Shown: positions 1-64,000 of the stretch, one piece after another
How positions within the stretch are numbered: position 1 is the first letter of the stretch
Layout of the letters: every line of letters starts with the position of its first letter
Assembly: GCF_000315365.1 (NCBI RefSeq)
Contig: NZ_CAOS01000003.1
Span: forward strand, 186,001 to 250,000
Length of the DNA stretch: 64,000 bases
Source of the DNA: Desulforamulus hydrothermalis Lam5 = DSM 18033
Lineage (GTDB): Bacteria > Bacillota > Desulfotomaculia > Desulfotomaculales > Desulfotomaculaceae
Direction: 5' to 3'
Notes under the pieces: generated by a model
The model's input: the letters and a program-made list of their open reading frames with translations, nothing else
Database searches by the model: none
Told to the model about the DNA's origin: nothing
Made by a program: the position numbers and the translations under genes

Positions 1-2049
1 CTGCAGGAGATTGTCTTAACCCTGCAGGTCGAAAGGCATTTTACCAAAGACGAAATCTTTGAAATGTATCTCAATAAAATTTATTTTGGGCAAGGTGCTT
101 ACGGTATTCAGTCCGCTGCCCAAACCTATTTTGGCAAAGACCTGAAAAAAGATGAACTGACCCTGGAGGAAGCCGCTTTTCTGGCCGGGCTGCCCCAGGC
201 TCCGTCAGTTTATTCCCGCTATCTGGACAGTGTTTCCTCCCTTGAGGAGGATGCAAATAAACAAAAACTTGATAAAAACAAACAACAAGATTTGGAAAAA
301 CAGCAAAAAGATTATGATCTGGCGCTAAACCGTCGCAATACAGTATTACTGCGTATGAAAGAAGCAGGCAAAATCACCGAACAACAGCGCCAGGAAGCAG
401 CGGCCAAACCACTGCCGGACGGCACCCAAATGCCGACTTCCAGGTATCCCTACCCTTACTTTATTGATTATGTGACGGAAAAGTTAGTGCAAAAATACGG
501 TCCCGATATGGTTTATAAGGGCGGGCTTAAGGTCTACACCACCCTGGACCCAAAAATTCAAAAAACAGCCGAAACAGCCATGGCTAATGCAAAAAACTTT
601 CCTAATTACCCGCCTGACAAAAACGGCTTGCTCCAACCCCAGGGTGCGGCCGTCTTTATGGAGCCGGGTACAGGCTACCTGAGAGCAATTGTCGGCGGCA
701 GAGAACACAAGCAACAGCGGCAGCTTAACCGGGCTACCCAGTACCAGGTGTTGCCCGACGGACGCAAAATAGGACGCCAACCCGGTTCAGCCATTAAACC
801 TATCGTAGCTTATGGCCCGGCCATTGAATTTAATGGCCTGGGACCTGCGTCAGTGATTGATGACATACCTACCAGTTTTGGCAATTACAGCCCTAAAAAC
901 GCTGACGGTAATTTTAGGGGTTTAATTACCATGCGTACCGCTTTAACGCATTCGGTTAACATCGTAGCCATCAAACTGCTGCAGCAAACCGGCCTGGAAA
1001 AAGCGGTAAAATTTGCCCATGAATTGGGCATTACCACGCTGGATGCCAATCGGGACGGCCTGGCTATGGCGTTAGGCGGGGTCAGTTCCGGGGTAGTGCC
1101 GCTGGATATGGCAGGCGCCTATGGTGCCTTCGCCAACCAGGGAATCTATGTCAAGCCCCATGCCATTACCAGGGTAGAAGGTCCTGACGGTACTCTGCTT
1201 GACGAGTTTAAACCCGAGAAGAAACGGGTTATGAAAGCCACTACTGCTTATTTGATCACAGATATGCTGCGCTCGGTTGTACAGTCCGGCACCGGTACCC
1301 GGGCTAATCTTGGCGCCAGACCGGTAGCGGGTAAAACCGGCACTACAGATGAAGGCAAAGATATTTGGTTTATCGGCTACACCCCGGAACTGGTTGGTGC
1401 TGTCTGGATTGGACATGATGCGCCAAAGAAAATGCCCCAGGCATACGGAGGTATTTACCCGGCCATGATCTGGCGGGAGGTTATGAGTAAAGTATTAGCG
1501 GACGTGCCCGTTCGCCCGTTTAACAAACCTGAAGGTATTGTTACTGCTACCGTAGACAGCAAATCCGGTTTGCTGCCGGGACCCAATACCCCGCCGGACC
1601 ATCTGGTTACCGATTTGTTTGCAGCCGGTACGGTTCCCACAGAAACGGATAATTTGCATCAGGTGATGGAGGTTTGTGCTACCACCGGCGATCTGCCCAA
1701 TGAATTTTGTCCGGAGCGGATTACCAAAGTGGTAATTAAACTTCCTTACGCAGTGCCGTCCAATGTAGCAGATTATGCCCTGCGAGCGCCGGTAAAAACG
1801 TGTACCCTGCATAACGCCAACGGGATTGATCCTGCTGCAGCAGAAAAATACAAAACACCGTTTTTACCAACACCTGAAACATCGCAACCTGCAGACAGCC
1901 AGCCAAACAATGATATACCAACCAAGCAACCCAATAATAACGACAGCTGGCTTCCCGGTACTACCGGCAGCCGGCAAGCTGATGAAAAAGCTGATCTAAA
2001 ACGCATGGCCAAAATCAAAGCTGCTTTTAGAGAAGCAAGCAAAGAATAG
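1..2049 (+). CDS. mrcA: Penicillin-binding protein 1A family, 5'-truncated
   Basis: Bifunctional class A PBP that polymerises and cross-links peptidoglycan at the outer face of the membrane. The reading frame is open from base 1, so the membrane anchor and first part of the glycosyltransferase domain lie outside the window. Visible from the left edge is the end of the GT51 domain (EMYLNKIYFGQGAYGIQSAA, then EEAAFLAGLPQAP). The transpeptidase domain follows with all three active-site motifs: SAIK in GRQPGSAIKP, SVN in THSVNIVA, and KTG in AGKTGTTD. The C-terminus is a Pro/Asn/Gln-rich tail, probably disordered and extracellular. About 682 residues are visible. The gene ends at a terminator hairpin that carries an inserted repeat element. 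Confidence 0.93.
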   Translation: MQEIVLTLQVERHFTKDEIFEMYLNKIYFGQGAYGIQSAAQTYFGKDLKKDELTLEEAAFLAGLPQAPSVYSRYLDSVSSLEEDANKQKLDKNKQQDLEKQQKDYDLALNRRNTVLLRMKEAGKITEQQRQEAAAKPLPDGTQMPTSRYPYPYFIDYVTEKLVQKYGPDMVYKGGLKVYTTLDPKIQKTAETAMANAKNFPNYPPDKNGLLQPQGAAVFMEPGTGYLRAIVGGREHKQQRQLNRATQYQVLPDGRKIGRQPGSAIKPIVAYGPAIEFNGLGPASVIDDIPTSFGNYSPKNADGNFRGLITMRTALTHSVNIVAIKLLQQTGLEKAVKFAHELGITTLDANRDGLAMALGGVSSGVVPLDMAGAYGAFANQGIYVKPHAITRVEGPDGTLLDEFKPEKKRVMKATTAYLITDMLRSVVQSGTGTRANLGARPVAGKTGTTDEGKDIWFIGYTPELVGAVWIGHDAPKKMPQAYGGIYPAMIWREVMSKVLADVPVRPFNKPEGIVTATVDSKSGLLPGPNTPPDHLVTDLFAAGTVPTETDNLHQVMEVCATTGDLPNEFCPERITKVVIKLPYAVPSNVADYALRAPVKTCTLHNANGIDPAAAEKYKTPFLPTPETSQPADSQPNNDIPTKQPNNNDSWLPGTTGSRQADEKADLKRMAKIKAAFREASKE

Positions 2050-2058
2050 ACTAACAAA

Positions 2059-2082
2059 AGACCGGCCCCACCTGGCCGGTCA
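2059..2082 (+). terminator. Terminator hairpin, left copy of a 24-bp duplication
   Basis: GACCGGCC/GGCCGGTC stem just after the PBP1A stop. It is directly followed by the end of the inserted element rather than by a U-tract. A near-identical copy (one base fewer in the loop) lies at 2349-2372. Reading minus, it is followed by TTTTG, so the ancestral hairpin may have served both convergent genes. Confidence 0.8.
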
Positions 2083-2348
2083 CAGACTGTAAACAACGGT
2101 TGTGAAACAAAATGAGGTGGTTTTATGATCCCCTGCCGGCGACTTGTCGAAGCACCGCTAACAGCACTTGATGAGCGAAAGGAGCCATTGGGGTGGCGCC
2201 CACAGGACGTGGGCGCCAGCCGAACCGGGCCAGGATGGACCGTTTGAGGCGACCCCAAGGGCGACCGTAGCGAATCATAGTGCTGTCGGTGCGTAGACCG
2301 GGAGCCAAAGGGATCATAAAACCACCGATAATGTATGTCGACGCTCTG
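2083..2348 (+). mobile_element. MITE-like inverted-repeat element, copy A (266 bp)
   Basis: Starts CAGACTGT and ends GCTCTG. The inner part of both ends is an inverted repeat of GGTGGTTTTATGATCCC. The core is GC-rich and carries a 9-bp perfect stem (GGCGCCCAC/GTGGGCGCC, 2195-2217) nested inside TTGGGGT/ACCCCAA arms. There is no transposase gene, and short ORFs across it are not convincing. It is flanked by a 24-bp direct duplication of a terminator hairpin. Homologous copies are at 39617, 40756 and 62349, with a shorter form at 19933. Confidence 0.85.
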
Positions 2349-2372
2349 AGACCGGCCCCCCTGGCCGGTCAA
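2349..2372 (-). terminator. Terminator hairpin, right copy of the 24-bp duplication
   Basis: Second copy of the GACCGGCC/GGCCGGTC hairpin, ending next to the stop codon of the convergent DMT gene. Reading plus, it is followed by AATTATTTATT, so the U-rich tract for PBP1A now lies after this distal copy. Confidence 0.75.
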
Positions 2373-3341
2373 TTATTTATTAACAGTTGCTGTTGCCTTT
2401 GTAACTGGGTTAACTTTAACCTTTACATTTTGATTGCGAAAAGTACCGGCAACCCCCAGCAGAACCAGGGTAGTACCACCGATAGTCCACAAACTGATTG
2501 GCTCATGTAATATTAACCAGCCTAAAAATACTGCCACCACGGGATTAACATAAGCGTAAGTCATAACAATGCCGGTGGGCAACAGCCTTAAGGCCATAAT
2601 ATATGAAGTAAAGGCCAGCAATGAACCGAACACAACCAAATAAACAAAAGCCCACCAGGCCTCAGCAGATGGATTGGGCATCGGTTCACCCAGCAGCAAA
2701 GCCAGCATGGCAAAACCCAGACCGCCAAAAATCTGCTGGTAGCCGGAGCTTACTACCGGGCTTAAAGAAACCGGGTTCCTGCGTTGCAACAACGAACCCA
2801 TCCCCCAGCTTAGGGGGGCCAATAGTAAGGCCGTAATACTTAAAATATTGGCTTGTGAAGCATGTCGCAGTACAGGTAACGATAAAACAACTATACCTGC
2901 AAAACCCGATAAAAGAGATAGTACTAACAGCTTGGCAGGCGCCTTTCTGTCAAGCACCGCTTCCGCTAACGCTACCCACATGGGCGTGGTGCCCACCAGC
3001 AAAGCTGCATAACCTGAGTCAGCATATTGTTCCGCCCACATGACCAGACCATTTCCACCCAGCCAGAGAAAGACACCGGACACCGCCAATATCTTCAGCT
3101 CCTGCCAGGACAGCTTAAGGGCTTGCCTGAACAAAAACGATCCCAGCAACAACAGACAACCGGCCGGCAGCAGTCGTAGTGCGCCCATGGTAAAAGGCGG
3201 AAAACCGCCTTCTTGACCAACTGCCACGCGGATCGCCAAATAGGTGCTGCCCCAAACAATATAAACAATCAGCAAGTGTAAAAAACCCGTCCAACCGGAC
3301 GATGTTGGCTTTGTCGTTTCGGAATACGCTCTAACGTTCAT
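2373..3341 (-). CDS. EamA/DMT-superfamily transporter
   Basis: 322-residue membrane protein of the drug/metabolite transporter superfamily. It shows the typical ten hydrophobic segments arranged as two EamA repeats: first half from HLLIVYIVWGSTYLAIRVAV, second from about residue 165 with LLAPLSWGMGSLLQ and later GSLLAFTSYIMALRLLPTG. The PxxxAxxEAxLDRKAP stretch in mid-protein is common in this family. Such proteins export amino acids or other metabolites, but the substrate cannot be told from sequence. The ATG at 3341 is preceded by AAAGGGG. It is a single-gene unit with its own promoter, convergent with PBP1A. Confidence 0.9.
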   Translation of the reverse strand: MNVRAYSETTKPTSSGWTGFLHLLIVYIVWGSTYLAIRVAVGQEGGFPPFTMGALRLLPAGCLLLLGSFLFRQALKLSWQELKILAVSGVFLWLGGNGLVMWAEQYADSGYAALLVGTTPMWVALAEAVLDRKAPAKLLVLSLLSGFAGIVVLSLPVLRHASQANILSITALLLAPLSWGMGSLLQRRNPVSLSPVVSSGYQQIFGGLGFAMLALLLGEPMPNPSAEAWWAFVYLVVFGSLLAFTSYIMALRLLPTGIVMTYAYVNPVVAVFLGWLILHEPISLWTIGGTTLVLLGVAGTFRNQNVKVKVNPVTKATATVNK

Positions 3342-3387
3342 GAATTTATCCCCTTTATGTGGTACTTAGGCCGGAGTTAATTAAGAT

Positions 3388-3416
3388 ATTTTAACAGCGA
3401 TCCGAGGAAAAAACAA
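3388..3416 (-). promoter_or_regulatory. Sigma-A type promoter for the DMT gene
   Basis: On the minus strand: TTGTTT, 17-base spacer, TAAAAT, about 50 bases upstream of the DMT start. Confidence 0.55.
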
Positions 3417-3526
3417 GCAACAGATTGCTGACATTAACCTAAGATAATTAAATAAGATAAGGGCTTTCTCAATGGTCATTTTCCAATTTTGAAGCCCCGC
3501 TTTCATGTCAAAATAACATGAAAAAC

Positions 3527-3566
3527 AAGCATCCCGCCCCACTTTTAATCGCGAAACGGGATGCTT
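3527..3566 (-). terminator. Intrinsic terminator downstream of lysW
   Basis: Inverted repeat AAGCATCCCG/CGGGATGCTT with a 20-base loop, followed on the minus strand by GTTTTT. It lies 138 bases after the lysW stop. The intervening 3567-3703 holds no convincing gene. Confidence 0.7.
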
Positions 3567-3703
3567 TTCTGTTTATTTTGTGGCTTCAGTTATCTGGAGT
3601 TACCCTTTAGAGACAGCTCCTAGGCTGTGGGCACAACCTCCTTTAACCCCGATCAGCACACCGGCATGGTAAGGTTTGCTTGCCCCCTTCGCTTTGGAGG
3701 CTC

Positions 3704-5266
3704 TTATACTACGGATACTTTGCTTTTGGCCTCTCTGGCTGCTTTTATGCGATGCAAGTAATTCATGGCAATGACCAACAGGCCCAGTGAAATAATCATC
3801 GAGAAAGCAGCATTTAACAGCAGGCTGTCTGTGATCCTTGTCAGAAAAGCCGAGATAATGTAGCCAACAAAGCATATACCAGCCACCAGCGAAGCATAGG
3901 GCAGTTGTGTGTTAACATGGTCAATATGCTTGCAAGCGGCACCGGTGGAAGACAAAATAGTGGTATCGGAAATGGGTGAACAATGGTCACCGTAAACCGC
4001 CCCGGCCAGTACGGATGCCATCAACAAAATCAATAATTGGGGATCTACCACCAAGGCCAGATCAACGGCAATGGGGATCATAATGGCAAAGGTCCCCCAG
4101 GAGGTGCCGGTAGCAAAGGCCATAAAGCCGGAAAGTATAAAAGCAATGGCAGGATATGCCCAGAAGGGCAGTTTATCTCCCAATTGATTAGCCAAAAATA
4201 CACCGGTTTCCAGTTCACTGATAATGCCGCCGATGGTCCAAGCAAAAATAAGAATCAGGTTGGCAGGCAGCATAGCCTTAAAGCCGCTGTAGCAAGCCCG
4301 GGGTAATTGCCCGACTGCAACAACTCCTCTGGGCAGAAACATCAGTAAACTGAGCGCGAGGGCAGCCAAGCCGCCGTAAAGCAAAGACTTGGCAGCATCA
4401 GTATTTTTAATTGCATCTAAAACCGTCATGCCGCCGTCAAAATAACCGCCGGTATAGGTCATGGCAACTAACACAAACACCACCAGGCCGGCAATCGGAA
4501 TCACCAAGTCCCATACCGTCCCCTTTTGGCTGACTTCCTCCGTAGCGCTCTCAGCTATATTTAAGCCACCCAAGTCCCCGCTTAAGAGGGCTTTATCTTC
4601 ATGGACAGCCATAGGCCCAAAATCTATTTTGTATAAAATAATAATCAGCATCATGGCAATCGATAACCAGGCATAAAAATTAAAGGGAACCGTCATGATA
4701 AAGGCAGAAAAGGGTTCCATATTAACGCCTGAAGTTTTAAATTTATCGCCCATGGTTGACAAAATGGTAGCTACCCAGCTGGAAACAGGCGCAATAATGC
4801 AAATGGGTGCAGCCGTGGCATCCAGAATATAGGCCAGCTTGGCCCGGGAAATGTTGAATTTATCAGTCACCGGTCGCATGACGGTACCAACGGTCAAACT
4901 GTTGAAATAGTCATCAATAAAAATCATGATCCCGAGAAACAGTGTGGCCAACTGGGCTCCGGACCTGGACTTAATTTTGCCGGCAGCCCACTTGCCGTAG
5001 GCCGCAGAACCACCGGCAACGGTTACCAGATGAACCAGAATACCTAAAATCACCAGAAAAGATAAAATAGATAAGTTCCATGGATCGGTTAATTTTTCAC
5101 TGGCAATACTAAATACTTTATTTAACGTAGCCGCCGGCCGGTACTGGCTGAGAATGAACGCACCGGATATAATACCTAAAGCCAGGGAAGGAAGCACTCT
5201 TTTGGTGATTAATGCCAAACCAATGGCCAGCACAGGCGGTAAAACAGAAAGCCATTGATATTCCAT
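3704..5266 (-). CDS. lysW: NhaC-family lysine transporter LysW, riboswitch-controlled
   Basis: 520-residue polytopic membrane protein of the NhaC Na+/H+ antiporter family. NhaC features include GTSWGTFAIMIPIAVDL, AGAVYGDHCSPISDTTILSS and the FIDDYFNSLTVGTVMRP segment. The gene is preceded by a lysine riboswitch. NhaC members under L-box control were named LysW and predicted to import lysine, so lysine uptake is the favoured role, although the family alone would also allow Na+/H+ exchange or another solute. The reading frame is open further upstream, but that part overlaps the riboswitch. The start at 5266 has AAGGAG eight bases before the ATG and begins MEYQWLSVLPP. Confidence 0.82.
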   Translation of the reverse strand: MEYQWLSVLPPVLAIGLALITKRVLPSLALGIISGAFILSQYRPAATLNKVFSIASEKLTDPWNLSILSFLVILGILVHLVTVAGGSAAYGKWAAGKIKSRSGAQLATLFLGIMIFIDDYFNSLTVGTVMRPVTDKFNISRAKLAYILDATAAPICIIAPVSSWVATILSTMGDKFKTSGVNMEPFSAFIMTVPFNFYAWLSIAMMLIIILYKIDFGPMAVHEDKALLSGDLGGLNIAESATEEVSQKGTVWDLVIPIAGLVVFVLVAMTYTGGYFDGGMTVLDAIKNTDAAKSLLYGGLAALALSLLMFLPRGVVAVGQLPRACYSGFKAMLPANLILIFAWTIGGIISELETGVFLANQLGDKLPFWAYPAIAFILSGFMAFATGTSWGTFAIMIPIAVDLALVVDPQLLILLMASVLAGAVYGDHCSPISDTTILSSTGAACKHIDHVNTQLPYASLVAGICFVGYIISAFLTRITDSLLLNAAFSMIISLGLLVIAMNYLHRIKAAREAKSKVSVV

Positions 5267-5298
5267 AAACACATCTCCTTTATTAGTATATATTATCA

Positions 5299-5332
5299 AA
5301 ACAAAAAACAACCAGAGGAATACCGCCAGTTG
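5299..5332 (-). terminator. Riboswitch expression-platform terminator
   Basis: On the minus strand CAACTGG/CTGGTTG forms a 7-bp stem with two G-U pairs (5309-5332), followed by TTTTTTGTTTTG. It lies between the lysine aptamer and the lysW RBS, as expected for transcription attenuation. Confidence 0.6.
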
Positions 5333-5394
5333 CTTGCAAAAGTATATGCCTCCCCCTTTCCTTCTGAAAATAGTAAGATAGTGCTCCACAGGAA

Positions 5395-5560
5395 ATATGA
5401 AGGAAATACCTCCTGTGACAGTGTTGTACCTGTTCGGCACAACCCCAGCATTGAGAGCGGGACACTCCCAACACTTCGGCGGGCATTCCTTTCCTTGTAA
5501 ATCACCGACTCTCCCTGTCTCATTACAAGTACTCTTAATAACCCGCAACCTCTACCCCAC
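5395..5560 (-). promoter_or_regulatory. Lysine riboswitch (L-box)
   Basis: Reading the minus strand, the leader carries L-box landmarks in order: GGGTAGAGGTTGCGG near the 5' end, AAGAGTA, GGAAAGGAATGCCCGCCGAAG, then GCTGGGGTTGT pairing with ACAACA before CTGTCA. High lysine would favour the downstream terminator and shut off lysW. Boundaries are approximate. Confidence 0.85.
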
Positions 5561-5607
5561 CTTTATAATGCTAAGATGAGGCATTATGTTCAATTTTTCT
5601 TTTTAAT

Positions 5608-5634
5608 ATTATAACAGCCCTATTCATAAGTCAA
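5608..5634 (-). promoter_or_regulatory. Promoter of the lysW leader
   Basis: Minus strand TTGACT then TATAAT with a 15-base spacer (or TAATAT with 17), about 50 bases upstream of the aptamer. The remaining bases to 5786 are AT-rich and should hold the sodC promoter, which I cannot place firmly. Confidence 0.5.
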
Positions 5635-5786
5635 CTGTAAAATGATATAATATTTATTTCTATATATGTATATTTATGCAAAACTCTTTTGTTTTAATTA
5701 TTTAAGAAATAACCGTTTTCTTTTGGTTTACATATTATAGCAGTGCGGAATTTGGCTTGATCAACTTTATTAAGTGAGGTGCCATA

Positions 5787-6281
5787 ATGAAAATGTTTCA
5801 GACCGCTTACTGCTCCGGCATAACCGGTGTTGCCGAAATCTACGGGGGACCGCTTGCTCCTCAAATTACCGGTGTGATGTACTTGCAAGAAGTAACCGGC
5901 GGTACCTGGGTCACTGTAGAAATATACGGTCTCCCGCCCTATCGTCCGGCCTGGAACGGCCAGGATCCCGTTGGTCCCCACGGATTTCATATCCATGCCA
6001 ACCAAAGCTGCCAGGTGGGTGATCCCACCAACCCTTTCCAGGCTGCCGGTGATCACTGGAATCCCACAGATCAGCCCCATGGCAACCATGCCGGGGATTT
6101 TCCGGTATTGTTCTCCAATAACGGTTATGCCAGAATGTGTTTTTTTACCAACAAGTTTCATGTCGCACAGGCTGTCGGCAAAACTGTTATTATACATGAA
6201 AACCCGGACGATTACCGCAGCCAGCCTGCTGGTAAAGCCGGCAAACGTTTAGCCTGCGGAGTTATCAAACGGTTACGTTAA
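5787..6281 (+). CDS. sodC: Cu/Zn-type superoxide dismutase family protein
   Basis: 164 residues. All metal ligands of Cu/Zn SOD can be placed: the two His of GFHIH, the His of AGDHWNP, the two His and Asp of PHGNHAGD, and the His of VIIHENPDD. The Cys of GFHIHANQSC and that of LACGVI fit the conserved disulphide. Dismutation of superoxide is the family role. The ATG at 5787 follows AGTGAGGTG. The start MKMFQTAYCSG is not a recognisable signal peptide, unlike most bacterial SodC, so the protein may be cytoplasmic or leave by another route. It is monocistronic and ends at a bidirectional terminator. Confidence 0.88.
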   Translation: MKMFQTAYCSGITGVAEIYGGPLAPQITGVMYLQEVTGGTWVTVEIYGLPPYRPAWNGQDPVGPHGFHIHANQSCQVGDPTNPFQAAGDHWNPTDQPHGNHAGDFPVLFSNNGYARMCFFTNKFHVAQAVGKTVIIHENPDDYRSQPAGKAGKRLACGVIKRLR

Positions 6282-6296
6282 GTGCCGCCATAAAAA

Positions 6297-6322
6297 AGAG
6301 GCTGCACTTTAAGGCAGCCTCT
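6297..6322. terminator. Bidirectional terminator between sodC and glucosaminidase
   Basis: AGAGGCTGC/GCAGCCTCT stem, T-rich after it on the plus strand and TTTTTTA after it on the minus strand, between convergent stops. Confidence 0.8.
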
Positions 6323-6326
6323 TAAT

Positions 6327-7676
6327 TTATTTAGTTAAGGCGGGTTTCCAGTAGTCATGAATAATGCTCTGCCCGTAGGTGGTGCCGGGCACTGCCCAGC
6401 GGGCATTTAATTTTTGCCAAGTGGGAGCAATGCCCCGTTTTACCAGAGTAAATCTCGGGTCAACCAGCACCTTGCCGGGAGGCAACGGGTTAGTGGTGGC
6501 ATAGGCATAAAGATGCTGGATATGCGCCTCCACACCGGCCTCCGGCGTGGCAAAAATTGCCCCGTGTACACCGGGTTCAAAACGTACCTGGGCCGGATCA
6601 GCCCCATTGAGAGATTCCTGCCCGGTACAAGGAGTACCGGTGGCCCAAAGGCCGCAATAGTTATTTTGCCATGGTTGGACATCCCCGGTAAACTGCCAGT
6701 AGTGGGTTTCTTTGGCAGCCTGAGCAAAAGCCAAATCTCCCCTTATGCCATAAGCAGCACCAATTTTAATATAAAGGTCTGCCAGATCAGGAATGGGAAT
6801 AAACTGACGGTTCAGTTGTTGTTCCATTTTATTTTTAATGCGAGGCGTTTCTGCTGCAATCCAGGCTCTTAACTGGTCCGCCGAAGCGATAGATGGTCCT
6901 AAGATGGTCAAATCTGCCGTATTTATCATATTGCCGTCAGGCAATTTGATCCGAGTGTCATATTTTCTCAGCTGATCCCTGTATTGCCTGAATAGCTGCA
7001 TGTGTTCCGGACTAAAACCGGCAGGATCCATCTTCAGCAAATCTTCAGAATAGATAATAGTTTTATCCGGCAACCGCAGGTTTGTTTTAAATGATGCCAG
7101 TTCCTGTAATAAAGCTACCTCTGAAGTTGCAGGCATAACTGCAGGAATATCGGTTGCCGGCGGCTCAACAGGTACAACCGGCGCTGGCGGAACAGTTTCA
7201 GGTGCCTTGTATATTTCAACAGTACGCTCGGCCTGGCGCCAGTTCACCTGGCAGCCCAAGGCTTCCCCAATTACGCGCAATGGTACAACAGTGCGGTTAG
7301 CAGCAGTGATGAAGGGCTGGCCCACCTCGGGGGAGATGGCTAGCTCTTTACCGTCCACAATAATCTGTATCTCCCGGAGCTTAACCGGACGGTCGGGCAA
7401 ACCTGCAGTTTGGCTTTGTTCCCTGTTAATAACCACCTGTCTGGTCGACGGCAGCCACTGTACTTGGCAACCCAGATATTCACTAATAACCCGCAAAGGC
7501 ACATAAGTTCTTCCCTGCAAAATTACCGCCGGTTGATCCCCCGCTGCAATCGTTACCGGTGTACCGTTTACGACAATATTAGCCTTATGGCCGTCGGCTG
7601 CCGTTGACGGTGCTGCACCGGCCAACAACAGGCTGCTGAATAAGAAAGGTAACATAAATTTACTTATTCTGCCCAA
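6327..7676 (-). CDS. Secreted glucosaminidase with two N-terminal stalk domains
   Basis: 449 residues. The N-terminus carries a signal peptide (FMLPFLFSSLLLAGAAPSTAA). Two copper-amine-oxidase N-terminal-like (stalk) repeats follow, each with the TYVPLRVISEYLGCQVQW type signature (second copy RTVVPLRVIGEALGCQVNW). A Pro-rich linker precedes the C-terminal glucosaminidase domain, with AFAQAAKETHYWQFTGDV and NNYCGLWATG, the Glu of AKETHYW being the likely catalytic acid. It should cleave peptidoglycan glycan strands outside the cell. The start is TTG at 7676 with AAGGATG about 14 bases upstream; ATG seven codons later is an alternative. The spaced inverted repeat TGTTAAATA/TATTTAACA (7732-7767) lies upstream. 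Confidence 0.85.
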   Translation of the reverse strand: MGRISKFMLPFLFSSLLLAGAAPSTAADGHKANIVVNGTPVTIAAGDQPAVILQGRTYVPLRVISEYLGCQVQWLPSTRQVVINREQSQTAGLPDRPVKLREIQIIVDGKELAISPEVGQPFITAANRTVVPLRVIGEALGCQVNWRQAERTVEIYKAPETVPPAPVVPVEPPATDIPAVMPATSEVALLQELASFKTNLRLPDKTIIYSEDLLKMDPAGFSPEHMQLFRQYRDQLRKYDTRIKLPDGNMINTADLTILGPSIASADQLRAWIAAETPRIKNKMEQQLNRQFIPIPDLADLYIKIGAAYGIRGDLAFAQAAKETHYWQFTGDVQPWQNNYCGLWATGTPCTGQESLNGADPAQVRFEPGVHGAIFATPEAGVEAHIQHLYAYATTNPLPPGKVLVDPRFTLVKRGIAPTWQKLNARWAVPGTTYGQSIIHDYWKPALTK

Positions 7677-7792
7677 TAGTCAAATGTCACATCCTTTTTA
7701 AAAGCTCTATATGTATTAATTAGTTAAATATTGTTAAATACCTGCTTGTTTCAACAAATATTTAACACAAACTGTAAGCAACTTTGCTTATT

Positions 7793-9523
7793 TTAATACA
7801 ACCTGTCGTGTGACTGTTGCCACATTGCCCAGTACAGCCCGCGCTTCCGAAGCAAATAATCGTGGCGGCCTCTTTCCACTACCTGTCCCCGGTGTAAAAC
7901 CAGGATCTCATCCATGTCCTGCAGGCCTGTTAAGCGGTGAGTAATCACCAGAGTGGTTCGTCCCTGCATTAATTTATAAATATCAGCCAGTACCTCTTTT
8001 TCTGTGATCGGATCCAGTCCCGCTGTGGCTTCATCCAGCAGCAGTATGGGAGCGTTTTTTAGAAGCGCCCTGGCAATGGCTAAACGCTGCCGCTGGCCGC
8101 CTGAGAGTTTAAAGCCACCCTCGCCGATATAAGTTTCATAGCCTTGCGGCAAGCTTTCAATAAAAGAATGGATACCGGCCCGCTTGGCTGCCATAATTAT
8201 TTCTTCTTCATCGGCCTGGGGTCTGGCCAGCCAAATGTTTTCTCTTATAGTGGCATTAAAGAGGTGGGTACGCTGTGGCACCACTGCAATTAATTTCAGA
8301 ACATCATCCTGGCAGTATGTTTTGATGCTCTTACCGCCTAATAAAATTTCTCCCTGATGATAGTCCCAAAAACGCAGCAGCAGATTTACCAGAGTGCTTT
8401 TGCCGGCACCGCTGGGCCCCACCACTGCCACCCGCCCTCCCTGGGGCAAGTGCAAATGCAGGTTATCTAATACCCAGGGACCCTCATTATGATAACGAAA
8501 ACGCAGGCCGGTTACCTGCAGGTTAAAATTATCCGGCGTGGTCTCGGCAACCGCCGGATCTTGCACGGCCGGTTCCGCCTCGCAAATTTTTAATAGACGC
8601 CTGACTGCTTCCCTGCTTTCTTCCCAATAAGAACTGATAAAAGATAACGGCGTCACCGCTTCCCAACTGCTTAGCACAACTAAAGCCAGCACTGCTAAAT
8701 ATATACCTGGCAGAAGTCCGGCTTCAACCATGGCCACAGCCGTCACCAAGACCGCCCACATAGCCAAATGCATAACCAGACCGTTCAGGGAATTGCCTAA
8801 TGCGCCTAAATCCATCAACTGTTTTTGCCATCCCAGCAGCTCTCTGCTTGTCTGTTTTATTAAGTTCAGCCGCTGCGGAACCAGATCAAAGGCAATTATT
8901 TCTGTCAGCCCCTGCAGACTGTCTGTCAGCTGGGCATACAGCCTGGCCCTGACCTCTGCCCTTTGTATCCTCGCCCGACGCCCCAGGGCCGTAATTACCG
9001 GCGGCAGCACAATCCCGGACAGCAAAAAGAAAAATATAATAATATAGGCAAATTTTACATTAAATCCGGCCAGCCACCCCACAAGCGGTACCATGATCAA
9101 AAATGCTGTCAGCAGCGGTCCAACCGCCTTGAGGTAAAAATACTTTAATGTCTCCACATCTTGCACCAGACGGCTTAATAAATCGCCGCTGCGTTCATCA
9201 AGCAGGCAGGCCGGTGCCAGTGGTTCCAATTTCTGATAAAACCATACCCGGAGGCCGCTGAGAATTTGCAAAATAACCTGATGGGACAAGTATCTTTCCA
9301 GGTAGCGGCTTACCGCCCGGGCTAGGCCAAAAAAACGCACCGCCGCCGCCAATCCCACTAAATGAAGTACCGGCGGCTGCAACGCTGCCCAGGCAATCAA
9401 ATAGGCCGAAACAGCCATTAATCCTATGTTGCTGCCAATGGTGCAAACACCCAGCAAACCGGCTAATATCACCGTTTGCTGGTAAGGCAGCAGCAAACGC
9501 AGCAAAAAGTTCAATATTTTCAT
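7793..9523 (-). CDS. cydC: ABC exporter subunit CydC for cytochrome bd assembly
   Basis: 576 residues: an N-terminal six-helix exporter membrane domain (from PYQQTVILAGLLGVCTIGSN) and a C-terminal ATPase with Walker A GPSGAGKST, signature LSGGQRQRLAIARALL and Walker B ILLLDEATAGLD. It forms a heterodimer with CydD that maintains periplasmic/extracytoplasmic thiol balance and is needed for heme insertion into cytochrome bd. The ATG overlaps the cydD stop by four bases (ATGA), indicating translational coupling. It is the last gene of cydA-cydB-cydD-cydC. Confidence 0.93.
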   Translation of the reverse strand: MKILNFLLRLLLPYQQTVILAGLLGVCTIGSNIGLMAVSAYLIAWAALQPPVLHLVGLAAAVRFFGLARAVSRYLERYLSHQVILQILSGLRVWFYQKLEPLAPACLLDERSGDLLSRLVQDVETLKYFYLKAVGPLLTAFLIMVPLVGWLAGFNVKFAYIIIFFFLLSGIVLPPVITALGRRARIQRAEVRARLYAQLTDSLQGLTEIIAFDLVPQRLNLIKQTSRELLGWQKQLMDLGALGNSLNGLVMHLAMWAVLVTAVAMVEAGLLPGIYLAVLALVVLSSWEAVTPLSFISSYWEESREAVRRLLKICEAEPAVQDPAVAETTPDNFNLQVTGLRFRYHNEGPWVLDNLHLHLPQGGRVAVVGPSGAGKSTLVNLLLRFWDYHQGEILLGGKSIKTYCQDDVLKLIAVVPQRTHLFNATIRENIWLARPQADEEEIIMAAKRAGIHSFIESLPQGYETYIGEGGFKLSGGQRQRLAIARALLKNAPILLLDEATAGLDPITEKEVLADIYKLMQGRTTLVITHRLTGLQDMDEILVLHRGQVVERGRHDYLLRKRGLYWAMWQQSHDRLY

Positions 9524-11250
9524 ACCGGTTCACCCCGGTAAGCATTCAGCAGCTGATAATATAGCCCTTGCTTGGCCAGTAATTCCTGATGCCGCCCCTG
9601 CTCCACCAGCCGGCCCCGGTCTAAAACCAAAATACGGTCAGCCTGGTAAACAGTGGATAAACGGTGAGCAATTATTAAAACTGTGCGTTCCTTCATCAGG
9701 TGCGCCACTGCTTCCTGCACAACCTGCTCGGCCACAGCATCCAAACCTGTGGCAGCTTCATCTAATATCAACAAAGGGGCATCCTTTAAAAAGGCCCTGG
9801 CCAATGCAATACGTTGGGCCTGGCCACCGCTCAGCCGCAGGCCCAGTTCTCCCACCGGTGTATCATAACCCCGGGGTAATTGACTGATAAACTCGTGGGC
9901 GCCGGCCATCGCCGCTGCTTTTCTGACCTGTTCCGGGGACGCACCCGGCCGCCCCAACAGAATATTGTCGGCCACCGTCCCATAAAAAAGATAAGGCTGC
10001 TGCGGCAGATAGGAAATTAAACTGCGCCACTGATCGACCGGTATTTGCGCCAGCGGTATCCCGTTGACCTTGATAAGGCCTGCCGCAGGCTCTATAAAAC
10101 GCATCAGCAGGTTGGCTACGGTAGTTTTCCCGGCGCCGCTGGGGCCCACCAGGGCCACCCTTTCTCCCTGCCGCAGATCGAAGGTAATTTCCTGTAATGC
10201 CGGGCATCGGCCGGCCGAATAACAGGCACTGACCTCCCGGAAAGAGATATGCAACTGCCCGTTAATTTGCTGCCTGTCTTGCTTGCTGCCGGTTGGCGGT
10301 ACATGATTTTGCAAAACTTCAAATATCCGTTCCGCAGCCGCCAGACCGGCCCTGCCGGCATGGAAGTGGCCGCCCAGCTGCCGTAAAGGCAAGTAAAATT
10401 CGGGTGCCAGTAAAAGCAAAAAAAAGGCGTGTTCAAATGAAATACGGTCATACACCAGGCGCAAACCCAGGGCAACCGCCACCAAAGCGGTGCTGACGGT
10501 GGACAGCAGTTCCAGCATCAAAGCTGACAGAAAAGCCACCCGCAGCACGCCCATGGTGGAATTTCGAAAATTTTCACTTATGCCGGCTATCACATTCAGC
10601 TGACTTTTACTTCTGCCAAATATTTTCAGGGTGGTAAGTCCCTGCAAAACATCCAGGAAATGGGCACTTAAGCGGCTTAAATCAGCCCACTGGCGTTTGG
10701 TTAAATGTTCTGCCCATTTCCCGATCAAAATCATAAACAAGGGTATCAGCGGTGCAGTGAGAAAAAAAGTTAGTCCGGCAGTTAAATCAACAGGAAAGAC
10801 AAAAAACAGCACGGTCAGTGGTATCATTACAGCAAACACCAGTTGCGGTAAATAGCGGGCAAAGTAATCTTCCAAAGCCTCTACGCCTTCTGTTACCAGG
10901 TTAACCAGTTCACCGGTCCGCTCCCCCCGAACATAAAACGGACCTAAACCAAATAAGTGCTGCAACAAGCGGGTGCGCAGGTTATCTTTTATGCGGGCAG
11001 CCGCCCGGTGGGATAAAATCTCGCTGCCCCAGGAAAACAGCCACCTGATAAAAATTAAAACCAACATAATACTTAAGAGGGGCCACACTTCCTTAAGGCT
11101 TCCCGCTTGCAGAAAAACCCGATTCACCACCCGGGCCAGGCAAGCAGCTTGCAGTACCGTCACGAATCCGGTCAACAATCCAAGTCCAATGGTAAAAGCC
11201 AGTAAAAGGCGAACTTGCCTAGCTTCACGCAGCAGCCGTCGGTCAATCAT
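9520..11250 (-). CDS. cydD: ABC exporter subunit CydD for cytochrome bd assembly
   Basis: 576 residues. CydD is recognised by LAPEFYLPLRQLGGHFHAG before the linker, with Walker A GPSGAGKTT, signature RLSGGQAQRIALARAF and LLILDEAATGLD. It is the partner of CydC. The frame stays open to 11349, but that extension is translated repeat-element DNA. The ATG at 11250 (MIDRRLLREARQ) has AAGGGG at a proper distance and is chosen. The gap to cydB is 114 bases and contains a decayed repeat-element end. Confidence 0.92.
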   Translation of the reverse strand: MIDRRLLREARQVRLLLAFTIGLGLLTGFVTVLQAACLARVVNRVFLQAGSLKEVWPLLSIMLVLIFIRWLFSWGSEILSHRAAARIKDNLRTRLLQHLFGLGPFYVRGERTGELVNLVTEGVEALEDYFARYLPQLVFAVMIPLTVLFFVFPVDLTAGLTFFLTAPLIPLFMILIGKWAEHLTKRQWADLSRLSAHFLDVLQGLTTLKIFGRSKSQLNVIAGISENFRNSTMGVLRVAFLSALMLELLSTVSTALVAVALGLRLVYDRISFEHAFFLLLLAPEFYLPLRQLGGHFHAGRAGLAAAERIFEVLQNHVPPTGSKQDRQQINGQLHISFREVSACYSAGRCPALQEITFDLRQGERVALVGPSGAGKTTVANLLMRFIEPAAGLIKVNGIPLAQIPVDQWRSLISYLPQQPYLFYGTVADNILLGRPGASPEQVRKAAAMAGAHEFISQLPRGYDTPVGELGLRLSGGQAQRIALARAFLKDAPLLILDEAATGLDAVAEQVVQEAVAHLMKERTVLIIAHRLSTVYQADRILVLDRGRLVEQGRHQELLAKQGLYYQLLNAYRGEPV

Positions 11251-11284
11251 GCCATCTAACCCCTTACACAAATTAAATCTAAGC

Positions 11285-11350
11285 CAGACTGTTGTCAAAG
11301 GTTGTAAAAACAAAGCCGATGTGGTTTTATGACCCTGCCGGGACTGCATC
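11285..11350 (+). mobile_element. Decayed left end of the MITE-like element in the cyd operon
   Basis: CAGACTG, then GTCAAAGGTTGTAAAA and GTGGTTTTATGA followed by CCCTGCCGG match the left end of the full-length copies, with scattered substitutions. No right end and no flanking duplication remain. It lies inside the cydB-cydD spacer of a four-gene operon. Confidence 0.7.
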
Positions 11351-11364
11351 GTAGGTGGCCGGAT

Positions 11365-12369
11365 TTAGTAATGCAAATCTTTTACGGTAACCCGACGGCG
11401 AAATACCCAGTAGGTCCAACCCTGATACAATAATACAACGGGCACCATGACAAGGGCTACCGCAGTCATCACTTGCAGGGTGTAGGGGCTGGACGACGCA
11501 TTATAGATTGTCAGGCTCCACTCGGGCCGCAGACTGGAAACCATCACGCGAGGAAAAAGGCCCCAGAATATGGAAACAGTAAACAGGACAATGGTTAAAC
11601 CGTTAACAGCAAAAGCCCAACCGTTTTTCCCGCTCCGCAGCAACAGCCAGGTCAAAGCCAAACACCCGGCGGCCCCCAGTAACACTGCTGCTGCACCGCT
11701 TTTGCCAAACAGGTCGGTGTGCACATAAGTAAGCAGGATTAATAAGAGAAATACCGGCAAAGCCAGCACCCCAAGTTTTCCCGCCAGGGAACCGGCTCGT
11801 TGCGCCAACTCCCCTTCTGTTTTCAGGCTTATAAAAAGTGCGCCATGCAGGGTAAATACCAGTAAAGTGGTTAACCCGCCGGCCAGAGTGTAGGGACTTA
11901 ACAAGTCAAAAAAAGTTCCCACATATTGCATGCGGTCATTAATGGGCACCCCTTGCAATAAGTTGGTTAACGCCACACCCCACAGCAACGCCGAAATAAA
12001 GCTGCCTGCACAGATCATGGCATCCCACAGGTTGCGCCAGACAGGGTTTCTGTCACTGCTGCGAAACTCAAAAGCCACCCCTCGCACGATCAACCCCGTC
12101 AGGATGATAAAGAGTGCCAGGTAAAAGCCACTGAACAGAGTGGCATACCAGTTAGGAAAAGCCGCAAAAGCCGCCCCTCCGGCTGTAATCAACCATACTT
12201 CATTGCCATCCCAAACCGGTCCTATGGTATTGATAATCACTCGTCGCTCTGTATCGTTACCACCTAAAAAGGGCAGCAAAATTCCTACCCCGTAGTCAAA
12301 ACCTTCCAGGAAAAAGAAACCCATAAACAACACCGTAATAAGAATAAACCAAAGTATGTTTAAGTCCAT
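11365..12369 (-). CDS. cydB: Cytochrome bd ubiquinol/menaquinol oxidase subunit II
   Basis: 334-residue polytopic membrane protein. It starts MDLNILWFILITVLFMGFFF and has the characteristic EGFDYGVGILLPFLG and GPVWDGNEVWLITAGGAAFAAFP segments of CydB. It pairs with CydA to reduce oxygen to water using quinol. The ATG at 12369 lies inside the end of cydA (10-base overlap) behind GGGGGTG. The length matches the CydB family. Confidence 0.95.
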   Translation of the reverse strand: MDLNILWFILITVLFMGFFFLEGFDYGVGILLPFLGGNDTERRVIINTIGPVWDGNEVWLITAGGAAFAAFPNWYATLFSGFYLALFIILTGLIVRGVAFEFRSSDRNPVWRNLWDAMICAGSFISALLWGVALTNLLQGVPINDRMQYVGTFFDLLSPYTLAGGLTTLLVFTLHGALFISLKTEGELAQRAGSLAGKLGVLALPVFLLLILLTYVHTDLFGKSGAAAVLLGAAGCLALTWLLLRSGKNGWAFAVNGLTIVLFTVSIFWGLFPRVMVSSLRPEWSLTIYNASSSPYTLQVMTAVALVMVPVVLLYQGWTYWVFRRRVTVKDLHY

Positions 12370-13748
12370 AAAGACACCCCCTTGTCGGTGCTGGGCAGGT
12401 CAACAGTCTCAGGCCGGTAGTCTGGCCCCTGTTGAATAAATTTAACCAGCAGGTAAACTTCTGCCAGGGCTAAAATGCCATAAATCAGTGTAAAGCCAAT
12501 TAAAGTAGTGATGATTTCACCAGTCGTCACCCCCGGCGATACCGCATGTTCCACCTTTTGCAAACCGTAAACTATCCAGGGCTGACGCCCCACCTCCGCC
12601 AGGTACCAACCGGCAGTATTAGCCAGGTACGGTACCGGGATACTCCAAAGCAGGGCCTTGAGCAGCCATGGCTTGGCTTCCAGTTGGTTGGATCGCCAGT
12701 AGTAAAAGCTTAGTAGGGACAATAGCACCAACCAGCCGCCGGCCGCCACCATAATGCGAAAACTCCAGAAAAGCGAGCTGACCGGCGGTAGATAATTGCC
12801 CGGGCCGTATTGAGCCACAGCTGCCGCCTGTAAATCCTTAAGCCCCTTTACCTCGCCGCTGAAGCTGTTAAATGACAAGAAGCTAAGCAGTTTCGGAATG
12901 CTAATCTCAAAGCTGTTGGTTTGCCTTTGTTCGTCCACCACCGCCACCAGGGCAAAAGCAGCCGGGTCGGCTGTTTCCCACTGAGCCTCTGCCGCCGCCA
13001 TTTTCATGGGCTGGGACTGCACTAAATACTGGGCCTGCCAATGCCCCACCAGGGTTACCGCCAGAATACTTATCAGTCCAAAAATCATTGCTATTTTAAA
13101 TGACCGTCGGTATAAATCCATGTGTTTTTGACGCAGCAAATAATAGGCACTGATGCCCATAACAAAAAAAGCTGCGGTTGCATAACCGCCCAGGACAGTG
13201 TGCGGAAACTGGTAAAACACATGGGGATTGGTAATCAGGGCAAAAAAGTCTGTCATTTCGGCCCGTCCGTTGCGGATGGTATAACCCACCGGGTGCTGCA
13301 TAAAGGAATTGGCAATCAGAATCCACAAAGCCGATAGGTTACTGCCCACAGCCACCAACCAGATGCTTAAGGCATGCAATTTCTTGGGCAACTTATCCCA
13401 GCCAAAAATCCACAAACCTAAAAAGGTTGATTCTAAAAAAAATGCCAACAATGCTTCAATGGCCAGGGGAGCCCCAAAAATGTCACCCACAAACCGAGAA
13501 TATTCTGACCAGTTCATGCCAAAATGAAATTCCTGCACAATGCCGGTAACCACACCCATGGCAAAATTAATCAAAAACAGCTTGCCCCAAAATTTGGTCA
13601 TTTTTTTATAAACTTCATTATCCGTTTTGACATACATGGTGTGCATAACGGCCACCAAAACAGACAAACCCAATGTCAGCGGAACAAATAAAAAATGGTA
13701 CACCGAAGTAATGCCAAACTGCCACCTGGCCAGCAATACTTCCGTCAT
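12360..13748 (-). CDS. cydA: Cytochrome bd oxidase subunit I
   Basis: 462 residues. It carries the heme-ligand region near the N-terminus (RWQFGITSVYHFLFVPLTLG) and the family stretch GTGIVQEFHFGMNWSEYSRF (written here from VTGIVQEF onward). The mid-protein Q-loop is short, as in Bacillus-type enzymes. It is the first gene of the cyd operon and would let an otherwise anaerobic cell remove or respire low oxygen. ATG at 13748 (MTEVLLARWQF) sits behind GAGGTGAGG. A GTG three codons earlier overlaps that Shine-Dalgarno and is less likely. Confidence 0.95.
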   Translation of the reverse strand: MTEVLLARWQFGITSVYHFLFVPLTLGLSVLVAVMHTMYVKTDNEVYKKMTKFWGKLFLINFAMGVVTGIVQEFHFGMNWSEYSRFVGDIFGAPLAIEALLAFFLESTFLGLWIFGWDKLPKKLHALSIWLVAVGSNLSALWILIANSFMQHPVGYTIRNGRAEMTDFFALITNPHVFYQFPHTVLGGYATAAFFVMGISAYYLLRQKHMDLYRRSFKIAMIFGLISILAVTLVGHWQAQYLVQSQPMKMAAAEAQWETADPAAFALVAVVDEQRQTNSFEISIPKLLSFLSFNSFSGEVKGLKDLQAAAVAQYGPGNYLPPVSSLFWSFRIMVAAGGWLVLLSLLSFYYWRSNQLEAKPWLLKALLWSIPVPYLANTAGWYLAEVGRQPWIVYGLQKVEHAVSPGVTTGEIITTLIGFTLIYGILALAEVYLLVKFIQQGPDYRPETVDLPSTDKGVSLWT

Positions 13749-13933
13749 AAGCCTCACCTCAATTTAATTAAAGTTTATCCTGCGCAAGCCCGCTTTTTTT
13801 ACACTTTCCCTCAAATCCCCCCTTTGTCAAAAGTATACATATAAATAACCGGCAGTATTGGCATTGCCTTAAAATTTTATCTTTTTGTAATTAACCTGAA
13901 AAAAATATTTAATAATAAGCAAAAGATAAAAAA

Positions 13934-14010
13934 GGACCAGGCCTTACAGGCCGGTCCCAGACCTTTGGTCTACTGTCAATAACCCTGCCCAAATGCAGGG
14001 TTATTGACAG
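13934..14010 (-). terminator. Double terminator hairpin after mutS2
   Basis: Reading minus: a perfect 16-bp stem (13973-14010, arms GCAGGGTTATTGACAG and its complement), then a small AGACC/GGTCT fold, then GGACCGGCC/GGCCTGGTCC (13934-13957) followed by TTTTTTATCTTTT. The 3' hairpin with the U-tract is the likely terminator. The rest of 13749-13933 is AT-rich and should contain the cydA promoter. Confidence 0.8.
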
Positions 14011-14018
14011 TTTAATTG

Positions 14019-16370
14019 TTACTTGAGATATACCACTGTGGCTCCGGCACCGCCTTCTCCTGCTTCCCCCAGCCGGAAGGACTTGACCCGGGGATGGCTT
14101 TTTAATTCACGGTGTACCGCCGCTCGCAGGGCCCCGGTACCTTTGCCGTGAATTAAAATAACGCTGTTGAGGCCGGCCAGAAAGGCATCGTCCAGGTATT
14201 TTTCAATTTCCGGCCAGGCTTCATCACCGGTCATGCCTCTTAAATCCAAGCTGGTGCTGACTGTTAACGCCTTGTCTGTCAACACCTTTCCCACCTTGCT
14301 TTCACCGGTGGTAACCCGGGGTGTATTAACCCGCCGCAGCTCTTGAACAGGCACAACCATCTTTAAAATACCTGCCTGTACCTGAACATTTTCCCCCGAC
14401 ACGCTAAGTACATAGGCCTTCTGGTTGTACTTGGGAAGAAATACCTCCTCCCCCGGCTTCACCTGGTCGGGCACCTCACCGGCAGCGGCAGGCTGCGGTG
14501 CGCCGGTTGTTACTTTATTGGTCACCTGCTGCAATTTACTGCGGGCCTGCTGGATGGCTTCTTCCCGGTTTTTAGTATTTTCCTCCGCCAGCCTGGCTCG
14601 CAGTTCTTTCACGGCTTCCTCCGCTTCCAGGCGGGCCCGGCGTACAAAACTGCCGGCTTCTTCATGGGCCCGGGCTAAAATCTCCTCTTTCTTAGTCCTT
14701 AACTCCTCCGCCAGGCGACGGTATTCTTCCTGCAGCTGCTCACTTTCCCGCCGCAGCGCTGCTGCTGCTGCCCGGTCTTTTTCCGCTGCCTGCTGGGTTT
14801 TTTCCAGCTTATTAATTAATTCGGCCACCTGCACCTGTTCTGTGGTGAGAAACTGTCTGGCCCGGTTAACAATATCCGGCCGCAAACCCAACCTGGCAGA
14901 AATTTCAAAGGCATTGCTGCGGCCGGGGCGGCCGATCAACAGGCGGTAGGTGGGGCGCAGGGTCTCTGCATCAAACTCCACACTGGCATTCTCCACCCCG
15001 GGCGTTGTATAAGCATAATTTTTTAACTCACTGTAATGGGTGGTGGCAATGGTACAGGCCCCCCGGTTATGCAGTTCTTCCAGGATGGCCCGGGCCAGGG
15101 CCGCCCCCTCGGTGGGGTCGGTACCCGCTCCCAGCTCGTCTAACAATACCAGGGAATCCTCGTCGACCTGCTGCAAAATATGCACAATATTAGTCATATG
15201 GGAAGAAAAAGTGCTGAGAGATTGCTCAATGCTTTGCTCATCACCGATATCAGCAAATATTTTTTTATAAACGCCCATGGTCGTCCCCGCTTCCGCCGGG
15301 ATATGCAGCCCTGCCTGGGTCATCAAGGCAAACAGGCCCACCGTTTTTAAGGTAACAGTTTTACCTCCTGTGTTGGGTCCGGTAATAACCAGGGTTTTAA
15401 AGTTTTTGCCCAACTCTATGGTGGCCGGTACCGCATCGCCGGGCAACAGGGGATGGCGCCCCTGTTTAATATAAATATATGGTGAACCTTCTGTTATCTG
15501 GGGGCTCCAGGCCTTTAACTTAAGGCTGTAGCGGGCTCTTGCCATTATGTAGTCCAGCTCAGCCAGTGCCTGTAAAGCCAGGGAAAGTTCCTGGGCAACC
15601 GCACTGACGCCCTGGGACAGTTCCGCCAGGATTCTTTGTATTTCTTGTTTTTCTGCCGCCATTAAACGGCGTACTTCGTTATTGGCATCTACCACGGCCA
15701 GCGGTTCCACAAACAGGGTGGCGCCACTGGCAGATTGATCATGCACAATGCCAGGAATTTGATTGCGGTATTCCTGTTTAACCGGTATCACATAGCGATC
15801 CTGGCGGACCGTAACAATTGGTTCCTGCAAGTATTTTTGATTTTCCGGCGCCCGGATAATGCTTTCTACCCGTTCCCTGATACGGTTTTGGGCCCGTAGG
15901 ATACCTCGCCTGATTTGCAGTAATTGAGGCGAAGCATGATCCGCTATTTCTCCCCCGGGTAAAATAGCCCGTAAAATATCTTTTTCCAACTGCGGCTGCT
16001 GCGTTAATGATGCTGCAATTTCAGATAACAGCGGATAGCGGTGGCTCTTTTCGTTAAAAAACTTCTTAATCCGGCGGGAAGCCGCCAGGGTTTCCCCCAC
16101 GGCCAATAATTCCTCCGCTGCCAATACAGCGTAACGGGAGACCCTGGCGAGGGCATCCCGAATATCATGCCAGCCGGACAACTCGGCCAGCGGGTCTAAC
16201 CGCAGCAACTCCCTGCCCTCGCTGGTTTCTGCCAGCCGGCGCTTAATCAAAGCCGGGTCGCTACCGGGAACCAGGTCTTTAATTTTTTCCCGTGCCGGTT
16301 CAGACTGGGCACAAGCTGCCAGTTGTTCCAGCACTTTATCAAATTCCAACCGTTTAATAGTTCGTTCCAT
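14019..16370 (-). CDS. mutS2: MutS2 ATPase/endonuclease
   Basis: 783 residues, the normal MutS2 length. In order: MutS core and clamp, the ATPase with Walker A GPNTGGKT and VLLDELGAGTDPTEGAALA, a long Glu/Arg/Ala-rich coiled coil (about residues 510-630), and a C-terminal Smr domain with LDLRGM and HGKGTGALR. In Bacillus, MutS2 acts on recombination intermediates and has been linked to rescue of collided ribosomes through the Smr domain. It is the last gene of the NIF3-like, U32, mutS2 unit, 13 bases after the U32 stop. Confidence 0.95.
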   Translation of the reverse strand: MERTIKRLEFDKVLEQLAACAQSEPAREKIKDLVPGSDPALIKRRLAETSEGRELLRLDPLAELSGWHDIRDALARVSRYAVLAAEELLAVGETLAASRRIKKFFNEKSHRYPLLSEIAASLTQQPQLEKDILRAILPGGEIADHASPQLLQIRRGILRAQNRIRERVESIIRAPENQKYLQEPIVTVRQDRYVIPVKQEYRNQIPGIVHDQSASGATLFVEPLAVVDANNEVRRLMAAEKQEIQRILAELSQGVSAVAQELSLALQALAELDYIMARARYSLKLKAWSPQITEGSPYIYIKQGRHPLLPGDAVPATIELGKNFKTLVITGPNTGGKTVTLKTVGLFALMTQAGLHIPAEAGTTMGVYKKIFADIGDEQSIEQSLSTFSSHMTNIVHILQQVDEDSLVLLDELGAGTDPTEGAALARAILEELHNRGACTIATTHYSELKNYAYTTPGVENASVEFDAETLRPTYRLLIGRPGRSNAFEISARLGLRPDIVNRARQFLTTEQVQVAELINKLEKTQQAAEKDRAAAAALRRESEQLQEEYRRLAEELRTKKEEILARAHEEAGSFVRRARLEAEEAVKELRARLAEENTKNREEAIQQARSKLQQVTNKVTTGAPQPAAAGEVPDQVKPGEEVFLPKYNQKAYVLSVSGENVQVQAGILKMVVPVQELRRVNTPRVTTGESKVGKVLTDKALTVSTSLDLRGMTGDEAWPEIEKYLDDAFLAGLNSVILIHGKGTGALRAAVHRELKSHPRVKSFRLGEAGEGGAGATVVYLK

Positions 16371-16383
16371 AATAAAAACTCCC

Positions 16384-18927
16384 TTAAATAACTCCCCTGA
16401 AATAATGTCCCTTGGTAAGGCCGGCCTTACTCAGCCGTTCTAAATCTTCCTTGGCTTCCCTGTCCTTCCGCTGATCCCTTATGCCATGACGGTATCTGTT
16501 GATAGCTTGGCGGTAATGGTTAACCGCCCTTGCCACATATGCATGATTTTCCTTTTTGGCTTCTATGCGCAGCACGGCAATTCCGGCATCCAACAGCAAA
16601 GGCAGGTCTTCAATAACACACAAATCTTTGGCGTTAAATAAATGCATGCGGCAGTAGCGATCCACTTCAAGGGGAAAGATCAACCCCAGCCGATCCTTTA
16701 AGCCGTATTCTCGGCCCCTACAAGGACGAGTGCATGTTTTGCCGGTAGCAAAATTGCCCAACACGCTGCCCAGCGGGCAGTACCGGGAGCTCATCAGGGG
16801 CAGCGCCCCCTGCACCAGAACTTCCGCAGGCAGTGGGCTGACAGCAGCCAGATCCTGCAGTTGTTTAATATTTAATTCCGGCGACAGCACCGCCCTGGCA
16901 ACTCCTTGTTCCTTTAAAAAGTGGATGCCGGCGCTATTAAAAATATTAAGGGGGAAGTCTCCGATCACCGGTTTGTCGGTATAATCCCGGATAATTTGCA
17001 ACAAACCCAAATTGCCCGCCAAAATGCCGTCTATGGCCAGGTCATTAACATGTTGCAGTAAACTGAGATAGTTTGGCAACTCCCGGTCATGCAAAATGCG
17101 CGGCGAATTAAGCACCAGAGATACACCGTTTTTACGGCAAAATTCGGCCCCCTGCTGCAAATCACTGGGGGTGATAATTCCTTTAGAGTGATAACTTTCG
17201 CCGCCAAAGTATACAATATCCGCCCCGTAGCTGACTGCCGCCTGTAAGGAGGTAATGTCTGTTACATTAACCGCCAGCAGCGGTTCCCGTGGGGCCGGCC
17301 GGTGCGTCCGGATCTTGCGCAGGGCCGTCTGCACACGCTGTTGATAAACATGCTCCGCCGGCCCGGATGGCTGCCAGGCCGCTGCTCGCTTTTGAGCCAG
17401 GTCAGCCAGCACCCGGCGCCGCAGCTCATTTATTTCCTTTACCGGCAAGATAACCTGTTCTGCCAGGTCAGCCTGCAAGTCGGCCAGGGCAAAGGGAGTA
17501 TTGCCCAGCCGGTCCAGTTGTTCCTTTAAATAAGCAAAGGTTAACGGTCGGTTACGAGCCTGCTGGCATGCTTCACTGCTTAAACCCTCGGCGGTAAACC
17601 CTTGGTTGTCAGTTACCCGCAGGTATAAAGGTTCCCCCAAACGGGCCCGCACATAAAATTGCAGAGGAATTTTTCTAATCTCCCGGGCTGAGGCAAAACT
17701 TTCCCTGGCCCTTTCCATCAACGCTGCATCGTGGGTTTTAAAAACCCGGTCGCCTGGTTTAATTTTGCCCGGTATCGTTAAACCCACCAGAGTGCCGGCG
17801 GGAGCAAAATCAACCGGCCGGTTTTGCAACAAAATGCTGTTAACCTCTATACCGCGGCGGCCTCCTTCACTCACCCAAACTTCTATCCCGTCCCCCACTT
17901 GCAGTGGTTCCTCCAGCAAAATTTCCACCGTTTTATTGTCCTGGTTAAAGCCTTTTACCCTGCCCAACCTTATGCCACGGTTGTTGGGTCGTTTGAAACT
18001 CATTAAATCGCTGCCCGGGTTGCCAAGCAAATAGCCGGGGGTAAAATCACGATTAAAAATTTGTGCCAATTCCCTGGCTTCATCAGCCGTTACCCGGAAG
18101 TCAGCCGGGTTTTTTAAAGCCCGGTCAATTATTTTACGGTATACACGAACTACCGTAGCCACATACTCCGGACGTTTCATACGTCCTTCAATCTTAAAGG
18201 AGTTAACCCCGGCCTCGATTAACTGCGGGATAAGATGGCTGGTATTAATATCCCGGGGGCTTAGCAGGTACTCTCCCACCCGGCCCGGATCCGCCAGCCG
18301 CCTGCCTTTTTCGTCCACTAATTGGTACTGCAGCCGGCAGGGCTGGGCGCACTTGCCGCGATTGCCGCTGCGGCCGCCAATCAGGCTGGACATCAGGCAC
18401 TGGCCGGAATAACAGATACACAGGGCACCATGAATAAAAACTTCCAGATCTGCCCCGGTGGCCTGTTTAATATCAGTAATTTCTGCCAGGCTTAGTTCTC
18501 TGGCTAACACTATGCGTTCAAAACCCGCCTGCTGCAGCAAACGTACGCCGGGTATGTTATGTACAGTCATCTGGGTACTGGCATGCAGGGACAGTTCAGG
18601 TATCACTTCTCGGGCCAGACTGGCCAGTCCCAAATCTTGTAAAATAACGGCATCCACGCCTGCGTTATGCAGGAAGCGGAGGAAGCCCAGGGCTTCCTCC
18701 AGCTCTTCATCCGCCAGTAATATATTTACCGTAACATAAATCTTAACCCCACGAATATGAGCGTACTCTACCGCCCGGGTCAGTTCATGGTTGTCAAAGT
18801 TTTGGGCTGATTGCCTGGCATTAAATAGTTTGCCGCCCAGGTAAACGGCATCCGCCCCGTTTTGCACAGCCGCCACCAACGCTTCCCAGCTACCCGCCGG
18901 GGCCAGCAGCTCGGGTCTATGGTTCAT
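16384..18927 (-). CDS. U32 family protein with DUF3656 (RlhA-like RNA hydroxylase)
   Basis: 847 residues. It opens MNHRPELLAPAGSWEALVAA and contains the U32 signature EVFIHGALCICYSGQCLMSS with the following CAQPCRLQY, Cys residues that can bind an Fe-S cluster. A central DUF3656-like region is followed by a second U32-like half (from about residue 570, VNVTDITSLQAAVSYGADIV) with its own Cys set RYCPLGSV and CTRPCRGREYG. Proteins of this architecture are annotated as peptidases, but the characterised E. coli relatives RlhA and TrhP hydroxylate RNA bases using prephenate. RNA modification is therefore the better guess. ATG at 18927 follows AGGAGG. Confidence 0.85.
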   Translation of the reverse strand: MNHRPELLAPAGSWEALVAAVQNGADAVYLGGKLFNARQSAQNFDNHELTRAVEYAHIRGVKIYVTVNILLADEELEEALGFLRFLHNAGVDAVILQDLGLASLAREVIPELSLHASTQMTVHNIPGVRLLQQAGFERIVLARELSLAEITDIKQATGADLEVFIHGALCICYSGQCLMSSLIGGRSGNRGKCAQPCRLQYQLVDEKGRRLADPGRVGEYLLSPRDINTSHLIPQLIEAGVNSFKIEGRMKRPEYVATVVRVYRKIIDRALKNPADFRVTADEARELAQIFNRDFTPGYLLGNPGSDLMSFKRPNNRGIRLGRVKGFNQDNKTVEILLEEPLQVGDGIEVWVSEGGRRGIEVNSILLQNRPVDFAPAGTLVGLTIPGKIKPGDRVFKTHDAALMERARESFASAREIRKIPLQFYVRARLGEPLYLRVTDNQGFTAEGLSSEACQQARNRPLTFAYLKEQLDRLGNTPFALADLQADLAEQVILPVKEINELRRRVLADLAQKRAAAWQPSGPAEHVYQQRVQTALRKIRTHRPAPREPLLAVNVTDITSLQAAVSYGADIVYFGGESYHSKGIITPSDLQQGAEFCRKNGVSLVLNSPRILHDRELPNYLSLLQHVNDLAIDGILAGNLGLLQIIRDYTDKPVIGDFPLNIFNSAGIHFLKEQGVARAVLSPELNIKQLQDLAAVSPLPAEVLVQGALPLMSSRYCPLGSVLGNFATGKTCTRPCRGREYGLKDRLGLIFPLEVDRYCRMHLFNAKDLCVIEDLPLLLDAGIAVLRIEAKKENHAYVARAVNHYRQAINRYRHGIRDQRKDREAKEDLERLSKAGLTKGHYFRGVI

Positions 18928-18948
18928 GGGGTAGCCTCCTATCCGGAA

Positions 18949-19899
18949 TTATCTTTGCACCCTGATTAAACCTGAACAAGTCAGGATTTCCACACCCTGT
19001 TTGGCAATTTCATCAAGAATCAGATTCATGCCCAGGGAATCACTGGCCATGTGGCCGGCAATGATTACATTGACGTGATTTTTCTCTGCCTCTTTCCGGT
19101 GTTTTTCACTGATATGCATTACCACGACGGTACCCACCCCGGCGGCAGCCAGTTTGGCATAGGCATCCTCGGAACCGCTGGTACCGCCTGTCATATCAAC
19201 AAACACCTTGCCGGCCCGACGTTCTTTGGAACCCACTACAACAGTAGGACCGGCCCCGGTTTTCACAGCCTCTGCATACTCGGGAATTTCCTTTAATACT
19301 TTGATAATATCGCCCAGTGTTTCGCAGTTGCTTTGATCAATTTTCTTTTGTACGTATTCGGTTACCATATTATCCGCAGGGGTATGGCAGCACATCAGGG
19401 GGATATCCAGCAATTTGGCTGCATCCACCGCCCGGTTGTGGTTTAACGGCATCAGACCCCGGCGCACTTCACCAATCCGCCCGGCCATAATTCCCTCGGC
19501 TACATTAATGGGAACACCCAGCTGGGCCAGCAAATCCTCCTGCAGGTGCATAACATCATACAAGCCGGCAGTTGCCTTGCCTTCCGGGTGATGGGCCATG
19601 ATTAAATCAACCGGGCGGCCCTTCTCAGCCAGCCGGTCGGCCAGCAGCACCTCGCCCACCTCCATGTCAATGCCTGCCAAAATGCGTTTTATTGGCCGTT
19701 CCGGGTCACCATAAAGCACCCGGGTGTCGGTATACGGGTTAAATAAACGATCCGGGTCGACCTCTTTTCTTTCTTCTTCCTTTAGGTCTTCGATTTTCTT
19801 TTTCTCTTTGGCCAACTGCTTTTGTACCGTCTCGCTGCCCCGGGGATCGTATTCAATACCCATTTTAATAATTAAGTCGTAGATTTCTTTTAATTTCAT
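18949..19899 (-). CDS. NIF3-like metal-binding protein
   Basis: 316 residues. An N-terminal Lys/Glu-rich helix (AKEKKKIEDLKEEERKE) precedes a NIF3/DUF34-type fold recognised from AGIDMEVGEVLLADRL, IMAHHPEGK and, near the end, MHISEKHRKEAEKNHVNVI with AGHMASDSLGMN. The His and Glu residues fit a dinuclear metal site. The molecular function of the family is not settled. It is the first gene of a probable three-gene unit with the U32 protein (21 bases apart) and mutS2. Confidence 0.72.
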   Translation of the reverse strand: MKLKEIYDLIIKMGIEYDPRGSETVQKQLAKEKKKIEDLKEEERKEVDPDRLFNPYTDTRVLYGDPERPIKRILAGIDMEVGEVLLADRLAEKGRPVDLIMAHHPEGKATAGLYDVMHLQEDLLAQLGVPINVAEGIMAGRIGEVRRGLMPLNHNRAVDAAKLLDIPLMCCHTPADNMVTEYVQKKIDQSNCETLGDIIKVLKEIPEYAEAVKTGAGPTVVVGSKERRAGKVFVDMTGGTSGSEDAYAKLAAAGVGTVVVMHISEKHRKEAEKNHVNVIIAGHMASDSLGMNLILDEIAKQGVEILTCSGLIRVQR

Positions 19900-19932
19900 C
19901 CGATAATTTCCCCTCTCTAAAAATTATTTACT

Positions 19933-20043
19933 CAGAGTGTCGACAAACATTATCGGTGGTTTATGATCCCCTTTGGCTCCGGTCTACCACCGACAGGGGA
20001 TCATAAAACCGCCTCACTTGTTTCAACCTTTGTCTAAAGTCTG
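19933..20043 (-). mobile_element. MITE-like element, short copy E (111 bp)
   Basis: Inverted orientation relative to copies A-D. It begins CAGAGTGTCGACAAACATT and ends AAAGTCTG. Both terminal regions meet after loss of the core. The junction CTGTCGG occurs at both sides of the missing segment in full-length copies, so this is a deletion between 7-bp direct repeats. It is flanked by exact ATTTACT direct repeats (19926-19932, 20044-20050). No hairpin duplication is seen. Confidence 0.8.
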
Positions 20044-20055
20044 ATTTACTGTCTT

Positions 20056-20631
20056 TTACTTCTTGGAAATAAATTTATTTCCTTTAATATAAAAACGTAA
20101 TGGTAAATCTGCCCCTTCTTTTATGCCGATACGGGTGGTAACGTGAATCTGCGGGGGTGGTGCCGCCGCAGCGGCAATAAATAACGGGCCGTTGGTAAGA
20201 TCTGTATTATTATGTTGTTTGGTGATGCCAAAGGCCTGTACCAGCCGGGCGGGACCGGCACACAGTTCAGTCAACCGTTCCCTGCCCCGTCGTTTTTTCA
20301 TCAAGTGTATACCTGCCAGGGGCTCTACTGCCCGGATCAGCACCGCTTCACCTATCCCTGCGGCAGCAGTTACCACATTAAAGCAATAATGCAGGCCATA
20401 GGTAAAATAAACATAAGCACGGCCCGGCGGGCCAAACATAACACTGTTACGGGGCGTCATACCCCTGGCAGCATGGCAGGCCGGATCGCCCTGCAAATAA
20501 GCCTCGGTCTCCACTATTTTGCCAACCGTAATTCCTTCATCATTAATATGCACCAGTAAAGCGCCCAGTAATTCTCTGGCCACCAAAACAGTATCCCGGG
20601 CATAAAACGCTTCGGGCAGCGGTTGATACAT
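20056..20631 (-). CDS. mpg: 3-methyladenine DNA glycosylase (AAG/MPG family)
   Basis: 191 residues. Family landmarks are [37 protein letters not shown] with the catalytic Glu, [29 protein letters not shown] and [14 protein letters not shown]. It removes alkylated purines in base excision repair. The ATG at 20631 shares one base with the polX stop (TAATG), so the two repair genes are translationally coupled. The length is typical. Confidence 0.94.
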
Positions 20632-22340
20632 TACCGCAGCACCTCCCGCAGGGAAGGAAGATCCAGTGTATTGATAACGTCGCCCGGTTCCAGCCAGGCC
20701 CGGCGAGCCACCGCCACCCCGTAGGGCATTTCATCCAGCCTTTTGGCATCATGGGCATCTGTGTTGATGCAGATTTTTACACCGGCATCCCTGGCTTTGC
20801 GGGCATATATTTCATTAATATCCAGCCGGTCGGGAGAAGCATTAATCTCCAGGGCGGTTTTTGTCTTTGCTGCTGTTTCAATAAGAGCTTCCATATCCAC
20901 CTCATAGGGTTCCCTGCGGCCTAAAATGCGGCCGGTCATGTGGGCAATAATATCCACATGTTCATTTTCCATGGCCCGCATAATCCGGCGGGTGATCTCT
21001 TGCTTGCTCTGCTTAAAACCGGTGTGTACCGAAGCAATTACCACATCCATAGTTTCTAATATTTCATCCGGGTAATCTAACTCACCGTTGGGCAGGATGT
21101 CTGCCTCCACCCCTGTGAGCAGGGTAAAATCTTCCATTTGTTCATTCATTTCCCGGATAAGCCGGTGCTGTTCCTGCAGCCGTTCTATTTCCAAGCCCCT
21201 GGCAATCTTGAGGGAACGGGAATGGTCGGTAATGGCCGCATAGGCATAGCCCTTTCGGCGGCAAAGCTGTACCACATCCGCCAGTTGCAAAGCCGAGTCA
21301 CTCCAGGTGGTGTGAATATGCAAATCCCCTTTAATATCACCCAGTTCAATAACAGCGGGCAGCCGGCCGGCCCGGGCCGCCTCTACTTCACCCCTGTCCT
21401 CCCGCAGTTCCGGCGGTATATATGTCATTTGCAGGGTTTCATAAATGTCTTGTTCATGTTGTATGGGCAGGTGTTGCCCGGCCTGGTTAAACAAACCCCG
21501 GTGGTTCAGGTGCAAGCCTTGTTGTTGGGCAATTTCCTGCAATTTGGCATAATGGGCTTTACAACCCGTATTACGGTGCAAAGTGGTTATGTAGGCCGCC
21601 GGGTCTGCCACCTGCAGGTCCACTGCCAGCCCCCACCAGGTATTAACAACCATGCGCTGACTCTCTTGCCGCACCACTTCTTTCACCCTGGGATAGGCGG
21701 CCATGGCATGCAGCACTGTTGCCGGATCGTCGGCCGCAACCACCAGATCCAGATCACCTACTGTATCTCGCCAGCGGCGGGTACTGCCGGCCTCAGACAC
21801 CGCCTTAACGCCCGGTAACAGTTTAATGAATTCCTTTAATTCAGCCGCCAATTCCCGGGCTACCGACAGCCGGATACTGTTCTGGCGGTTACGCATCATT
21901 TCAATGCCATGCAGAATATCTGATTCCAGCTTGGCGCTAAATCCTTTTAAGGAACGCACCTTGCGTTCCTTGGCGGCTTGTTCCAGCTCAGTCAAGTCGG
22001 TAATTGCCAATTCTTTAAACAAGGCCCTGGCCCGCCCGGCCCCGATCCCGGGCAGCTGCCTAACAGCCAACACACCGGCCGGAATCTCCTTTAGAAGTTC
22101 CTGGTGTTTGGCCAGTTTTCCTGTTTCAATAATTTCTTTTATTTTAGCTGCTATGGCCTTGCCGATGCCCGGCACCTGGGAAAGCTTGCCGCTCCGGTAT
22201 AATTCCTGCACCGGCTGCTCCAGACGAGCCAGTGCCTTGGCCGCCCGCCGGTAAGCCCGCACTTTAAAAAAATCCTCGCCTTTGATTTCCAGCAAATCAG
22301 CCAGCTCGCTGAAAATCCAGGCAATCTCAAAATTTTGCAT
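20631..22340 (-). CDS. polX: DNA polymerase/3'-5' exonuclease PolX
   Basis: 569 residues. In order: N-terminal 8-kDa-like domain and helix-hairpin-helix ([14 protein letters not shown]), nucleotidyltransferase motif [17 protein letters not shown], and a C-terminal PHP domain with [31 protein letters not shown] and [16 protein letters not shown]. It performs gap-filling repair synthesis with a PHP-based exonuclease. The frame is open to 22427, but ATG at 22340 ([13 protein letters not shown]) has GGAG nearby and matches the family start. It forms a pair with mpg. Confidence 0.94.
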
Positions 22341-22411
22341 GGACACCGCTCCGTTTTTGTAATAATTATATATTTTACAAATTAACGTTATCTTATAAAA
22401 AGACTGTTCAT

Positions 22412-22440
22412 GAAAAATAAAACTCATGATTGCTCATGAG
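22412..22440 (-). terminator. Terminator overlapping the zapA stop
   Basis: Minus strand CTCATGA/TCATGAG stem capped by a GCAA tetraloop (22423-22440), followed by TTTTATTTTT. The zapA stop codon lies inside the upstream arm. Confidence 0.75.
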
Positions 22441-22706
22441 TTGCCGGAGTTATCATTGGCAGGATCCATCATTTGCAGCAGGTTATTGTACTGCTCCTGC
22501 AATTTAAGCAGTTCATCCACCAGGTTAACAGCGGTTAATACAGCCAGTTTATTAGCAGACAGCCTGGTATTGCGCTGGCTTATTTCATACATTTTTTTAT
22601 CAACAATTTGTGCCACTTTAATCATGTATTCCGGGGATTCATTGCCCTTTAAGGTGTAGTACTCACCAAAGATCTCGACCTCCACCCTGTTAGTAACATC
22701 GGACAT
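22434..22706 (-). CDS. zapA: Cell division protein ZapA
   Basis: 90 residues. It has the ZapA pattern: an N-terminal globular part with VEVEIFGEYYTLKGNESPEY, then a helical coiled-coil tail (LTAVNLVDELLKLQEQYNNL). ZapA bundles FtsZ filaments at mid-cell. The ATG at 22706 (MSDVTNRVEV) sits behind GGGGGAGG; an in-frame start six codons upstream overlaps this site. It lies downstream of pheT and upstream of polX, separated by terminators on both sides. Confidence 0.9.
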   Translation of the reverse strand: MSDVTNRVEVEIFGEYYTLKGNESPEYMIKVAQIVDKKMYEISQRNTRLSANKLAVLTAVNLVDELLKLQEQYNNLLQMMDPANDNSGNS

Positions 22707-22805
22707 GAAACGTACCTCCCCCAACCTTTGCTGTTTGTTAATTCGCTGTCAACCTGCAAAATCCTGCATTTATTACAATTATCCAGGCAAATTAGTAAAA
22801 TCCGG

Positions 22806-22839
22806 ACAGGCGCCGGCCCAAGCGGACCGGCAAACCTGT
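22806..22839 (-). terminator. Terminator after pheT
   Basis: Minus strand ACAGG..GCCGG / CCGGC..CCTGT imperfect stem followed by ATTTTAC, 30 bases after the pheT stop. Confidence 0.5.
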
Positions 22840-22870
22840 TGAAACCGACAACGGAGTGAAGGCCTGTGTT

Positions 22871-25291
22871 TTACTGTCTTAACACCGCCCCTGTTTGGGC
22901 CGTCAGGGAATTGGTAATGCGCTGCATCTTGTCATTGATTTCTTCGTCGGTGAGGGTTCGGTCGGGGGCCTGGAATACCATGCTGATGGCTACACTTTTG
23001 TAACCCTCCGGTACCTGGGAGCCCTGGTAAACGTCAAAAATATCCGCATGTTTGAGCAGGTTGCCCCCGGCTTTTTTAATGACAGACAACAACTCGGCAG
23101 CCAACACTTCCTGTTTTACCAAAACCGCTAAATCCCGTTCCACCAAGGGAAATTTAGGTAAACCCCGGTACTGCTTAATTGGACGCTTAACCAGAATCAG
23201 CTGCCGCAAATCCAGCTTCAGTGCCACAGCCCGCTGGGACAGCTCGTAATTTTCAATAACGTCCGGGTGAAGCTCACCCACAACACCCAGCAGTTGACCG
23301 TTTATTTCAATACGGGCACACCTGCCGGGGTGGAAGCTGGGGTCCTGGTGACGGGCAAATACTGTTTCGGTAAAGCCCAGAGAAGCCAATAATTGTTCCG
23401 CCACTCCCTTCATAAAGAAGAAATCCATGGGCAAAGCCGGCTGGTTCCAGGTTCGAGGCCGCTGGCCAACGGCCACCGCAGCTAACACCGGTACTTCCTC
23501 CGGCAACGCCTGACCCTCTACCGGATAAAAGACCCGCGCAATTTCAAACAAAGCACCGTACTGCACCTGGCGGTGCAAATTGCGTTGCAACACTTCCAAC
23601 AAACTGGGCACCAGCACGGTACGCATCACCGACTGTTCTTCGCTGAGAGGGTTCTGCAGCCTGACAGCGTTGCGGAAAGGGCTGTCCGCCGGTAAATTCA
23701 TTAAATCAAAAATGCGGGGGTGAACAAAACTATAGGTAACGGTTTCATAAAAACCGCAGGCGGTCATGACATCCCTGATCTCCCACAGCAACTGCTGTTC
23801 CGGTGTCCGCCTGCCCTGGGTAGAAGCTCCGAAGGGCAGGGTTTCAGGAATCCGGTCAAAGCCGTAGATACGGGCCACTTCCTCTACCAGATCCCATTCA
23901 CCGGTAATATCCGGCCGGCAGGTGGGAACGGTAACCAGTAAGTCATCGCCCTGCTCCTGCACCCTGAATTGCAAACGCTGCATAATATCTACGATATCTT
24001 GCCTGGGAATATCTACTCCCAGCACCCGGTTAACCCGCCAAGGACGCAAAGAGACGGTTTTCTCAGTGACAGGCCGGGGAAAATTATCTACCACACCCGC
24101 CACCACAGTACCGCCGGCCAATTGCCGGATTAATTCCACGGCGCGCTCCGCCGCCTTCAGGCAGCCGTTAATATCAACACCTTTTTCAAATCGCAAAGAA
24201 GATTCCGAGCGCAATCCCAGGCCCTTTGAGGTGCGACGCACGCAGGTGGGATGGAAGTAAGCCGATTCAATTAAGACATTTACCGTAGCTTCGGTTACCT
24301 CGCTGTCTTGGCCCCCCATGACACCTGCCACCGCCACCGGCCCCGCGGCATCCGCAATAACCAACATATCAGCACTCAGAGTGCGTTCTACGCCGTCCAG
24401 GGAAACTGTTTTTTCCCCTTCCGCTGCCCGGCGAACAATTATGTGACCGTTATTAATCTTATCATAATCAAAAGCATGCAACGGTTGCCCCAATTCCAGC
24501 ATAACATAGTTGGTCACATCCACCACATTATTAATGGGGCGGACACCCGCTGCCCGCAGCCGGTTTTGCAGCCACATGGGGGAAGGACCGATCTTAATTC
24601 CTTTAATTAACCTGGCCACATAACGGCGACATAAATCGGGCGCCTGAATATCCACTCTAACCTGGCGATCTATTTTTTCTTCGCTCTCAGCCGGTTGAGG
24701 ATTTGGCATTTTTAATTCTTTATTGAGCAAGGCTGCCACTTCCCGGGCTACCCCCACCATGCTCAGTGCATCACCCCGGTTGGGGGTAAGATCCAGTTCC
24801 AGTACAGCATCGTTAAGACCCAGCACTTCTCTGGCGTCAACCCCGACAGCCACATTTTCAGGTAAAATAAGTACTCCGTGGGCCATTTCCGGCGTCAGCA
24901 GCTTAGTTTCCATGCCCAACTCCTGACCGGAACACAACATCCCCCTGGACTCAACGCCTCTTAATTTAGACCGCTTAATCTGCAGGCCGCCGGCCAGTTT
25001 GGCCCCTTCCAGCGCCACCGGCACCACGTGCCCCGCACGGACGTTGGTGGCCCCGGTGACAATTTGCAGGGGTTCCCCCTGGCCCACATCAACGGTACAC
25101 ACCACCAGCTTATCGGCGTTGGGGTGCTTTTCAATTTTTAAAATACGGCCGGTGACTACTTTTTCGATGCCTGCCCCCGGTTCATCCACGGCATCCACTG
25201 CCAGCCCGGCCAGCGTCAGCCGCTCGGCCAGTTCCCGGGGACTTATATCAACATCTACATATTCTCGCAACCATTGGTAGGAAACTCGCAT
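22871..25291 (-). CDS. pheT: Phenylalanyl-tRNA synthetase beta subunit
   Basis: 806 residues, full length. N-terminal tRNA-binding (OB) domain after MRVSYQWLREYVDVDISP (GRILKIEKHPNADKL), B3/B4 editing region with INNVVDVTNYVMLELGQPLH, B5 domain, catalytic-like core with EEVARIYGFDRIPE, and a C-terminal anticodon-binding domain (FPLVERDLAVLV). It forms the alpha2-beta2 enzyme with PheS. It starts 25 bases after pheS and shares the T-box-controlled transcript. Confidence 0.97.
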   Translation of the reverse strand: MRVSYQWLREYVDVDISPRELAERLTLAGLAVDAVDEPGAGIEKVVTGRILKIEKHPNADKLVVCTVDVGQGEPLQIVTGATNVRAGHVVPVALEGAKLAGGLQIKRSKLRGVESRGMLCSGQELGMETKLLTPEMAHGVLILPENVAVGVDAREVLGLNDAVLELDLTPNRGDALSMVGVAREVAALLNKELKMPNPQPAESEEKIDRQVRVDIQAPDLCRRYVARLIKGIKIGPSPMWLQNRLRAAGVRPINNVVDVTNYVMLELGQPLHAFDYDKINNGHIIVRRAAEGEKTVSLDGVERTLSADMLVIADAAGPVAVAGVMGGQDSEVTEATVNVLIESAYFHPTCVRRTSKGLGLRSESSLRFEKGVDINGCLKAAERAVELIRQLAGGTVVAGVVDNFPRPVTEKTVSLRPWRVNRVLGVDIPRQDIVDIMQRLQFRVQEQGDDLLVTVPTCRPDITGEWDLVEEVARIYGFDRIPETLPFGASTQGRRTPEQQLLWEIRDVMTACGFYETVTYSFVHPRIFDLMNLPADSPFRNAVRLQNPLSEEQSVMRTVLVPSLLEVLQRNLHRQVQYGALFEIARVFYPVEGQALPEEVPVLAAVAVGQRPRTWNQPALPMDFFFMKGVAEQLLASLGFTETVFARHQDPSFHPGRCARIEINGQLLGVVGELHPDVIENYELSQRAVALKLDLRQLILVKRPIKQYRGLPKFPLVERDLAVLVKQEVLAAELLSVIKKAGGNLLKHADIFDVYQGSQVPEGYKSVAISMVFQAPDRTLTDEEINDKMQRITNSLTAQTGAVLRQ

Positions 25292-25316
25292 CTTCTATGA
25301 CCTCCCGACAGCTAAC

Positions 25317-26339
25317 TTAAAATTGTTCCAGAAAACGAATGTCATTATCAAACAGCAAACGGAGATCGTCAATACCGTATTTTAGCATGGCAATCCGTTC
25401 AACCCCCATACCAAAGGCAAAGCCGGTAACTTCCTCCGGATTGTAACCGGACATTTCCAGCACCCTGGGATGCACCATGCCGGAGCCCAAAATCTCCAGC
25501 CAGCCGCTGCCTTTGCAAACCCGGCAGCCGCTGCCTTGGCAGTTAAAGCAGGAAATATCCACCTCGGCGCTTGGTTCGGTAAAGGGAAAATAGCTGGGGC
25601 GCAATCGGGTACGGGTAGCCGGCCCGAACATCTGCCGGGCAAAGGTAGCCAGTACACCCTTCAAATCTGCAAAGGTAATCTGCTTATCAACCACCAAGCC
25701 CTCCACCTGGTGAAACATGGGTGAATGGGTAGCGTCATCATCCCGCCGGTAAACCCGACCCGGGCAAATAACTTTCACCGGTACATGCGGTACGGTTTTT
25801 TCCATGGTTCTCACCTGCACCGGGGAGGTGTGGGTACGCAATAATACCTCGGGATTAATGAAAAAGGTGTCCTGCATATCTCTGGCAGGATGGTCTTTAG
25901 GCAAATTAAGAGCCTCAAAATTATAGTAATCCAGTTCAATTTCCGGGCCTTCTGCAATTTGAAAACCCAACCCCAGGAAAATTGTTTCAATTTCCCTTAG
26001 CACCTGGGTCAGCGGGTGCAATTTGCCCAGGTCAAACCGGACGCCCGGCAGGGAAACATCCAGGGTTTCGGCTGCCAACCGGAGAGACCTTTGGGCTTCT
26101 TTCACATGTTGATTCCTGGCTGCCAGGGCTGTTTCAATCTGTTCCCTTACTTCATTGGCAACCTGACCGATGCGGGGGCGCTCCTCGGCAGGCAAAGCAC
26201 CCATGCCTCTCAAAACTTGTGTAACTTCACCTTTTTTACCCAGGTAGTGCACCCGGATATGATTAAGTTCTTCCGGCGTATTAGCCCCTTCGAGAGCCCG
26301 TAAAGCCTCTTGAGCCAATTCTCTTAGCCTCTGTTCCAT
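25317..26339 (-). CDS. pheS: Phenylalanyl-tRNA synthetase alpha subunit
   Basis: 340 residues, normal length. An N-terminal coiled coil is followed by the class II catalytic core: [34 protein letters not shown] (motif 2) and [14 protein letters not shown] (motif 3). Two CxxC pairs ([12 protein letters not shown]) form a small insert seen in some Gram-positive PheS. ATG at 26339 follows AGGAGG. Expression is controlled by the upstream T-box leader. Confidence 0.97.
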
Positions 26340-26371
26340 AACAACCTCCTGTATAATCTATCATAAAATAA

Positions 26372-26786
26372 AAACCGCCCCTGAAAGCAGGGACGGAATA
26401 TCTCCGTGGTACCACCCAAAATTGTTCCTACAAAACCGTAAAGAACCACTCAGAGGATAAACTAATAAGTTATCCACTTCTGATAACGGTAGAAGAAACC
26501 GGCACACCCTACTGGCATAAAAATCACGCGTTCAGATGGCAGCTCAGGGGCGAACTTTCCGAAGAGTTTCTTTAAGAGGGCTTTCAGTCACGACCCTCTC
26601 TCCCTGCAAAGAAAAAATCCACGTACTTCTCCCCGTCATAACCCTTAGACCATATTTAATGTAAAAGCAATCTTCTGTAAATCATATAGGCATTTACAGA
26701 ACCGGTTGCTTCGAACAGCCTCCAAAAAAATTCGGCGGTTAGCAGCATGTAACCACAACCTTTCATGCTTTTTTGGGGACCTTTCG
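26372..26786 (-). promoter_or_regulatory. T-box leader of pheST
   Basis: Minus strand T-box sequence GGGTGGTACCACGGAGA (26401-26417) is followed by the terminator stem CCGTCCCTG/CAGGGGCGG and TTTTTATTTT. It senses uncharged tRNA; the pheS target implies tRNA-Phe. I did not fold stem I to confirm the specifier codon. Confidence 0.92.
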
Positions 26787-26792
26787 ACATTG

Positions 26793-26821
26793 ATTATATC
26801 ATAAGGGTTTTTGCAAAACAA
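26793..26821 (-). promoter_or_regulatory. Promoter of the pheST leader
   Basis: Minus strand TTGTTT, 17 bases, TATAAT, placing the transcript start near 26786. It nearly abuts the stop of the upstream methyltransferase gene. Confidence 0.65.
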
Positions 26822-26837
26822 GGAAGTTTACTGAATT

Positions 26838-27635
26838 TTATGTCCTCTGTCTGACAACTTCGTACAGCATGATGGCAGTGGCAATGGCCACATTGAGAGA
26901 TTCCGCCTGCCCGGGCATCGGAATGGTTACTTTCCGATGCCGGTATTCATAAACGGCCGGCTGTGGTCCGGAACCTTCGTTACCCACTACCAGAGCCAGC
27001 GGCCCGGTGAGGTCAGCCTGAAAAATCGGTTGCCCGCCCGCCGGATCTCCCACCACTAAAGTAATGCCGGCGGCTGCCAGGCAGTCCAGAGTAACCTTAA
27101 CATCTGCTGCGGTTACCACCGGCAGGTGGAACAAAGACCCCATGGTGGCCCGCAGGGTTTTCGGATTATAAAGATCTACCGTTCCTTTCAGTAAAACCAC
27201 CCCATCGGCACCGGCCGCATCCGCGGAACGGATGATGGTACCCAGATTGCCCGGATCCTGCACCCCGTCCACCGTTACCACCAGTGACGGCCGGGCTGCT
27301 GCCAGTAAATCCGGCAGCCGGTAATCAGGCTGCCAGAGCACCGCCAGTACCCCTTGAGGGGTTTCGGTGGCCGCCAGATCAGCCATTATACTTTCTGTCA
27401 CCTCAAACAGCTGGGCTCCCCTTTGTGACGCTTTAGCCAGCAAATGAGCCCCCCGTGGTGACTGAACAGCCTGGGCAGTATATACAAAACACTCGGTGCG
27501 CCAGTCACTGTGCAGCGCTTCCTCCACCAAACGGATACCCTCAACCACAAATTTTTTCTCTTTTTGCCGGAAGGCCCGTTGGGATAATTTGCGTATGTAC
27601 TTGATTTTCGGATTTTGGGCTGAAGTAAGCATCAT
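26838..27635 (-). CDS. TrmH/SpoU-family RNA 2'-O-methyltransferase
   Basis: 265 residues. An N-terminal substrate-binding domain (KKFVVEGIRLVEEAL) precedes the knotted SPOUT domain with motif 1 NLGTIIRSADAAGADGVVLL, motif 2 LVVGNEGSG and motif 3 IPMPGQAESLNVAIATAIML. Relatives methylate rRNA or tRNA ribose; the exact target is not readable here. The start overlaps the ktrA stop (ATATGATG), so it is coupled to the potassium uptake genes. MM at the start leaves 27635 or 27632 open. Confidence 0.88.
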   Translation of the reverse strand: MMLTSAQNPKIKYIRKLSQRAFRQKEKKFVVEGIRLVEEALHSDWRTECFVYTAQAVQSPRGAHLLAKASQRGAQLFEVTESIMADLAATETPQGVLAVLWQPDYRLPDLLAAARPSLVVTVDGVQDPGNLGTIIRSADAAGADGVVLLKGTVDLYNPKTLRATMGSLFHLPVVTAADVKVTLDCLAAAGITLVVGDPAGGQPIFQADLTGPLALVVGNEGSGPQPAVYEYRHRKVTIPMPGQAESLNVAIATAIMLYEVVRQRT

Positions 27636-28285
27636 ATCTCTACCGTTTCAAAAAGTTGTAGTTTTTCTGTTTTGCCAATTACAACCAGTACATCCCCGCT
27701 TTGAATCACCTGGTTAGCACCGGGGGAAATAATCATTTGGTCACCGCGCCGGATAGCCAGTATACTTACCCCGTATCTGTTTCTGGCTTCAGACTGGGCC
27801 AGGGTTTTATTCACAAACTGTGCAGGCGCCAGCATCTCCACCAGGCTGTAATCGGCCGACAAGGAAATCTGTTCCATCACATTTTTGGAAACCAAGGCAT
27901 GGGCCAGCTTAACACCCATATCCCGTTCCGGAAAAACCACCTTGTCTGCCCCTATGCGTTGCAATACCTTGCCATGCAGTTTGTTTTGTGCCTTAGCCAC
28001 CACATATTTTACACCCATTTCTTTCAATATTACAGTGGCCAGTATGCTGGCCTGTACATCCTGACCAATAGCCACCACCACCACATCAAAATTGCGGATA
28101 CCAACCGCCTTCAGGGCATGTTCGTCCAGAGCATCTATCTGTATTCCATGGGTTACATCTTCAATAATGTCATTAACACGTTCTTCGCTGTTATCCAAGG
28201 CCAAAACCTCATAACCCATTTTGGCCAGAGTCCGGGCGACACTGCTGCCAAAACGCCCCAGCCCGATCACTGCAAATTGTTTCAT
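27632..28285 (-). CDS. ktrA: Potassium uptake regulatory subunit KtrA/TrkA
   Basis: 217 residues. RCK_N Rossmann domain begins KQFAVIGLGRFGSSVARTL, with VLALDNSEERVNDI and VVVAIGQDVQASILATVILK. An RCK_C domain (SILAIRRGDQMIISPGANQ) follows from about residue 140. It is the cytoplasmic ring that gates KtrB in response to nucleotides; RCK_C domains of this family can bind c-di-AMP. It lies 12 bases after ktrB. Confidence 0.93.
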   Translation of the reverse strand: MKQFAVIGLGRFGSSVARTLAKMGYEVLALDNSEERVNDIIEDVTHGIQIDALDEHALKAVGIRNFDVVVVAIGQDVQASILATVILKEMGVKYVVAKAQNKLHGKVLQRIGADKVVFPERDMGVKLAHALVSKNVMEQISLSADYSLVEMLAPAQFVNKTLAQSEARNRYGVSILAIRRGDQMIISPGANQVIQSGDVLVVIGKTEKLQLFETVEI

Positions 28286-28297
28286 AAGAACAGCCTC

Positions 28298-29632
28298 CTA
28301 ACCAATAATAACCCGTTCCTCCGGATAGCGATACTTCTGTTTTCGCTTTTGCCGGACAGCCAGGGCAAAAGCAATGGTTAAGGGTCCCAGGCGCCCTAAA
28401 AACATTGTAATTATTATAATGATTTTGCCTGCTGCCGAAAGACCGGCGGTTAATCCTGCCGAAAGCCCCACCGTAGCTATGGCTGACACCACTTCAAACA
28501 TTATTTTAAGAAAATCTGCCTTTTCCGTAACGTCAAGCAATAAAGTTGCAAAAACCACCCAGCACAAGGCCAAAAAGACAACGCCCATCCCTTTATAAAT
28601 TTGTTCTTTAGGAATACGGCGGTTAAAGATCTCCGCATCCTCTTTGCCCCTGGCCAGGGAAATCACCGCTAAGCAAAGGATGCCAAAGGTGGTGGTTTTA
28701 ATGCCGCCGCCCGTAGAGCCCGGGGAAGCGCCGATAAACATCAGTATCATGATAAAAAATAAAGTAGCCGGTCGCATGGCCGCCACATCAACGGTATTAA
28801 AGCCGGCCGTACGGGGCGTTACCGCTTGAAACCAACTGGCCCAAAACTTGCCGCCGGCACTCAGGCCGGCCAACGTGTTATTATATTCCAGCATCAAAAA
28901 AACCGACATACCCAGCAGCAGTAAAATAACAGTAACCAAAAGCACTAGCTTGGTATGCAAACTTAACTTTTTTCTTTCCCGGTAACGCAGCAGGTCAGCC
29001 ATTACCGTAAAACCAAGACTACCCAATATAACAGTGCCGGTAACGGTAATATTCACCAGGGGGGCATCCACATACCCGGTCAGGCTGCGAAAATTGCCAA
29101 ACAAATCAAAACCGGCGTTATTGAAGGCTGAAATAGCATGAAACAGGCTGTAACCAATACCCCGGGCCAGCCCTAATTCCGGTACAAAACGCAGGGCCAG
29201 CAGCAGCGCTGCTGTCAGTTCTATAATAAGTGTCAGGGCAATTACCTGTTTAGCCAACCTGATAAGCCCGCTTAATTCAATTACATTAAGAGATTCCTGG
29301 ATTAACATGCGTTCTTGAAAGGTGACGCGATGCCCCAGCAGCAGCCAGAACATGACCGCCATGGTCATAAACCCCAACCCGCCCACTTGAATCAGGCTGA
29401 TGATCACCAGTTGACCGAAGGTACTCCAGTAGGTGCCGGTGTCCACCACCACCAAACCGGTCACACAAACGGCCGATGTGGCGGTAAAAAGTGCCGTTAA
29501 GAAATCAGTGGCGTGTCCGGCAGCGGATGACACAGGTAAAGTTAGCAGTACGGTACCAATTAAAATAACCACCAGAAAGCCACCAACCAGCACCCTGGGC
29601 GGATGGCTGAGAAGACCTTTCTTGGTTTGCAA
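28298..29632 (-). CDS. ktrB: Potassium transporter KtrB/TrkH
   Basis: 444-residue membrane protein with four selectivity-filter loops of the TrkH/KtrB family: ATSAVCVTGLV, FNNAGFDLFGNF, TPRTAGFNTVDVAA, and ATVGLSAGLT, plus GASPGSTGGGIKTTTFG. It imports K+ coupled to Na+. The start is TTG at 29632 (MQTKKGLLSHPPR), with AAGGG upstream. It forms a unit with ktrA and the SpoU-type methyltransferase. Confidence 0.93.
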   Translation of the reverse strand: MQTKKGLLSHPPRVLVGGFLVVILIGTVLLTLPVSSAAGHATDFLTALFTATSAVCVTGLVVVDTGTYWSTFGQLVIISLIQVGGLGFMTMAVMFWLLLGHRVTFQERMLIQESLNVIELSGLIRLAKQVIALTLIIELTAALLLALRFVPELGLARGIGYSLFHAISAFNNAGFDLFGNFRSLTGYVDAPLVNITVTGTVILGSLGFTVMADLLRYRERKKLSLHTKLVLLVTVILLLLGMSVFLMLEYNNTLAGLSAGGKFWASWFQAVTPRTAGFNTVDVAAMRPATLFFIMILMFIGASPGSTGGGIKTTTFGILCLAVISLARGKEDAEIFNRRIPKEQIYKGMGVVFLALCWVVFATLLLDVTEKADFLKIMFEVVSAIATVGLSAGLTAGLSAAGKIIIIITMFLGRLGPLTIAFALAVRQKRKQKYRYPEERVIIG

Positions 29633-29727
29633 ATGATTCCCTTCTTTCGGGTAAAAGAATTAACGTTTAAATTATATCAAATCTCACAGCAGTGGGTACC
29701 AATATCTGCAATAAATCAAAAAAGACA

Positions 29728-29753
29728 AAAGCATGGCGTTATGACCATGCTTT
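29728..29753 (-). terminator. Terminator after rplT
   Basis: AAAGCATGG/CCATGCTTT stem followed on the minus strand by TGTCTTTTTTG, ending the infC-rpmI-rplT operon. Confidence 0.85.
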
Positions 29754-29790
29754 ATTATTTATTGGTATACATGTTTTATATTCAGTGCTC

Positions 29791-30147
29791 TTAAGCTTGG
29801 TTGGCTTTTGCCACTTCCACCAATTGGCTGAAGGCCTTGGCATCGTTAACAGCCAGATCGGCCAGCATCTTGCGGTTAACTTCAACGCCGGCTTTTTTCA
29901 GACCGTTGATAAAACGGCTGTAGGTCAGGCCGTTCATACGGGTAGCGGCGTTAATACGAGCAATCCACAGTTTGCGGAAATCACGCTTTTTCTGACGGCG
30001 GTCTCTGTAAGCGTAAAACAGGGCTTTCATAACGGCCTGATTGGCCACCCTGAATAATTTGCTGCGGGAACCTCTGTAACCCTTAGCCAGTTTGAGAATT
30101 TTTTTATGTCTACGACGGGAAACCACACTGCTTTTAGCCCGTGGCAT
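29791..30147 (-). CDS. rplT: 50S ribosomal protein L20
   Basis: 118 residues. Typical basic N-terminus [20 protein letters not shown] and the [20 protein letters not shown] stretch. It is an assembly protein of the large subunit and, in Bacillus, the repressor of its own operon through the infC leader. AAAAGGAGG precedes the ATG. It is the third gene of infC-rpmI-rplT. Confidence 0.98.
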
Positions 30148-30186
30148 GATAATAACCTCCTTTTACTTGAACAATATTAGCAGCGA

Positions 30187-30381
30187 TTAATAGGGCAGCA
30201 GTCTGCTCAGACGTCCGGCATCCGCCTCGCTGATGATTAAAGACTTGCGCAGGTTGCGCTTACGCTTGGCAGTCTTTTTACCAAGAATGTGGCTGTGAAA
30301 AGCGTGCCAGCCACGAATTTTGCCGGTGGCAGTTTTCTTAAATCTTTTAGCAGCACCGCGGTGGGTTTTAATTTTAGGCAT
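30187..30381 (-). CDS. rpmI: 50S ribosomal protein L35
   Basis: 64 residues, [20 protein letters not shown] with [22 protein letters not shown] codon directly precedes the ATG; the ATG at 30381 is the family start and has AAAGGAG at good spacing. It sits between infC and rplT. Confidence 0.98.
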
Positions 30382-30396
30382 CAAGGCAACTCCTTT

Positions 30397-30918
30397 CTAG
30401 TCCTGCTTATCATTTTTTGGTGCCAAAATCATAATCATATTCTTACCTTCCAGCTTAGCTTGCCTTTCCACAAGGCAGAGTTCTTTTAAATCTTCAGCCA
30501 GGCGGTCCAGTAATTTCTTGCCCAGTTCTGTATGAACAATTTCTCTGCCGCGGAACATAATGGTAACCTTTACTTTGTCACCGTCTTTCAAAAAACGCTC
30601 GGCATTTTTGGCCTTGACTATATAGTCATGTTCCTCAATACGGGGGCGCAGCTTTACCTCTTTTACTTGGATAATACGCTGCTTTTTCTTGGCCTCTTTT
30701 TCCCGTTTGCTTTGCTCGTATTTGAATTTGCCATAGTCCATAATACGGCAAACGGGGGGTTTGGCCTGGGGTGCCACTTCCACCAGATCCAGCTGACGTT
30801 CTTCGGCCAGCCGCAATGCTTCCTTTACAGACATGATACCCAGCTGGTTGTTGTCGGCATCTACCACCCGTACCTCGCGAGCTCGAATCTCCTCATTGAT
30901 GCGCTGCTCTTTCGAAAT
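30397..30918 (-). CDS. infC: Translation initiation factor IF-3, AUU start
   Basis: 173 residues. The ORF from the first conventional start (GTG, 30867) lacks the conserved N-terminus. Extending upstream gives SKEQRINEEIRAREVRVV in frame, starting at ATT (30916-30918). This ATT follows GGAGGTGAT, a near-perfect Shine-Dalgarno, at nine bases. AUU initiation of infC is established for E. coli and Bacillus and lets IF-3 limit its own synthesis. An N-terminal domain, a Lys-rich linker (KREKEAKKKQR) and the C-terminal domain VTIMFRGREIVHTELG are all present. Confidence 0.95.
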   Translation of the reverse strand: MSKEQRINEEIRAREVRVVDADNNQLGIMSVKEALRLAEERQLDLVEVAPQAKPPVCRIMDYGKFKYEQSKREKEAKKKQRIIQVKEVKLRPRIEEHDYIVKAKNAERFLKDGDKVKVTIMFRGREIVHTELGKKLLDRLAEDLKELCLVERQAKLEGKNMIMILAPKNDKQD

Positions 30919-31097
30919 ACATAATCACCTCCATAGTATTAAGTGGAACCAAATATAAAAGCGGGTGCAATACACCCGCTTACAGACGCAATACAACAAG
31001 CAACACTTATTGTATAACACCGTAACCTTACGAACCATGGTTGTAAGGTGAGAAGCGGCTGCTTCTTCTTCATCAAAAGCTGTTAACTTGTAACGCC
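30919..31097 (-). promoter_or_regulatory. infC leader with attenuator (L20-leader type)
   Basis: About 180-base leader ending in a strong hairpin GCGGGTG/CACCCGC (30961-30979) followed on the minus strand by TTTTATATTT, just before the infC RBS. In Bacillus the same operon is attenuated by L20 binding its leader. Function here is inferred from position and the terminator. Confidence 0.65.
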
Positions 31098-31103
31098 TAA
31101 AGT

Positions 31104-31132
31104 AATATACCATATCCTGCCCAATGAGTCAA
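31104..31132 (-). promoter_or_regulatory. Promoter of the infC operon
   Basis: Minus strand TTGACT, 17 bases, TATATT, between thrS and the infC leader. Confidence 0.75.
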
Positions 31133-31155
31133 GGATTTCGCATAAATTGAAGCGG

Positions 31156-33069
31156 TTACTGGAATATGGCCTTTTGTTTAATCTCGTCCTGAACCCTGGC
31201 GATAAACTCATCTACCGCCATGGCCCCGATATCTCCTTGGCCCCGCCGGCGAACCGCCACAGCGTTTTGTTCCATTTCACGGTCACCGATAACCAGCATA
31301 TAGGGGATTTTTTGCGTCTGGGCTTCCCTGATTTTATAGTTAATTTTTTCGTTTCTGGCATCTAATTCCACCCTGATGTCCAGGTCCTCCATCTTCTTAA
31401 CCAACTCTCCGGCATAGGCATGATGCCGGTCGGTAATGGGCATGACCCGTACTTGCACAGGCGCCAGCCAAACCGGAAAAGCGCCGGCAAAATGCTCGGT
31501 CAGGATCCCGATAAAACGTTCGATACTGCCAAACACCACGCGGTGAATCATTACCGGGCGGTGCTTCTGACCATCTTCCCCCACATAAGTCAAATCAAAT
31601 TTTTCAGGCATCTGAAAATCCAGCTGAATGGTGCCGCACTGCCAGGTACGGCCCAGACTGTCCTGCAGGTGGAAATCAATTTTCGGCCCGTAGAAGGCCC
31701 CGTCACCTTCGTTTACTTTATAAGACATGTTCTTGGCTGCCAGGGCATCCCGCAGAGAATTGGTGGCCACTTCCCACATTTCATCTGATCCCATGGATTT
31801 TTCCGGGCGGGTGGATAATTCAACATGATAGTTCAGACCAAAGGTGTTATAGAAGTAATCAAACAGGTCGATGACTCCGATAATCTCATCCTTAATTTGA
31901 CCGGGCAGCATGAAGATATGGGCGTCATCCTGGGTAAAGCAGCGTACCCGCATCAAGCCATGCAGTACGCCGGATAATTCATGGCGGTGCACCAGGCCCA
32001 GTTCAGCCAGCCGCAGCGGTAAATCACGGTAGCTGTGCAAGCTGGTTTTATACACCAGAATACTGCCGGGGCAGTTCATAGGTTTTACCGCATAATCGGC
32101 CTCATCAATTTTGGTGAAATACATGTTTTCTTTATAATGGGCCCAGTGGCCGGACTGTTCCCACAGACCGCGGTTTAATATAACAGGCGTGCGGATCTCC
32201 TGGTAGCCCCGTTTCTTGTGTTCCTGGCGCCAAAAGTTTTCCAGTTCATTGCGGATAATCATGCCTTTGGGATGGAAGAAAGGAAAGCCGGGACCTTCCT
32301 CCTGAATGCTGAACAAATCTAATTCCTGTCCCAGCTTGCGATGATCCCGCCGCTTGGCCTCCTCAATACGGAACAGGTACTCGTCCAGCATGGCTTTTTT
32401 GGGAAAACAAGTGCCATATATACGCTGCAACATTTTGTTTTTTTCATTGCCTCGCCAGTAGGCACCGGCAATGCTCATCAGCTTAACACTTTTAATGCGG
32501 CCGGTGGAAGGCACATGGGGGCCTGCACACAAATCTTCAAATTCTCCCTGCCGGTAACAAGAGATTACGGCATCCTCCGGCAGGTCATTAATAAGCTCAA
32601 CTTTGTAAGGCTCACCGCTTGTTTGGAAATGCGCCAGCGCCTCTTGCCGGGACAGTTCTACCCGCTCAAAAGGCAAATCCTCTTTAATGATTTTGTTCAT
32701 TTCCGCTTCAATTTGTTCTAATTGGGCCGGCGTAAAGGGCTGTGGCACATCAAAGTCATAATAAAAACCGTCTTGAATGGCCGGCCCGATGGCCAGTTTA
32801 GCCTGCGGGAACAGTCTTTTGACCGCCTGCGCCAGTATGTGGGCCGTACTGTGCCGGTAAACAGTCCTTCCTTCTTCATCTTGAAAGGTTAATAATTCTA
32901 CCACAGCATCTTGCTGCAGCGGGTAACGTAAATCAACCGTCTTACCGTTAACTTTGCCGGCCAGTGCCTCCCGGGCCAAACCCTGACTTATACCGGCAGC
33001 CACTTCCAGCACTGTGGTGCCGGCAGGATACTCCCGTACTGAGCCGTCTTTAAGGGTAACTTTAATCAT
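31156..33069 (-). CDS. thrS: Threonyl-tRNA synthetase
   Basis: 637 residues, complete. N-terminal TGS domain (MIKVTLKDGSVREYPAG), editing domain with HSTAHILAQAV and CAGPHVPSTG, class II core with CFTQDDAHIFMLPGQ, and motif 3 MIHRVVFGSIERFIGILTEH. The C-terminal anticodon-binding domain follows. ATG at 33069 has AAAGGAGAG upstream; twelve earlier in-frame codons overlap this RBS and are not part of the family. It is controlled by a T-box. Confidence 0.97.
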   Translation of the reverse strand: MIKVTLKDGSVREYPAGTTVLEVAAGISQGLAREALAGKVNGKTVDLRYPLQQDAVVELLTFQDEEGRTVYRHSTAHILAQAVKRLFPQAKLAIGPAIQDGFYYDFDVPQPFTPAQLEQIEAEMNKIIKEDLPFERVELSRQEALAHFQTSGEPYKVELINDLPEDAVISCYRQGEFEDLCAGPHVPSTGRIKSVKLMSIAGAYWRGNEKNKMLQRIYGTCFPKKAMLDEYLFRIEEAKRRDHRKLGQELDLFSIQEEGPGFPFFHPKGMIIRNELENFWRQEHKKRGYQEIRTPVILNRGLWEQSGHWAHYKENMYFTKIDEADYAVKPMNCPGSILVYKTSLHSYRDLPLRLAELGLVHRHELSGVLHGLMRVRCFTQDDAHIFMLPGQIKDEIIGVIDLFDYFYNTFGLNYHVELSTRPEKSMGSDEMWEVATNSLRDALAAKNMSYKVNEGDGAFYGPKIDFHLQDSLGRTWQCGTIQLDFQMPEKFDLTYVGEDGQKHRPVMIHRVVFGSIERFIGILTEHFAGAFPVWLAPVQVRVMPITDRHHAYAGELVKKMEDLDIRVELDARNEKINYKIREAQTQKIPYMLVIGDREMEQNAVAVRRRGQGDIGAMAVDEFIARVQDEIKQKAIFQ

Positions 33070-33105
33070 CTGCTTTCTCTCCTTTCGCATGCCTAACAAA
33101 AACAA

Positions 33106-33345
33106 AACCCGCCCCTGCTAATTCAGGGACGGGATCTATCCGCGGTTCCACCCTGGTTGGAGAACATATCTCCCACCTCAAAGGCAATAACGGCGCCGCA
33201 CCACCGGTTTGCTTACTGAGATTCAGCAAACTGCTCCGAGGTGGTTTTCTGTCAGCTGCATCGGGAAGCGCTTACAGCCCCGGCGCCTCCTCTCTGAACG
33301 ACCGTCCTGACCTACTTTTCCTCGTCATCGCATATATTCAGCTAC
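33106..33345 (-). promoter_or_regulatory. T-box leader of thrS
   Basis: Minus strand T-box GGTGGAACCGCGGATAG (33136-33152) followed by terminator stem CCCGTCCCTG/CAGGGGCGGG (33108-33133) and TTTTGTTTTTG. It presumably responds to uncharged tRNA-Thr. Confidence 0.93.
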
Positions 33346-33351
33346 GGCAAC

Positions 33352-33380
33352 ATTATATTGATACTGCTGTCAATTGTCAA
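33352..33380 (-). promoter_or_regulatory. Consensus promoter of the thrS leader
   Basis: Minus strand TTGACA, 17 bases, TATAAT: an exact consensus. The -35 box overlaps the last codons of the upstream DUF445 gene. Confidence 0.85.
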
Positions 33381-33982
33381 GCTGCCAGGTAAACAATGGC
33401 CACCTGCACCAGACCAATGATAAAACCTAATACGCCGCCAATGATTTCAATATGTTTTAATTCCCTGGCAGCCACTGATAAAATTATTTTTTCCAGGTAT
33501 TTAATATCATAGGCATTCAGCCGTTCCTCCACCAGCTGGGCCAGCCTCACTTTTTCAATGACGCTGCGGCCGGCCTGATCAACAATTTGGTTTATAACCT
33601 GAGGCATCTGTTTGTTCAGCATGTCCCCCATCATTTCCAAAATTACCGTTTTAATGGTAACAGGCACCCAGGGCGGGATACGGTCTACCACCATGTTGCG
33701 GATGGAATCGTTAGCCGAAAGCACAATTTTATCCAGCACCTCAGGGGATTTCATCTGGTTTATCAAATCTTCCACTTTTAACAGTTCTTTTTCCACCACT
33801 TCGCCGATGCTTCTGGCCAGTTCCGCCCTTCTTTTGGGTACTACCCCCTGAATAGTCCACGGCAGGCCCAAGATGTGTATGGGCCGGTACGGTTTAAAAA
33901 TAGCCTTTACCGCAATCAAGTTGGTTACCCAACCGATAAACGCCCCAATGACAGGTATCAGTATGGCCGTCCACCAATGCAT
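33377..33982 (-). CDS. DUF445 family membrane protein
   Basis: 201 residues. An N-terminal transmembrane segment (WWTAILIPVIGAFIGWVTN) with LIAVKAIFKPYRPIHILGLP is characteristic of DUF445/YheB-like proteins. A helical middle follows (VVPKRRAELARSIGEVVEKE), and a C-terminal hydrophobic segment (GGVLGFIIGLVQVAIVYLAA). The function is unknown. ATG at 33982 (MHWWTAIL) has GGAGG eleven bases upstream; the longer ORF start at 34018 is less likely. It lies between ytxC and thrS. Confidence 0.85.
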   Translation of the reverse strand: MHWWTAILIPVIGAFIGWVTNLIAVKAIFKPYRPIHILGLPWTIQGVVPKRRAELARSIGEVVEKELLKVEDLINQMKSPEVLDKIVLSANDSIRNMVVDRIPPWVPVTIKTVILEMMGDMLNKQMPQVINQIVDQAGRSVIEKVRLAQLVEERLNAYDIKYLEKIILSVAARELKHIEIIGGVLGFIIGLVQVAIVYLAA

Positions 33983-34061
33983 TTGGCAAATTACCTCCAA
34001 TTCGTCAATTGACGACATTAACTATATCAAAATGTACCGGCCGGTGCAAGAGCAGCCATAC

Positions 34062-34102
34062 AAAAAGGGTGTCGGTTGTCTTAGCAACAACCGGCACCCT
34101 TT
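34062..34102 (-). terminator. Terminator after ytxC
   Basis: AAAGGGTG..CGGTTGTTG pairs with CAACCG..CACCCTTT with a short loop, followed on the minus strand by TTTTGTATGG. It abuts the ytxC stop. Confidence 0.8.
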
Positions 34103-34103
34103 A

Positions 34104-35006
34104 TTATTGCTGCTGTTTTTGACATAATTGACAGCCGTTGCACTGGCTGACCCTGCCTTCAAAAACCTGCTTGACAGTGGCAATGGTATCCGCCACCATC
34201 CCGTTTTGGTCGCAGGATTCTCCATGGAAAATTATTTTTTTGGGAGCTATGGTAATCAAAGCGCTGATCAGCAAATCGTCATAATTTATTTCATGGTCAA
34301 TAATATCTAAAATAAATCCTTCCAAAAACTCGCTGCTGATAGGATAGTTTTGCGCATCAAAAAGCTTATAGGTTCCCTTGTCATTTATTAAAACATTAAC
34401 CAGCTCTGCCTTAGGCTCCTGAATTTCTACAAAATACTTGAGCAATTGTATAAATTCACGGTACTCCCGCTCCATTAAATAATCATCTACCGCTTGGTCT
34501 ACCGCTTCTTTAATTTCATTTAAGTATTCTTTAAGACGAAAATTAATAAAACCGTCAATAACTATACTGTCGTTTTGTTCCAAAAACTCCACCAGTTTTT
34601 TGATAATCAAATTTTTCCTGTCCAGGCGGTCCATTCTGCCCGGCAACACCCGTTCGCCGTTGGTATAGGACTGGGCATATTGGAAAATAACTTTCCGCTC
34701 ATCTTCATTAAAAAAATAATAATTTTCCCTAATAAAATCAGTTAAGATGGCCTTCTCCCAGTGATTTATTATTAAATCCGAAATAATATCGGCTACAAAA
34801 TGCCGGAACAGCAACTCATCATCATGACGCCTGCCACCGCACAGCGTTCCGTTAAAATTGCATGATAAAAAGGTAATATTACCCGCCGGTTTTTCGGTAA
34901 GTTTAATATTAATGTAATGACCTTCGTTCATGCTCAATTCCCGGCCCAGCAAGTTCTTTAACAGGTCGATATGCTGGGTGGCACCTATGGAGAGGCATTG
35001 ATTCAT
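34104..35006 (-). CDS. ytxC: Sporulation protein YtxC-like
   Basis: 300 residues. The sequence resembles the YtxC family of endospore formers: HYINIKLTEKPAGNITFLSC early, LFRHFVADIISDLIINHWE, and EREYREFIQLLKYFVEIQEP in the middle. The C-terminal region with FHGESCDQNGMVADTIATVK ends in CNGCQLCQKQQQ. Its molecular role in sporulation is not known. The ATG at 35006 has AAGGGGTGAT upstream; a GTG four codons earlier overlaps that site. The ytxC-DUF445-thrS neighbourhood fits an endospore-former chromosome. Confidence 0.72.
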   Translation of the reverse strand: MNQCLSIGATQHIDLLKNLLGRELSMNEGHYINIKLTEKPAGNITFLSCNFNGTLCGGRRHDDELLFRHFVADIISDLIINHWEKAILTDFIRENYYFFNEDERKVIFQYAQSYTNGERVLPGRMDRLDRKNLIIKKLVEFLEQNDSIVIDGFINFRLKEYLNEIKEAVDQAVDDYLMEREYREFIQLLKYFVEIQEPKAELVNVLINDKGTYKLFDAQNYPISSEFLEGFILDIIDHEINYDDLLISALITIAPKKIIFHGESCDQNGMVADTIATVKQVFEGRVSQCNGCQLCQKQQQ

Positions 35007-35211
35007 CTCCTCTATCACCCCTTCCTTTACTATTAGTATATGAGAGGTCTTATTTGGTATACTGGTGCAAAAACAGCGAAAAATTAAAGCTAAATTGATT
35101 TAATTGCAGTATAAGCAGAATCCGCTGTTGCTATCCCATGTAAAAAATATAGCAGAAACCTTACTATGGAGTAATTGAGGAAATTTGCTGTTCAGGCAGC
35201 CGTAGCTTAAA

Positions 35212-36333
35212 TCATTTGTACAAAAAATATCCTATAATAGCTAATATTGCCAGAACAAGTGCTGCCACAGGCAGCCAAGATGGCGAGCCCGCCGCAGGCC
35301 GGGCAACCGGTGCCGTTTGGGCCAACATGTCAGTAGCGGAGTGTAATTGAGGCGGGGGCTTTACTGTATCCACTGTGCAGCTTTTAGGCACAAAAGGCAC
35401 CAACCGGCTGCTTTTTTTCTTGCTTTTTATTCTTGACGGCCCTACAATATCCGGGCTGTTAGGACGATCAATATAACGATAACCGCTTGGTAAAGGCAGT
35501 ATAACATGTGCAGCCGGCGCCGCCGGCAGATAAGGCTGGGATATTTGATCAGTCACGCAATTGGCCGGTATAAAGGGCAAGGAAGCTGTTATTTTAACCC
35601 GCCTGCCATATCCGCCGCCTACAATATCCGGCGCCGGGCCGGCTAAAGCCGGGTAAGGGTTAATCAACCGCTTTTTGACCGCTTGCGGCTGCCTGATATA
35701 TACAGTTGCAGTTTGATTCGTGATGCATTGAGGGGGTACAAAAACTGTCGGCCGGCTTTGGGGGCGTCGTTTTCTCCTTACAGTTAAAATAATTTCATTA
35801 GCGGCCGTTTTTCGTTGGCTGACCACCGGTACAACCGGACTTGAAATTGCCGGCGGCAAACAGATATACGCCCGGGCTACCTGGTCGGTAAGACAGCCGG
35901 CCGGTACAAACCGGCTTGTTCCCTTAAACCTTTTTCTGCCTGTTACTTGCCGGTACGGGTAAAAAGATTTGACAGGGGATACTGAAGGTAGGGCAGCTAC
36001 CTTTGATATGGCGTCAGTCAAACAGCTAACCGGTACAAAGGGAGTTATGGCAGGATATCGTTTTTTTCTGACGGCCTTTTTTACCGGTTTTCCTGCGTAA
36101 ATTACTGCTTGACCGCCTGCAGACGTGTGGTTTGTTATTAAGGGCAGGGAGCATTGCTGTTGGAGGCAGGTGGCATCAACAAACGCCCCCTGGTCCTGCT
36201 TTCTTTTCTTTTTCGCAAGGCAGGTGTAATCGGGGACTTTTACTTCACTGCCTCGTGAGGTAAAAAGAATAATCTTCTTTCGTTTAACCGGCTCCCTGGT
36301 TACTTTGTTGTTTTTTTTCCTTCTTTTAGCCAA
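35212..36333 (-). CDS. Basic tail-anchored protein with repeated F-V-P-x-x-C motifs
   Basis: About 373 residues; I do not recognise the family. It is very Lys/Arg-rich and carries repeated units of about 43-60 residues, each ending in a basic patch then F-[VI]-P-x-x-C-[LIV]-T-[DN]. In GTG numbering the motifs are FVPVSCLTD (102), FVPAGCLTD (145), FVPPQCITN (201), FIPANCVTD (257) and FVPKSCTVD (317), with weaker forms at 36 and 54. A single C-terminal hydrophobic helix (residues 356-375, WLPVAALVLAILAIIGYFLY) ends in Lys, so it looks tail-anchored. TTG at 36333 follows AAGGGGTGG; GTG at 36342 is the alternative. It is divergent from a small coiled-coil gene. Confidence 0.7.
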   Translation of the reverse strand: MAKRRKKNNKVTREPVKRKKIILFTSRGSEVKVPDYTCLAKKKRKQDQGAFVDATCLQQQCSLPLITNHTSAGGQAVIYAGKPVKKAVRKKRYPAITPFVPVSCLTDAISKVAALPSVSPVKSFYPYRQVTGRKRFKGTSRFVPAGCLTDQVARAYICLPPAISSPVVPVVSQRKTAANEIILTVRRKRRPQSRPTVFVPPQCITNQTATVYIRQPQAVKKRLINPYPALAGPAPDIVGGGYGRRVKITASLPFIPANCVTDQISQPYLPAAPAAHVILPLPSGYRYIDRPNSPDIVGPSRIKSKKKSSRLVPFVPKSCTVDTVKPPPQLHSATDMLAQTAPVARPAAGSPSWLPVAALVLAILAIIGYFLYK

Positions 36334-36500
36334 AAAGTCCACCCCTTTTCTTTTGGCCTTTTTTCATCTTAAAACAAGTATATTAAGCAAGTCCGCTAAA
36401 GATTTTTGTTTTTAAAATTTTCAGTCAGATAAATATTGCATAAAGAAACACCAATTCTCAGCCACAGCAATATTATGGGAAAAAAGGCAGGTGTTTCTTC

Positions 36501-36743
36501 GTGTGGCAGGAAACTGAGGAACTGAAACAGTTATGCCAAAAAGAAATTCAATCCTTGCGGCGTCAAATTGCGGCAGCCAGGGGGAGCTTTTTCCCCCGCT
36601 GGGACGCTAAAGCAACCATTCAAAAAGCGGAAGAAAAAATAGAAAAGATTCAACAGTTGTTGGTTAAATTAGACAACCTAACGGAACAAGTTATCCCGGT
36701 AATAAACGATATTAAAGAAATTATTGGTGTCAAACAGCGATAG
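36501..36743 (+). CDS. Small coiled-coil protein, unknown
   Basis: 80 residues starting at GTG 36501 behind AGGTG. It is highly helical, with a heptad-like pattern from LKQLCQKEIQSLRRQIAAAR through ATIQKAEEKIEKIQQLLVKL, and has no transmembrane segment. The only aromatic cluster is GSFFPRW in mid-protein. I recognise no family. It is divergent from the Cys-repeat protein 157 bases away and is followed by its own terminator. Its RBS lies in one arm of a 10-bp inverted repeat (36443-36452 with 36490-36499), so the start could be occluded in RNA. Confidence 0.6.
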   Translation: MWQETEELKQLCQKEIQSLRRQIAAARGSFFPRWDAKATIQKAEEKIEKIQQLLVKLDNLTEQVIPVINDIKEIIGVKQR

Positions 36744-36766
36744 GATGGCATCAGCACATAAGAGAA

Positions 36767-36812
36767 ACGGGGTGTCGCCGAGCCGGGTGGCCGGTTCGTT
36801 GCGGCACCCCGT
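36767..36812 (+). terminator. Terminator after the small coiled-coil gene
   Basis: ACGGGGTG..CGC pairs with GCG..CACCCCGT around a GC-rich loop, followed by TTTTGGGG. Confidence 0.6.
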
Positions 36813-36919
36813 TTTGGGGTTCGGCTCCTTGATTAAAGATTTACCCGGCCGGTGAAGATAAGGAAAGGATTTAACAGCAAGCATAGCGAATTTTGTATTA
36901 TACGAAAGGAGGGAGTAGT

Positions 36920-37003
36920 TTGGACTGGACAAGCATTGGTTCGTTTCTGGCGCTGGCTGTTATTGTTTTTTTAATTTTTCGCATGATCGGCAAAGGCGGT
37001 TGA
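36920..37003 (+). CDS. 27-residue single-span membrane protein
   Basis: TTG at 36920 is preceded by AAAGGAGGGAG, a strong Shine-Dalgarno. The peptide is Met-DWTSIGSFLALAVIVFLIF followed by RMIGKGG and TGA at 37001. It has one hydrophobic helix with a positive C-terminal end, as in many small membrane proteins. No homologue is recognised. It is followed by a hairpin terminator at 37058. Confidence 0.55.
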   Translation: MDWTSIGSFLALAVIVFLIFRMIGKGG

Positions 37004-37057
37004 GGTTGCAGGTAAGCTGTACAGTTGGTACAGTTTAAACTTTCGTTAGAAGGTATT

Positions 37058-37086
37058 AAGGGCGCAATCAGGATGATTGCGCCCTT
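37058..37086 (+). terminator. Hairpin after the 27-residue gene, abutting an element remnant
   Basis: Perfect 12-bp stem AAGGGCGCAATC/GATTGCGCCCTT. No U-tract follows; instead a decayed MITE end starts at the next base. Confidence 0.7.
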
Positions 37087-37134
37087 CGAGCGTCGACAAA
37101 CATTTATCGATGTTATAATCCTATTTAGATCCGG
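37087..37134 (-). mobile_element. Decayed end of the MITE-like element
   Basis: GCGTCGACAAACATTTATCG, then TGTTATAATCC and ATCCGG align over 48 bases with the start of copy E and the inverted right end of copies A-D. No second end was found. The region 37135-37220 shows only faint similarity to the element core. Confidence 0.6.
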
Positions 37135-37220
37135 ACAACGCACCGGCAGCACTATAATTCTCCGGTTGCCATTGGGGTTGCCAAAGAGACGCCCGCCTGG
37201 CCCGGAAAATTAAAAGAAAA

Positions 37221-37237
37221 AAGCCCCTTAAGGGCTT
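37221..37237 (-). terminator. Terminator after tRNA-Val
   Basis: AAGCCCTTAAGGGGCTT hairpin followed on the minus strand by TTTTCTTTTAATTTT, immediately after the encoded CCA. Confidence 0.8.
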
Positions 37238-37238
37238 C

Positions 37239-37315
37239 TGGTGGGACGTACTGGAATCGAACCAGTGACCTCTGCGATGTCAACGCAGCACTCTAACCAT
37301 CTGAGCTAACGTCCC
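37239..37315 (-). tRNA. tRNA-Val (anticodon GAC)
   Basis: Minus strand 77 bases. GGGACGT pairs with ACGTCCC, D-arm AGCTCAGATGGTTAGAGT, anticodon stem CTGCG/CGCAG with loop TTGACAT (anticodon GAC), T-arm GGTTCGAATCC, discriminator A and an encoded CCA. Confidence 0.96.
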
Positions 37316-37339
37316 TTATCTCCTGCAGTTGCATTACTT

Positions 37340-37368
37340 ATTATGCACAATAGCAGCTAAAAAGTCAA
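37340..37368 (-). promoter_or_regulatory. Promoter of tRNA-Val
   Basis: Minus strand TTGACT, 17 bases, CATAAT, about 25 bases upstream of the tRNA. The rest of the gap to 37536 shows no other clear feature. Confidence 0.75.
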
Positions 37369-37536
37369 GCATAAATTAGATAAACCTAACAAATGCTCTG
37401 GCAGCAGCTAACAGGGAATTATTAAACCGCCTGTATATTCATCTTTATCAATAATGCGATCTTGGCTGTAAAATCTGTGGCTTAGTTAATAATCCCCTGT
37501 CTGCATATACCAGGGCACCTATCTATTTTGGCCGTA

Positions 37537-38709
37537 CTAGCTAAACCAACGTTTGAACCAGGATAAGCGGTCTACCCGGCGGTTAGCCACCAAATCCACC
37601 GCAGCGATCTCCCGGCCGTTAAGATAATAGGTGGCTGTGCCCAGTTTGCTGCCCTGTTTAACCGGTGCAGCCGGAGCGGGAGCTAAGGTTATCCGGCGTA
37701 CCACTTTTTCTGTATCGCTTGCCACAAGGTATGCTTCAACCTTTTGAGCTGCCACCAGGGTGACTTTTTTATCTGTCCCGCCGATTACCGGCAGTTCTGC
37801 CATCACTTCATCCTTTTCGGCCAGCACAACCGGTTTTACCTCGGTAAAGCCGTATGTCAAAAGTTTAATGGCATCCGACCAGCGATTACTGCTGTGCAGG
37901 ATGACAGCCACCAATTGTCTGCCCTCTCTGGTGGCGGAAGCAATTAAACAGTTGCCCGCCCGTGGGGTGGTTCCGGTTTTAACACCGTCAATCCCTTTAA
38001 AATCTGATTGGAGCAGGCGGTTGGTGTTATGCAGCACCAGCCGACGCACAGGCAGCCGGTCAGCCGCGCCGCCTGTTTTCAATTCATCCCGGTTCGGCAG
38101 CCAGGTAATGGTAGCTTCCTGAGTCTTGACCAGTTCGGCAAACGTTTTATTTTTTAAGGCATAAGAAGCAAGTATAGCCAGGTCCTTAGCTGTGGTGTAA
38201 TGATCGGGGTGATGAAATCCGTTGGTATTAGCGAAATGGGTATGCAGCATTCCCAGGGCCCGGGCTTTGTCATTCATCATTTTGACAAACATATCATGGC
38301 TGCCGCCAATATGTTCGGCAATAGCAACAGTGGAATCGTTAGCTGAATGCATCAAGGCGGCTTTAAGTAAATCCTCCAAATACAACCTGTCACCGGTTTG
38401 CAGCCCAATATCCTGGCCCATGGAAATAACTGCCGCCTTTTTGCTTACCGTAACTACATCTTTAAGATTGCCGTTTTCGATTGCCAGAATGGCGGTCATT
38501 ACTTTCGTTAAACTGGCAGGCTCCCGCCGCTTGTCTCCTTCTTTTTCGTAATAAATTAGACCGGTGGCCGTATCCATTAAACAGGCCGCAGAAGCTTTAA
38601 CCTCAGGCAGCTTTTGCTCCGGCAGTGGATTGGCATGGCCCTCGGCAAGATAACTCAAACTCAAACATATTGCCAGCATAAAAATCCTACTGATTTTTTT
38701 AATATTCAC
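37537..38709 (-). CDS. dacF: D-alanyl-D-alanine carboxypeptidase (DacF-type)
   Basis: 390 residues. Signal peptide FMLAICLSLSYLAEGHA, then the penicillin-binding serine peptidase S11 domain with SLTK (active Ser), SAN in HSANDSTVAIAEH and KTGTT. A C-terminal PBP5-type beta domain (ADTEKVVRRITLAP region) follows. It trims stem pentapeptides of peptidoglycan; DacF-type enzymes act in spore cortex formation. The frame is open to 38847, but GTG at 38709 (MNIKKISRIFM) with GGGAGG upstream directly begins the signal peptide. It is divergent from pdaB. Confidence 0.9.
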   Translation of the reverse strand: MNIKKISRIFMLAICLSLSYLAEGHANPLPEQKLPEVKASAACLMDTATGLIYYEKEGDKRREPASLTKVMTAILAIENGNLKDVVTVSKKAAVISMGQDIGLQTGDRLYLEDLLKAALMHSANDSTVAIAEHIGGSHDMFVKMMNDKARALGMLHTHFANTNGFHHPDHYTTAKDLAILASYALKNKTFAELVKTQEATITWLPNRDELKTGGAADRLPVRRLVLHNTNRLLQSDFKGIDGVKTGTTPRAGNCLIASATREGRQLVAVILHSSNRWSDAIKLLTYGFTEVKPVVLAEKDEVMAELPVIGGTDKKVTLVAAQKVEAYLVASDTEKVVRRITLAPAPAAPVKQGSKLGTATYYLNGREIAAVDLVANRRVDRLSWFKRWFS

Positions 38710-38837
38710 CTTGTATCCGCCTCCCTGCCTATTTTTTCTCTCTAAGGGCCGACCCATAACAGGTAACAATTGCAATAAAATATCATATTTGCCAAGGCAG
38801 GCAAGTATTAATAATTGACAGGGAGGTGTTTTGTAAA

Positions 38838-39584
38838 ATGAAGGCATATATTTTTGATTGGCGCAAATGCAGAAAACAGTTAATGCTGCTGGGTGCCATA
38901 TTTATTTGTGCGTTATTTTTCGGTACCTTACTTTACCGCCAGCAAGCGGTGACGGTGACAGGAAAAAAATATGCAATTTATAAAGTTAAAACCGATGAAA
39001 AAGTGGCAGCCTTAACCTTTGATATCAGTTGGGGAACCAAAGTACCCGGCCCGGTACTCGATACTTTAAAAAGGTATGATGTTAAATGCACGTTTTTTGT
39101 ATCCGGTCCCTGGGTAGTTAAGCATCCTGAATTTCCGCAGCGGATTGTATCCGAAGGCCATGAAATTGCCAGCCATGGCGAAGAACATGTAAATCTCAGC
39201 CAGTATAACAAAGAAGAAATAAAGAAAAATATACTCGCTGCCCATGAAAAAATAAAACAAGTAACCGGCGTCGCACCTAACCTTATCCGTACCCCTAACG
39301 GTGACTGGAATAACTTGGTTTTAACTGCCGCCGAAGAACTTAATTATAAAGTAATTCAATGGAGTGCGGATTCCCTGGACTGGAAAAAACCAGGCGTTGA
39401 TGTTATTGTCAATAATGTGTTAAAAAAGGTTAAGCCGGGAGCCATTATATTAATGCATGCCAGCGATACCTGTCTGCAAACGCCGGCTGCTCTGCCACCG
39501 GTGCTGGAGGGACTGCAAAAGCAGGGGTACCGCTTGGTGACGGTATCAGAACTGCTGACCATGGGGTCTCCTGCCATTGATTAA
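38838..39584 (+). CDS. pdaB: Polysaccharide deacetylase, PdaB-like sporulation type
   Basis: 248 residues. An N-terminal membrane anchor (LMLLGAIFICALFFGTLLY) precedes a NodB-type deacetylase domain: ALTFDISWGTKVPGPVLDTL (catalytic Asp), CTFFVSGPWVVKHPEF, GHEIASHGEEHVNLSQY (metal His pair) and RTPNGDWN. This follows the PdaB pattern, a spore-cortex-related enzyme in Bacillus, and the neighbour dacF fits that role. ATG at 38838 lies behind GGGAGGTG; an upstream in-frame GTG overlaps the RBS. It ends at a hairpin duplicated by MITE copy B. Confidence 0.88.
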   Translation: MKAYIFDWRKCRKQLMLLGAIFICALFFGTLLYRQQAVTVTGKKYAIYKVKTDEKVAALTFDISWGTKVPGPVLDTLKRYDVKCTFFVSGPWVVKHPEFPQRIVSEGHEIASHGEEHVNLSQYNKEEIKKNILAAHEKIKQVTGVAPNLIRTPNGDWNNLVLTAAEELNYKVIQWSADSLDWKKPGVDVIVNNVLKKVKPGAIILMHASDTCLQTPAALPPVLEGLQKQGYRLVTVSELLTMGSPAID

Positions 39585-39594
39585 ACAGGCAAAA

Positions 39595-39616
39595 ATTCAG
39601 GGCAAGTCCCTGTATT
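39595..39616 (+). terminator. Hairpin after pdaB, left copy of a 22-bp duplication
   Basis: CAGGG/CCCTG stem-loop within a 22-base sequence repeated at 39882-39903 with one mismatch. The element follows directly. Confidence 0.65.
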
Positions 39617-39881
39617 CAGAGTATCGACAAAGGTTGTAAAACAAAGTGAGGTGGTTTTATGATCCCCCCCCCCCTGACTAGTCGACGCGTGGCCACAGCT
39701 CTTGATGAGCGAAAGGAGCCATTGGGGGGGCGCCCACAGGATGTGGGCGCCAGCCGAACCGGGCCAGGATGGCCCGTTTGAGGCGACCCCAAGGGCGACC
39801 GGAGCGAATCACAGTGCTGTCGGTGCGTAGACCGGAGCCAAAGGGGATCATAAACCACCGCTAATGTTTGGCAACACTCTG
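39617..39881 (+). mobile_element. MITE-like element, copy B, with primer-like insert
   Basis: 265 bp, same ends and core as copies A and D. Between the left repeat and the core (39664-39694) the usual sequence is replaced by an 11-C run and TGACTAGTCGACGCGTGGCC, without change in length. That string contains SpeI, SalI and MluI sites in a row and looks like a laboratory primer tail. A 7-G run at 39724-39730, where copies A and D read GGGGTGG, is a second possible base-calling error. It is flanked by a 22-bp hairpin duplication. Confidence 0.8.
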
Positions 39882-39903
39882 ATTCAGGGCAAGTCCCTGA
39901 ATT
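39882..39903 (+). terminator. Hairpin, right copy of the 22-bp duplication
   Basis: ATTCAGGGCAAGTCCCTGAA followed by TTATTTTAC; the U-rich tract lies after this distal copy. Confidence 0.65.
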
Positions 39904-40044
39904 ATTTTACTTGGCCTTATACCTTTTAAAATTAAACCTAATAATATATGATAACCCGGTAAGAATTGCCTGGTTCTTTTCAAAACATCCCGGTTCTGAT
40001 ATATTAATGCTGGGCCGCAATCGATGAGTTAGGGGTTATCTATA

Positions 40045-40746
40045 ATGATAAAACGTAAAAGTTTTATATTAATTGCCGTATGCATAATTGTGACAGCTGC
40101 TCTGTATTATACCCGAAATACGCACTGGCACTTTTGGGGTAGCTCACCACTCTATAGCAGTCCGGAACAATTGGCAGACTATCTGCGCTCCTTTGGTGCC
40201 ATGACGGTTGTTATCAGTTTGTTGCTGATGGTACTGCAGACACTGTTTACACCCTTGCCGCTGTTTTTGCTGGCAGGGGCCAACGGTTTTATCTTTGGCC
40301 TCTGGTACGGCATCCTAATAACCTTAACCGGTTCTGTCATCGGTTCCTCCATCGCCTTCTTCCTGGCCAGGGGATTTGGCCGGGGGCTGGTTTGCCGCTT
40401 TGTCAAAGAAACCCAAATGTCCAAAGTGGATCGCATGAGCTGCCATAAAGGCCCCTGGATGGTCTTTATGGCCCGTTTAATCCCGGTCATACCTTCCAGC
40501 ATCATCAGCTATGTGGCGGGTTTAAGCAAGATGACCTTCCGGGGTTTTTTTATCGCCACCGCCGTAGGCAAACTGCCCGAAATTATTATTTATACCGCCC
40601 TGGGACACAGTTTTAGCGTGGCGGAAGGTATGGCCACCAAGATAACTTTACTGCTGATCCTGCTAACCTTGCTGGCCTGGCCGTTAATTTCAAGAAAACT
40701 AAAAAAAACCTCCGGTGAGGCCCCTCCCAAGACACCCCCGGGATAA
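40045..40746 (+). CDS. TVP38/TMEM64 (VTT domain) membrane protein
   Basis: 233 residues. It has an N-terminal transmembrane segment and a VTT/DedA-superfamily core: TPLPLFLLAGANGFIFGLWY, GSVIGSSIAFFLARGFGRGL, and FMARLIPVIPSSIISYVAGL with GLSKMTFRGFFIATAVGKLP. Relatives are implicated in membrane lipid scrambling and envelope homeostasis. The stop codon lies inside a terminator hairpin that MITE copy C has duplicated. The gene is flanked by two direct copies of the element (B and C) and is convergent with a DedA gene. Confidence 0.88.
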   Translation: MIKRKSFILIAVCIIVTAALYYTRNTHWHFWGSSPLYSSPEQLADYLRSFGAMTVVISLLLMVLQTLFTPLPLFLLAGANGFIFGLWYGILITLTGSVIGSSIAFFLARGFGRGLVCRFVKETQMSKVDRMSCHKGPWMVFMARLIPVIPSSIISYVAGLSKMTFRGFFIATAVGKLPEIIIYTALGHSFSVAEGMATKITLLLILLTLLAWPLISRKLKKTSGEAPPKTPPG

Positions 40747-40755
40747 TACCCGGGG
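40736..40755 (+). terminator. Hairpin at the TVP38 stop, left copy of a 20-bp duplication
   Basis: CCCCGGGATAATACCCGGGG overlaps the stop codon; an identical copy follows the element at 40903-40922. Confidence 0.75.
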
Positions 40756-40901
40756 CAGACTGTCGACAAAGGTTGTAAAACAAAGTGAGGTGGTTTTATG
40801 ATCCCCTGTCGGCGACTTGTCGAAGCACCGGTCACAGCACTTGATGAGCGTAAGGAGCCAAAGGGGATCATAAACCACCGCTAATGTTTGGCAACACTCT
40901 G
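40756..40901 (+). mobile_element. MITE-like element, copy C, internally deleted (146 bp)
   Basis: Same ends as A, B and D, but the core between two GGAGCC hexamers is missing, leaving one GGAGCC followed by AAAGGGGATCATAAACC. This is a deletion between short direct repeats. It is in the same orientation as copy B, about 875 bases away. It is flanked by a perfect 20-bp duplication of a terminator hairpin. Confidence 0.88.
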
Positions 40902-40922
40902 ACCCCGGGATAATACCCGGGG
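40902..40922 (-). terminator. Hairpin, right copy, next to the dedA stop
   Basis: CCCCGGG/CCCGGGG stem followed on the plus strand by TTATCTTTT. It sits between the element and the dedA stop codon. Confidence 0.7.
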
Positions 40923-41543
40923 TTATCTTTTGGCTTGCCGCTTGCGATACAAACAGTACATCAGGATACCTCCCAACAATATGAGCACCACAACATCCGC
41001 CCGATGAAACCAGGGCTTTATGGCCTGCCAGTTTTCACCCAGGGCATAACCGGCATAAACCAGTAAGATACTCCAGGGCAGTGATCCCAATACAGTATAG
41101 AAGACAAATTTTTGCAAATTCATACCGGCAATGCCGGCGGGCAGTGAAATAAAAGTACGAACAACGGGCATTAACCGGGTAAAAAAAACGGTAGCTTCGC
41201 CGTAACGGGCAAACCAACGGTCGGCCATCATCAGTTTTTGACGGTTAAGGCCAAGGCAGCGGCCGTATTTTTCCAAAAAAGGCCTGCCGCCAAGGCGCCC
41301 CAGGCAGTAAGAAACCACCGAACCAAAGGTACCTCCCAGGGTACCTGCCAGCACAGTCCACCAAAAATCCAACCGCCCGCAAAACACCAGGTAGCCGCCA
41401 AAGGGCAGTATCACTTCACTGGGCAGGGGAATGTTGGCGCTTTCCAGGGCCATGCCGACAGCAATCCCCCAGTAGCCCAGGGCACCGATCACTGTAGTCA
41501 GCCATTGCCAAACGGTATCAATTAAGTTTGTTAATTCAGCCAT
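40923..41543 (-). CDS. dedA: DedA family membrane protein
   Basis: 206 residues. DedA landmarks: ALESANIPLPSEVILPFGGY, GTLGGTFGSVVSYCLGRLGG, and FFTRLMPVVRTFISLPAGIA with GMNLQKFVFYTVLGSLPWS. Relatives flip undecaprenyl phosphate or phosphatidyl lipids and support envelope integrity. It is convergent with the VTT gene, so two members of one superfamily end at the same duplicated terminator. It is followed upstream by ctpA, which has its own terminator. Confidence 0.93.
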   Translation of the reverse strand: MAELTNLIDTVWQWLTTVIGALGYWGIAVGMALESANIPLPSEVILPFGGYLVFCGRLDFWWTVLAGTLGGTFGSVVSYCLGRLGGRPFLEKYGRCLGLNRQKLMMADRWFARYGEATVFFTRLMPVVRTFISLPAGIAGMNLQKFVFYTVLGSLPWSILLVYAGYALGENWQAIKPWFHRADVVVLILLGGILMYCLYRKRQAKR

Positions 41544-41592
41544 CTCCCCCCTCCTTCTCTGTTTTTTAAAAATATGACTTCAATGGCAAAAA

Positions 41593-41620
41593 AATACCGG
41601 CGGAACTTCCCGCCGGTATT
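41593..41620 (-). terminator. Terminator after ctpA
   Basis: AATACCGGCGG/CCGCCGGTATT 11-bp stem followed on the minus strand by TTTTTTGCC; it overlaps the ctpA stop. Confidence 0.85.
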
Positions 41621-43088
41621 ACTTGCTGCTGACAGTAACTTTGTTTTCTTGTACGGTTACCTGCAGCCCCAGGTACATCAGGTCTTTTGCCGAAATATAA
41701 ACTGTGTTGTTCTTTTCCCTTAGCGGGAGGTGAAGTTGTTTAGTTAACCCATTTAACAGGCTGTTGGTTTTCTTTGTAGGCAACAGCCAAACTTGCTGCT
41801 TGCCGGTCACCTTAACAGTTTGGGACCGGCCGTCGTATGCTACTTGGTAACCCAGGGCCTCCAGGGTAAAACGCAGGGGTACCATAGCTGACCCCTGTTC
41901 CTTTAACAATCCGCCGGGTACAGGGATTATTTCATCATTGACAACAGCTTTAGCCTGGCCGGCGGTAAATTGAATCACTTGCTTAGTTGGATGCAGCAGC
42001 TGTTTAGCAATAGATAACTGCAGTTCCGGTATGGTAACACAATGATCCGGCTGTAAACCGCTGCCGTCAATATAACGCCCACGGGGTGTGGTATAATATG
42101 CGGTGGTTAATTTCAAAGCACCGCCATTGCTAAGCGGGATAATATCCTGAACAGTGCCTTTACCGTAGGTAGGAGTTCCCACCAGAACGGCTGTTTGGTA
42201 GTCCTGCAGGGCACCGGCCAAGATTTCTGCTGCACTGGCAGTTTGTTCATTCACCAGCACCACCAGCGGCATCTCCTCAATCAGAGAATCAAGTTCGGTA
42301 ATAAAGGCGTCCCTGTGTTTTGCCCGGTCCACTGTAACAAAAACTGTTTTATCCTTACCCAGCAGGTAAGACGCAATTTCTGCCGCTGCATCTACATAAC
42401 CGCCGCCGTTGTTGCGCAGGTCAATAATTAACGAGCGGCTGCCTGACTGCTGCAATTTTATTAACGCCTCAGCAAATTCGGCACCGGTTTCCATACCAAA
42501 ACTTTCTATAGCAAGATAGCCAATACCATGGGACAGCATTTCAGAACGAACCGTGGGAAGGTTTACGGTATTTCTGGTAATGCTGACAGTTATCTCCGAC
42601 TGCCCGTCCCTTTTTACCGTCAGGTTAACATGGGTGCCTTTTTCCCCCCGCAACATTGAAACTATGTCATATATTTCCTTGCCTGCCACATCCTGACCGT
42701 CCACCGCCAGGATAACATCCCCCTTTTGCAGGCCGGCCGCCTCGGCCGGCGTACCCGTTAGCACCCGGACAATACAGGGATACTGATCCTTTATTTCCAG
42801 TTCGGCGCCAATGCCCTCAAAATCGCCGTTTAATTCATCGCTGAAATGTTCCAGCTCGCCGGGCGGGAAATATACCGTATAGGGGTCCTCCAGTTGTTCC
42901 AGCATACCTTTAATACCGGCCTTGGTTAATTGGTCAATATCCGTCTGTTTAAGGTGGTAGCGACTGATATAGCCAAAAACCTCGCCAATGGTCGAAGCCC
43001 CCGCCAACGCCTTATCTTCTTCGGCATAGGCAGGCACAGACCAGATAAAGCAAAACAAAATCATGGCTAGGATATACCTTCTAAACAA
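41619..43088 (-). CDS. ctpA: S41 carboxyl-terminal processing peptidase with C-terminal stalk domain
   Basis: 489 residues. Signal peptide (YILAMILFCFIWSVPAYA), N-terminal helical region, PDZ domain (GIGAELEIKDQYPCIVRVLT), then the S41 core with the Ser of NEQTASAAEILAGAL and the Lys of PTYGKGTVQ forming the catalytic dyad. After the protease a copper-amine-oxidase N-like stalk repeat (GSAMVPLRFTLEALGYQVAY) is added, unusual relative to the basic CtpA. The TTG start at 43088 follows GAGGTGATC. It cleaves the C-termini of envelope proteins outside the membrane. Confidence 0.93.
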   Translation of the reverse strand: MFRRYILAMILFCFIWSVPAYAEEDKALAGASTIGEVFGYISRYHLKQTDIDQLTKAGIKGMLEQLEDPYTVYFPPGELEHFSDELNGDFEGIGAELEIKDQYPCIVRVLTGTPAEAAGLQKGDVILAVDGQDVAGKEIYDIVSMLRGEKGTHVNLTVKRDGQSEITVSITRNTVNLPTVRSEMLSHGIGYLAIESFGMETGAEFAEALIKLQQSGSRSLIIDLRNNGGGYVDAAAEIASYLLGKDKTVFVTVDRAKHRDAFITELDSLIEEMPLVVLVNEQTASAAEILAGALQDYQTAVLVGTPTYGKGTVQDIIPLSNGGALKLTTAYYTTPRGRYIDGSGLQPDHCVTIPELQLSIAKQLLHPTKQVIQFTAGQAKAVVNDEIIPVPGGLLKEQGSAMVPLRFTLEALGYQVAYDGRSQTVKVTGKQQVWLLPTKKTNSLLNGLTKQLHLPLREKNNTVYISAKDLMYLGLQVTVQENKVTVSSK

Positions 43089-43249
43089 TTGATCACCTCA
43101 TAACTATATGATTTCACCTTATTAAATTTCGCTGGTTCTTAATAAAGTCCTGCCTGGGTGTTCTCTTGAGGTTTATTTTCAAGACCTGAAGGTATTTTGC
43201 AGCGGGCTGCTGAAAATACTAATGATGCTAAATAAGGAAGGTGCTTGAC

Positions 43250-45904
43250 TTGTCCCTTGATACATTAATTGTAGTTGACGGCAACAGCTTAATACACAGG
43301 GCTTTTCATGCCATCCCCCTGCTGTCCAACAGTCAAGGGGTGGTTACCAACGCTGTCTATGGCTTTACCAACATGATGCTGAAAATCCTGAAAGAACAGG
43401 CACCCGGCCTGGTGGCCGTAGCCTTTGACAAAGGCAAAATAACCTTTCGCCATCAGGTTTATGCCGATTATAAAGGTACCCGGAAAGCTACGCCGGAGGA
43501 ACTGCGGCCACAGTTCATACTGGCCAAAGAAATTCTTAAGGCTATGCGCATTGCCTATTTTGAAATGGAAGGATATGAAGCAGACGACTTAATCGGCACC
43601 ATTGTTAACCAGGCTGAAGCCACCGGGCTAAACGTATTAATCCTGACCGGCGACAGGGATGCCCTGCAGCTGGTATCACCCAAAACCAAAGTAATACTAA
43701 CTAAAAAAGGCATTACCGAAACAGAGCTGTTCGACGAAGGTAAAGTTTGGGATAAGTTTGGTGTAACCCCCGGCCAAATTGTTGACCTGAAAGGCTTGCA
43801 GGGGGATCCCTCAGATAATATCCCCGGCGTACCGGGCGTCGGTGAAAAAACCGCCGTCGCCTTACTGAAAGAATACGGCTCGGTGGAAAATATTTTGGCC
43901 AACCTGCCGCACCTCTCCCCCAGATACCGCAAGCTGCTGCAGGGTAAAGAGGAACAAGCCCTGCTTTCAAAAAAACTGGCCACCATCATGCGGGACGCAC
44001 CTATGGCTCTGGATCTTTCCCAGTGCTCCTGGCGGGGGCCGGATCAGCAAAAACTTTTAGAAATCTTTAAAGAGCTGGAATTTAAAAGTTTAATTAAACA
44101 GCTGACACGCCAACCGGCAACCGCCCGGCCGGCTGACACAGCCAGGGATAATACGGCTGCTCTGCCGCCCCTGGACACCTATCAAGCAGGTTGGCAAACT
44201 GTGGCCGACCAGGCAGGCTGGGATGAAATATTGGTGCAAACCAGCTATGCCGGCCGGGTGGCTCTTGTGCTGGAAGGGGATCGGCACCAAGGCATTAAGG
44301 CCATCTGTTTGGCTGTGCCAAACCGGGATGTCTGCCGGCTGCCTGTACAAAGGACGGATAATCCTGCCGGTGGCAGTTTAAATATATTGAAAGCTGTTTG
44401 CGAAAATGCCGCCATAAAAAAATATTTTCACGATGCCAAGGCTGCCATCTGGCTGCTGCATCACCACGGCATTAAATTACAGAATCTGGCCTTTGACACC
44501 ATGGTGGCAGCCTATCTGCTCAACCCCGCTGAAACACAGTATGATTTGCCGGATATTGCTCTGGAGCATCTCGGTATGGTTTTACCATCGGAAGGTGAAG
44601 CTGCTCTGGCAACCCGGGCGGAGGCTGTCCTTCGCCTTGTGGATGTCTTATGGCAAAAACTGGCCCAGCGGGAAGTAGACCGGCTTTTTGCCGAAGTGGA
44701 GTTGCCCCTGGTCAGTATTCTGGCGGAAATGGAAATAGCCGGGGTGGCGGTAGATAAGCAGGGGCTTAAGGAGCTGTCGGACGAACTGCACCACAATATA
44801 GAAAACCTGGCCGCTAAAATTTATGAACTGGCTGGCGAACACTTTAATATTAACTCCCCCAAACAATTGGGGCACATTTTGTTCGAAAAGTTAAAACTGC
44901 CGGTATACAAAAAAACTCGTACCGGTTACTCTACAGATGCGGAAGTGCTGGAAAAACTGGCCGCCGAACATGAGATGGTTGACCTGTTGTTACAGTACCG
45001 CCAGCTGGCCAAATTAAAGTCCACTTATGCGGACGGGCTGGCAGCACTGGTGAACCGGCAAACCGGGTGTTTGCACTCCACCTTTCACCAAACAGTTACC
45101 GCCACCGGCCGGTTATCCAGCGCTGAACCAAATTTACAAAACATTCCCATCCGATTAGCCTCCGGCCGGCGTATTCGTAAAGTTTTTATTCCCCGGCAGC
45201 AAGGCAACCTGATTTTAACGGCAGATTACTCACAAATTGAGCTGCGGATTCTTGCTCATATGTCCCAGGACAAGAATTTTCTGGAAGCTTTTCAACAAGG
45301 GCAGGATATTCATACCCGCACCGCCGCCGAAGTCTTTGGTGTATCACTGGATCAGGTTACGCCGGACATGCGCAGCCGCGCCAAGGCAGTTAATTTTGGT
45401 ATTGTTTACGGCATCAGCGATTTTGGCCTGGCCCGGGACCTCAAAGTCAGCCGTCAGGAAGCAAAACAGTATATAGAAAGTTATTTTGCCCGCTGCCCCG
45501 GCGTTCGGCGGTATATTGACCGGGTCATCAAAGAAGCCAGAGAGCGGGGCTATGTTACCACCCTTCTCAACCGCCGTCGTTACCTGCCGGAGTTGTTCAG
45601 TAAAAACTTTAACATTCGCAACTTTGGCGAACGGGCAGCTGTAAATACCCCGATTCAAGGCAGCGCAGCTGATATCATTAAGCTGGCCATGGTCAAAATA
45701 AACCAAGCGCTTAAAAAAGGTAACTTCACTGCTCAAATGGTACTGCAGGTACATGACGAACTTATTTTTGACGCCCCGGCCGCGGAAATTGAACCACTTA
45801 TTGTGCTGGTACGGGATTGTATGGAAAATGCCTTGCCCTTAGACGTTCCCTTAATGGTAGACATTAAATTAGGAACCAACTGGTATGATACAAAACCCAT
45901 TTAA
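43250..45904 (+). CDS. polA: DNA polymerase I
   Basis: 884 residues. N-terminal 5'-3' exonuclease (LIVVDGNSLIHRAFHAIPLL, GYEADDLIGTIV, GDRDALQLVSP, LKGLQGDPSDNIPGVPGVGE). The central 3'-5' exonuclease-like domain has lost the first acidic motif (VALVLEGDR replaces the usual D-x-E) and is probably inactive. The polymerase domain has motif A DYSQIELRILAH, motif B RSRAKAVNFGIVYGIS and motif C QVHDELIFD. TTG at 43250 has AAGGAAGGTG upstream; GTG three codons earlier overlaps it. It is the first gene of polA-mutM-ytaF-coaE-lytic transglycosylase. Confidence 0.96.
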   Translation: MSLDTLIVVDGNSLIHRAFHAIPLLSNSQGVVTNAVYGFTNMMLKILKEQAPGLVAVAFDKGKITFRHQVYADYKGTRKATPEELRPQFILAKEILKAMRIAYFEMEGYEADDLIGTIVNQAEATGLNVLILTGDRDALQLVSPKTKVILTKKGITETELFDEGKVWDKFGVTPGQIVDLKGLQGDPSDNIPGVPGVGEKTAVALLKEYGSVENILANLPHLSPRYRKLLQGKEEQALLSKKLATIMRDAPMALDLSQCSWRGPDQQKLLEIFKELEFKSLIKQLTRQPATARPADTARDNTAALPPLDTYQAGWQTVADQAGWDEILVQTSYAGRVALVLEGDRHQGIKAICLAVPNRDVCRLPVQRTDNPAGGSLNILKAVCENAAIKKYFHDAKAAIWLLHHHGIKLQNLAFDTMVAAYLLNPAETQYDLPDIALEHLGMVLPSEGEAALATRAEAVLRLVDVLWQKLAQREVDRLFAEVELPLVSILAEMEIAGVAVDKQGLKELSDELHHNIENLAAKIYELAGEHFNINSPKQLGHILFEKLKLPVYKKTRTGYSTDAEVLEKLAAEHEMVDLLLQYRQLAKLKSTYADGLAALVNRQTGCLHSTFHQTVTATGRLSSAEPNLQNIPIRLASGRRIRKVFIPRQQGNLILTADYSQIELRILAHMSQDKNFLEAFQQGQDIHTRTAAEVFGVSLDQVTPDMRSRAKAVNFGIVYGISDFGLARDLKVSRQEAKQYIESYFARCPGVRRYIDRVIKEARERGYVTTLLNRRRYLPELFSKNFNIRNFGERAAVNTPIQGSAADIIKLAMVKINQALKKGNFTAQMVLQVHDELIFDAPAAEIEPLIVLVRDCMENALPLDVPLMVDIKLGTNWYDTKPI

Positions 45905-45931
45905 TCACTGTCCTACGGAGGTGTGCACCGG

Positions 45932-46765
45932 TTGCCCGAACTGCCTGAGGTGGAAACCGTAGTTCGTACTTTGGAAGAAAAACTTTGCGGCCTTGTAATA
46001 ACAGATGTAGAGTTGTTTAAACCAGAAGTAATACGGTTTCCTAAACCTGATCAATTTATCGAGCAAATTACCGGCAAACAATTTCAAAAAAAGCTGGGCC
46101 GCCGCGGCAAGTACCTATTGCTCCATTTGAGCGACCATCTTACTCTGGTGGTACACCTGCGGATGACCGGCCGGCTGGTTTATTGCGAAGCAGATCAGCC
46201 GCTGATTAAACATACCCATGTAATTTTCCGACTTTCCAACGGTAAGCATTTAAGGTTTGCAGATACCCGCCGCTTCGGACGCCTGCTGTTGACAAGCACC
46301 GAGGAAGTTTACGGGCTGCCCGGCATACGTGATTTAGGCCCGGAACCATTGGATCAGGAATTTACCAGGGAATTTTTTAAAAAAGAATTGCGGCGGCGGC
46401 GCAGCCGCATCAAACCCTTGCTGCTGGATCAATGCTTCATGGCCGGCCTGGGCAATATTTATGCCGACGAAGCCCTGTTCCGTGCCAAAATTCACCCGGA
46501 ACGCCTGGCGCCTGAATTAAGCAGCCGGGAAGTTGCGAACCTGCACAGGGCCATAGTGGAAGTGATTGCATCCGGCATTGAACACCGGGGAACTTCTTTC
46601 CGTGATTATGTGGACGGCGAAGGCCAAGCCGGCAGTTATCAGCACCATCTTAAGGTTTATAACCGGGCCGGGCTGCCCTGTTCTCGTTGCGGCAAACCCA
46701 TTGAGCGCATCAAGGTGGCCGGCCGCAGTTCCTACTATTGTCCCGCCTGTCAAAAACCAAAATAG
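45932..46765 (+). CDS. mutM: Formamidopyrimidine-DNA glycosylase
   Basis: 277 residues. It must start at TTG 45932 so that Pro becomes residue 2: PELPEVETVVRTL gives the catalytic Pro and Glu. A longer start would hide the Pro nucleophile. GGAGGTG precedes at good spacing. Other landmarks are HLRMTGRLVY, DTRRFGRLLL, GNIYADEALFRAKIHP and a C-terminal zinc finger (CSRCGKPIERI then YYCPACQ). It excises 8-oxoguanine. It lies 27 bases after polA. Confidence 0.96.
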   Translation: MPELPEVETVVRTLEEKLCGLVITDVELFKPEVIRFPKPDQFIEQITGKQFQKKLGRRGKYLLLHLSDHLTLVVHLRMTGRLVYCEADQPLIKHTHVIFRLSNGKHLRFADTRRFGRLLLTSTEEVYGLPGIRDLGPEPLDQEFTREFFKKELRRRRSRIKPLLLDQCFMAGLGNIYADEALFRAKIHPERLAPELSSREVANLHRAIVEVIASGIEHRGTSFRDYVDGEGQAGSYQHHLKVYNRAGLPCSRCGKPIERIKVAGRSSYYCPACQKPK

Positions 46766-46832
46766 TGGAAAGCACCTCCGTGTCGCTTCCCTCATAGACT
46801 ATAGATGAAAAATGTCTATGGGAGGGAAAGAC

Positions 46833-47465
46833 ATGGAATTATTGACGTTAATTGCCTTTGCCCTGGCCTTAAACATGGATGCTCTGGGTACCGGCGTGGC
46901 TTACGGGCTGCGCCAAATTCGCATCCCGCTGCCATCCCTGTTAATCATTAGCGGCATGTCAGTCTTAACTATACTGTTTTCCATGACTGCCGGCCGTCTG
47001 GTAGCACAATTAATTTCACCGGCCTTTGCCCACCGGCTGGGAGGCATTCTTTTACTGCTGGTGGGTATTTGGATTTTTGTACAATCCTTGCGAGAGACCC
47101 GGCCGGAAGAAACCTTGGCTGAACAAACCGTTATGCAAATCAGAATTAAATCCCTGGGGCTGGTTATTCAAGTGCTGCGCGAACCTGTCAGGGCCGACCT
47201 GGACCGGTCGGGTATCATTTCTGCCCGGGAGGCCCTGCTGCTGGGTGCTGCCCTGGCCATGGACGCCTTTGGCGCCGGTTTTGCTGTTTCAATGTTTGGT
47301 TTTAGCCCGCTGCTAACCGCTGCTGTAGTGGGTATCGGGCATATTATTCTTACCTATGCAGGTCTGCTGCTGGGCCGCTCATTTGCCTGTACCGGTTTAG
47401 GACAGCGGATTGCCCTGCTGCCAGGCTGTATATTGATTGCCATGGGGATTTTTAAAATACGTTAA
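46833..47465 (+). CDS. ytaF: Sporulation membrane protein YtaF (MntP-like fold)
   Basis: 210 residues, multi-spanning. Two repeats carry the Asp-containing helices LALNMDALGTGVAYGLRQI and LAMDAFGAGFAVSMFG, as in YtaF and the related Mn2+ exporter MntP. ATG at 46833 follows GGGAGGG. YtaF genes commonly sit beside mutM and coaE in endospore-forming clostridia. Transport of a divalent cation is plausible by family, unproven for YtaF. The 3' end extends slightly into the region upstream of coaE. Confidence 0.85.
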   Translation: MELLTLIAFALALNMDALGTGVAYGLRQIRIPLPSLLIISGMSVLTILFSMTAGRLVAQLISPAFAHRLGGILLLLVGIWIFVQSLRETRPEETLAEQTVMQIRIKSLGLVIQVLREPVRADLDRSGIISAREALLLGAALAMDAFGAGFAVSMFGFSPLLTAAVVGIGHIILTYAGLLLGRSFACTGLGQRIALLPGCILIAMGIFKIR

Positions 47466-47493
47466 CGACGCAGTAAAACAAGGAGTTGGCCTT

Positions 47494-48093
47494 ATGCTGA
47501 TCGGCTTAACAGGAAATATTGCCAGCGGCAAAAGTACTGTGGCAAAATACTTAAAAGAACTGGGCGCTCAGGTGATTGATGCCGACCAGGTGGCCCGGCA
47601 GGTGGTTTTACCTCACAGCCCGGCCCTAAAGGAGATCGTTAACTCCTTTGGACCGGGTATTTTGCATGAAGACGGAACCCTAAACCGTGCTAAACTGGCA
47701 TCTGTTATTTTCCAAGATGCGGCAGCCAAAGAAAAGCTGGAAAACATTCTGCATCCGCGCATTGCAGATGCAATTAACCGCCAAATAAGTTCTTTTAAAA
47801 AATCTCATCCCGGTGGCATACTGGTGCTGGAAGCGCCTTTATTGATTGAAGCCGGCTGGCACAAATCTGTAGATCAGGTGTGGCTGGTTACGGTAGATCC
47901 TCAGTTACAGCTGCAGCGCTTAATCTTAAGGGACAAGCTTACACCGGAGCAAGCCCGGCAAAGAATGGCCAGCCAGATGCCCCAGGAAGAAAAAAAGAAG
48001 TTTGCTCATGTAATTATCAACAATGCCGGTTCACCGTCAGACCTGCAAAGGCAAGTACAAGCCATCTGGCACTCTCTGCCCGCCGGTTATTGA
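47494..48093 (+). CDS. coaE: Dephospho-CoA kinase
   Basis: 199 residues. P-loop GLTGNIASGKSTVAKYL, then VIDADQVARQVV, LENILHPRI, LVLEAPLLIEAGW and RMASQMPQEEK. It catalyses the last step of coenzyme A synthesis. The ATG at 47494 has AAGGAG upstream and lies 28 bases after ytaF; the earlier in-frame start overlaps ytaF and is not used by the family. Confidence 0.96.
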   Translation: MLIGLTGNIASGKSTVAKYLKELGAQVIDADQVARQVVLPHSPALKEIVNSFGPGILHEDGTLNRAKLASVIFQDAAAKEKLENILHPRIADAINRQISSFKKSHPGGILVLEAPLLIEAGWHKSVDQVWLVTVDPQLQLQRLILRDKLTPEQARQRMASQMPQEEKKKFAHVIINNAGSPSDLQRQVQAIWHSLPAGY

Positions 48094-48129
48094 ATGTTGG
48101 TAAAACTTTAAGAAGCAGGAGTGGTACCC

Positions 48130-48771
48130 TTGTCGTTTCACCACAAACCCAAGCGAAATGTTAAAATAAATCTCCTGCTGCTGCTGGCTTTGCTGTTGCT
48201 TTGGTTCAATCACCGGGATATAGGTCGCCGGTGGTATCCGCTGCAGCATCAGGAAGTGATTTACCACTATGCGGCAGCTAATAAGTTAGATCCCCTCCTG
48301 GTAGCAGCAGTTATTAAAACCGAAAGTAATTTTAACGCCCGAGCCACCTCACCCAAAGGAGCCAGGGGGCTAATGCAAATTATGCCGGACACTGCCAATT
48401 GGATTTCCCAGCAAATTGGGGGCGGTCCGGTAGCCCCGGACAAATTATATAATCCTGAAATTAATATCAGTTTAGGTACCTGGTATCTGGCAGACTTACT
48501 GGATGAATTTAACGGTGACCTGGTACTGGCCACCGCTGCCTATAACGCCGGCCGGGGCAATGTGAGAAGCTGGCTGAACGAACAGCACTGGACAGGTGAA
48601 CACAAAACCATAGACCAGATTCCCTTTTGGGAAACCAGGCAGTACATCCGACGGGTGCTTTGGAATTACAAGGTTTATAACTATTTATACGGCGGCGGTA
48701 ACAAACCGTTGTATAACACACAATCCCCGTCTCACCGGACGGGGATTGGTTTTGCCTTTGCAATAACTTAA
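48130..48771 (+). CDS. Membrane-anchored lytic transglycosylase (SLT domain)
   Basis: 213 residues. A basic N-terminus and one transmembrane anchor (INLLLLLALLLLWFNHRD) precede an SLT domain with the catalytic Glu in AVIKTESNFNARATSPKGA and RGLMQIMPDTANWI, then AAYNAGRGNVRSWL. It cuts peptidoglycan to 1,6-anhydro products. TTG at 48130 sits behind GCAGGAG; the GTG three codons earlier overlaps that site. The last twenty codons contain a terminator-like hairpin, so the C-terminal end may be a recent change. Confidence 0.9.
   Translation: MSFHHKPKRNVKINLLLLLALLLLWFNHRDIGRRWYPLQHQEVIYHYAAANKLDPLLVAAVIKTESNFNARATSPKGARGLMQIMPDTANWISQQIGGGPVAPDKLYNPEINISLGTWYLADLLDEFNGDLVLATAAYNAGRGNVRSWLNEQHWTGEHKTIDQIPFWETRQYIRRVLWNYKVYNYLYGGGNKPLYNTQSPSHRTGIGFAFAIT
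48722..48747 (+). terminator. Terminator hairpin inside the 3' end of the transglycosylase gene
   Basis: Perfect 10-bp stem AATCCCCGTC/GACGGGGATT followed by GGTTTTGCCTTT, about 20 bases before the stop codon. It is the only strong candidate terminator for the polA operon. Confidence 0.6.
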
Positions 48772-48787
48772 TAACCTAGGTGCCAGG

Positions 48788-49360
48788 CTATCCCAGGCTA
48801 TCTTTGGCAACGATGCCGTACAAAAAGGTATGCATAATTGTTTTAAAGGCTTCTTCGGGGGTCAGGTTGTTTTCCAAAATGAAGGTCGGGTTCACCACAG
48901 CCCGAACGGCGGCCAGCAGGGAGGCGGTAACAATGGTGGGGTTCATTTCTTTAAAATAACCCTCTTTGCTGCCTTCCACCATAATTTGAGCCAGATATTT
49001 GATTTTCTCCCCCCTGAACTTTTCCACCCTTTCCCACATCTCCGGGTAATGTCTTTGCAAATCGCCCATAATCCTGGGGTTAAATGAGCGTAATTTTTCC
49101 GATAAAAATTTAACAAATCCGGTAATCTTTTCAATGGGGTTCTCCGAACTGCCCAGAATCTCCAGAACTCCCCTTTCGATCTCCAGCATGGTCATCTGTA
49201 AAACGGCCTCGATGATCTCCTCTTTGCTCTTAAAATACCGGTAGATGGTTCGTTTACTCATATTATTACGGGCGGCCAGTTCGTCTACAGTGGCTCCGTA
49301 AAAGCCCCTTTCTTCGGACAACTTCTTAAAACACAAAACAATTCTCTCCCGGGTAGCCAC
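48788..49360 (-). CDS. TetR family transcriptional regulator
   Basis: 190 residues. N-terminal helix-turn-helix GATVDELAARNNMSKRTIYR with YFKSKEEIIEAVL, then a helical ligand domain. GTG at 49360 follows AGGTGGTGAT. It lies 21 bases downstream of the ABC permease in the same direction, as the last gene of the exporter operon, so it probably represses that operon and responds to an exported compound. It resembles the CecR/YbhGFSR arrangement of E. coli in gene content. Confidence 0.88.
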   Translation of the reverse strand: MATRERIVLCFKKLSEERGFYGATVDELAARNNMSKRTIYRYFKSKEEIIEAVLQMTMLEIERGVLEILGSSENPIEKITGFVKFLSEKLRSFNPRIMGDLQRHYPEMWERVEKFRGEKIKYLAQIMVEGSKEGYFKEMNPTIVTASLLAAVRAVVNPTFILENNLTPEEAFKTIMHTFLYGIVAKDSLG

Positions 49361-49381
49361 TTTATCACCACCTGTATAAGA

Positions 49382-50491
49382 CTAAGCAATCTTTTTCTTA
49401 AACTTGGCAATACTGAGCACCATCAGTACCACCGTAAACACCAGCAAGGCCGTCACCTGCGGCAGGAGATAAGAAAAGCCGATGCCCTTCAATACGATGC
49501 CCCGGATGATAGTGAGATAGAAGGTTAAGGGGATCAAATTGCTCAAGTACTGTACAACCGGCGGCATGGCATCCCTGGGGAACATAAAACCGGACAACAA
49601 AATGCTGGGCAGCAGGATGAAAAAGGACATCTGCATGGCCTGCATCTGCGTTTTGGCCAGGTTGGAAATCAAGACCCCCAGGCCCAGTGAAGCGGTTATA
49701 AAGAATAAGGTCAACAGGTACAGCTGCAGCAGGCTGCCGCGGATAGGTACCCCGAACACGATGGTCCCCACCAGCAGGGCCACCGTAATCTGCACATAAC
49801 CCAGAGCAATGTAGGGGATGATCTTACCGATCATTAGTTCATATGATTTAATGGGAGTTACGATTAACTGTTCCAGTGTTCCCCGCTCCCTCTCCCTGAC
49901 GATCCCCATGGAAGTCATCATCACCATGGTCATGGTGACAATAATCCCCAAAATGGCCGGAACCATGTAATAGGCGGTAATGCCGTCCGGATTATACCAA
50001 GGACGCACCCGTATATCATAAGGCGGGGTGATAGCGCCGGTCTTCTGGACGATAACCTTTTGTGCCTTTAAAAGTCCTATGGCATTGGCGGTGGCGACGG
50101 CGGAATTGGAAACCATGCTGTCGGTGGCATCAACCAGGACTTGCACCGGCGCTGTCTCCCCCTTCCTGACGCTTACGGCAAAATCAGGCGGGAAAATAAT
50201 CCCTACTTTAACGGCACCTTTATCAATCATACGGGTTACATCATCATAACTTCCTGCCACTTCGGTAATATCAAAGTAGCCCGATGCCGTAAAAGACTCC
50301 AGCAGTTCGCGGCTTTCAGCAGACAGGGATTGATCAAACACCACCGTGGGAATATGCTTAACCTCTGTTTGGATGGCAAAACCAAACAGCAGCAGTTGCA
50401 CCAGAGGCAGCATAAAGACCAGTCCGATGGTCAGCCTGTCTCTTTTCATTTGCAGGAACTCTTTATGGAGCACAGATAATATCCTGCTCAC
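49382..50491 (-). CDS. ABC-2 type exporter permease
   Basis: 369 residues. N-terminal helix after RILSVLHKEFLQMKRDR, a large extracytoplasmic domain (about residues 40-170), then five hydrophobic helices. The ABC-2 signature region MTSMGIVRERERGTLEQLIV is present, and GFMFPRDAMPPVVQYLSNLIPL. It resembles YbhR/YbhS. Only one permease gene is present, so a homodimer is likely. GTG at 50491 overlaps the preceding ATPase by 29 bases behind GGAGGG. Confidence 0.9.
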   Translation of the reverse strand: MSRILSVLHKEFLQMKRDRLTIGLVFMLPLVQLLLFGFAIQTEVKHIPTVVFDQSLSAESRELLESFTASGYFDITEVAGSYDDVTRMIDKGAVKVGIIFPPDFAVSVRKGETAPVQVLVDATDSMVSNSAVATANAIGLLKAQKVIVQKTGAITPPYDIRVRPWYNPDGITAYYMVPAILGIIVTMTMVMMTSMGIVRERERGTLEQLIVTPIKSYELMIGKIIPYIALGYVQITVALLVGTIVFGVPIRGSLLQLYLLTLFFITASLGLGVLISNLAKTQMQAMQMSFFILLPSILLSGFMFPRDAMPPVVQYLSNLIPLTFYLTIIRGIVLKGIGFSYLLPQVTALLVFTVVLMVLSIAKFKKKIA

Positions 50492-51407
50492 CGGCCTTCA
50501 CCCTCCTTTTCTTTCTGGAGAGAGCGATGAAAACATCCTCCAGCGACGGGGTAATTTTATTGACCCGGGCCTTTGTATAGGTTTGCAAATCCACCAGGTT
50601 CTGTTCCTTTTCCAGCAAAACGTGCAGCAGGGCACCGTGAACCGAGCATTCCTTCACGTAAGGCAGTTGCTCAATTTCCTGAAGTTTTCCCATGGGGTCT
50701 TCGATCTCCAGCTCTGCCAGCACCCCTTCAATCACCTTGTTTTTCAGATTATCCGGGGTATCATTGGCAATCAAGCTTCCTTCAGAAATAAAGGCAATGC
50801 TGCTGCAGCGCTCGGCCTCATCCATAAAATGGGTGGTTACCATCACAGTGGTCCCTTCATTGGCAAGCCTTTGAATGATATTAAAAAACATTTTGCGGCT
50901 GGTGGGACTGATGCCGCTGGTTGGTTCGTCCAAAAACAGGATCGCAGGTTTGGAAATAATGGCACAGCCCAGGGCCAAGCGCTGCTTCCAGCCTACACTT
51001 AAATTGGCCGCCAATTCTTTTTCCCGTCCTGTGAGGTTGGCCATCTCCACCATTTCCTGAATTCTATGTTGCCGCTCCCGCCAGGGCACACTGTACAGCC
51101 CGGCATAAAAATTAAGGTTTTCATAAACCGTTAAATCGTCATAAAGACTGAATTTTTGTGACATGTAGCCGATATGGGGTTTTATCTTTTCCGCCTCGGT
51201 GGCCAGGTCAAACCCCAGTACTTTGCCTGAACCGGAAGTGGGTTCCAAAATACCGCACAGCATCCTGATAGTGGTAGATTTCCCGGAACCGTTGGGTCCT
51301 AAAAAGCCATAAATTTCTCCCGGACGTATATTGATGGACAATTGATTGACAGCAGTAAAAAAGCCAAATGTTTTGGTCAGTTTACTGGTTGTCACTACAT
51401 AATCCAT
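50463..51407 (-). CDS. ABC exporter ATPase (second of two)
   Basis: 314 residues. Walker A GPNGSGKST, Q-loop MSQKFSLYDDLTVYENL, a modified signature LSVGWKQRLALG in place of LSGGQ, and Walker B AILFLDEPTSGISP. It corresponds to one half of the double ATPase YbhF. Its ATG directly follows the stop of the first ATPase (TAAATG), with the RBS GAGGTGATG inside the preceding gene, so translation is coupled and equal amounts are expected. Confidence 0.9.
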   Translation of the reverse strand: MDYVVTTSKLTKTFGFFTAVNQLSINIRPGEIYGFLGPNGSGKSTTIRMLCGILEPTSGSGKVLGFDLATEAEKIKPHIGYMSQKFSLYDDLTVYENLNFYAGLYSVPWRERQHRIQEMVEMANLTGREKELAANLSVGWKQRLALGCAIISKPAILFLDEPTSGISPTSRKMFFNIIQRLANEGTTVMVTTHFMDEAERCSSIAFISEGSLIANDTPDNLKNKVIEGVLAELEIEDPMGKLQEIEQLPYVKECSVHGALLHVLLEKEQNLVDLQTYTKARVNKITPSLEDVFIALSRKKRRVKAGEQDIICAP

Positions 51408-52310
51408 TTACATCACCTCAAGTTCCGCCAGCGCCACAAAGACATCCTCCATGGAGGGGGGAATTTCTTGCAAAGAAAGCAATTGAATCCCCTGCCGGCT
51501 CAAAGTTGCAAGTATTGCTTCCTCTGCCCTGGTCCTATCCGTTACAACAACGTGATACTTATCCCCATAGAAGTTGGTATCAATAACCTCCTCCAAATGG
51601 TTGAATATTTCCGGCTCCCGGGTGGTTGCCTTGACTTCCAATATTCTATAGGGATAGTTCGCTTTTAATTGTTTGGGAGTCTCAACGGCTGCCAGTTTTC
51701 CGTTGTTCATAAAACCAACTTTTTTACAAAGCTCTGCCTCATCCATGTAAGGAGTTGACACCAGAATGGTCATTCCCTCTCTGTTCAACCGGTAAAGAAT
51801 TTTCCAAAACTCCTTGCGGGACTCCGGGTCTACCCCGAAAGTCGGTTCATCCAGCACCAGCAGTGCGGGTCGGGAAATCAATGCGCAGGTCAGTGCCAGT
51901 TTTTGTTTCATACCCCCGGAGAGGTTGTCGGCATAACTTTGTTTAAAGTTGATCAGGTTGGTAATTTGTAAAATTTGGTCTGCCCTTTGCCGGATGACTT
52001 CCCGGCTTAAGCCGTACATTGAGCCAAAAAAACTGATGTTTTCCATAACGGTCAAGTCTCCGTACAGGCTAAATTTTTGGGGCATATAGCCAAAGAAACC
52101 TTTATCGGAAGCCAGCTGCCGGGGAATCCTCAAATCTATACTGCCGCTGTCGGGGGTAATCAAACCGCAGATCATCCTGATCAATGTTGTTTTACCGGCC
52201 CCGTCGGGACCAACCAGTCCAAAGATATCCCCGGCCTCAACATGCAGGGAGACCCTGTCAACCGCCGTTAACGCCCCAAATCTTTTGCACAAGCTCTCGG
52301 TTTTGATCAT
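51408..52310 (-). CDS. ABC exporter ATPase (first of two)
   Basis: 300 residues. Walker A GPDGAGKTT, MPQKFSLYGDLTVMENISFF, canonical signature LSGGMKQKLALTCALI and Walker B LLVLDEPTFGVDPESR. It is the partner of the next ATPase; together they correspond to the fused E. coli YbhF. ATG at 52310 has AGAGGG upstream, ten bases after the fusion-protein gene; six earlier in-frame codons are not needed. Confidence 0.9.
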   Translation of the reverse strand: MIKTESLCKRFGALTAVDRVSLHVEAGDIFGLVGPDGAGKTTLIRMICGLITPDSGSIDLRIPRQLASDKGFFGYMPQKFSLYGDLTVMENISFFGSMYGLSREVIRQRADQILQITNLINFKQSYADNLSGGMKQKLALTCALISRPALLVLDEPTFGVDPESRKEFWKILYRLNREGMTILVSTPYMDEAELCKKVGFMNNGKLAAVETPKQLKANYPYRILEVKATTREPEIFNHLEEVIDTNFYGDKYHVVVTDRTRAEEAILATLSRQGIQLLSLQEIPPSMEDVFVALAELEVM

Positions 52311-52320
52311 GGTGATCCCT

Positions 52321-53295
52321 CTATTCAAAGACCACGTCAGCCGGCATGCCGGGCTTTAGCGTTCCGTCTTGATTGTTTATCCTGATCTTTACTCCATAGA
52401 CAATGTTGGTGCGTTCCTTTTTGGTTTGGATGGTCTTTGGCGTATATTCACCCTGGGAGGCAATTTCTTCAATGACGCCCTGGTATTCTTGCCCACTGCC
52501 GCTGACGGTAAAGCGCACCTTTTGATTTAATTTAATCTTTGGTAAATCGTCCGTAGGAACGTAAACTTTGATCCACATATCGTTCAAATCCGCCACCGTG
52601 GCAACGGAAGCACCCGCCTGGACAAATTCGCCCGGTTCACGGTTTTTTGATAAAACGGTACCATTAATGGGAGAAATAATTTTGGTGTCTTCCAGGAGCG
52701 CTTCCGATGCTTTTAGGACAGCCCGGGACCGTTCCAGTTCCATTTTAGCTGCCGTAATGGCATCCGGGCGGCTGCCGGATGCCAACAGGCTCAGCTTGGC
52801 CCTGGCAGACTCCAACTGGTTCTGTTTTATTTTGAGATCCAAAGACAGTTTTTCCCATTGATCTTCGGAGATGGCGCCTTCCTTGAATAACTGTTCACCC
52901 CTTTGCAAGTCCGCCCTGGCCTTCTCATAGCCAACTTGGGCGATGTTTACAGCCGCCGCGGCATCTGTTATCTCCTGAGACCTGGCCCCTGAAGTTAAGT
53001 CCCTTAACTGGGCTTCCGCTTTCAGCACCCCCAGGGCATCCCGCTCCTTCTGGGCCACCAGATCATTCCTAACCACTTGACCGACCAATTGACCCTTTTT
53101 AACCGGGTCCCCGGAATTTATGGCAAGAGAGCCAAGGGTTCCAAATACTTTGGCGCTCAGTTCCACCCGGGTGGCCTCAATGGTACCGGTGGCCGTTAAT
53201 ACCTTTTCCTCTTGTGTACCGTAACGGTGATAACCCCAGTAAGAACCTGCGGTCAGCAAAACAGCCAGGACAATCACCAAAGCCTTTTTCTTCAT
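52321..53295 (-). CDS. HlyD-type membrane fusion protein (YbhG-like)
   Basis: 324 residues. N-terminal membrane anchor (ALVIVLAVLLTAGSYWGY), a lipoyl half-motif (VFGTLGSLAINSGDPVKKGQ), a long alpha-hairpin with Ala/Glu/Lys-rich coiled coil (about 75-200), the second lipoyl half (INGTVLSKNREPGEFVQAGA) and a beta-barrel domain. It links the exporter to the outside. It is the first gene of the exporter operon. The region upstream to 53513 contains no clear operator I can name. Confidence 0.9.
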   Translation of the reverse strand: MKKKALVIVLAVLLTAGSYWGYHRYGTQEEKVLTATGTIEATRVELSAKVFGTLGSLAINSGDPVKKGQLVGQVVRNDLVAQKERDALGVLKAEAQLRDLTSGARSQEITDAAAAVNIAQVGYEKARADLQRGEQLFKEGAISEDQWEKLSLDLKIKQNQLESARAKLSLLASGSRPDAITAAKMELERSRAVLKASEALLEDTKIISPINGTVLSKNREPGEFVQAGASVATVADLNDMWIKVYVPTDDLPKIKLNQKVRFTVSGSGQEYQGVIEEIASQGEYTPKTIQTKKERTNIVYGVKIRINNQDGTLKPGMPADVVFE

Positions 53296-53513
53296 CGTAC
53301 TTTCCCCCCGTAGCAGATTTTTGGGCAGTGACTGTAATTTTTTAGGTAAACTATTAGTACTAAATTAGTTTATTTTGTTTAATGATATCATTCAAGGTGA
53401 GCCTCAGCAAGAGCTTTAATTGTTTAAATCCTCAGTTTTCAAAAGGAAATACGCTTTCCAAAATAGAATGAATGCTTGATAATGAAAACATACCGAGGAA
53501 GCGAGGTGTGACC

Positions 53514-55238
53514 ATGGGCTTAATATATACCGGTGCCAGGTGCCGCGACTGTTATCGTTGTATTAAAACGTGTCAATTAAAAGCTATCCGGATGAATTCC
53601 AACGGCGCTCAAGGCCGGCTGCACGCACAGGTAATTGATGAACTCTGCGTCCACTGCGGCCAGTGTATTTTAGCCTGTCCCCAGCAAGCCAAAAAGCCGG
53701 TGTCTGATTTAAAACAAGTGCAGCAGTTGATTTCTCAAGGCACCCCGGTGGTGGCCGTTGTGGCAGCCTCTTTTGTCAGTGCACTGCCCTTGCCCAACCC
53801 GGATGTACTGCCTACCCTGCTGCGGGAGCTGGGTTTTGCGGAAGTCCAGGAAACTTCGGTTGGTGCCGGGCTGGTCACCAAAAAATATTTAGAACTTGGT
53901 TTTGCCCAGCCGTTGATTGTCAGTTACTGCCCGGTGGTAGTCAATCTCATTGAACGGCATTATCCCGAACTGATCCCCATGCTGGCACCTGTTGTTTCAC
54001 CCATGGTGGCTCAAGGCCGAATTATTAAATCCCTAAATCCTGATGCCAGTGTGGTCTACATAGGTCCCTGTGCAGCCAAGCGAGACGAAGCTCAGCTGCT
54101 GGGGCTTAATGATACCGTTGATTATTTCCTGGGATTTAATGAGCTCTGGGCGTGGGCGCAAACCGCAGGTATCGCTGTTGAAAAACTATCGCCAGGCAGT
54201 TTTCAAAGTTTTTCTCCCTGTCACAACCGCATCTACCCGGTGGAAGGCGGCATGATCTGGACAGTGGCAGACGAACTTAGGGAAGCCGGCGAAAACTTTA
54301 TCACCATGTCGGGCCTGGACAACTGTATTGAATTTCTTAAGCACTTATCCCGACAAACTATCGTTAATCCTCCTAAATTAATGGAGCTGTGGGCCTGCAA
54401 GGGCGGCTGCATCAACGGCCCTCTCTCTCTCTGCTTGGAAGAAAGCTTGTTCATGCGCCAGCGCAAGCTGCTGGAATATTATAATTCCTCCGGTGAGTGT
54501 GACTTTGCAATTGATAACTATAAATTACCGGAAATCGATCTGGGGCGCAGTTTTAAAAATCGCAAGATCAATTTGCCGCTTCCCTCCGAGGCAGAAATCA
54601 AGGCTATTTTGGCGCGTACCGGCAAACACACGCCGGCCCAGGAATTTAATTGCGGCAATTGCGGTTACGACTCCTGTCGCGCTAAGGCAGTGGCGGTTTA
54701 CCAGGGTAAGGCGGCGGTGGAAATGTGCATACCCTACATGAGAAAACGGGCAGAATCCATGTCTAACCTGATTATTTCTGCCATGCCCAACGCCGTCGTG
54801 GTGGTTGGCAAAAATCTTGACATTTTGGAAATTAACCCGGCCGCTGAGAAATTGTTCCAAACTACCGCCTCCCAGGTGGTTGGCCAGAGAATTTTTGCCC
54901 TGATGCCCGCCACCAACTTTCTAAAAGTAATTGAAAACGGCGAGATGATCAATGCCACCGGCAACTACCCTGAACTGGGCATTATTACCCAGGAGATTAT
55001 CTTTCCGGTTAAAGGCACGGATGCGGTGGTAGGCATATTCGTTGATATCACCTCAGAAAATCGCCGCAAGGAACAGTTTGAACTGATTAAGAGCCAGACC
55101 ATCCGGCAGGCACAGGAAGTTATTGAAAAACAAATGACAGTGGCTCAGGAAATAGCGGGCCTGCTGGGTGAGGCCACCGCTGAAACCAAGGTGCAACTGG
55201 GTAAATTGATAAAGTTAATGCGGCAAGATAACCTGTAG
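53514..55238 (+). CDS. Sensory-type [FeFe]-hydrogenase-like protein with PAS domain
   Basis: 574 residues. Two 4Fe-4S motifs (CRDCYRCIKTC, CVHCGQCILAC) precede an H-cluster domain with IVSYCPVVV (Cys139), IGPCAAKRDE (Cys186, Lys189, Glu192) and ELWACKGGCINGP (Cys295, Cys299). A Cys-rich FeS domain (NCGNCGYDSCRAKAV) and a PAS domain (about 416-520) follow, with a helical tail. All four cluster cysteines are kept, but the proton-relay Cys of TSCCP is Tyr and both cluster Met positions differ. This fits the putatively sensory group C/D hydrogenases. ATG at 53514 lies behind GAGGTG. It is paired with a phosphatase gene. Confidence 0.87.
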   Translation: MGLIYTGARCRDCYRCIKTCQLKAIRMNSNGAQGRLHAQVIDELCVHCGQCILACPQQAKKPVSDLKQVQQLISQGTPVVAVVAASFVSALPLPNPDVLPTLLRELGFAEVQETSVGAGLVTKKYLELGFAQPLIVSYCPVVVNLIERHYPELIPMLAPVVSPMVAQGRIIKSLNPDASVVYIGPCAAKRDEAQLLGLNDTVDYFLGFNELWAWAQTAGIAVEKLSPGSFQSFSPCHNRIYPVEGGMIWTVADELREAGENFITMSGLDNCIEFLKHLSRQTIVNPPKLMELWACKGGCINGPLSLCLEESLFMRQRKLLEYYNSSGECDFAIDNYKLPEIDLGRSFKNRKINLPLPSEAEIKAILARTGKHTPAQEFNCGNCGYDSCRAKAVAVYQGKAAVEMCIPYMRKRAESMSNLIISAMPNAVVVVGKNLDILEINPAAEKLFQTTASQVVGQRIFALMPATNFLKVIENGEMINATGNYPELGIITQEIIFPVKGTDAVVGIFVDITSENRRKEQFELIKSQTIRQAQEVIEKQMTVAQEIAGLLGEATAETKVQLGKLIKLMRQDNL

Positions 55239-55253
55239 AGAGGAGTGCCGCCT

Positions 55254-56405
55254 GTGAAAATTTGCTTAGATATTGGCGTGGCTCAACTTAAAAAATACGG
55301 GGAAGAATTGTGCGGTGACAGTGTAGAAATTGTGCGATCCCAACAGGCTGATCTGGTGGTGGTATCGGATGGTTTGGGCAGCGGTGTCAAAGCCAACATT
55401 CTGTCCCGACTCACCACAAAAACCGCTGCCACCATGCTGCGCCAAGGTGCGGAAATAGGCGAAGTTATCGACACGGTGGCACGCACCCTGCCCATTGATA
55501 AGACCATCAATGCTGCCTACAGCACTTTTTCCATATTGCAAATTGAGAAAAACGGTCAACTTTACCTGGTTGAATACGATAACCCTGCTGTTTTCATCGG
55601 CAACAGGAATAAAATGTTTACACCACGGCGGGAAGAACGCCTGATCGCCGGCAAAAAAATATATGAATATTCCTTTGACGTAGACGATCAGGACTGGCTG
55701 GTTTTAACCTCAGACGGCGTAATCAATGCCGGCCTGAACGGCCGCATGAATGTAAACTGGAACTGGGAAAGAATCGGCAGCTTCATTGAAGATTCTTACG
55801 CAGAGGATAAAAGCGCCCGGGATTGGGCGGCAGAAATCGCCGGGCTGTGCAATACCTTGTATGGCGGGAAACCTGGAGATGATGTCACTGTGGCAGTGGT
55901 CAAAGTGCGCCATCCCTTGTATCTCACGATACTGATCGGCCCGCCCCAAAGAAAAGAAGACGACCGGCCGGTGGTGCGAAAACTTATGGAAGCACCCGGC
56001 GCCAAGGTGGTTTGCGGCGGCACCACCGGTGAAATCGTGAGCCGGATCCTGGGGCGCAAGGTTTTTATCGACTTATCTTCGGTGGTGGAAGGGGTTCCCC
56101 CGGTGGGCATGCTGCCGGGCATCGATCTGGTCACCGAGGGAGCTGTTACGCTGGTGCAGACCCTGGAACATCTCAAGTTAAATACCGATCTCAAACAGTT
56201 AAAAGACGCCCCGGACGGGGCCGGCCGCTTGGCGGCCCTGCTAAAAAAAGCCGACCGCATTCACTTCATGGTTGGCCAGGCGAAAAACGAAGCGCTGGAC
56301 TGCCACGATGTGCCGGCTATTTATGCTTACAAGCATCATGTGATTAAAGACATGATCAAAACGCTGCGGGAACAGGGGAAAAATATTACAGAAGAATATT
56401 TTTAA
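55254..56405 (+). CDS. SpoIIE/PP2C-type serine phosphatase
   Basis: 383 residues. PP2C landmarks: LVVVSDGLGSGVKANILSRL, QDWLVLTSDGVINAG and GGKPGDDVTVAVVKV, giving the metal-binding Asp residues. A C-terminal extension of about 150 residues (from LTILIGPPQRKEDD) is not part of the phosphatase core and I cannot assign it. GTG at 55254 has GAGGAG upstream and follows the hydrogenase-like gene by 15 bases. Together they look like a redox/H2 sensor signalling by dephosphorylation. Confidence 0.87.
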   Translation: MKICLDIGVAQLKKYGEELCGDSVEIVRSQQADLVVVSDGLGSGVKANILSRLTTKTAATMLRQGAEIGEVIDTVARTLPIDKTINAAYSTFSILQIEKNGQLYLVEYDNPAVFIGNRNKMFTPRREERLIAGKKIYEYSFDVDDQDWLVLTSDGVINAGLNGRMNVNWNWERIGSFIEDSYAEDKSARDWAAEIAGLCNTLYGGKPGDDVTVAVVKVRHPLYLTILIGPPQRKEDDRPVVRKLMEAPGAKVVCGGTTGEIVSRILGRKVFIDLSSVVEGVPPVGMLPGIDLVTEGAVTLVQTLEHLKLNTDLKQLKDAPDGAGRLAALLKKADRIHFMVGQAKNEALDCHDVPAIYAYKHHVIKDMIKTLREQGKNITEEYF

Positions 56406-56502
56406 AACAAAACAGTCAACCAGCGGTGACTTTAAAGCAATAACAAATCCGATGTCAACTTTAAAAATATAATAAGCCTAGAATAGTTTTAATTCCCTGT
56501 CA

Positions 56503-56898
56503 TCACAGGTTAGCCTGATAAGAACTACGGCTGTCTTTTTTGACAGGGATGTTTTTATCAGCAGCATCGTGGTGTCCCGGGGCATATAAATTTAATATTA
56601 TAACCCCGATAATGATTAAGGCAATCCCTGCAATACTGGCAAAATTTACTCGTTCATGCCAAACAAGTATAGAAATAACTACAGTTGCTACCGTTCCTAA
56701 CCCGGACCAAATGGCATAAGCTAAATTTAACGGTATTGTTTTAAGGGCTAATGATAAAAAGAAAAATGCTAATGTAAAACTTACCAGCAGTCCCAGAGTG
56801 GGTAATAATTTGGAAAAACCGGCAGAGGCTTTAAGAAGAGAAGTGCCTATAAGCTCACAGACAATTGCAAGCATTAAAAACAAAAAACCCACTGTCAT
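56503..56898 (-). CDS. Small multidrug resistance (SMR) family transporter
   Basis: 131 residues, four transmembrane helices. Essential Glu in the first helix (AIVCELIGTSLLKAS), AYAIWSGLGTVATVVISILV with the conserved Trp, and VWHERVNFASIAGIALIIIG. This is EmrE/EbrB-like proton-coupled export of cationic compounds, or guanidinium export in the Gdx branch. The roughly 25-residue hydrophilic C-terminal tail (YAPGHHDAADKNIPVKKDSR) is longer than usual. No partner SMR gene lies next to it, so a homodimer is expected. Confidence 0.88.
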   Translation of the reverse strand: MTVGFLFLMLAIVCELIGTSLLKASAGFSKLLPTLGLLVSFTLAFFFLSLALKTIPLNLAYAIWSGLGTVATVVISILVWHERVNFASIAGIALIIIGVIILNLYAPGHHDAADKNIPVKKDSRSSYQANL

Positions 56899-57002
56899 TC
56901 CCCCTAAATTCCGGTTCTCTAATTATACACAAAATATTCAGCAAACCATTCACTAAATGACTTTTAGTTGCTGTCGTCTCAAACCCATTATACTAAAAAA
57001 AA

Positions 57003-57033
57003 GCAGACTTTACAGTGATCCCGTAAAGCCTGC
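57003..57033 (-). terminator. Terminator after tRNA-Leu
   Basis: GCAGGCTTTAC/GTAAAGTCTGC stem followed on the minus strand by TTTTTTTTAG. Confidence 0.9.
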
Positions 57034-57047
57034 TGCAACACATATTT

Positions 57048-57130
57048 TGGTGTCGGAGGCGGGACTTGAACCCGCACGGTTTCCCACACGCCCCTCAAAC
57101 GTGCGCGTCTGCCGATTCCGCCACTCCGAC
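57048..57130 (-). tRNA. tRNA-Leu (anticodon GAG)
   Basis: Minus strand 83 bases. GTCGGAG pairs with CTCCGAC; D-arm GGCGGAATCGGCAGACGC; anticodon stem CACGT/GCGTG with loop TTGAGGG (anticodon GAG); a long variable arm typical of Leu; T-arm GCGGGTTCAAGTCCCGC; encoded ACCA. Confidence 0.96.
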
Positions 57131-57150
57131 ATGCGACAATCGCAAGTGTT

Positions 57151-57179
57151 ATTATAGCATGCCTGGATTGCCTAGGCAA
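57151..57179 (-). promoter_or_regulatory. Promoter of tRNA-Leu
   Basis: Minus strand TTGCCT, 17 bases, TATAAT, 20 bases upstream of the tRNA. Confidence 0.8.
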
Positions 57180-57220
57180 GAATTTTTATAAATATTTTCA
57201 GCTATTATCAGGAGAGATTA

Positions 57221-57325
57221 ATGTTGCTTAGCAAGGGCGGTCTGTTCTATGTTGCAAAATACAGGCAATTTTTTTGCCTGTATTTTGTAATTTTGGGCAG
57301 CATTAGATATTGCAATCTTAAGTAA
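57221..57325 (+). CDS. Possible 34-residue small protein
   Basis: ATG at 57221 is preceded by AGGAGAG. The frame reads MLLSKGGLFYVAKYRQFF and continues CLYFVILGSIRYCNLK to TAA. The middle is aromatic and hydrophobic. A perfect 14-bp inverted repeat (57255-57268 with 57274-57287, T-rich loop) lies inside it, so this could equally be an RNA element upstream of the FAD gene. Weak call. Confidence 0.3.
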   Translation: MLLSKGGLFYVAKYRQFFCLYFVILGSIRYCNLK

Positions 57326-57386
57326 AATGGTTCACAATGAATATGTTTGCTTAAATGAATTTCCTTAAAAGTAGGGAGTGAGACCA

Positions 57387-58820
57387 TTGAAAAATTATGA
57401 TGTTGTTGTGGTTGGTGCCGGCCCTGCTGGTATTTTTGCTTGTTACGAACTGGCTTTAAAAGCTCCTCATTTAAAAGTATTATTAATAGATAAAGGACGC
57501 GATATTTATCAACGTCAATGTCCCATTCTGCAAAAAAAACTGACCAAGTGCCCGCCCCCCACAGTCAAAAAAGAGACCGCCGGCTGCATGCCGGCCTGCT
57601 CGGTTACTAACGGGTTTGGCGGTGCAGGTGCCTATTCTGATGGCAAATTTAACATCACCACAGAATTTGGCGGTTGGCTGACAGATTACTTGCCGCCCTC
57701 TGAAGTATTAGAATTAATTAAGTATGTAGATCAAATCAACTTACAACATGGTGCCACTACCGTTATTTCCGACCCCACTACACCGGCGGTCAAGAGTATT
57801 GAAAAACGAGGGCTGGGAGCCGGCTTAAAATTACTGCGGGCCGAGGTAAGGCACCTGGGAACCGAGCAAAATTTAGAGATACTAAAGAGCATCTTCGAGT
57901 TTCTCAAAAAACACATTGATATGATGTTTGAAACCGAAGTGGAAGATATTATTGTGGAAAATAAAGATGATAGTATATATATTAAAGGCATTGTGACCAA
58001 AACAAAAGAGGAATTTTATGCCAATAAGATTGTCATAGTTCCCGGGCGTGACGGCTCTGAGTGGTTAACCAGCCTTTTAAAGAAACATAATTTAGAGACA
58101 ATCAACAATCAGGTGGATATCGGGGTGCGGGTGGAAACACTGGATACCATTATGGAAGAAATTAATGAAAACCTTTATGAAGGAAAATTTATTTACCGTT
58201 CTTCCACCGGCACCACTGTGCGAACCTTTTGCAGCAACCCTTCCGGCCATGTGGTAATTGAAAATCACAGCGGGGTAATGCTGGCCAACGGCCACGCATA
58301 TAAAGATAAAAACCTGGGCAGCAATAATACTAACTTTGCCTTACTGGTTTCACACAAGTTTTCTTATCCCTTTGACAAGCCTATTGAGTATGCCAAAGCT
58401 ATCTCCCGGCTGGCTAATGACCTGTCTAACGGCAGTGTGTTGATCCAGCGATTCGGCGATATTCTAAGAGGCCGCCGCTCTACGGAAAAGAGAATTAAAG
58501 AGGGATTTGTGGAACCTACTTTAAAAGAAGCCGTACCGGGCAACCTTGGGTTGGTTCTGCCCTACAACACCATGAAAAGCATTATTGAGATGATTCAAGC
58601 CCTTGACAGTGTAACACCCGGCATTGCTTCAGAGCATACTTTGCTTTACGGGGTAGAGGCAAAGTTTTACTCTTCCCGCCCCCTGTTAAACGACCGGTTA
58701 GAAACCCAAATAACCGGCTTATACTGCGGCGGCGACGGCGCCGGCATTACCCGCGGCCTGGCCCAGGCCGGGGCCTGCGGTGTTCGCATCGCCAGAGATA
58801 TTATTCAAAAACTGGTTTAA
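57387..58820 (+). CDS. FAD-dependent dehydrogenase (COG2509 type)
   Basis: 477 residues. N-terminal dinucleotide-binding motif VVVVGAGPAGIFACYELAL with LLIDKGRD, the Cys-rich segment CPPPTVKKETAGCMPACSV, GFGGAGAYSDGKFNITTEFG, and a C-terminal FAD closure GLYCGGDGAGITRGLAQAGA. This is the pattern of the uncharacterised FAD-dependent dehydrogenases widespread in anaerobic Bacillota; substrate unknown. TTG at 57387 sits behind GGGAGTGAG; GTG three codons earlier overlaps it. Monocistronic, ended by a hairpin. The sequence around it is visibly more AT-rich than neighbouring genes. Confidence 0.83.
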   Translation: MKNYDVVVVGAGPAGIFACYELALKAPHLKVLLIDKGRDIYQRQCPILQKKLTKCPPPTVKKETAGCMPACSVTNGFGGAGAYSDGKFNITTEFGGWLTDYLPPSEVLELIKYVDQINLQHGATTVISDPTTPAVKSIEKRGLGAGLKLLRAEVRHLGTEQNLEILKSIFEFLKKHIDMMFETEVEDIIVENKDDSIYIKGIVTKTKEEFYANKIVIVPGRDGSEWLTSLLKKHNLETINNQVDIGVRVETLDTIMEEINENLYEGKFIYRSSTGTTVRTFCSNPSGHVVIENHSGVMLANGHAYKDKNLGSNNTNFALLVSHKFSYPFDKPIEYAKAISRLANDLSNGSVLIQRFGDILRGRRSTEKRIKEGFVEPTLKEAVPGNLGLVLPYNTMKSIIEMIQALDSVTPGIASEHTLLYGVEAKFYSSRPLLNDRLETQITGLYCGGDGAGITRGLAQAGACGVRIARDIIQKLV

Positions 58821-58841
58821 AAAAGCGAAGGAAAAAAATTC

Positions 58842-58873
58842 GGGGTGGCATGCACAGACCTGTGCGCCACCCC
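58842..58873. terminator. Bidirectional terminator
   Basis: GGGGTGGC..GCACAG / CTGTGC..GCCACCCC stem with T-tracts on both sides, between the convergent FAD and GGDEF/EAL genes. Confidence 0.85.
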
Positions 58874-58951
58874 ATTTTTGCCGGCATAAATCGTTTTTTC
58901 GTCATTCCACCGTCAATTATAAAATTCCGGCCGTTGATAAAGTTACCGTCA

Positions 58952-61084
58952 TCACAGGTTTGCCTCGGGCTTGCCGAAGTAATAACCCTGGCCGCCGTCA
59001 ACATTGATATCCCGCAGGATATTGGCAATCCGCTCATTTTCCACACACTCGGCAATGGTTTTTTTACCAAAGGCATGGGCAACTTTATTCATAGCATCAA
59101 CAAGAGTGAAATGAGCAGCATTATGATCCATGTTTTTTACAAAGGAACCGTCAATCTTGATGTAATCCACCGAAAAATTTAACAAGTAAGAAAAGGAAGA
59201 AAATCCTGTGCCAAAATCATCCAAAGCAAAAGAGCATCCAATCTTTTTAAATTTGCTGAGCCATCTCTCAGTTACAGCCAGGTCCTTCATGGCAGAGGTT
59301 TCAGTTATCTCGAAGCCCAGCCTGCCTGGTTCAATGCCGCTGCTTAGGATGTCCGCCTCAATGCTGTGCAGCAGGTCTTTATGGAACAGACTGACAGCAG
59401 ATAAATTAACAAAAATCTTAATTTGAGGAACCTGGGCTAATTTTTTTAAAGCGGCTTGCACAACCCGGCGGTCAATCTCTGCCATCATGCCAAAACGTTC
59501 CGCTACCGGTATAAACCGGCCGGGCGGTATAACTTCGTTGTTTTCATCCAGCAACCGCACCAGCGCTTCATAATGAATAATTTCGCCCATATTAAGGGAT
59601 ACAACAGGCTGATAGTATAAAACCAAGCGGTCACTCCGCAGGGCTTGTTTAATGGTATTAATATTATGATTAATCTTAAGAAACTCCCGGGAAGCATCCT
59701 GATGGCAATTTATATAAGCTATCCTGTTGCGCCCCTCTTCCTTTGCCTTATAAAGAGCTATATCTGCTTGTGACAGGATTTTCTGGTACTCTAATGTGCC
59801 GTCAATTAAAACAACGCCGATGCTGACAGACAGGTTTAGCTTGACTGAGCCGACTTCCACTTCAGTCTGGTAAACCGCATTTCTGATTCTCTCAGCCATA
59901 TCCATTACTTCATTTTGGGTTACTCCTTCGATAAGAATAACAAATTCATCACCGCCAAAGCGGGCCAAAAAATCTTCTTGACGAATATTACTCCTTAACA
60001 AACTTGTAAATTTAATTAATAATTCATCCCCGGCAGTATGCCCCATGGTATCGTTAACCAGTTTAAAATTATCAATATCAATCAACAGCAATGCATAGCT
60101 TGCGCCGGCTTGAGCTTTTGCCACCGCCAGCCGGACAGTTTCCTCCAAAGAATATCGGTTTGGTACCTGAGTCAGAACATCGTGGGTGGCAAGAAAATGC
60201 AGTCTTTCCTCTGCTTTTTTGCGCTCATCAATATTATCCAGGATACCCAAAATATATTGACCGTCCTGCAGGGGGCGGATAACGGCGGTTAAATTGGCCC
60301 AAAAAGTATTCCCGGCGGCCGTTGTAACAAGCACTTCCCGGTTTTTAAGACAACCCCCTTGTTGCATCAGAGATTTTAGCGGATCGGCGCAAATTTTACA
60401 AAAATGGGCCACGGATTTATTTTGCAGCTCAGCCACTGACGGTAGCTCCAATAATCTGAGAAAAGCCGGGTTAGCATCTAAAAAACAGCCCGACTCATCA
60501 CAAATAAAAATGCCCACATCAAGATTGTTCATTAAGTCAAAATACTTGGTCTGCAAGCTGTGTTTTTCCAACTTCTCTAAAGCCAGTAATTTTTTATGAT
60601 TCTGGCAAGCAGCAATGGCATTGGCCAGCTGGGGCAGCAACCCTTCCAGAATATCGACCAACCCTTGCTCAGCAGCCCCCTGAACAGCAAAAAACAATTG
60701 TATAACTGTCCTGTTGCCGACGGGTACCAGCAGGACTTCTTTTTCATTGCCGGAAAATGGTACACAGTAGCGCCGGAAATCTTGATCAGCTTCTGTTTTT
60801 AACAAAAAACTGCCTGCTTGCAAAACTTCGTGTAAACAATCCTTTAATTGGCCTGCCAATACCTTGTCATCCAGGCAGCGGGCATAGGAACCAACCGCAC
60901 TTACCATCACCGGTTCATTTTCCTGCCACAACCAGACGACACCCCGGTATACTTCCCCTTTTCTGACCACTGCGGCCAAAAAATTTTTCAACATATCCTG
61001 CAGTTCTAAACTGCCGCCAAGTGACAAAGCTATCTCATAGGACAAAGACAGTTTCTTGGTCATGCTGATAATTTGTTTGTTCAT
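58952..61084 (-). CDS. GAF-PAS-GGDEF-EAL cyclic-di-GMP signalling protein
   Basis: 710 residues. A GAF-like N-terminal domain (about 15-170), a PAS domain (about 180-290), GGDEF with RFGGDEFVIL, and EAL with HYEALVRLLDENN, FVNLSAVSLF, FEITETSAMKD, DDFGTGFSSFSYL and KIDGSFV. Both catalytic signatures look intact; the usual AEGVE appears as AECVE. It may make or degrade c-di-GMP. The ATG shares one base with the stop of the FIST gene (TAATG), so the two are translated together and the FIST protein is a likely input. Confidence 0.92.
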   Translation of the reverse strand: MNKQIISMTKKLSLSYEIALSLGGSLELQDMLKNFLAAVVRKGEVYRGVVWLWQENEPVMVSAVGSYARCLDDKVLAGQLKDCLHEVLQAGSFLLKTEADQDFRRYCVPFSGNEKEVLLVPVGNRTVIQLFFAVQGAAEQGLVDILEGLLPQLANAIAACQNHKKLLALEKLEKHSLQTKYFDLMNNLDVGIFICDESGCFLDANPAFLRLLELPSVAELQNKSVAHFCKICADPLKSLMQQGGCLKNREVLVTTAAGNTFWANLTAVIRPLQDGQYILGILDNIDERKKAEERLHFLATHDVLTQVPNRYSLEETVRLAVAKAQAGASYALLLIDIDNFKLVNDTMGHTAGDELLIKFTSLLRSNIRQEDFLARFGGDEFVILIEGVTQNEVMDMAERIRNAVYQTEVEVGSVKLNLSVSIGVVLIDGTLEYQKILSQADIALYKAKEEGRNRIAYINCHQDASREFLKINHNINTIKQALRSDRLVLYYQPVVSLNMGEIIHYEALVRLLDENNEVIPPGRFIPVAERFGMMAEIDRRVVQAALKKLAQVPQIKIFVNLSAVSLFHKDLLHSIEADILSSGIEPGRLGFEITETSAMKDLAVTERWLSKFKKIGCSFALDDFGTGFSSFSYLLNFSVDYIKIDGSFVKNMDHNAAHFTLVDAMNKVAHAFGKKTIAECVENERIANILRDINVDGGQGYYFGKPEANL

Positions 61085-62199
61085 TATGACAGAACTCCCA
61101 CCACTGTTGATTTGTTATAAAAATCAAGGTAACTGACACCGTTGGAAGCTATTTCGCCCAAACTCAAAACTCCGATCAGCGGCATGCCGCTAGGTAAATT
61201 TTGTTTAATTGACACTATCTCTCGCTTAAAGTCATCACCCAAAAAAAGCGCCCTGGAAATACAATCCATCAACAGGACATGCCGGCCATTATTTGGCGCC
61301 AGTTGCTGATACCTTGTACAAGCCAGTTGGGCAGCCTCCGCCGCAGCCTCAATCAACCGACCCGGCTCGCCGTGCAATAGTACGACAATGGAATTGGCAG
61401 GAATTTCCCCCACCATAACCAGTGCATCATCTTCCGTTACCCCGATGGCATCCCGGACAATAACTCTGCCATCCAGCTTCACCATACCTAAAGGATAGTT
61501 TTTAGCAACCTGGAAAAAATTTTCTTTATCTATATGAACGCCTGCCGCTTCCCAAATAAATTGACGGTAACCGGAAAAAGCCTTTTGCCAATTAAGTTCC
61601 TTTACTTCTTTGCCAATGGCGCAATTGGCAACCAGGGGGCCAAACATCGGCTGCCAGCCGTGGGCTACGCCTACTCCCATTAAACTGTTTGTCCTGACCA
61701 TAATAGCCCCGCCGCTTATATTTGCTTCCTGGGTGAACAGTACATGCCGGTGCCGCTTGGCCAAGCTCCCGGCACCTCCCCCCATGATCCCCCACCGGCT
61801 GCCGGCTGTTTCAAAAATATGATCTAAAAAATCTGTAATTCCGTCGGCCCGCCCATCCAGCAAAACAAGCAGCGAACCCGCCGCTGCCGCTGCCTGGCAA
61901 GCAAATCCCTTAAAATCAGGCAGCGCGCTAACCACATCTAAGAAAATGGGCTGCTCTATGCTGCAGCCGACCACACCTTCGGTATACCAGTTATCTTCGT
62001 AAATGACCCCGGGAAAAATGCCGCCAAACACCGGAACCCCGGCCTCATTAAACAAGGGACGCAGCATTTCGTAATCAAAGGGCGTATGCTCAGCCACCAT
62101 TAAAAAAATGCCGCAGGTTCCCTCTCCCTGCAAATTATTAAAAAAAGCAAACCAGTCATAAAAATCAGTGGGTTTAAAATAAACCGCTTTTGCCAACAT
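61084..62199 (-). CDS. FIST-domain sensory protein
   Basis: 371 residues. FIST_N followed by FIST_C: GIFLMVAEHTPFDYEMLRPL, GGIFPGVIYEDNWYTEGVVG, MGGGAGSLAKRHRHVLFTQE with GGAIMVRTNSLMGVGVAHGW, then AIGVTEDDALVMVGEIPANS, VLLMDCISRALFLGDDF and PLIGVLSLGEIASNG. FIST proteins sense small ligands; a branch (NosP) binds heme and nitric oxide and is often encoded beside kinases or c-di-GMP enzymes. Whether this one binds heme cannot be read here. It is cotranscribed and coupled with the GGDEF/EAL gene. Confidence 0.85.
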   Translation of the reverse strand: MLAKAVYFKPTDFYDWFAFFNNLQGEGTCGIFLMVAEHTPFDYEMLRPLFNEAGVPVFGGIFPGVIYEDNWYTEGVVGCSIEQPIFLDVVSALPDFKGFACQAAAAAGSLLVLLDGRADGITDFLDHIFETAGSRWGIMGGGAGSLAKRHRHVLFTQEANISGGAIMVRTNSLMGVGVAHGWQPMFGPLVANCAIGKEVKELNWQKAFSGYRQFIWEAAGVHIDKENFFQVAKNYPLGMVKLDGRVIVRDAIGVTEDDALVMVGEIPANSIVVLLHGEPGRLIEAAAEAAQLACTRYQQLAPNNGRHVLLMDCISRALFLGDDFKREIVSIKQNLPSGMPLIGVLSLGEIASNGVSYLDFYNKSTVVGVLS

Positions 62200-62323
62200 A
62201 AGCTGCCCCCCGCCAAAATAATAACAGGTACTTTCAATAAATTTCTACAACTTTAAACTTTTTCCTACCTCAAATAACATTTTATAACATTTTTTAGCAT
62301 TAAGCATTGCAGCCAATGCAAAA

Positions 62324-62348
62324 AGCTCGCCGGAAAAACCGGCGAGCC
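62324..62348 (-). terminator. Terminator hairpin, left copy of a 25-bp duplication
   Basis: CTCGCCGG/CCGGCGAG stem. On the minus strand it is followed by CTTTTTGCA, so it ends the glpT transcript after the element. A copy with one mismatch lies at 62614-62638. Confidence 0.85.
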
Positions 62349-62613
62349 CAGACTGTAGACAAAGGTTGTGAAACAAAGTGAGGTGGTTTTATGATCCCCT
62401 GTCGGCGACTTGTCGAAGCACCGGTAACAGCACTTGATGAGCGAAAGGAGCACTTGGGGTGGCGCCCACAGGACGTGGGCGCCAGCCGAACCGGGCCAGG
62501 AGGGCCCGTTTGAGGCGACCCCAAGGGCCACCGGAGCGAATCATAGTGCTGTCGGTGCGTAGACCGGAGCCAAAGGGGATCATAAACCACCGCTAATGTT
62601 TGTTGACACTCTG
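62349..62613 (+). mobile_element. MITE-like element, copy D (265 bp)
   Basis: Full-length copy, the best reference for the family: CAGACTGTAGACAAAGG at the left end, CACTCTG at the right, GGTGGTTTTATGATCCCC and its inverse GGGGATCATAAACCACC near the ends, and a core with GGCGCCCAC/GTGGGCGCC. It lies between glpT and the FIST gene and is flanked by a 25-bp duplication of a terminator hairpin. Relative to the terminated gene it is inserted in the opposite orientation to copies A-C. Confidence 0.88.
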
Positions 62614-62638
62614 AGTTCGCCGGAAAAACCGGCGAGCC
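62614..62638 (-). terminator. Terminator hairpin, right copy of the 25-bp duplication
   Basis: TCGCCGG/CCGGCGA stem 40 bases after the glpT stop. On the minus strand it runs straight into the element, without a U-tract. Confidence 0.75.
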
Positions 62639-62678
62639 CAGATTGTTTTTTAACTTGTCAAACTGCTATGGCAGTACC

Positions 62679-63957
62679 TTAGCCGTTGTTGGTTTTTACT
62701 TTGGCGCCGTGATTCCAGGTTAAGGCCATAAAGAAGATGGCCAATACACAGGCGCCCACCAGCATAACAAAACCACCGTCCCAGCCAAACACATCCACCG
62801 TTTTGCCAATGGCGGCGTTGGCCATTACCGTACCGCCCATGTAACCAAACAAACCGGTAAAGCCGGCTGCCGTACCGGCAGCCTTTTTGGGCACCAGATC
62901 CAGGGCATGCAAACCAATTAGCATAACCGGACCATAAATCAAAAAGCCAATGGCAATTAAGGCCAAGTTATCCACTAACGGGTTGCCGGGCGGGTTAAAC
63001 CAATATACCAGTACGGCAACGGCTACCCCGATCATAAACACAATGCCTGCCGGCGCACGGCGGCCCCGGAAAACTTTATCGCTTAACCAGCCACAGAGAA
63101 TGGTACCGGGAATACCGGCGTACTCATAAAGGAAATAGGCCCAGCGTGAACTGTTGTGGCTGAAGTCTTTAACTTCCGTCAGGTAAGTGGGCGCCCAATC
63201 TAATACGCCGTACCTTACCAGGTAAACAAAAACGTTAGCCAGTGCAATGTACCATAAGAACTTGTTATTTAAGACATACTTAAATAATATCTCTTTGGCT
63301 GACAGCTCCCGTTCCAAATCACTGCCGGCATGCTCAGCGGGATACTCATTTTTATATTCTTCAATAGGCGGCAAACCGCAGGATTGGGGTGTGTCGCGTA
63401 CTGTCAAAATAATAAACACAGCCACTGCTAAAGCAATTATGGCAGGAAAATAAAACACACTGTGCCAGTCAACAAACAGCAAAATGCCCAGGCTGGCCAA
63501 AGGCCCAATAATGCCGCCCCCCACGTTGTGTGCCACATTCCAAACTGCCACCTTGGTGCCACGTTCCGACACCGAATACCAGTGAGTCATGGTACGACCG
63601 CAAGGCGGCCAACCCATCCCCTGTACCCAACCGTTGGCAAACATCAAGGCGTACATTACAGCCACGGTTGAAGTGGCCCAGGGCACTGCACCATACATAA
63701 TGCTGATCAAGGCAGAGAACATCAAACCTGCCGCCATAAAGTAACGGGGGTTTGAGCGGTCTGAAAAAACGCCCATAACAAACTTACTTAAACCGTAAGA
63801 AATGGCCAGAGCAGACATAACCCAACCCAACTCGGCTTTGGTAAACCCTTCTTGAACCAGGTAAGGCACGGCCAGGGAAAAGTTCTTTCTGACCAGGTAA
63901 TAACCGGCGTATCCAACAAAAATACCAATAAATACTTGCCGGCGCAATCTGGCATAT
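62679..63957 (-). CDS. glpT: Glycerol-3-phosphate transporter GlpT, 5'-truncated
   Basis: About 425 residues visible of a major facilitator in the organophosphate:phosphate antiporter family. The sequence is strikingly like E. coli Glp[74 protein letters not shown] and [20 protein letters not shown]. The frame continues upstream of the first possible start (TTG 63947) through RAYE codons and then enters a synthetic linker at 63958, so the true start is missing. It imports glycerol 3-phosphate in exchange for phosphate. Confidence 0.95.
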
Positions 63958-64000
63958 TCGTATAACTTCGTATAATGTATGCTACTACGAAGTTATCCGC
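63958..64000 (+). other. Synthetic loxP-type linker at the window end
   Basis: The last 43 bases read TCGTATAACTTCGTATAATG, then TATGCTA, an extra C, and TACGAAGTTAT. This is a loxP site (two 13-base arms around an 8-base spacer) with one inserted base, preceded by TCG, as in the Roche/454 Titanium mate-pair circularisation linker. It interrupts glpT and is not chromosomal. Confidence 0.93.

Follow-up and report, generated by a model that had tools for sequence, protein, structure and literature searches.

In DDE transposition, the 3' ends of the element are joined to the two strands of the target, and the stretch between the two joining points is duplicated; its length is usually nearly fixed. 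Very long duplications (over 20 bp) are found in the IS1202-type group. Members of the IS1182 family measure about 1.3–1.95 kb and consist of one transposase ORF flanked by terminal inverted repeats. Palindromic targets have been reported for some of them (Siguier et al., cited in PMC4923244 and PMC5678879). In staphylococci, the IS1182-family elements IS1272 and TnSha1 target stem-loops and terminators without a sequence consensus, and a cruciform has been suggested as the form on which IS1272 acts (PMC5678879, PMC4923244). Both delete the target hairpin, and IS1272 is reported to insert without a duplication (PMC5678879, PMC4923244); the deletion has been placed at the 3' feet (PMC5678879). 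A stem-loop-duplicating route, pathway b, was drawn as a hypothesis by Wan et al. in their Fig. 13 (PMC5678879, PMC4923244). Short non-autonomous derivatives (160–169 bp) of the IS1182-family element ISMac2 are known as MITEs from Methanosarcina, and the passages on them describe no hairpin duplication (PMC3852290). An IS1182 MITE with a hairpin duplication was not found in the open literature searched.

The elements analysed here resemble IS1272 in having stem-loops and terminators as targets, but the hairpin that IS1272 deletes is kept and duplicated. Like the ISMac2 MITEs, they would be short non-autonomous derivatives of the IS1182 type.

Hairpin-flanked elements and an insertion sequence with the same ends

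The window is a stretch of 64,000 nucleotides (C3:186001-250000) from G000, a 2.69-Mb draft genome in 16 contigs. The original prediction had described four elements in it, with common ends and with palindromic direct repeats that differ from element to element, and all of them were found as described: each lies between two copies of a hairpin of its own (Table 1). The shared core was matched four times in the window, compared with an expectation of 0 from shuffled sequence, and at least one ORF ends just before each of the four elements.

Table 1. MITE copies in the window and the hairpin copies that flank them
Feature	Position	Strand	Description
MITE copy 1	2083..2348	+	266 bp, CAGACTGT...CTCTG, TwoAYGGAY-type core
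Left hairpin copy, MITE copy 1	2059..2082	.	AGACCGGCCCCACCTGGCCGGTCA; ORF end at 2049, 10 bp before
Right hairpin copy, MITE copy 1	2349..2371	.	AGACCGGCCCCCCTGGCCGGTCA; loop shorter by 1 base
MITE copy 2	39617..39881	+	265 bp; ~39664-39695 resembles a cloning-linker artefact
Left hairpin copy, MITE copy 2	39595..39616	.	ATTCAGGGCAAGTCCCTGTATT; ORF end at 39584, 11 bp before
Right hairpin copy, MITE copy 2	39882..39903	.	ATTCAGGGCAAGTCCCTGAATT; single hairpin at the orthologous site in G005
MITE copy 3	40756..40902	+	147 bp, same ends, internal deletion removing most of the TwoAYGGAY core
Left hairpin copy, MITE copy 3	40736..40755	.	CCCCGGGATAATACCCGGGG; overlaps ORF end (stop at 40746)
Right hairpin copy, MITE copy 3	40903..40922	.	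CCCCGGGATAATACCCGGGG, identical to left; adjoins convergent ORF ending at 40923
Orthologous site of MITE copy 3 in G005 (Desulforamulus putei)			single hairpin
MITE copy 4	62349..62613	+	265 bp; element positions ~63-217 match Rfam RF01731 TwoAYGGAY
Left hairpin copy, MITE copy 4	62324..62348	.	AGCTCGCCGGAAAAACCGGCGAGCC
Right hairpin copy, MITE copy 4	62614..62638	.	AGTTCGCCGGAAAAACCGGCGAGCC; 1 mismatch

The anomalous part of copy 2 consists of an oligo-C run and TGACTAGTCGACGCGTGGCC, a SpeI/SalI/MluI linker, in place of the normal sequence. The reverse complement of this linker stands at the start of another contig of the draft, C12 (L112:1-31), and both occurrences look like a finishing or anchored-PCR artefact of the assembly.

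In the whole draft, the core pattern was matched 78 times (41 forward, 37 reverse), compared with none in the reversed control. The end motif alone gave 158 matches at no more than one mismatch (4 in the control); since these outnumber the core matches, some elements have the ends but lack the core. A strict criterion, two ends and an adjoining direct repeat, was passed by 64 distinct copies. Their sizes were 42, 54 and 57 bp, about 111–146 bp, 211–231 bp and, mostly, 256–272 bp, so that the predicted 265 bp holds as the commonest form and not as a fixed size. Their direct repeats had a mean length of 22.8 bp (sd 3.7, range 14–32). Each of the three shortest copies (42–57 bp), which are barely more than two ends, has a hairpin duplication of its own, indicating that nothing but the ends appears to be needed in cis.

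A transposase gene between the same ends was found in the genus, where matches to the end motif and to DDE_Tnp_1_6 coincide. IS copies of 1604–1607 bp in two congeners have the common ends CAGACTGT..GACAAA and differing perfect hairpin repeats of 21–27 bp. The complete, single-contig congener (G003) holds five 1607-bp copies with the ends CAGACTGAAGACAAA/CAGAGTGTCGACAAA, each between its own perfect repeat (TGGTATACTTTTAGTATACCA, GGAGTGCCGCATGTATGCGACACTCC, AAACCAGAGGACTTAAACCTCTGGTTT, AGCAGAGTTTGCCAGAACTCTGCT and TTGCTTGGCCGTAGCCAAGCAT). Desulforamulus putei (G005) has a 1604-bp copy with the ends CAGACTGTCGACAAA and CAGACTGTAGACAAA and the same 27-bp hairpin on both junction contigs, as well as a second element seen as a pair of junction contigs with a common 24-bp hairpin; for the hairpin match in this genome, one flank was read on the other strand. 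The IS1182 of G005 is that of D. putei DSM 12395, with 100% protein identity and an equal distance from the contig start, which makes Desulforamulus the most likely genus for the window as well. The CAGACTGTNGACAAA ends are common to the MITEs and the D. putei IS, and a variant is present in the G003 IS.

Between its terminal inverted repeats, the partner IS has one ORF of 490–539 aa with the Pfam domains DDE_Tnp_1_6, DUF772 and DDE_Tnp_1. The G003 and D. putei transposases are 74% identical to each other and matched the NCBIfam IS1182 model (NF033551) with 456 and 447 bits, at a cut-off of 270. The original prediction had named the IS1202 group for its long duplications, a feature shared here, but the enzyme matches the IS1182 family instead; with the only ISNCY model matched, which is not specific to IS1202, it scored 71–74 bits at a cut-off of 325. 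The further claim that the elements are non-autonomous was supported by this autonomous IS, whose ends are the same and whose hairpin duplications are of the same kind, and the search it had proposed for a transposase gene with those ends succeeded in the two congeners. The end-pattern matches listed for G000 included no IS1182 copy with such ends. Its two DDE_Tnp_1_6 genes were considered as mobilisers and rejected, being distant and devoid of these ends. The autonomous partner may have been lost from G000, may lie in a gap or may be unlisted. Even though the matches listed for G000 contained none, an IS1182-family insertion sequence is the likely mobiliser of the MITEs and would have moved these particular copies.

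Hairpin content and centring of the duplications

To compare the duplications with intergenic sequence, as the original prediction had suggested, we scored palindromes in the 64 duplicated segments. A hairpin score of at least 6 was reached by 56 of them, compared with 2.4% of element-free intergenic 23-mers and, at the same threshold, 1.9% of random window segments; 39/64 lay above the 99th percentile of their own dinucleotide shuffles. The prediction was also to fall if most copies lacked duplicated flanks, and nearly all tested copies had hairpin flanks. In 51/64 copies, the best palindrome and the repeat had centres no more than 1 nt apart. In addition, 52/64 had at least five T among the eight bases after the right copy or at least five A among the eight before the left copy; the background of T-rich octamers in the window was 5.4%. 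This profile of hairpin and A/T tract is that of predicted intrinsic, often bidirectional, terminators.

In older insertions of G000, such as L010, L015 and L020, the two hairpin copies have diverged mostly in the loop and the stems still pair, as if selection had kept both as terminators.

When GTDB genomes were scanned with an alignment of the transposases, relatives turned up throughout Bacillota. Counting only loci with both ends and both flanks, we obtained 43 full-length relatives, in which a hairpin abuts 80 of the 86 IS ends, compared with 4% of random 45-mers, and 27 of the 43 have an exact 12-mer common to both flanks. Among 36 copies with exact repeats, the five of G003 included, the repeat measured 18–34 bp (mean 25.3, sd 3.9); in 33 of them, the centre of the palindrome was at most 1 nt from that of the repeat. 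Many repeats have one to three A at the start and T at the end, and the palindrome frequently runs on into the A/T tracts; judged by eye, joining seems to take place at the foot of the stable stem. The correlation between the length of the repeat and that of the longest palindrome was only moderate (r 0.37–0.39 for the G000 copies and the relatives), because A/T tracts stretch many palindromes past the joining point. Centring is therefore a cleaner measure than a length regression.

Some full-length copies carry a hairpin at each end, the left one differing from the right one; such copies were seen in other genera at L240, L255, L256, L258, L260, L273, L280, L286 and L344. Unlike hairpins on the two sides need later recombination or a chimeric assembly, and on full-length IS copies they point to exchange between copies.

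Six proteobacterial IS1182 loci (L345-L350; ISCfr1-like and others), with ends like GGCCTGTTGAAAAA and about 27% protein identity, have direct repeats of 4–5 bp or none, and no hairpin. Duplication of a whole hairpin therefore marks a sub-clade and not the IS1182 family to which the partner transposase belongs, and the target mode differs between sub-clades. An Enterococcus ISEfa7 copy has the CAGACTGT ends, with no matching repeat in the record examined. The hairpin deletion of the IS1272 type was not encountered, the copies having a hairpin on both sides; the present data fit the hypothetical pathway b of Wan et al.

We consider it highly probable that the MITEs are moved in trans by an IS1182-family DDE transposase that prefers DNA stem-loops and joins the element ends at the hairpin feet. 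This enzyme would bind the CAGACTGTNGACAAA-type ends, and its preferred target would be a DNA stem-loop, mostly an intrinsic and often bidirectional terminator. The two 3' ends of the element would each be joined to a different strand, one at either foot of the hairpin, presumably at its 5' feet, and gap repair would then copy the whole stem-loop, leaving the insertion between two full hairpins. The duplication would vary in length with the target (about 18–34 bp) because the folded hairpin would set the joining sites. A folded target is the simplest explanation for a variable-length duplication that is concentric with a palindrome; in a cruciform, both feet of the stem would meet at one junction whatever the length of the stem. 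We infer that the enzyme reads the folded structure, either a cruciform or a single-strand hairpin, and not the sequence.

The centring of the duplications, within 1 nt in 33/36 exact repeats, would also be expected if the transposase recognised a two-fold symmetric duplex with one protomer on each arm and no extruded hairpin. This is possible but unlikely: the targets have no apparent common arm sequence, and on duplex DNA a rigid dimer would have difficulty with joining points whose spacing varies from 18 to 34 bp. Far less probable is random insertion followed by survival only at terminators, where no gene is harmed. It agrees with the position of the elements just after ORFs and with the A/T tracts beside most of them, but selection on location cannot make a duplication coincide with a palindrome and centre on it.

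Single hairpins at orthologous empty sites

The region of D. putei that is orthologous to window positions 38850-41500 is syntenic, with about 78% identity. We aligned it to the window after removing each element and one hairpin. At the sites of the elements at 39617 and 40756, it has one diverged hairpin each, GGATTCAGGGCAATTAAACCTGAATCC and CCCCCGGGAAATTGATCCGGGGG. A closer comparison came from an IS1182 insertion of G003, in which two hairpin copies enclose the IS: the orthologous site in G004, nearly identical over 580 bases, has a single TGGTATACTTTTAGTACACCA, and the 21-bp hairpin differs by 1 mismatch. A second G003 insertion site corresponded to a single diverged hairpin in G004. For a third G003 copy, a search of G004 for the empty site gave no match, and one further G003 site, which matched on one side only, was left out.

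All four examinable sites thus had one hairpin each, excluding two hairpins in the empty sites, the finding that the original prediction had named as contrary to it. The repeat is target-derived, as predicted, being different at each site and single in the four orthologous empty sites; the target was a hairpin, and it was duplicated whole. Together with the hairpin flanks, the single-hairpin sites support the predicted enzyme that makes a long staggered cut and recognises hairpins or terminators. The presence of hairpins on both sides of nearly all copies might have meant that the element carries them or that the original target had two, but a hairpin that varies by site and four orthologous sites with exactly one refute this idea, to which we give next to no credence. 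An equally negligible chance attaches to another hairpin-favouring mechanism with a second hairpin acquired later: group IIC introns do insert after terminators and IS200/IS605 elements, which insert as single strands, do recognise hairpins, but the ends here are inverted repeats common to a DDE IS, the only Rfam family to reach its gathering score on a copy was TwoAYGGAY, with no group II family in the result, and a later step is needless when the duplication is present on all five full-length G003 copies as a hairpin on both sides.

Transposition by the IS1182-type enzyme into a folded terminator would have a simple consequence for the neighbouring genes. Each hairpin copy would retain its outer flank after insertion, an A-tract for the left copy and a T-tract for the right one. 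Transcription coming from the left would read through the first hairpin and stop at the second, with the mirror case for a converging transcript. Each converging gene would keep a terminator, so that the insertion would be nearly neutral, with the element lying in 3' untranslated sequence.

The TwoAYGGAY core and the meaning of the duplicating branch

The interior of the 265-bp form matched Rfam RF01731, TwoAYGGAY, with 58.5 bits (gathering score 43), and it folds unusually well (z −9.7). TwoAYGGAY is known as a candidate structured RNA (PMC2864571), and binding to CsrA has been suggested for it (PMC4333381); the latter proposal was made without the mobile-element context. Matches were present in 27 of the 113 genomes of the class, with at least 22 copies each in G000, G002, G036 and G069. 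In five genomes (G000, G005, G094, G095 and G002; two families by genome labels), TwoAYGGAY is enclosed by CAGACTGT-type ends and hairpins, as the interior of a mobile element, and in others it is a high-copy repeat. The copies read in G001, G003, G009, G035, G036 and G069 were without such ends and hairpin flanks, and the core is therefore not always part of a MITE. TwoAYGGAY is a dispersed repeat that is cargo of the hairpin-duplicating element in several lineages.

Two of the high-copy genomes may have a second way of spreading TwoAYGGAY. The copies read in G069 (L312, L371-L378) and G036 lack IS1182-type ends, and those of G036 (L379-L386) have longer common flanks with AGCGACCC repeats. 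In G002 (L359-L368), copies of the TwoAYGGAY MITE mostly have unlike hairpins left and right, and the left hairpin of L362 matches the right hairpin of L366 as its reverse complement, which suggests recombination between copies or chimeric assembly of this 72%-complete draft.

The original prediction held that duplication of an entire terminator had not been described. The bulk evidence is indeed new; the hypothetical pathway and the palindromic targets of IS1182 members had been published. As far as the open literature goes, the new parts are the duplicating branch in bulk, the empty sites, the MITEs, some as short as 42 bp, the statistics on centring and the connection with TwoAYGGAY. Long direct repeats are reportedly recorded in ISfinder for some members of the IS1182 family, and single long palindromic repeats may already be among them.

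The data show in bulk a stem-loop-duplicating outcome that had been hypothetical beside the deletion by IS1272, and the length of the duplication follows the palindrome of the target, unlike that of usual DDE transposases. With a transposase, its ends, many natural targets and empty sites at hand, structure-guided transposition becomes directly testable. The hairpin pair is a barcode of each insertion that can reveal later recombination between copies. On paper, termination is kept in both directions, which would explain the tolerance of many copies, and TwoAYGGAY, so far a candidate regulatory RNA, is recast as recurrent content of mobile elements. On balance, we favour the broader reading that in a widespread clade of DDE elements the folding of the target, and not the enzyme, sets the length of the duplication, that terminators are duplicated almost neutrally by it, and that TwoAYGGAY has served as its interior in several lineages.

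Follow-up and report, generated by a model that had tools for sequence, protein, structure and literature searches.

Among the [FeFe]-hydrogenases, HydDB recognises a phosphatase-linked group, C3, whose function is putative (PMC5037454). In the hfsABCD system of Thermoanaerobacterium, HfsB holds a PAS domain and HfsC is a serine phosphatase (PMC11837493), and the deletion of hfsB results in higher hydrogenase activity and ethanol yield (PMC5707799). Two other sensory proteins, TmHydS from Thermotoga maritima (group C) and TamHydS from Thermoanaerobacter mathranii (group D), exhibit slow turnover (PMC10055695, PMC8163306), and the members of group D hold no PAS domain and bear Ser or Thr at the place of M353 of CpI (PMC8163306). 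Both the stimulus of HydS proteins and the way in which the signal leaves the H-cluster are still putative in print.

The pair of genes described here, from Desulforamulus hydrothermalis Lam5, is a HydDB group C3 HydS with its phosphatase, of the HfsB-HfsC type, the function of the group being putative. It lies in the window, by which we mean the whole stretch of 64,000 nucleotides that was analysed, and comprises the following features:

53514..55238, + strand: hydS, PAS-bearing, putatively sensory [FeFe]-hydrogenase-like protein of 574 aa (ORF, domains, HydS clade in tree)
53538..53690, + strand: N-terminal 2x[4Fe-4S] ferredoxin-like region, residues 9-59 (PF12838)
53745..54422, + strand: H-domain, residues 78-303 (PF02906, E 5.1e-44)
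53766..53768, + strand: Ala85, at what we take to be the P231 position of CpI (alignment of 86 rows)
53925..53927, + strand: Tyr138, at the CpI C299 position (alignment of 86 rows)
54063..54065, + strand: Gly184, at the CpI M353 position, the family norm (alignment of 86 rows)
54390..54392, + strand: Trp293, at the CpI M497 position (alignment of 86 rows)
54645..54734, + strand: Cx2Cx4Cx16C [4Fe-4S] motif in the interval between H-domain and PAS (PF04060)
54768..55052, + strand: PAS domain, residues 419-513 (PF00989/PF13426)
55254..56405, + strand: SpoIIE/PP2C-type phosphatase; the ORF opens at 55245 and homologues start at 55254 (PF07228, fold search)
55911..56402, + strand: unnamed C-terminal alpha/beta domain of the phosphatase (alignment, profile and fold searches, structure prediction)

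Family placement of the hydS-phosphatase pair

The H-cluster motifs of the protein are V136-S137-Y138-C139-P, G184-P185-C186 and L292-W293-A294-C295-K-G-G-C299 (own numbering), with all four H-cluster cysteines retained. The ORF, start and cluster motifs proposed in a first-pass annotation were reproduced by an ORF and translation check, and its PAS domain was matched by the profiles listed above. In a tree that omits L096 (a row copying part of the window), L019 (broken frame, too short), TmHydS and TamHydS, the HydS-like rows stand apart from the group A and B-like rows of the same genome (support 100/98). They are also separate from a four-row set that includes two paralogues from this genome (99/98), and one of the two, L011, is fused to an MCP signalling domain. 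The window protein groups with HydS and not with group A, inside a monophyletic Desulforamulus HydS clade whose support is 100/100 and whose stem is long (0.47). The features of C3 are found together here: a PAS domain on the H-domain chain, an adjacent serine/threonine phosphatase gene, and a HydS grouping in the tree, off groups A and B. Placement in the catalytic group A was rejected by the tree and by the absence of the TSCCP relay Cys, MPC and VMAC, and membership of group D (M2e) by the presence of the PAS domain and of Gly, not Ser/Thr, at the M353 position. That hydS encodes a sensor and not a catalyst had already been suggested from its sequence; the tree agrees, and C3 and the HydS family as a whole are by now usually read in this way, if still putatively.

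A relative of the phosphatase adjoins hydS in 77 of 87 rows, a count that takes in the window and the partial copy L096, and the pairing is kept across phyla. The genome encodes 11 H-domain proteins, the contig of hydS itself carrying two clusters that are clearly group A-like, and a search for the maturases found HydF, HydE and HydG over their cut-offs, encoded in one run. A second HydS-like protein (L101, 11434-13368 on G000:C1), located ~7 kb from hydF-hydE-hydG, is fused to a methyl-accepting chemotaxis domain and matches the chemotactic C2 type of HydDB. A third (L100, 5413-7143 on G000:C14), with neither PAS nor MCP detected, holds a C-terminal stretch of unknown type.

Family norms and genus-specific changes in the H-cluster pocket

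The pocket was compared in an alignment of 86 rows (10 from the Desulforamulus clade and 76 others, the partial copy L096 being left out), from which only exact duplicates had been removed, so that near-copies remain. The four H-cluster cysteines are kept in 86/86 rows. The first-pass annotation had presented three substitutions as special, and these fared differently. The change from MPC to GPC was rejected as a special feature, Gly being present at the M353 position in 80 of the 86 rows and in about 51 percent of sensory sequences (PMC10055695). The same applies to the missing Cys, since A, C, S, Y, P, F, N and D all occur at the C299 position within the family, and sensory sequences hold Cys at this place in only 17 percent of cases and Ala in about 43 percent (PMC10055695). 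As both are family norms, only Tyr and Trp are unusual among the three changes.

The Tyr138 and Trp293 pair is present in 10/10 rows of the Desulforamulus clade and in 0/76 of the others. Each of the 10 Trp rows carries Tyr too, and Tyr without Trp appears outside the clade in one distant row (L060). Since Tyr138 is found in every clade row and in all 9 Desulforamulus genomes, and the dN/dS of HydS against its nearest relative is ~0.08 (~0.06 for the phosphatase), this residue is not a sequencing accident. Ala85 is present in 9/9 readable clade rows, while 74 of the 76 non-Desulforamulus rows hold Pro. Changes fixed in the clade show a modest enrichment near the cluster motifs, with 7/15 against 40/278 conserved positions within +/-3 residues (Fisher p 0.002, and 0.005 to 0.12 under other settings), the +/-3 and +/-6 windows having been picked post hoc, after the changes were seen. 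In the literature searched, much of it available in part, nothing was found on a Tyr at the C299 place, although one may stand in Fig. S1 of PMC10055695.

Other hydS genes exhibit particularities of their own. Three Clostridium genomes (L034, L050, L051) hold tandem hydS genes, with Phe at the C299 position in the second copy, and the hydS of an apparent Desulforamulus aquiferis (L019, L110) is interrupted, in the assembly used, by in-frame stops that could be sequencing errors.

These changes could be drift at a position unimportant to a sensor, in which case the relocation and the stand-alone tail described below would be unrelated accidents. The variability of the C299-equivalent across the family fits such an explanation, as does the argument that this position may not be important (PMC10055695). 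However, Tyr and Trp are fixed genus-wide despite an overall identity of ~75 percent, the dN/dS is low, and Trp always comes with Tyr, which makes drift unlikely.

It is also conceivable, but we think it quite unlikely, that the diiron subsite has been lost, with Tyr138 and Trp293 filling its cavity and leaving a redox sensor based on [4Fe-4S] clusters only, with no H2 chemistry. In all 10 clade rows, bulky aromatic side chains occupy the two places that flank the azadithiolate bridgehead, and the replacement of Pro by Ala at residue 85 and further near-pocket changes are found in the same clade. On the other hand, the equivalents of CpI S232, K358 and E361, the residues that secure the diiron site, are retained in every readable clade row, and HydEFG is present, though the other hydrogenases of the genome need it too. 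Published data point in both directions: CpI M497L is without a properly integrated [2Fe] cluster, whereas TmHydS, with Ala and Ser at these places, still accepts the diiron site (PMC10055695).

The phosphatase and its C-terminal domain

The likely start of the phosphatase is the GTG at 55254, where its homologues begin, and therefore 15 bases separate it from hydS, in line with the gap first annotated; the PP2C assignment made at that time holds as well (PF07228), and the fold search returned a SpoIIE/PP2C fold. The metal-binding Asp residues of PP2C are invariant in 48/48 sequences, and thus the phosphatase is predicted to be active. No partner pair of the RsbV/RsbW type was found for it (PF13581). 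The only dedicated small RsbW-type kinase (HATPase_c_2) is flanked by a STAS-like protein and a sigma factor, in what we take to be the spoIIA operon.

The extra C-terminal domain, which the first reading of the sequence could not name, spans residues about 225-386 (about 160 residues). It matched no Pfam profile even at E<=10, no NCBIfam profile and, in a PDB sequence search, nothing below E 0.2; the listed matches of a fold search with the whole phosphatase were PP2C, none of them informative on the tail, and a literature search, with sources seen in part, found nothing on the domain. Structure prediction of the tail alone gave a separate domain of alternating alpha/beta elements with a mean pLDDT of 89.3. 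Six positions are invariant (G10, C35, G36, G77, G122 and N126, tail numbering) and, in the model, they lie at or just past the ends of strands 4-9, 31-35, 71-75 and 116-121, a placement that presumably resembles that of Rossmann-like binding domains. The conserved residues likely mark a binding site. Among fold matches, the six highest-ranking VIA rows are Rossmann-like domains of molybdopterin-oxidoreductase type (NuoG/FDH/Fwd), from formylmethanofuran dehydrogenase-type complexes and NuoG of complex I, superposed over 117-124 residues with Z 8.4-9.2 and rmsd 3.1-4.3; the best Foldseek match is methylglyoxal synthase (E 2.4e-3). Since values in this range can reflect a shared arrangement only, we name no family or ligand for the tail. 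In a sample of 299 genomes from the phylum, 93 encode the domain, nearly always in phosphatase-length frames.

Relocation from hydA and proposed mechanism

Of 20 rows from relatives within the order, 17 (all but L114, L120 and L020) have hydA as the gene immediately upstream of hydS, whereas this is the case in 0/9 testable Desulforamulus rows (eight rows and the window; L015, with no upstream DNA, falls outside the testable set). The gene upstream of hydS in the window encodes a divergent HlyD-like protein, and the hydA cluster of this genome is ~64 kb away from hydS on the same contig. Directly behind that hydA lies a gene for a 158-residue protein, which consists of the phosphatase tail alone and is 34 percent identical to the tail of the window phosphatase. 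Of the 9 Desulforamulus genomes, 8 encode such a stand-alone tail (G006 being without it), directly behind hydA in 8/8 of them, with the hydA frame broken in L139. The stand-alone tails group in one clade, with 100/100 support and a long stem (1.7); its position beside the order's fused tails has 90/90, which falls short of the starred level. From this neighbourhood in the tree, the stand-alone tail was likely left behind by, or duplicated from, the phosphatase. G355 may be another stand-alone case.

The surroundings of hydS were also inspected. In its upstream DNA, 6 promoter-like matches (3.8 expected), 5 terminator-like matches (4.9 expected) and one short inverted repeat amount to no finding. 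Positions 48788-53295 of the window hold genes for a TetR-like regulator, an ABC exporter and HlyD-like proteins, divergent from hydS, and the same set is upstream of hydS in L014. A FAD-dependent oxidoreductase-like protein is encoded at 57378-58820; it is near hydS in L012 and L014 too, in a changed orientation.

From the observed sequence, domains, phylogeny, synteny, maturases and conservation, we consider it probable that the window protein is a group C3 HydS with a retuned, slow H-cluster that senses H2 or redox state and relays the signal through its PAS domain to the phosphatase. HydEFG would assemble the H-cluster on the four retained cysteines, in a pocket that appears to have been remodelled around the diiron bridgehead in this genus by Tyr138, Trp293 and Ala85. 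With its pocket rebuilt in this way, the cluster is expected to turn over very slowly and to serve for detecting H2 or the redox state. The signal, in the form of electrons or of a change in conformation, would then reach the PAS domain by way of the second [4Fe-4S] cluster, and this domain would switch the PP2C phosphatase, while the tail, as a separate ligand-binding-like domain, would probably provide a second input. In Desulforamulus, the hydS-phosphatase pair appears to have left the hydABC operon, and a diverged stand-alone copy of the tail is found directly behind hydA, so that the tail may couple the operon of the bifurcating hydrogenase with this pair.

A further version, which we hold to be very doubtful, is that the HydS module has been split: the pair was relocated, its pocket perhaps no longer accommodating the diiron site, and the released tail domain, co-produced with the bifurcating hydrogenase, competes for the ligand of the tail or binds the phosphatase, in which case hydrogenase expression itself would feed back on the signal. 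Finally, a catalytic hydrogenase with incidental PAS and phosphatase neighbours is highly improbable, for although all cluster ligands are retained and slow turnover is on record for both TmHydS and TamHydS (PMC10055695, PMC8163306), the HydS position in the tree, the phosphatase pairing across phyla, the absent proton-relay Cys and the two clusters of group A type on the contig of hydS speak against it.

The order offers a natural experiment, with operon-linked HydS proteins bearing Ala or Ser together with Leu in the sister genera versus unlinked ones bearing Tyr and Trp in Desulforamulus. Moreover, the tail is widespread and its conserved positions point to where binding probably takes place, so that the second input still missing for these phosphatases can be looked for directly.

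The locus is thus of a known kind, a HydS sensor and its phosphatase, and its lineage-specific part consists of the Tyr/Trp/Ala pocket and the relocation off hydA. It shares with HydDB group C3 the domain order of HydS, the PAS domain and the adjacent serine/threonine phosphatase, but differs by that pocket and in not being beside hydA, unlike most relatives of the order. HfsB-HfsC, likened here by description, is similar in combining a PAS-bearing hydrogenase sensor with a serine phosphatase, whereas the window pair has no neighbouring hfsA or hfsD. TmHydS likewise bears a PAS domain and Gly at M353 and is without the C299 Cys, although Ala131 and Ser267 occupy the places of Tyr138 and Trp293. 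TamHydS, for its part, resembles the window protein in its second, C-terminal Cx2Cx4Cx16C motif and in the absence of the C299 Cys, but it belongs to group D, without a PAS domain and with Ser/Thr at M353, where the window HydS holds both a PAS domain and Gly.
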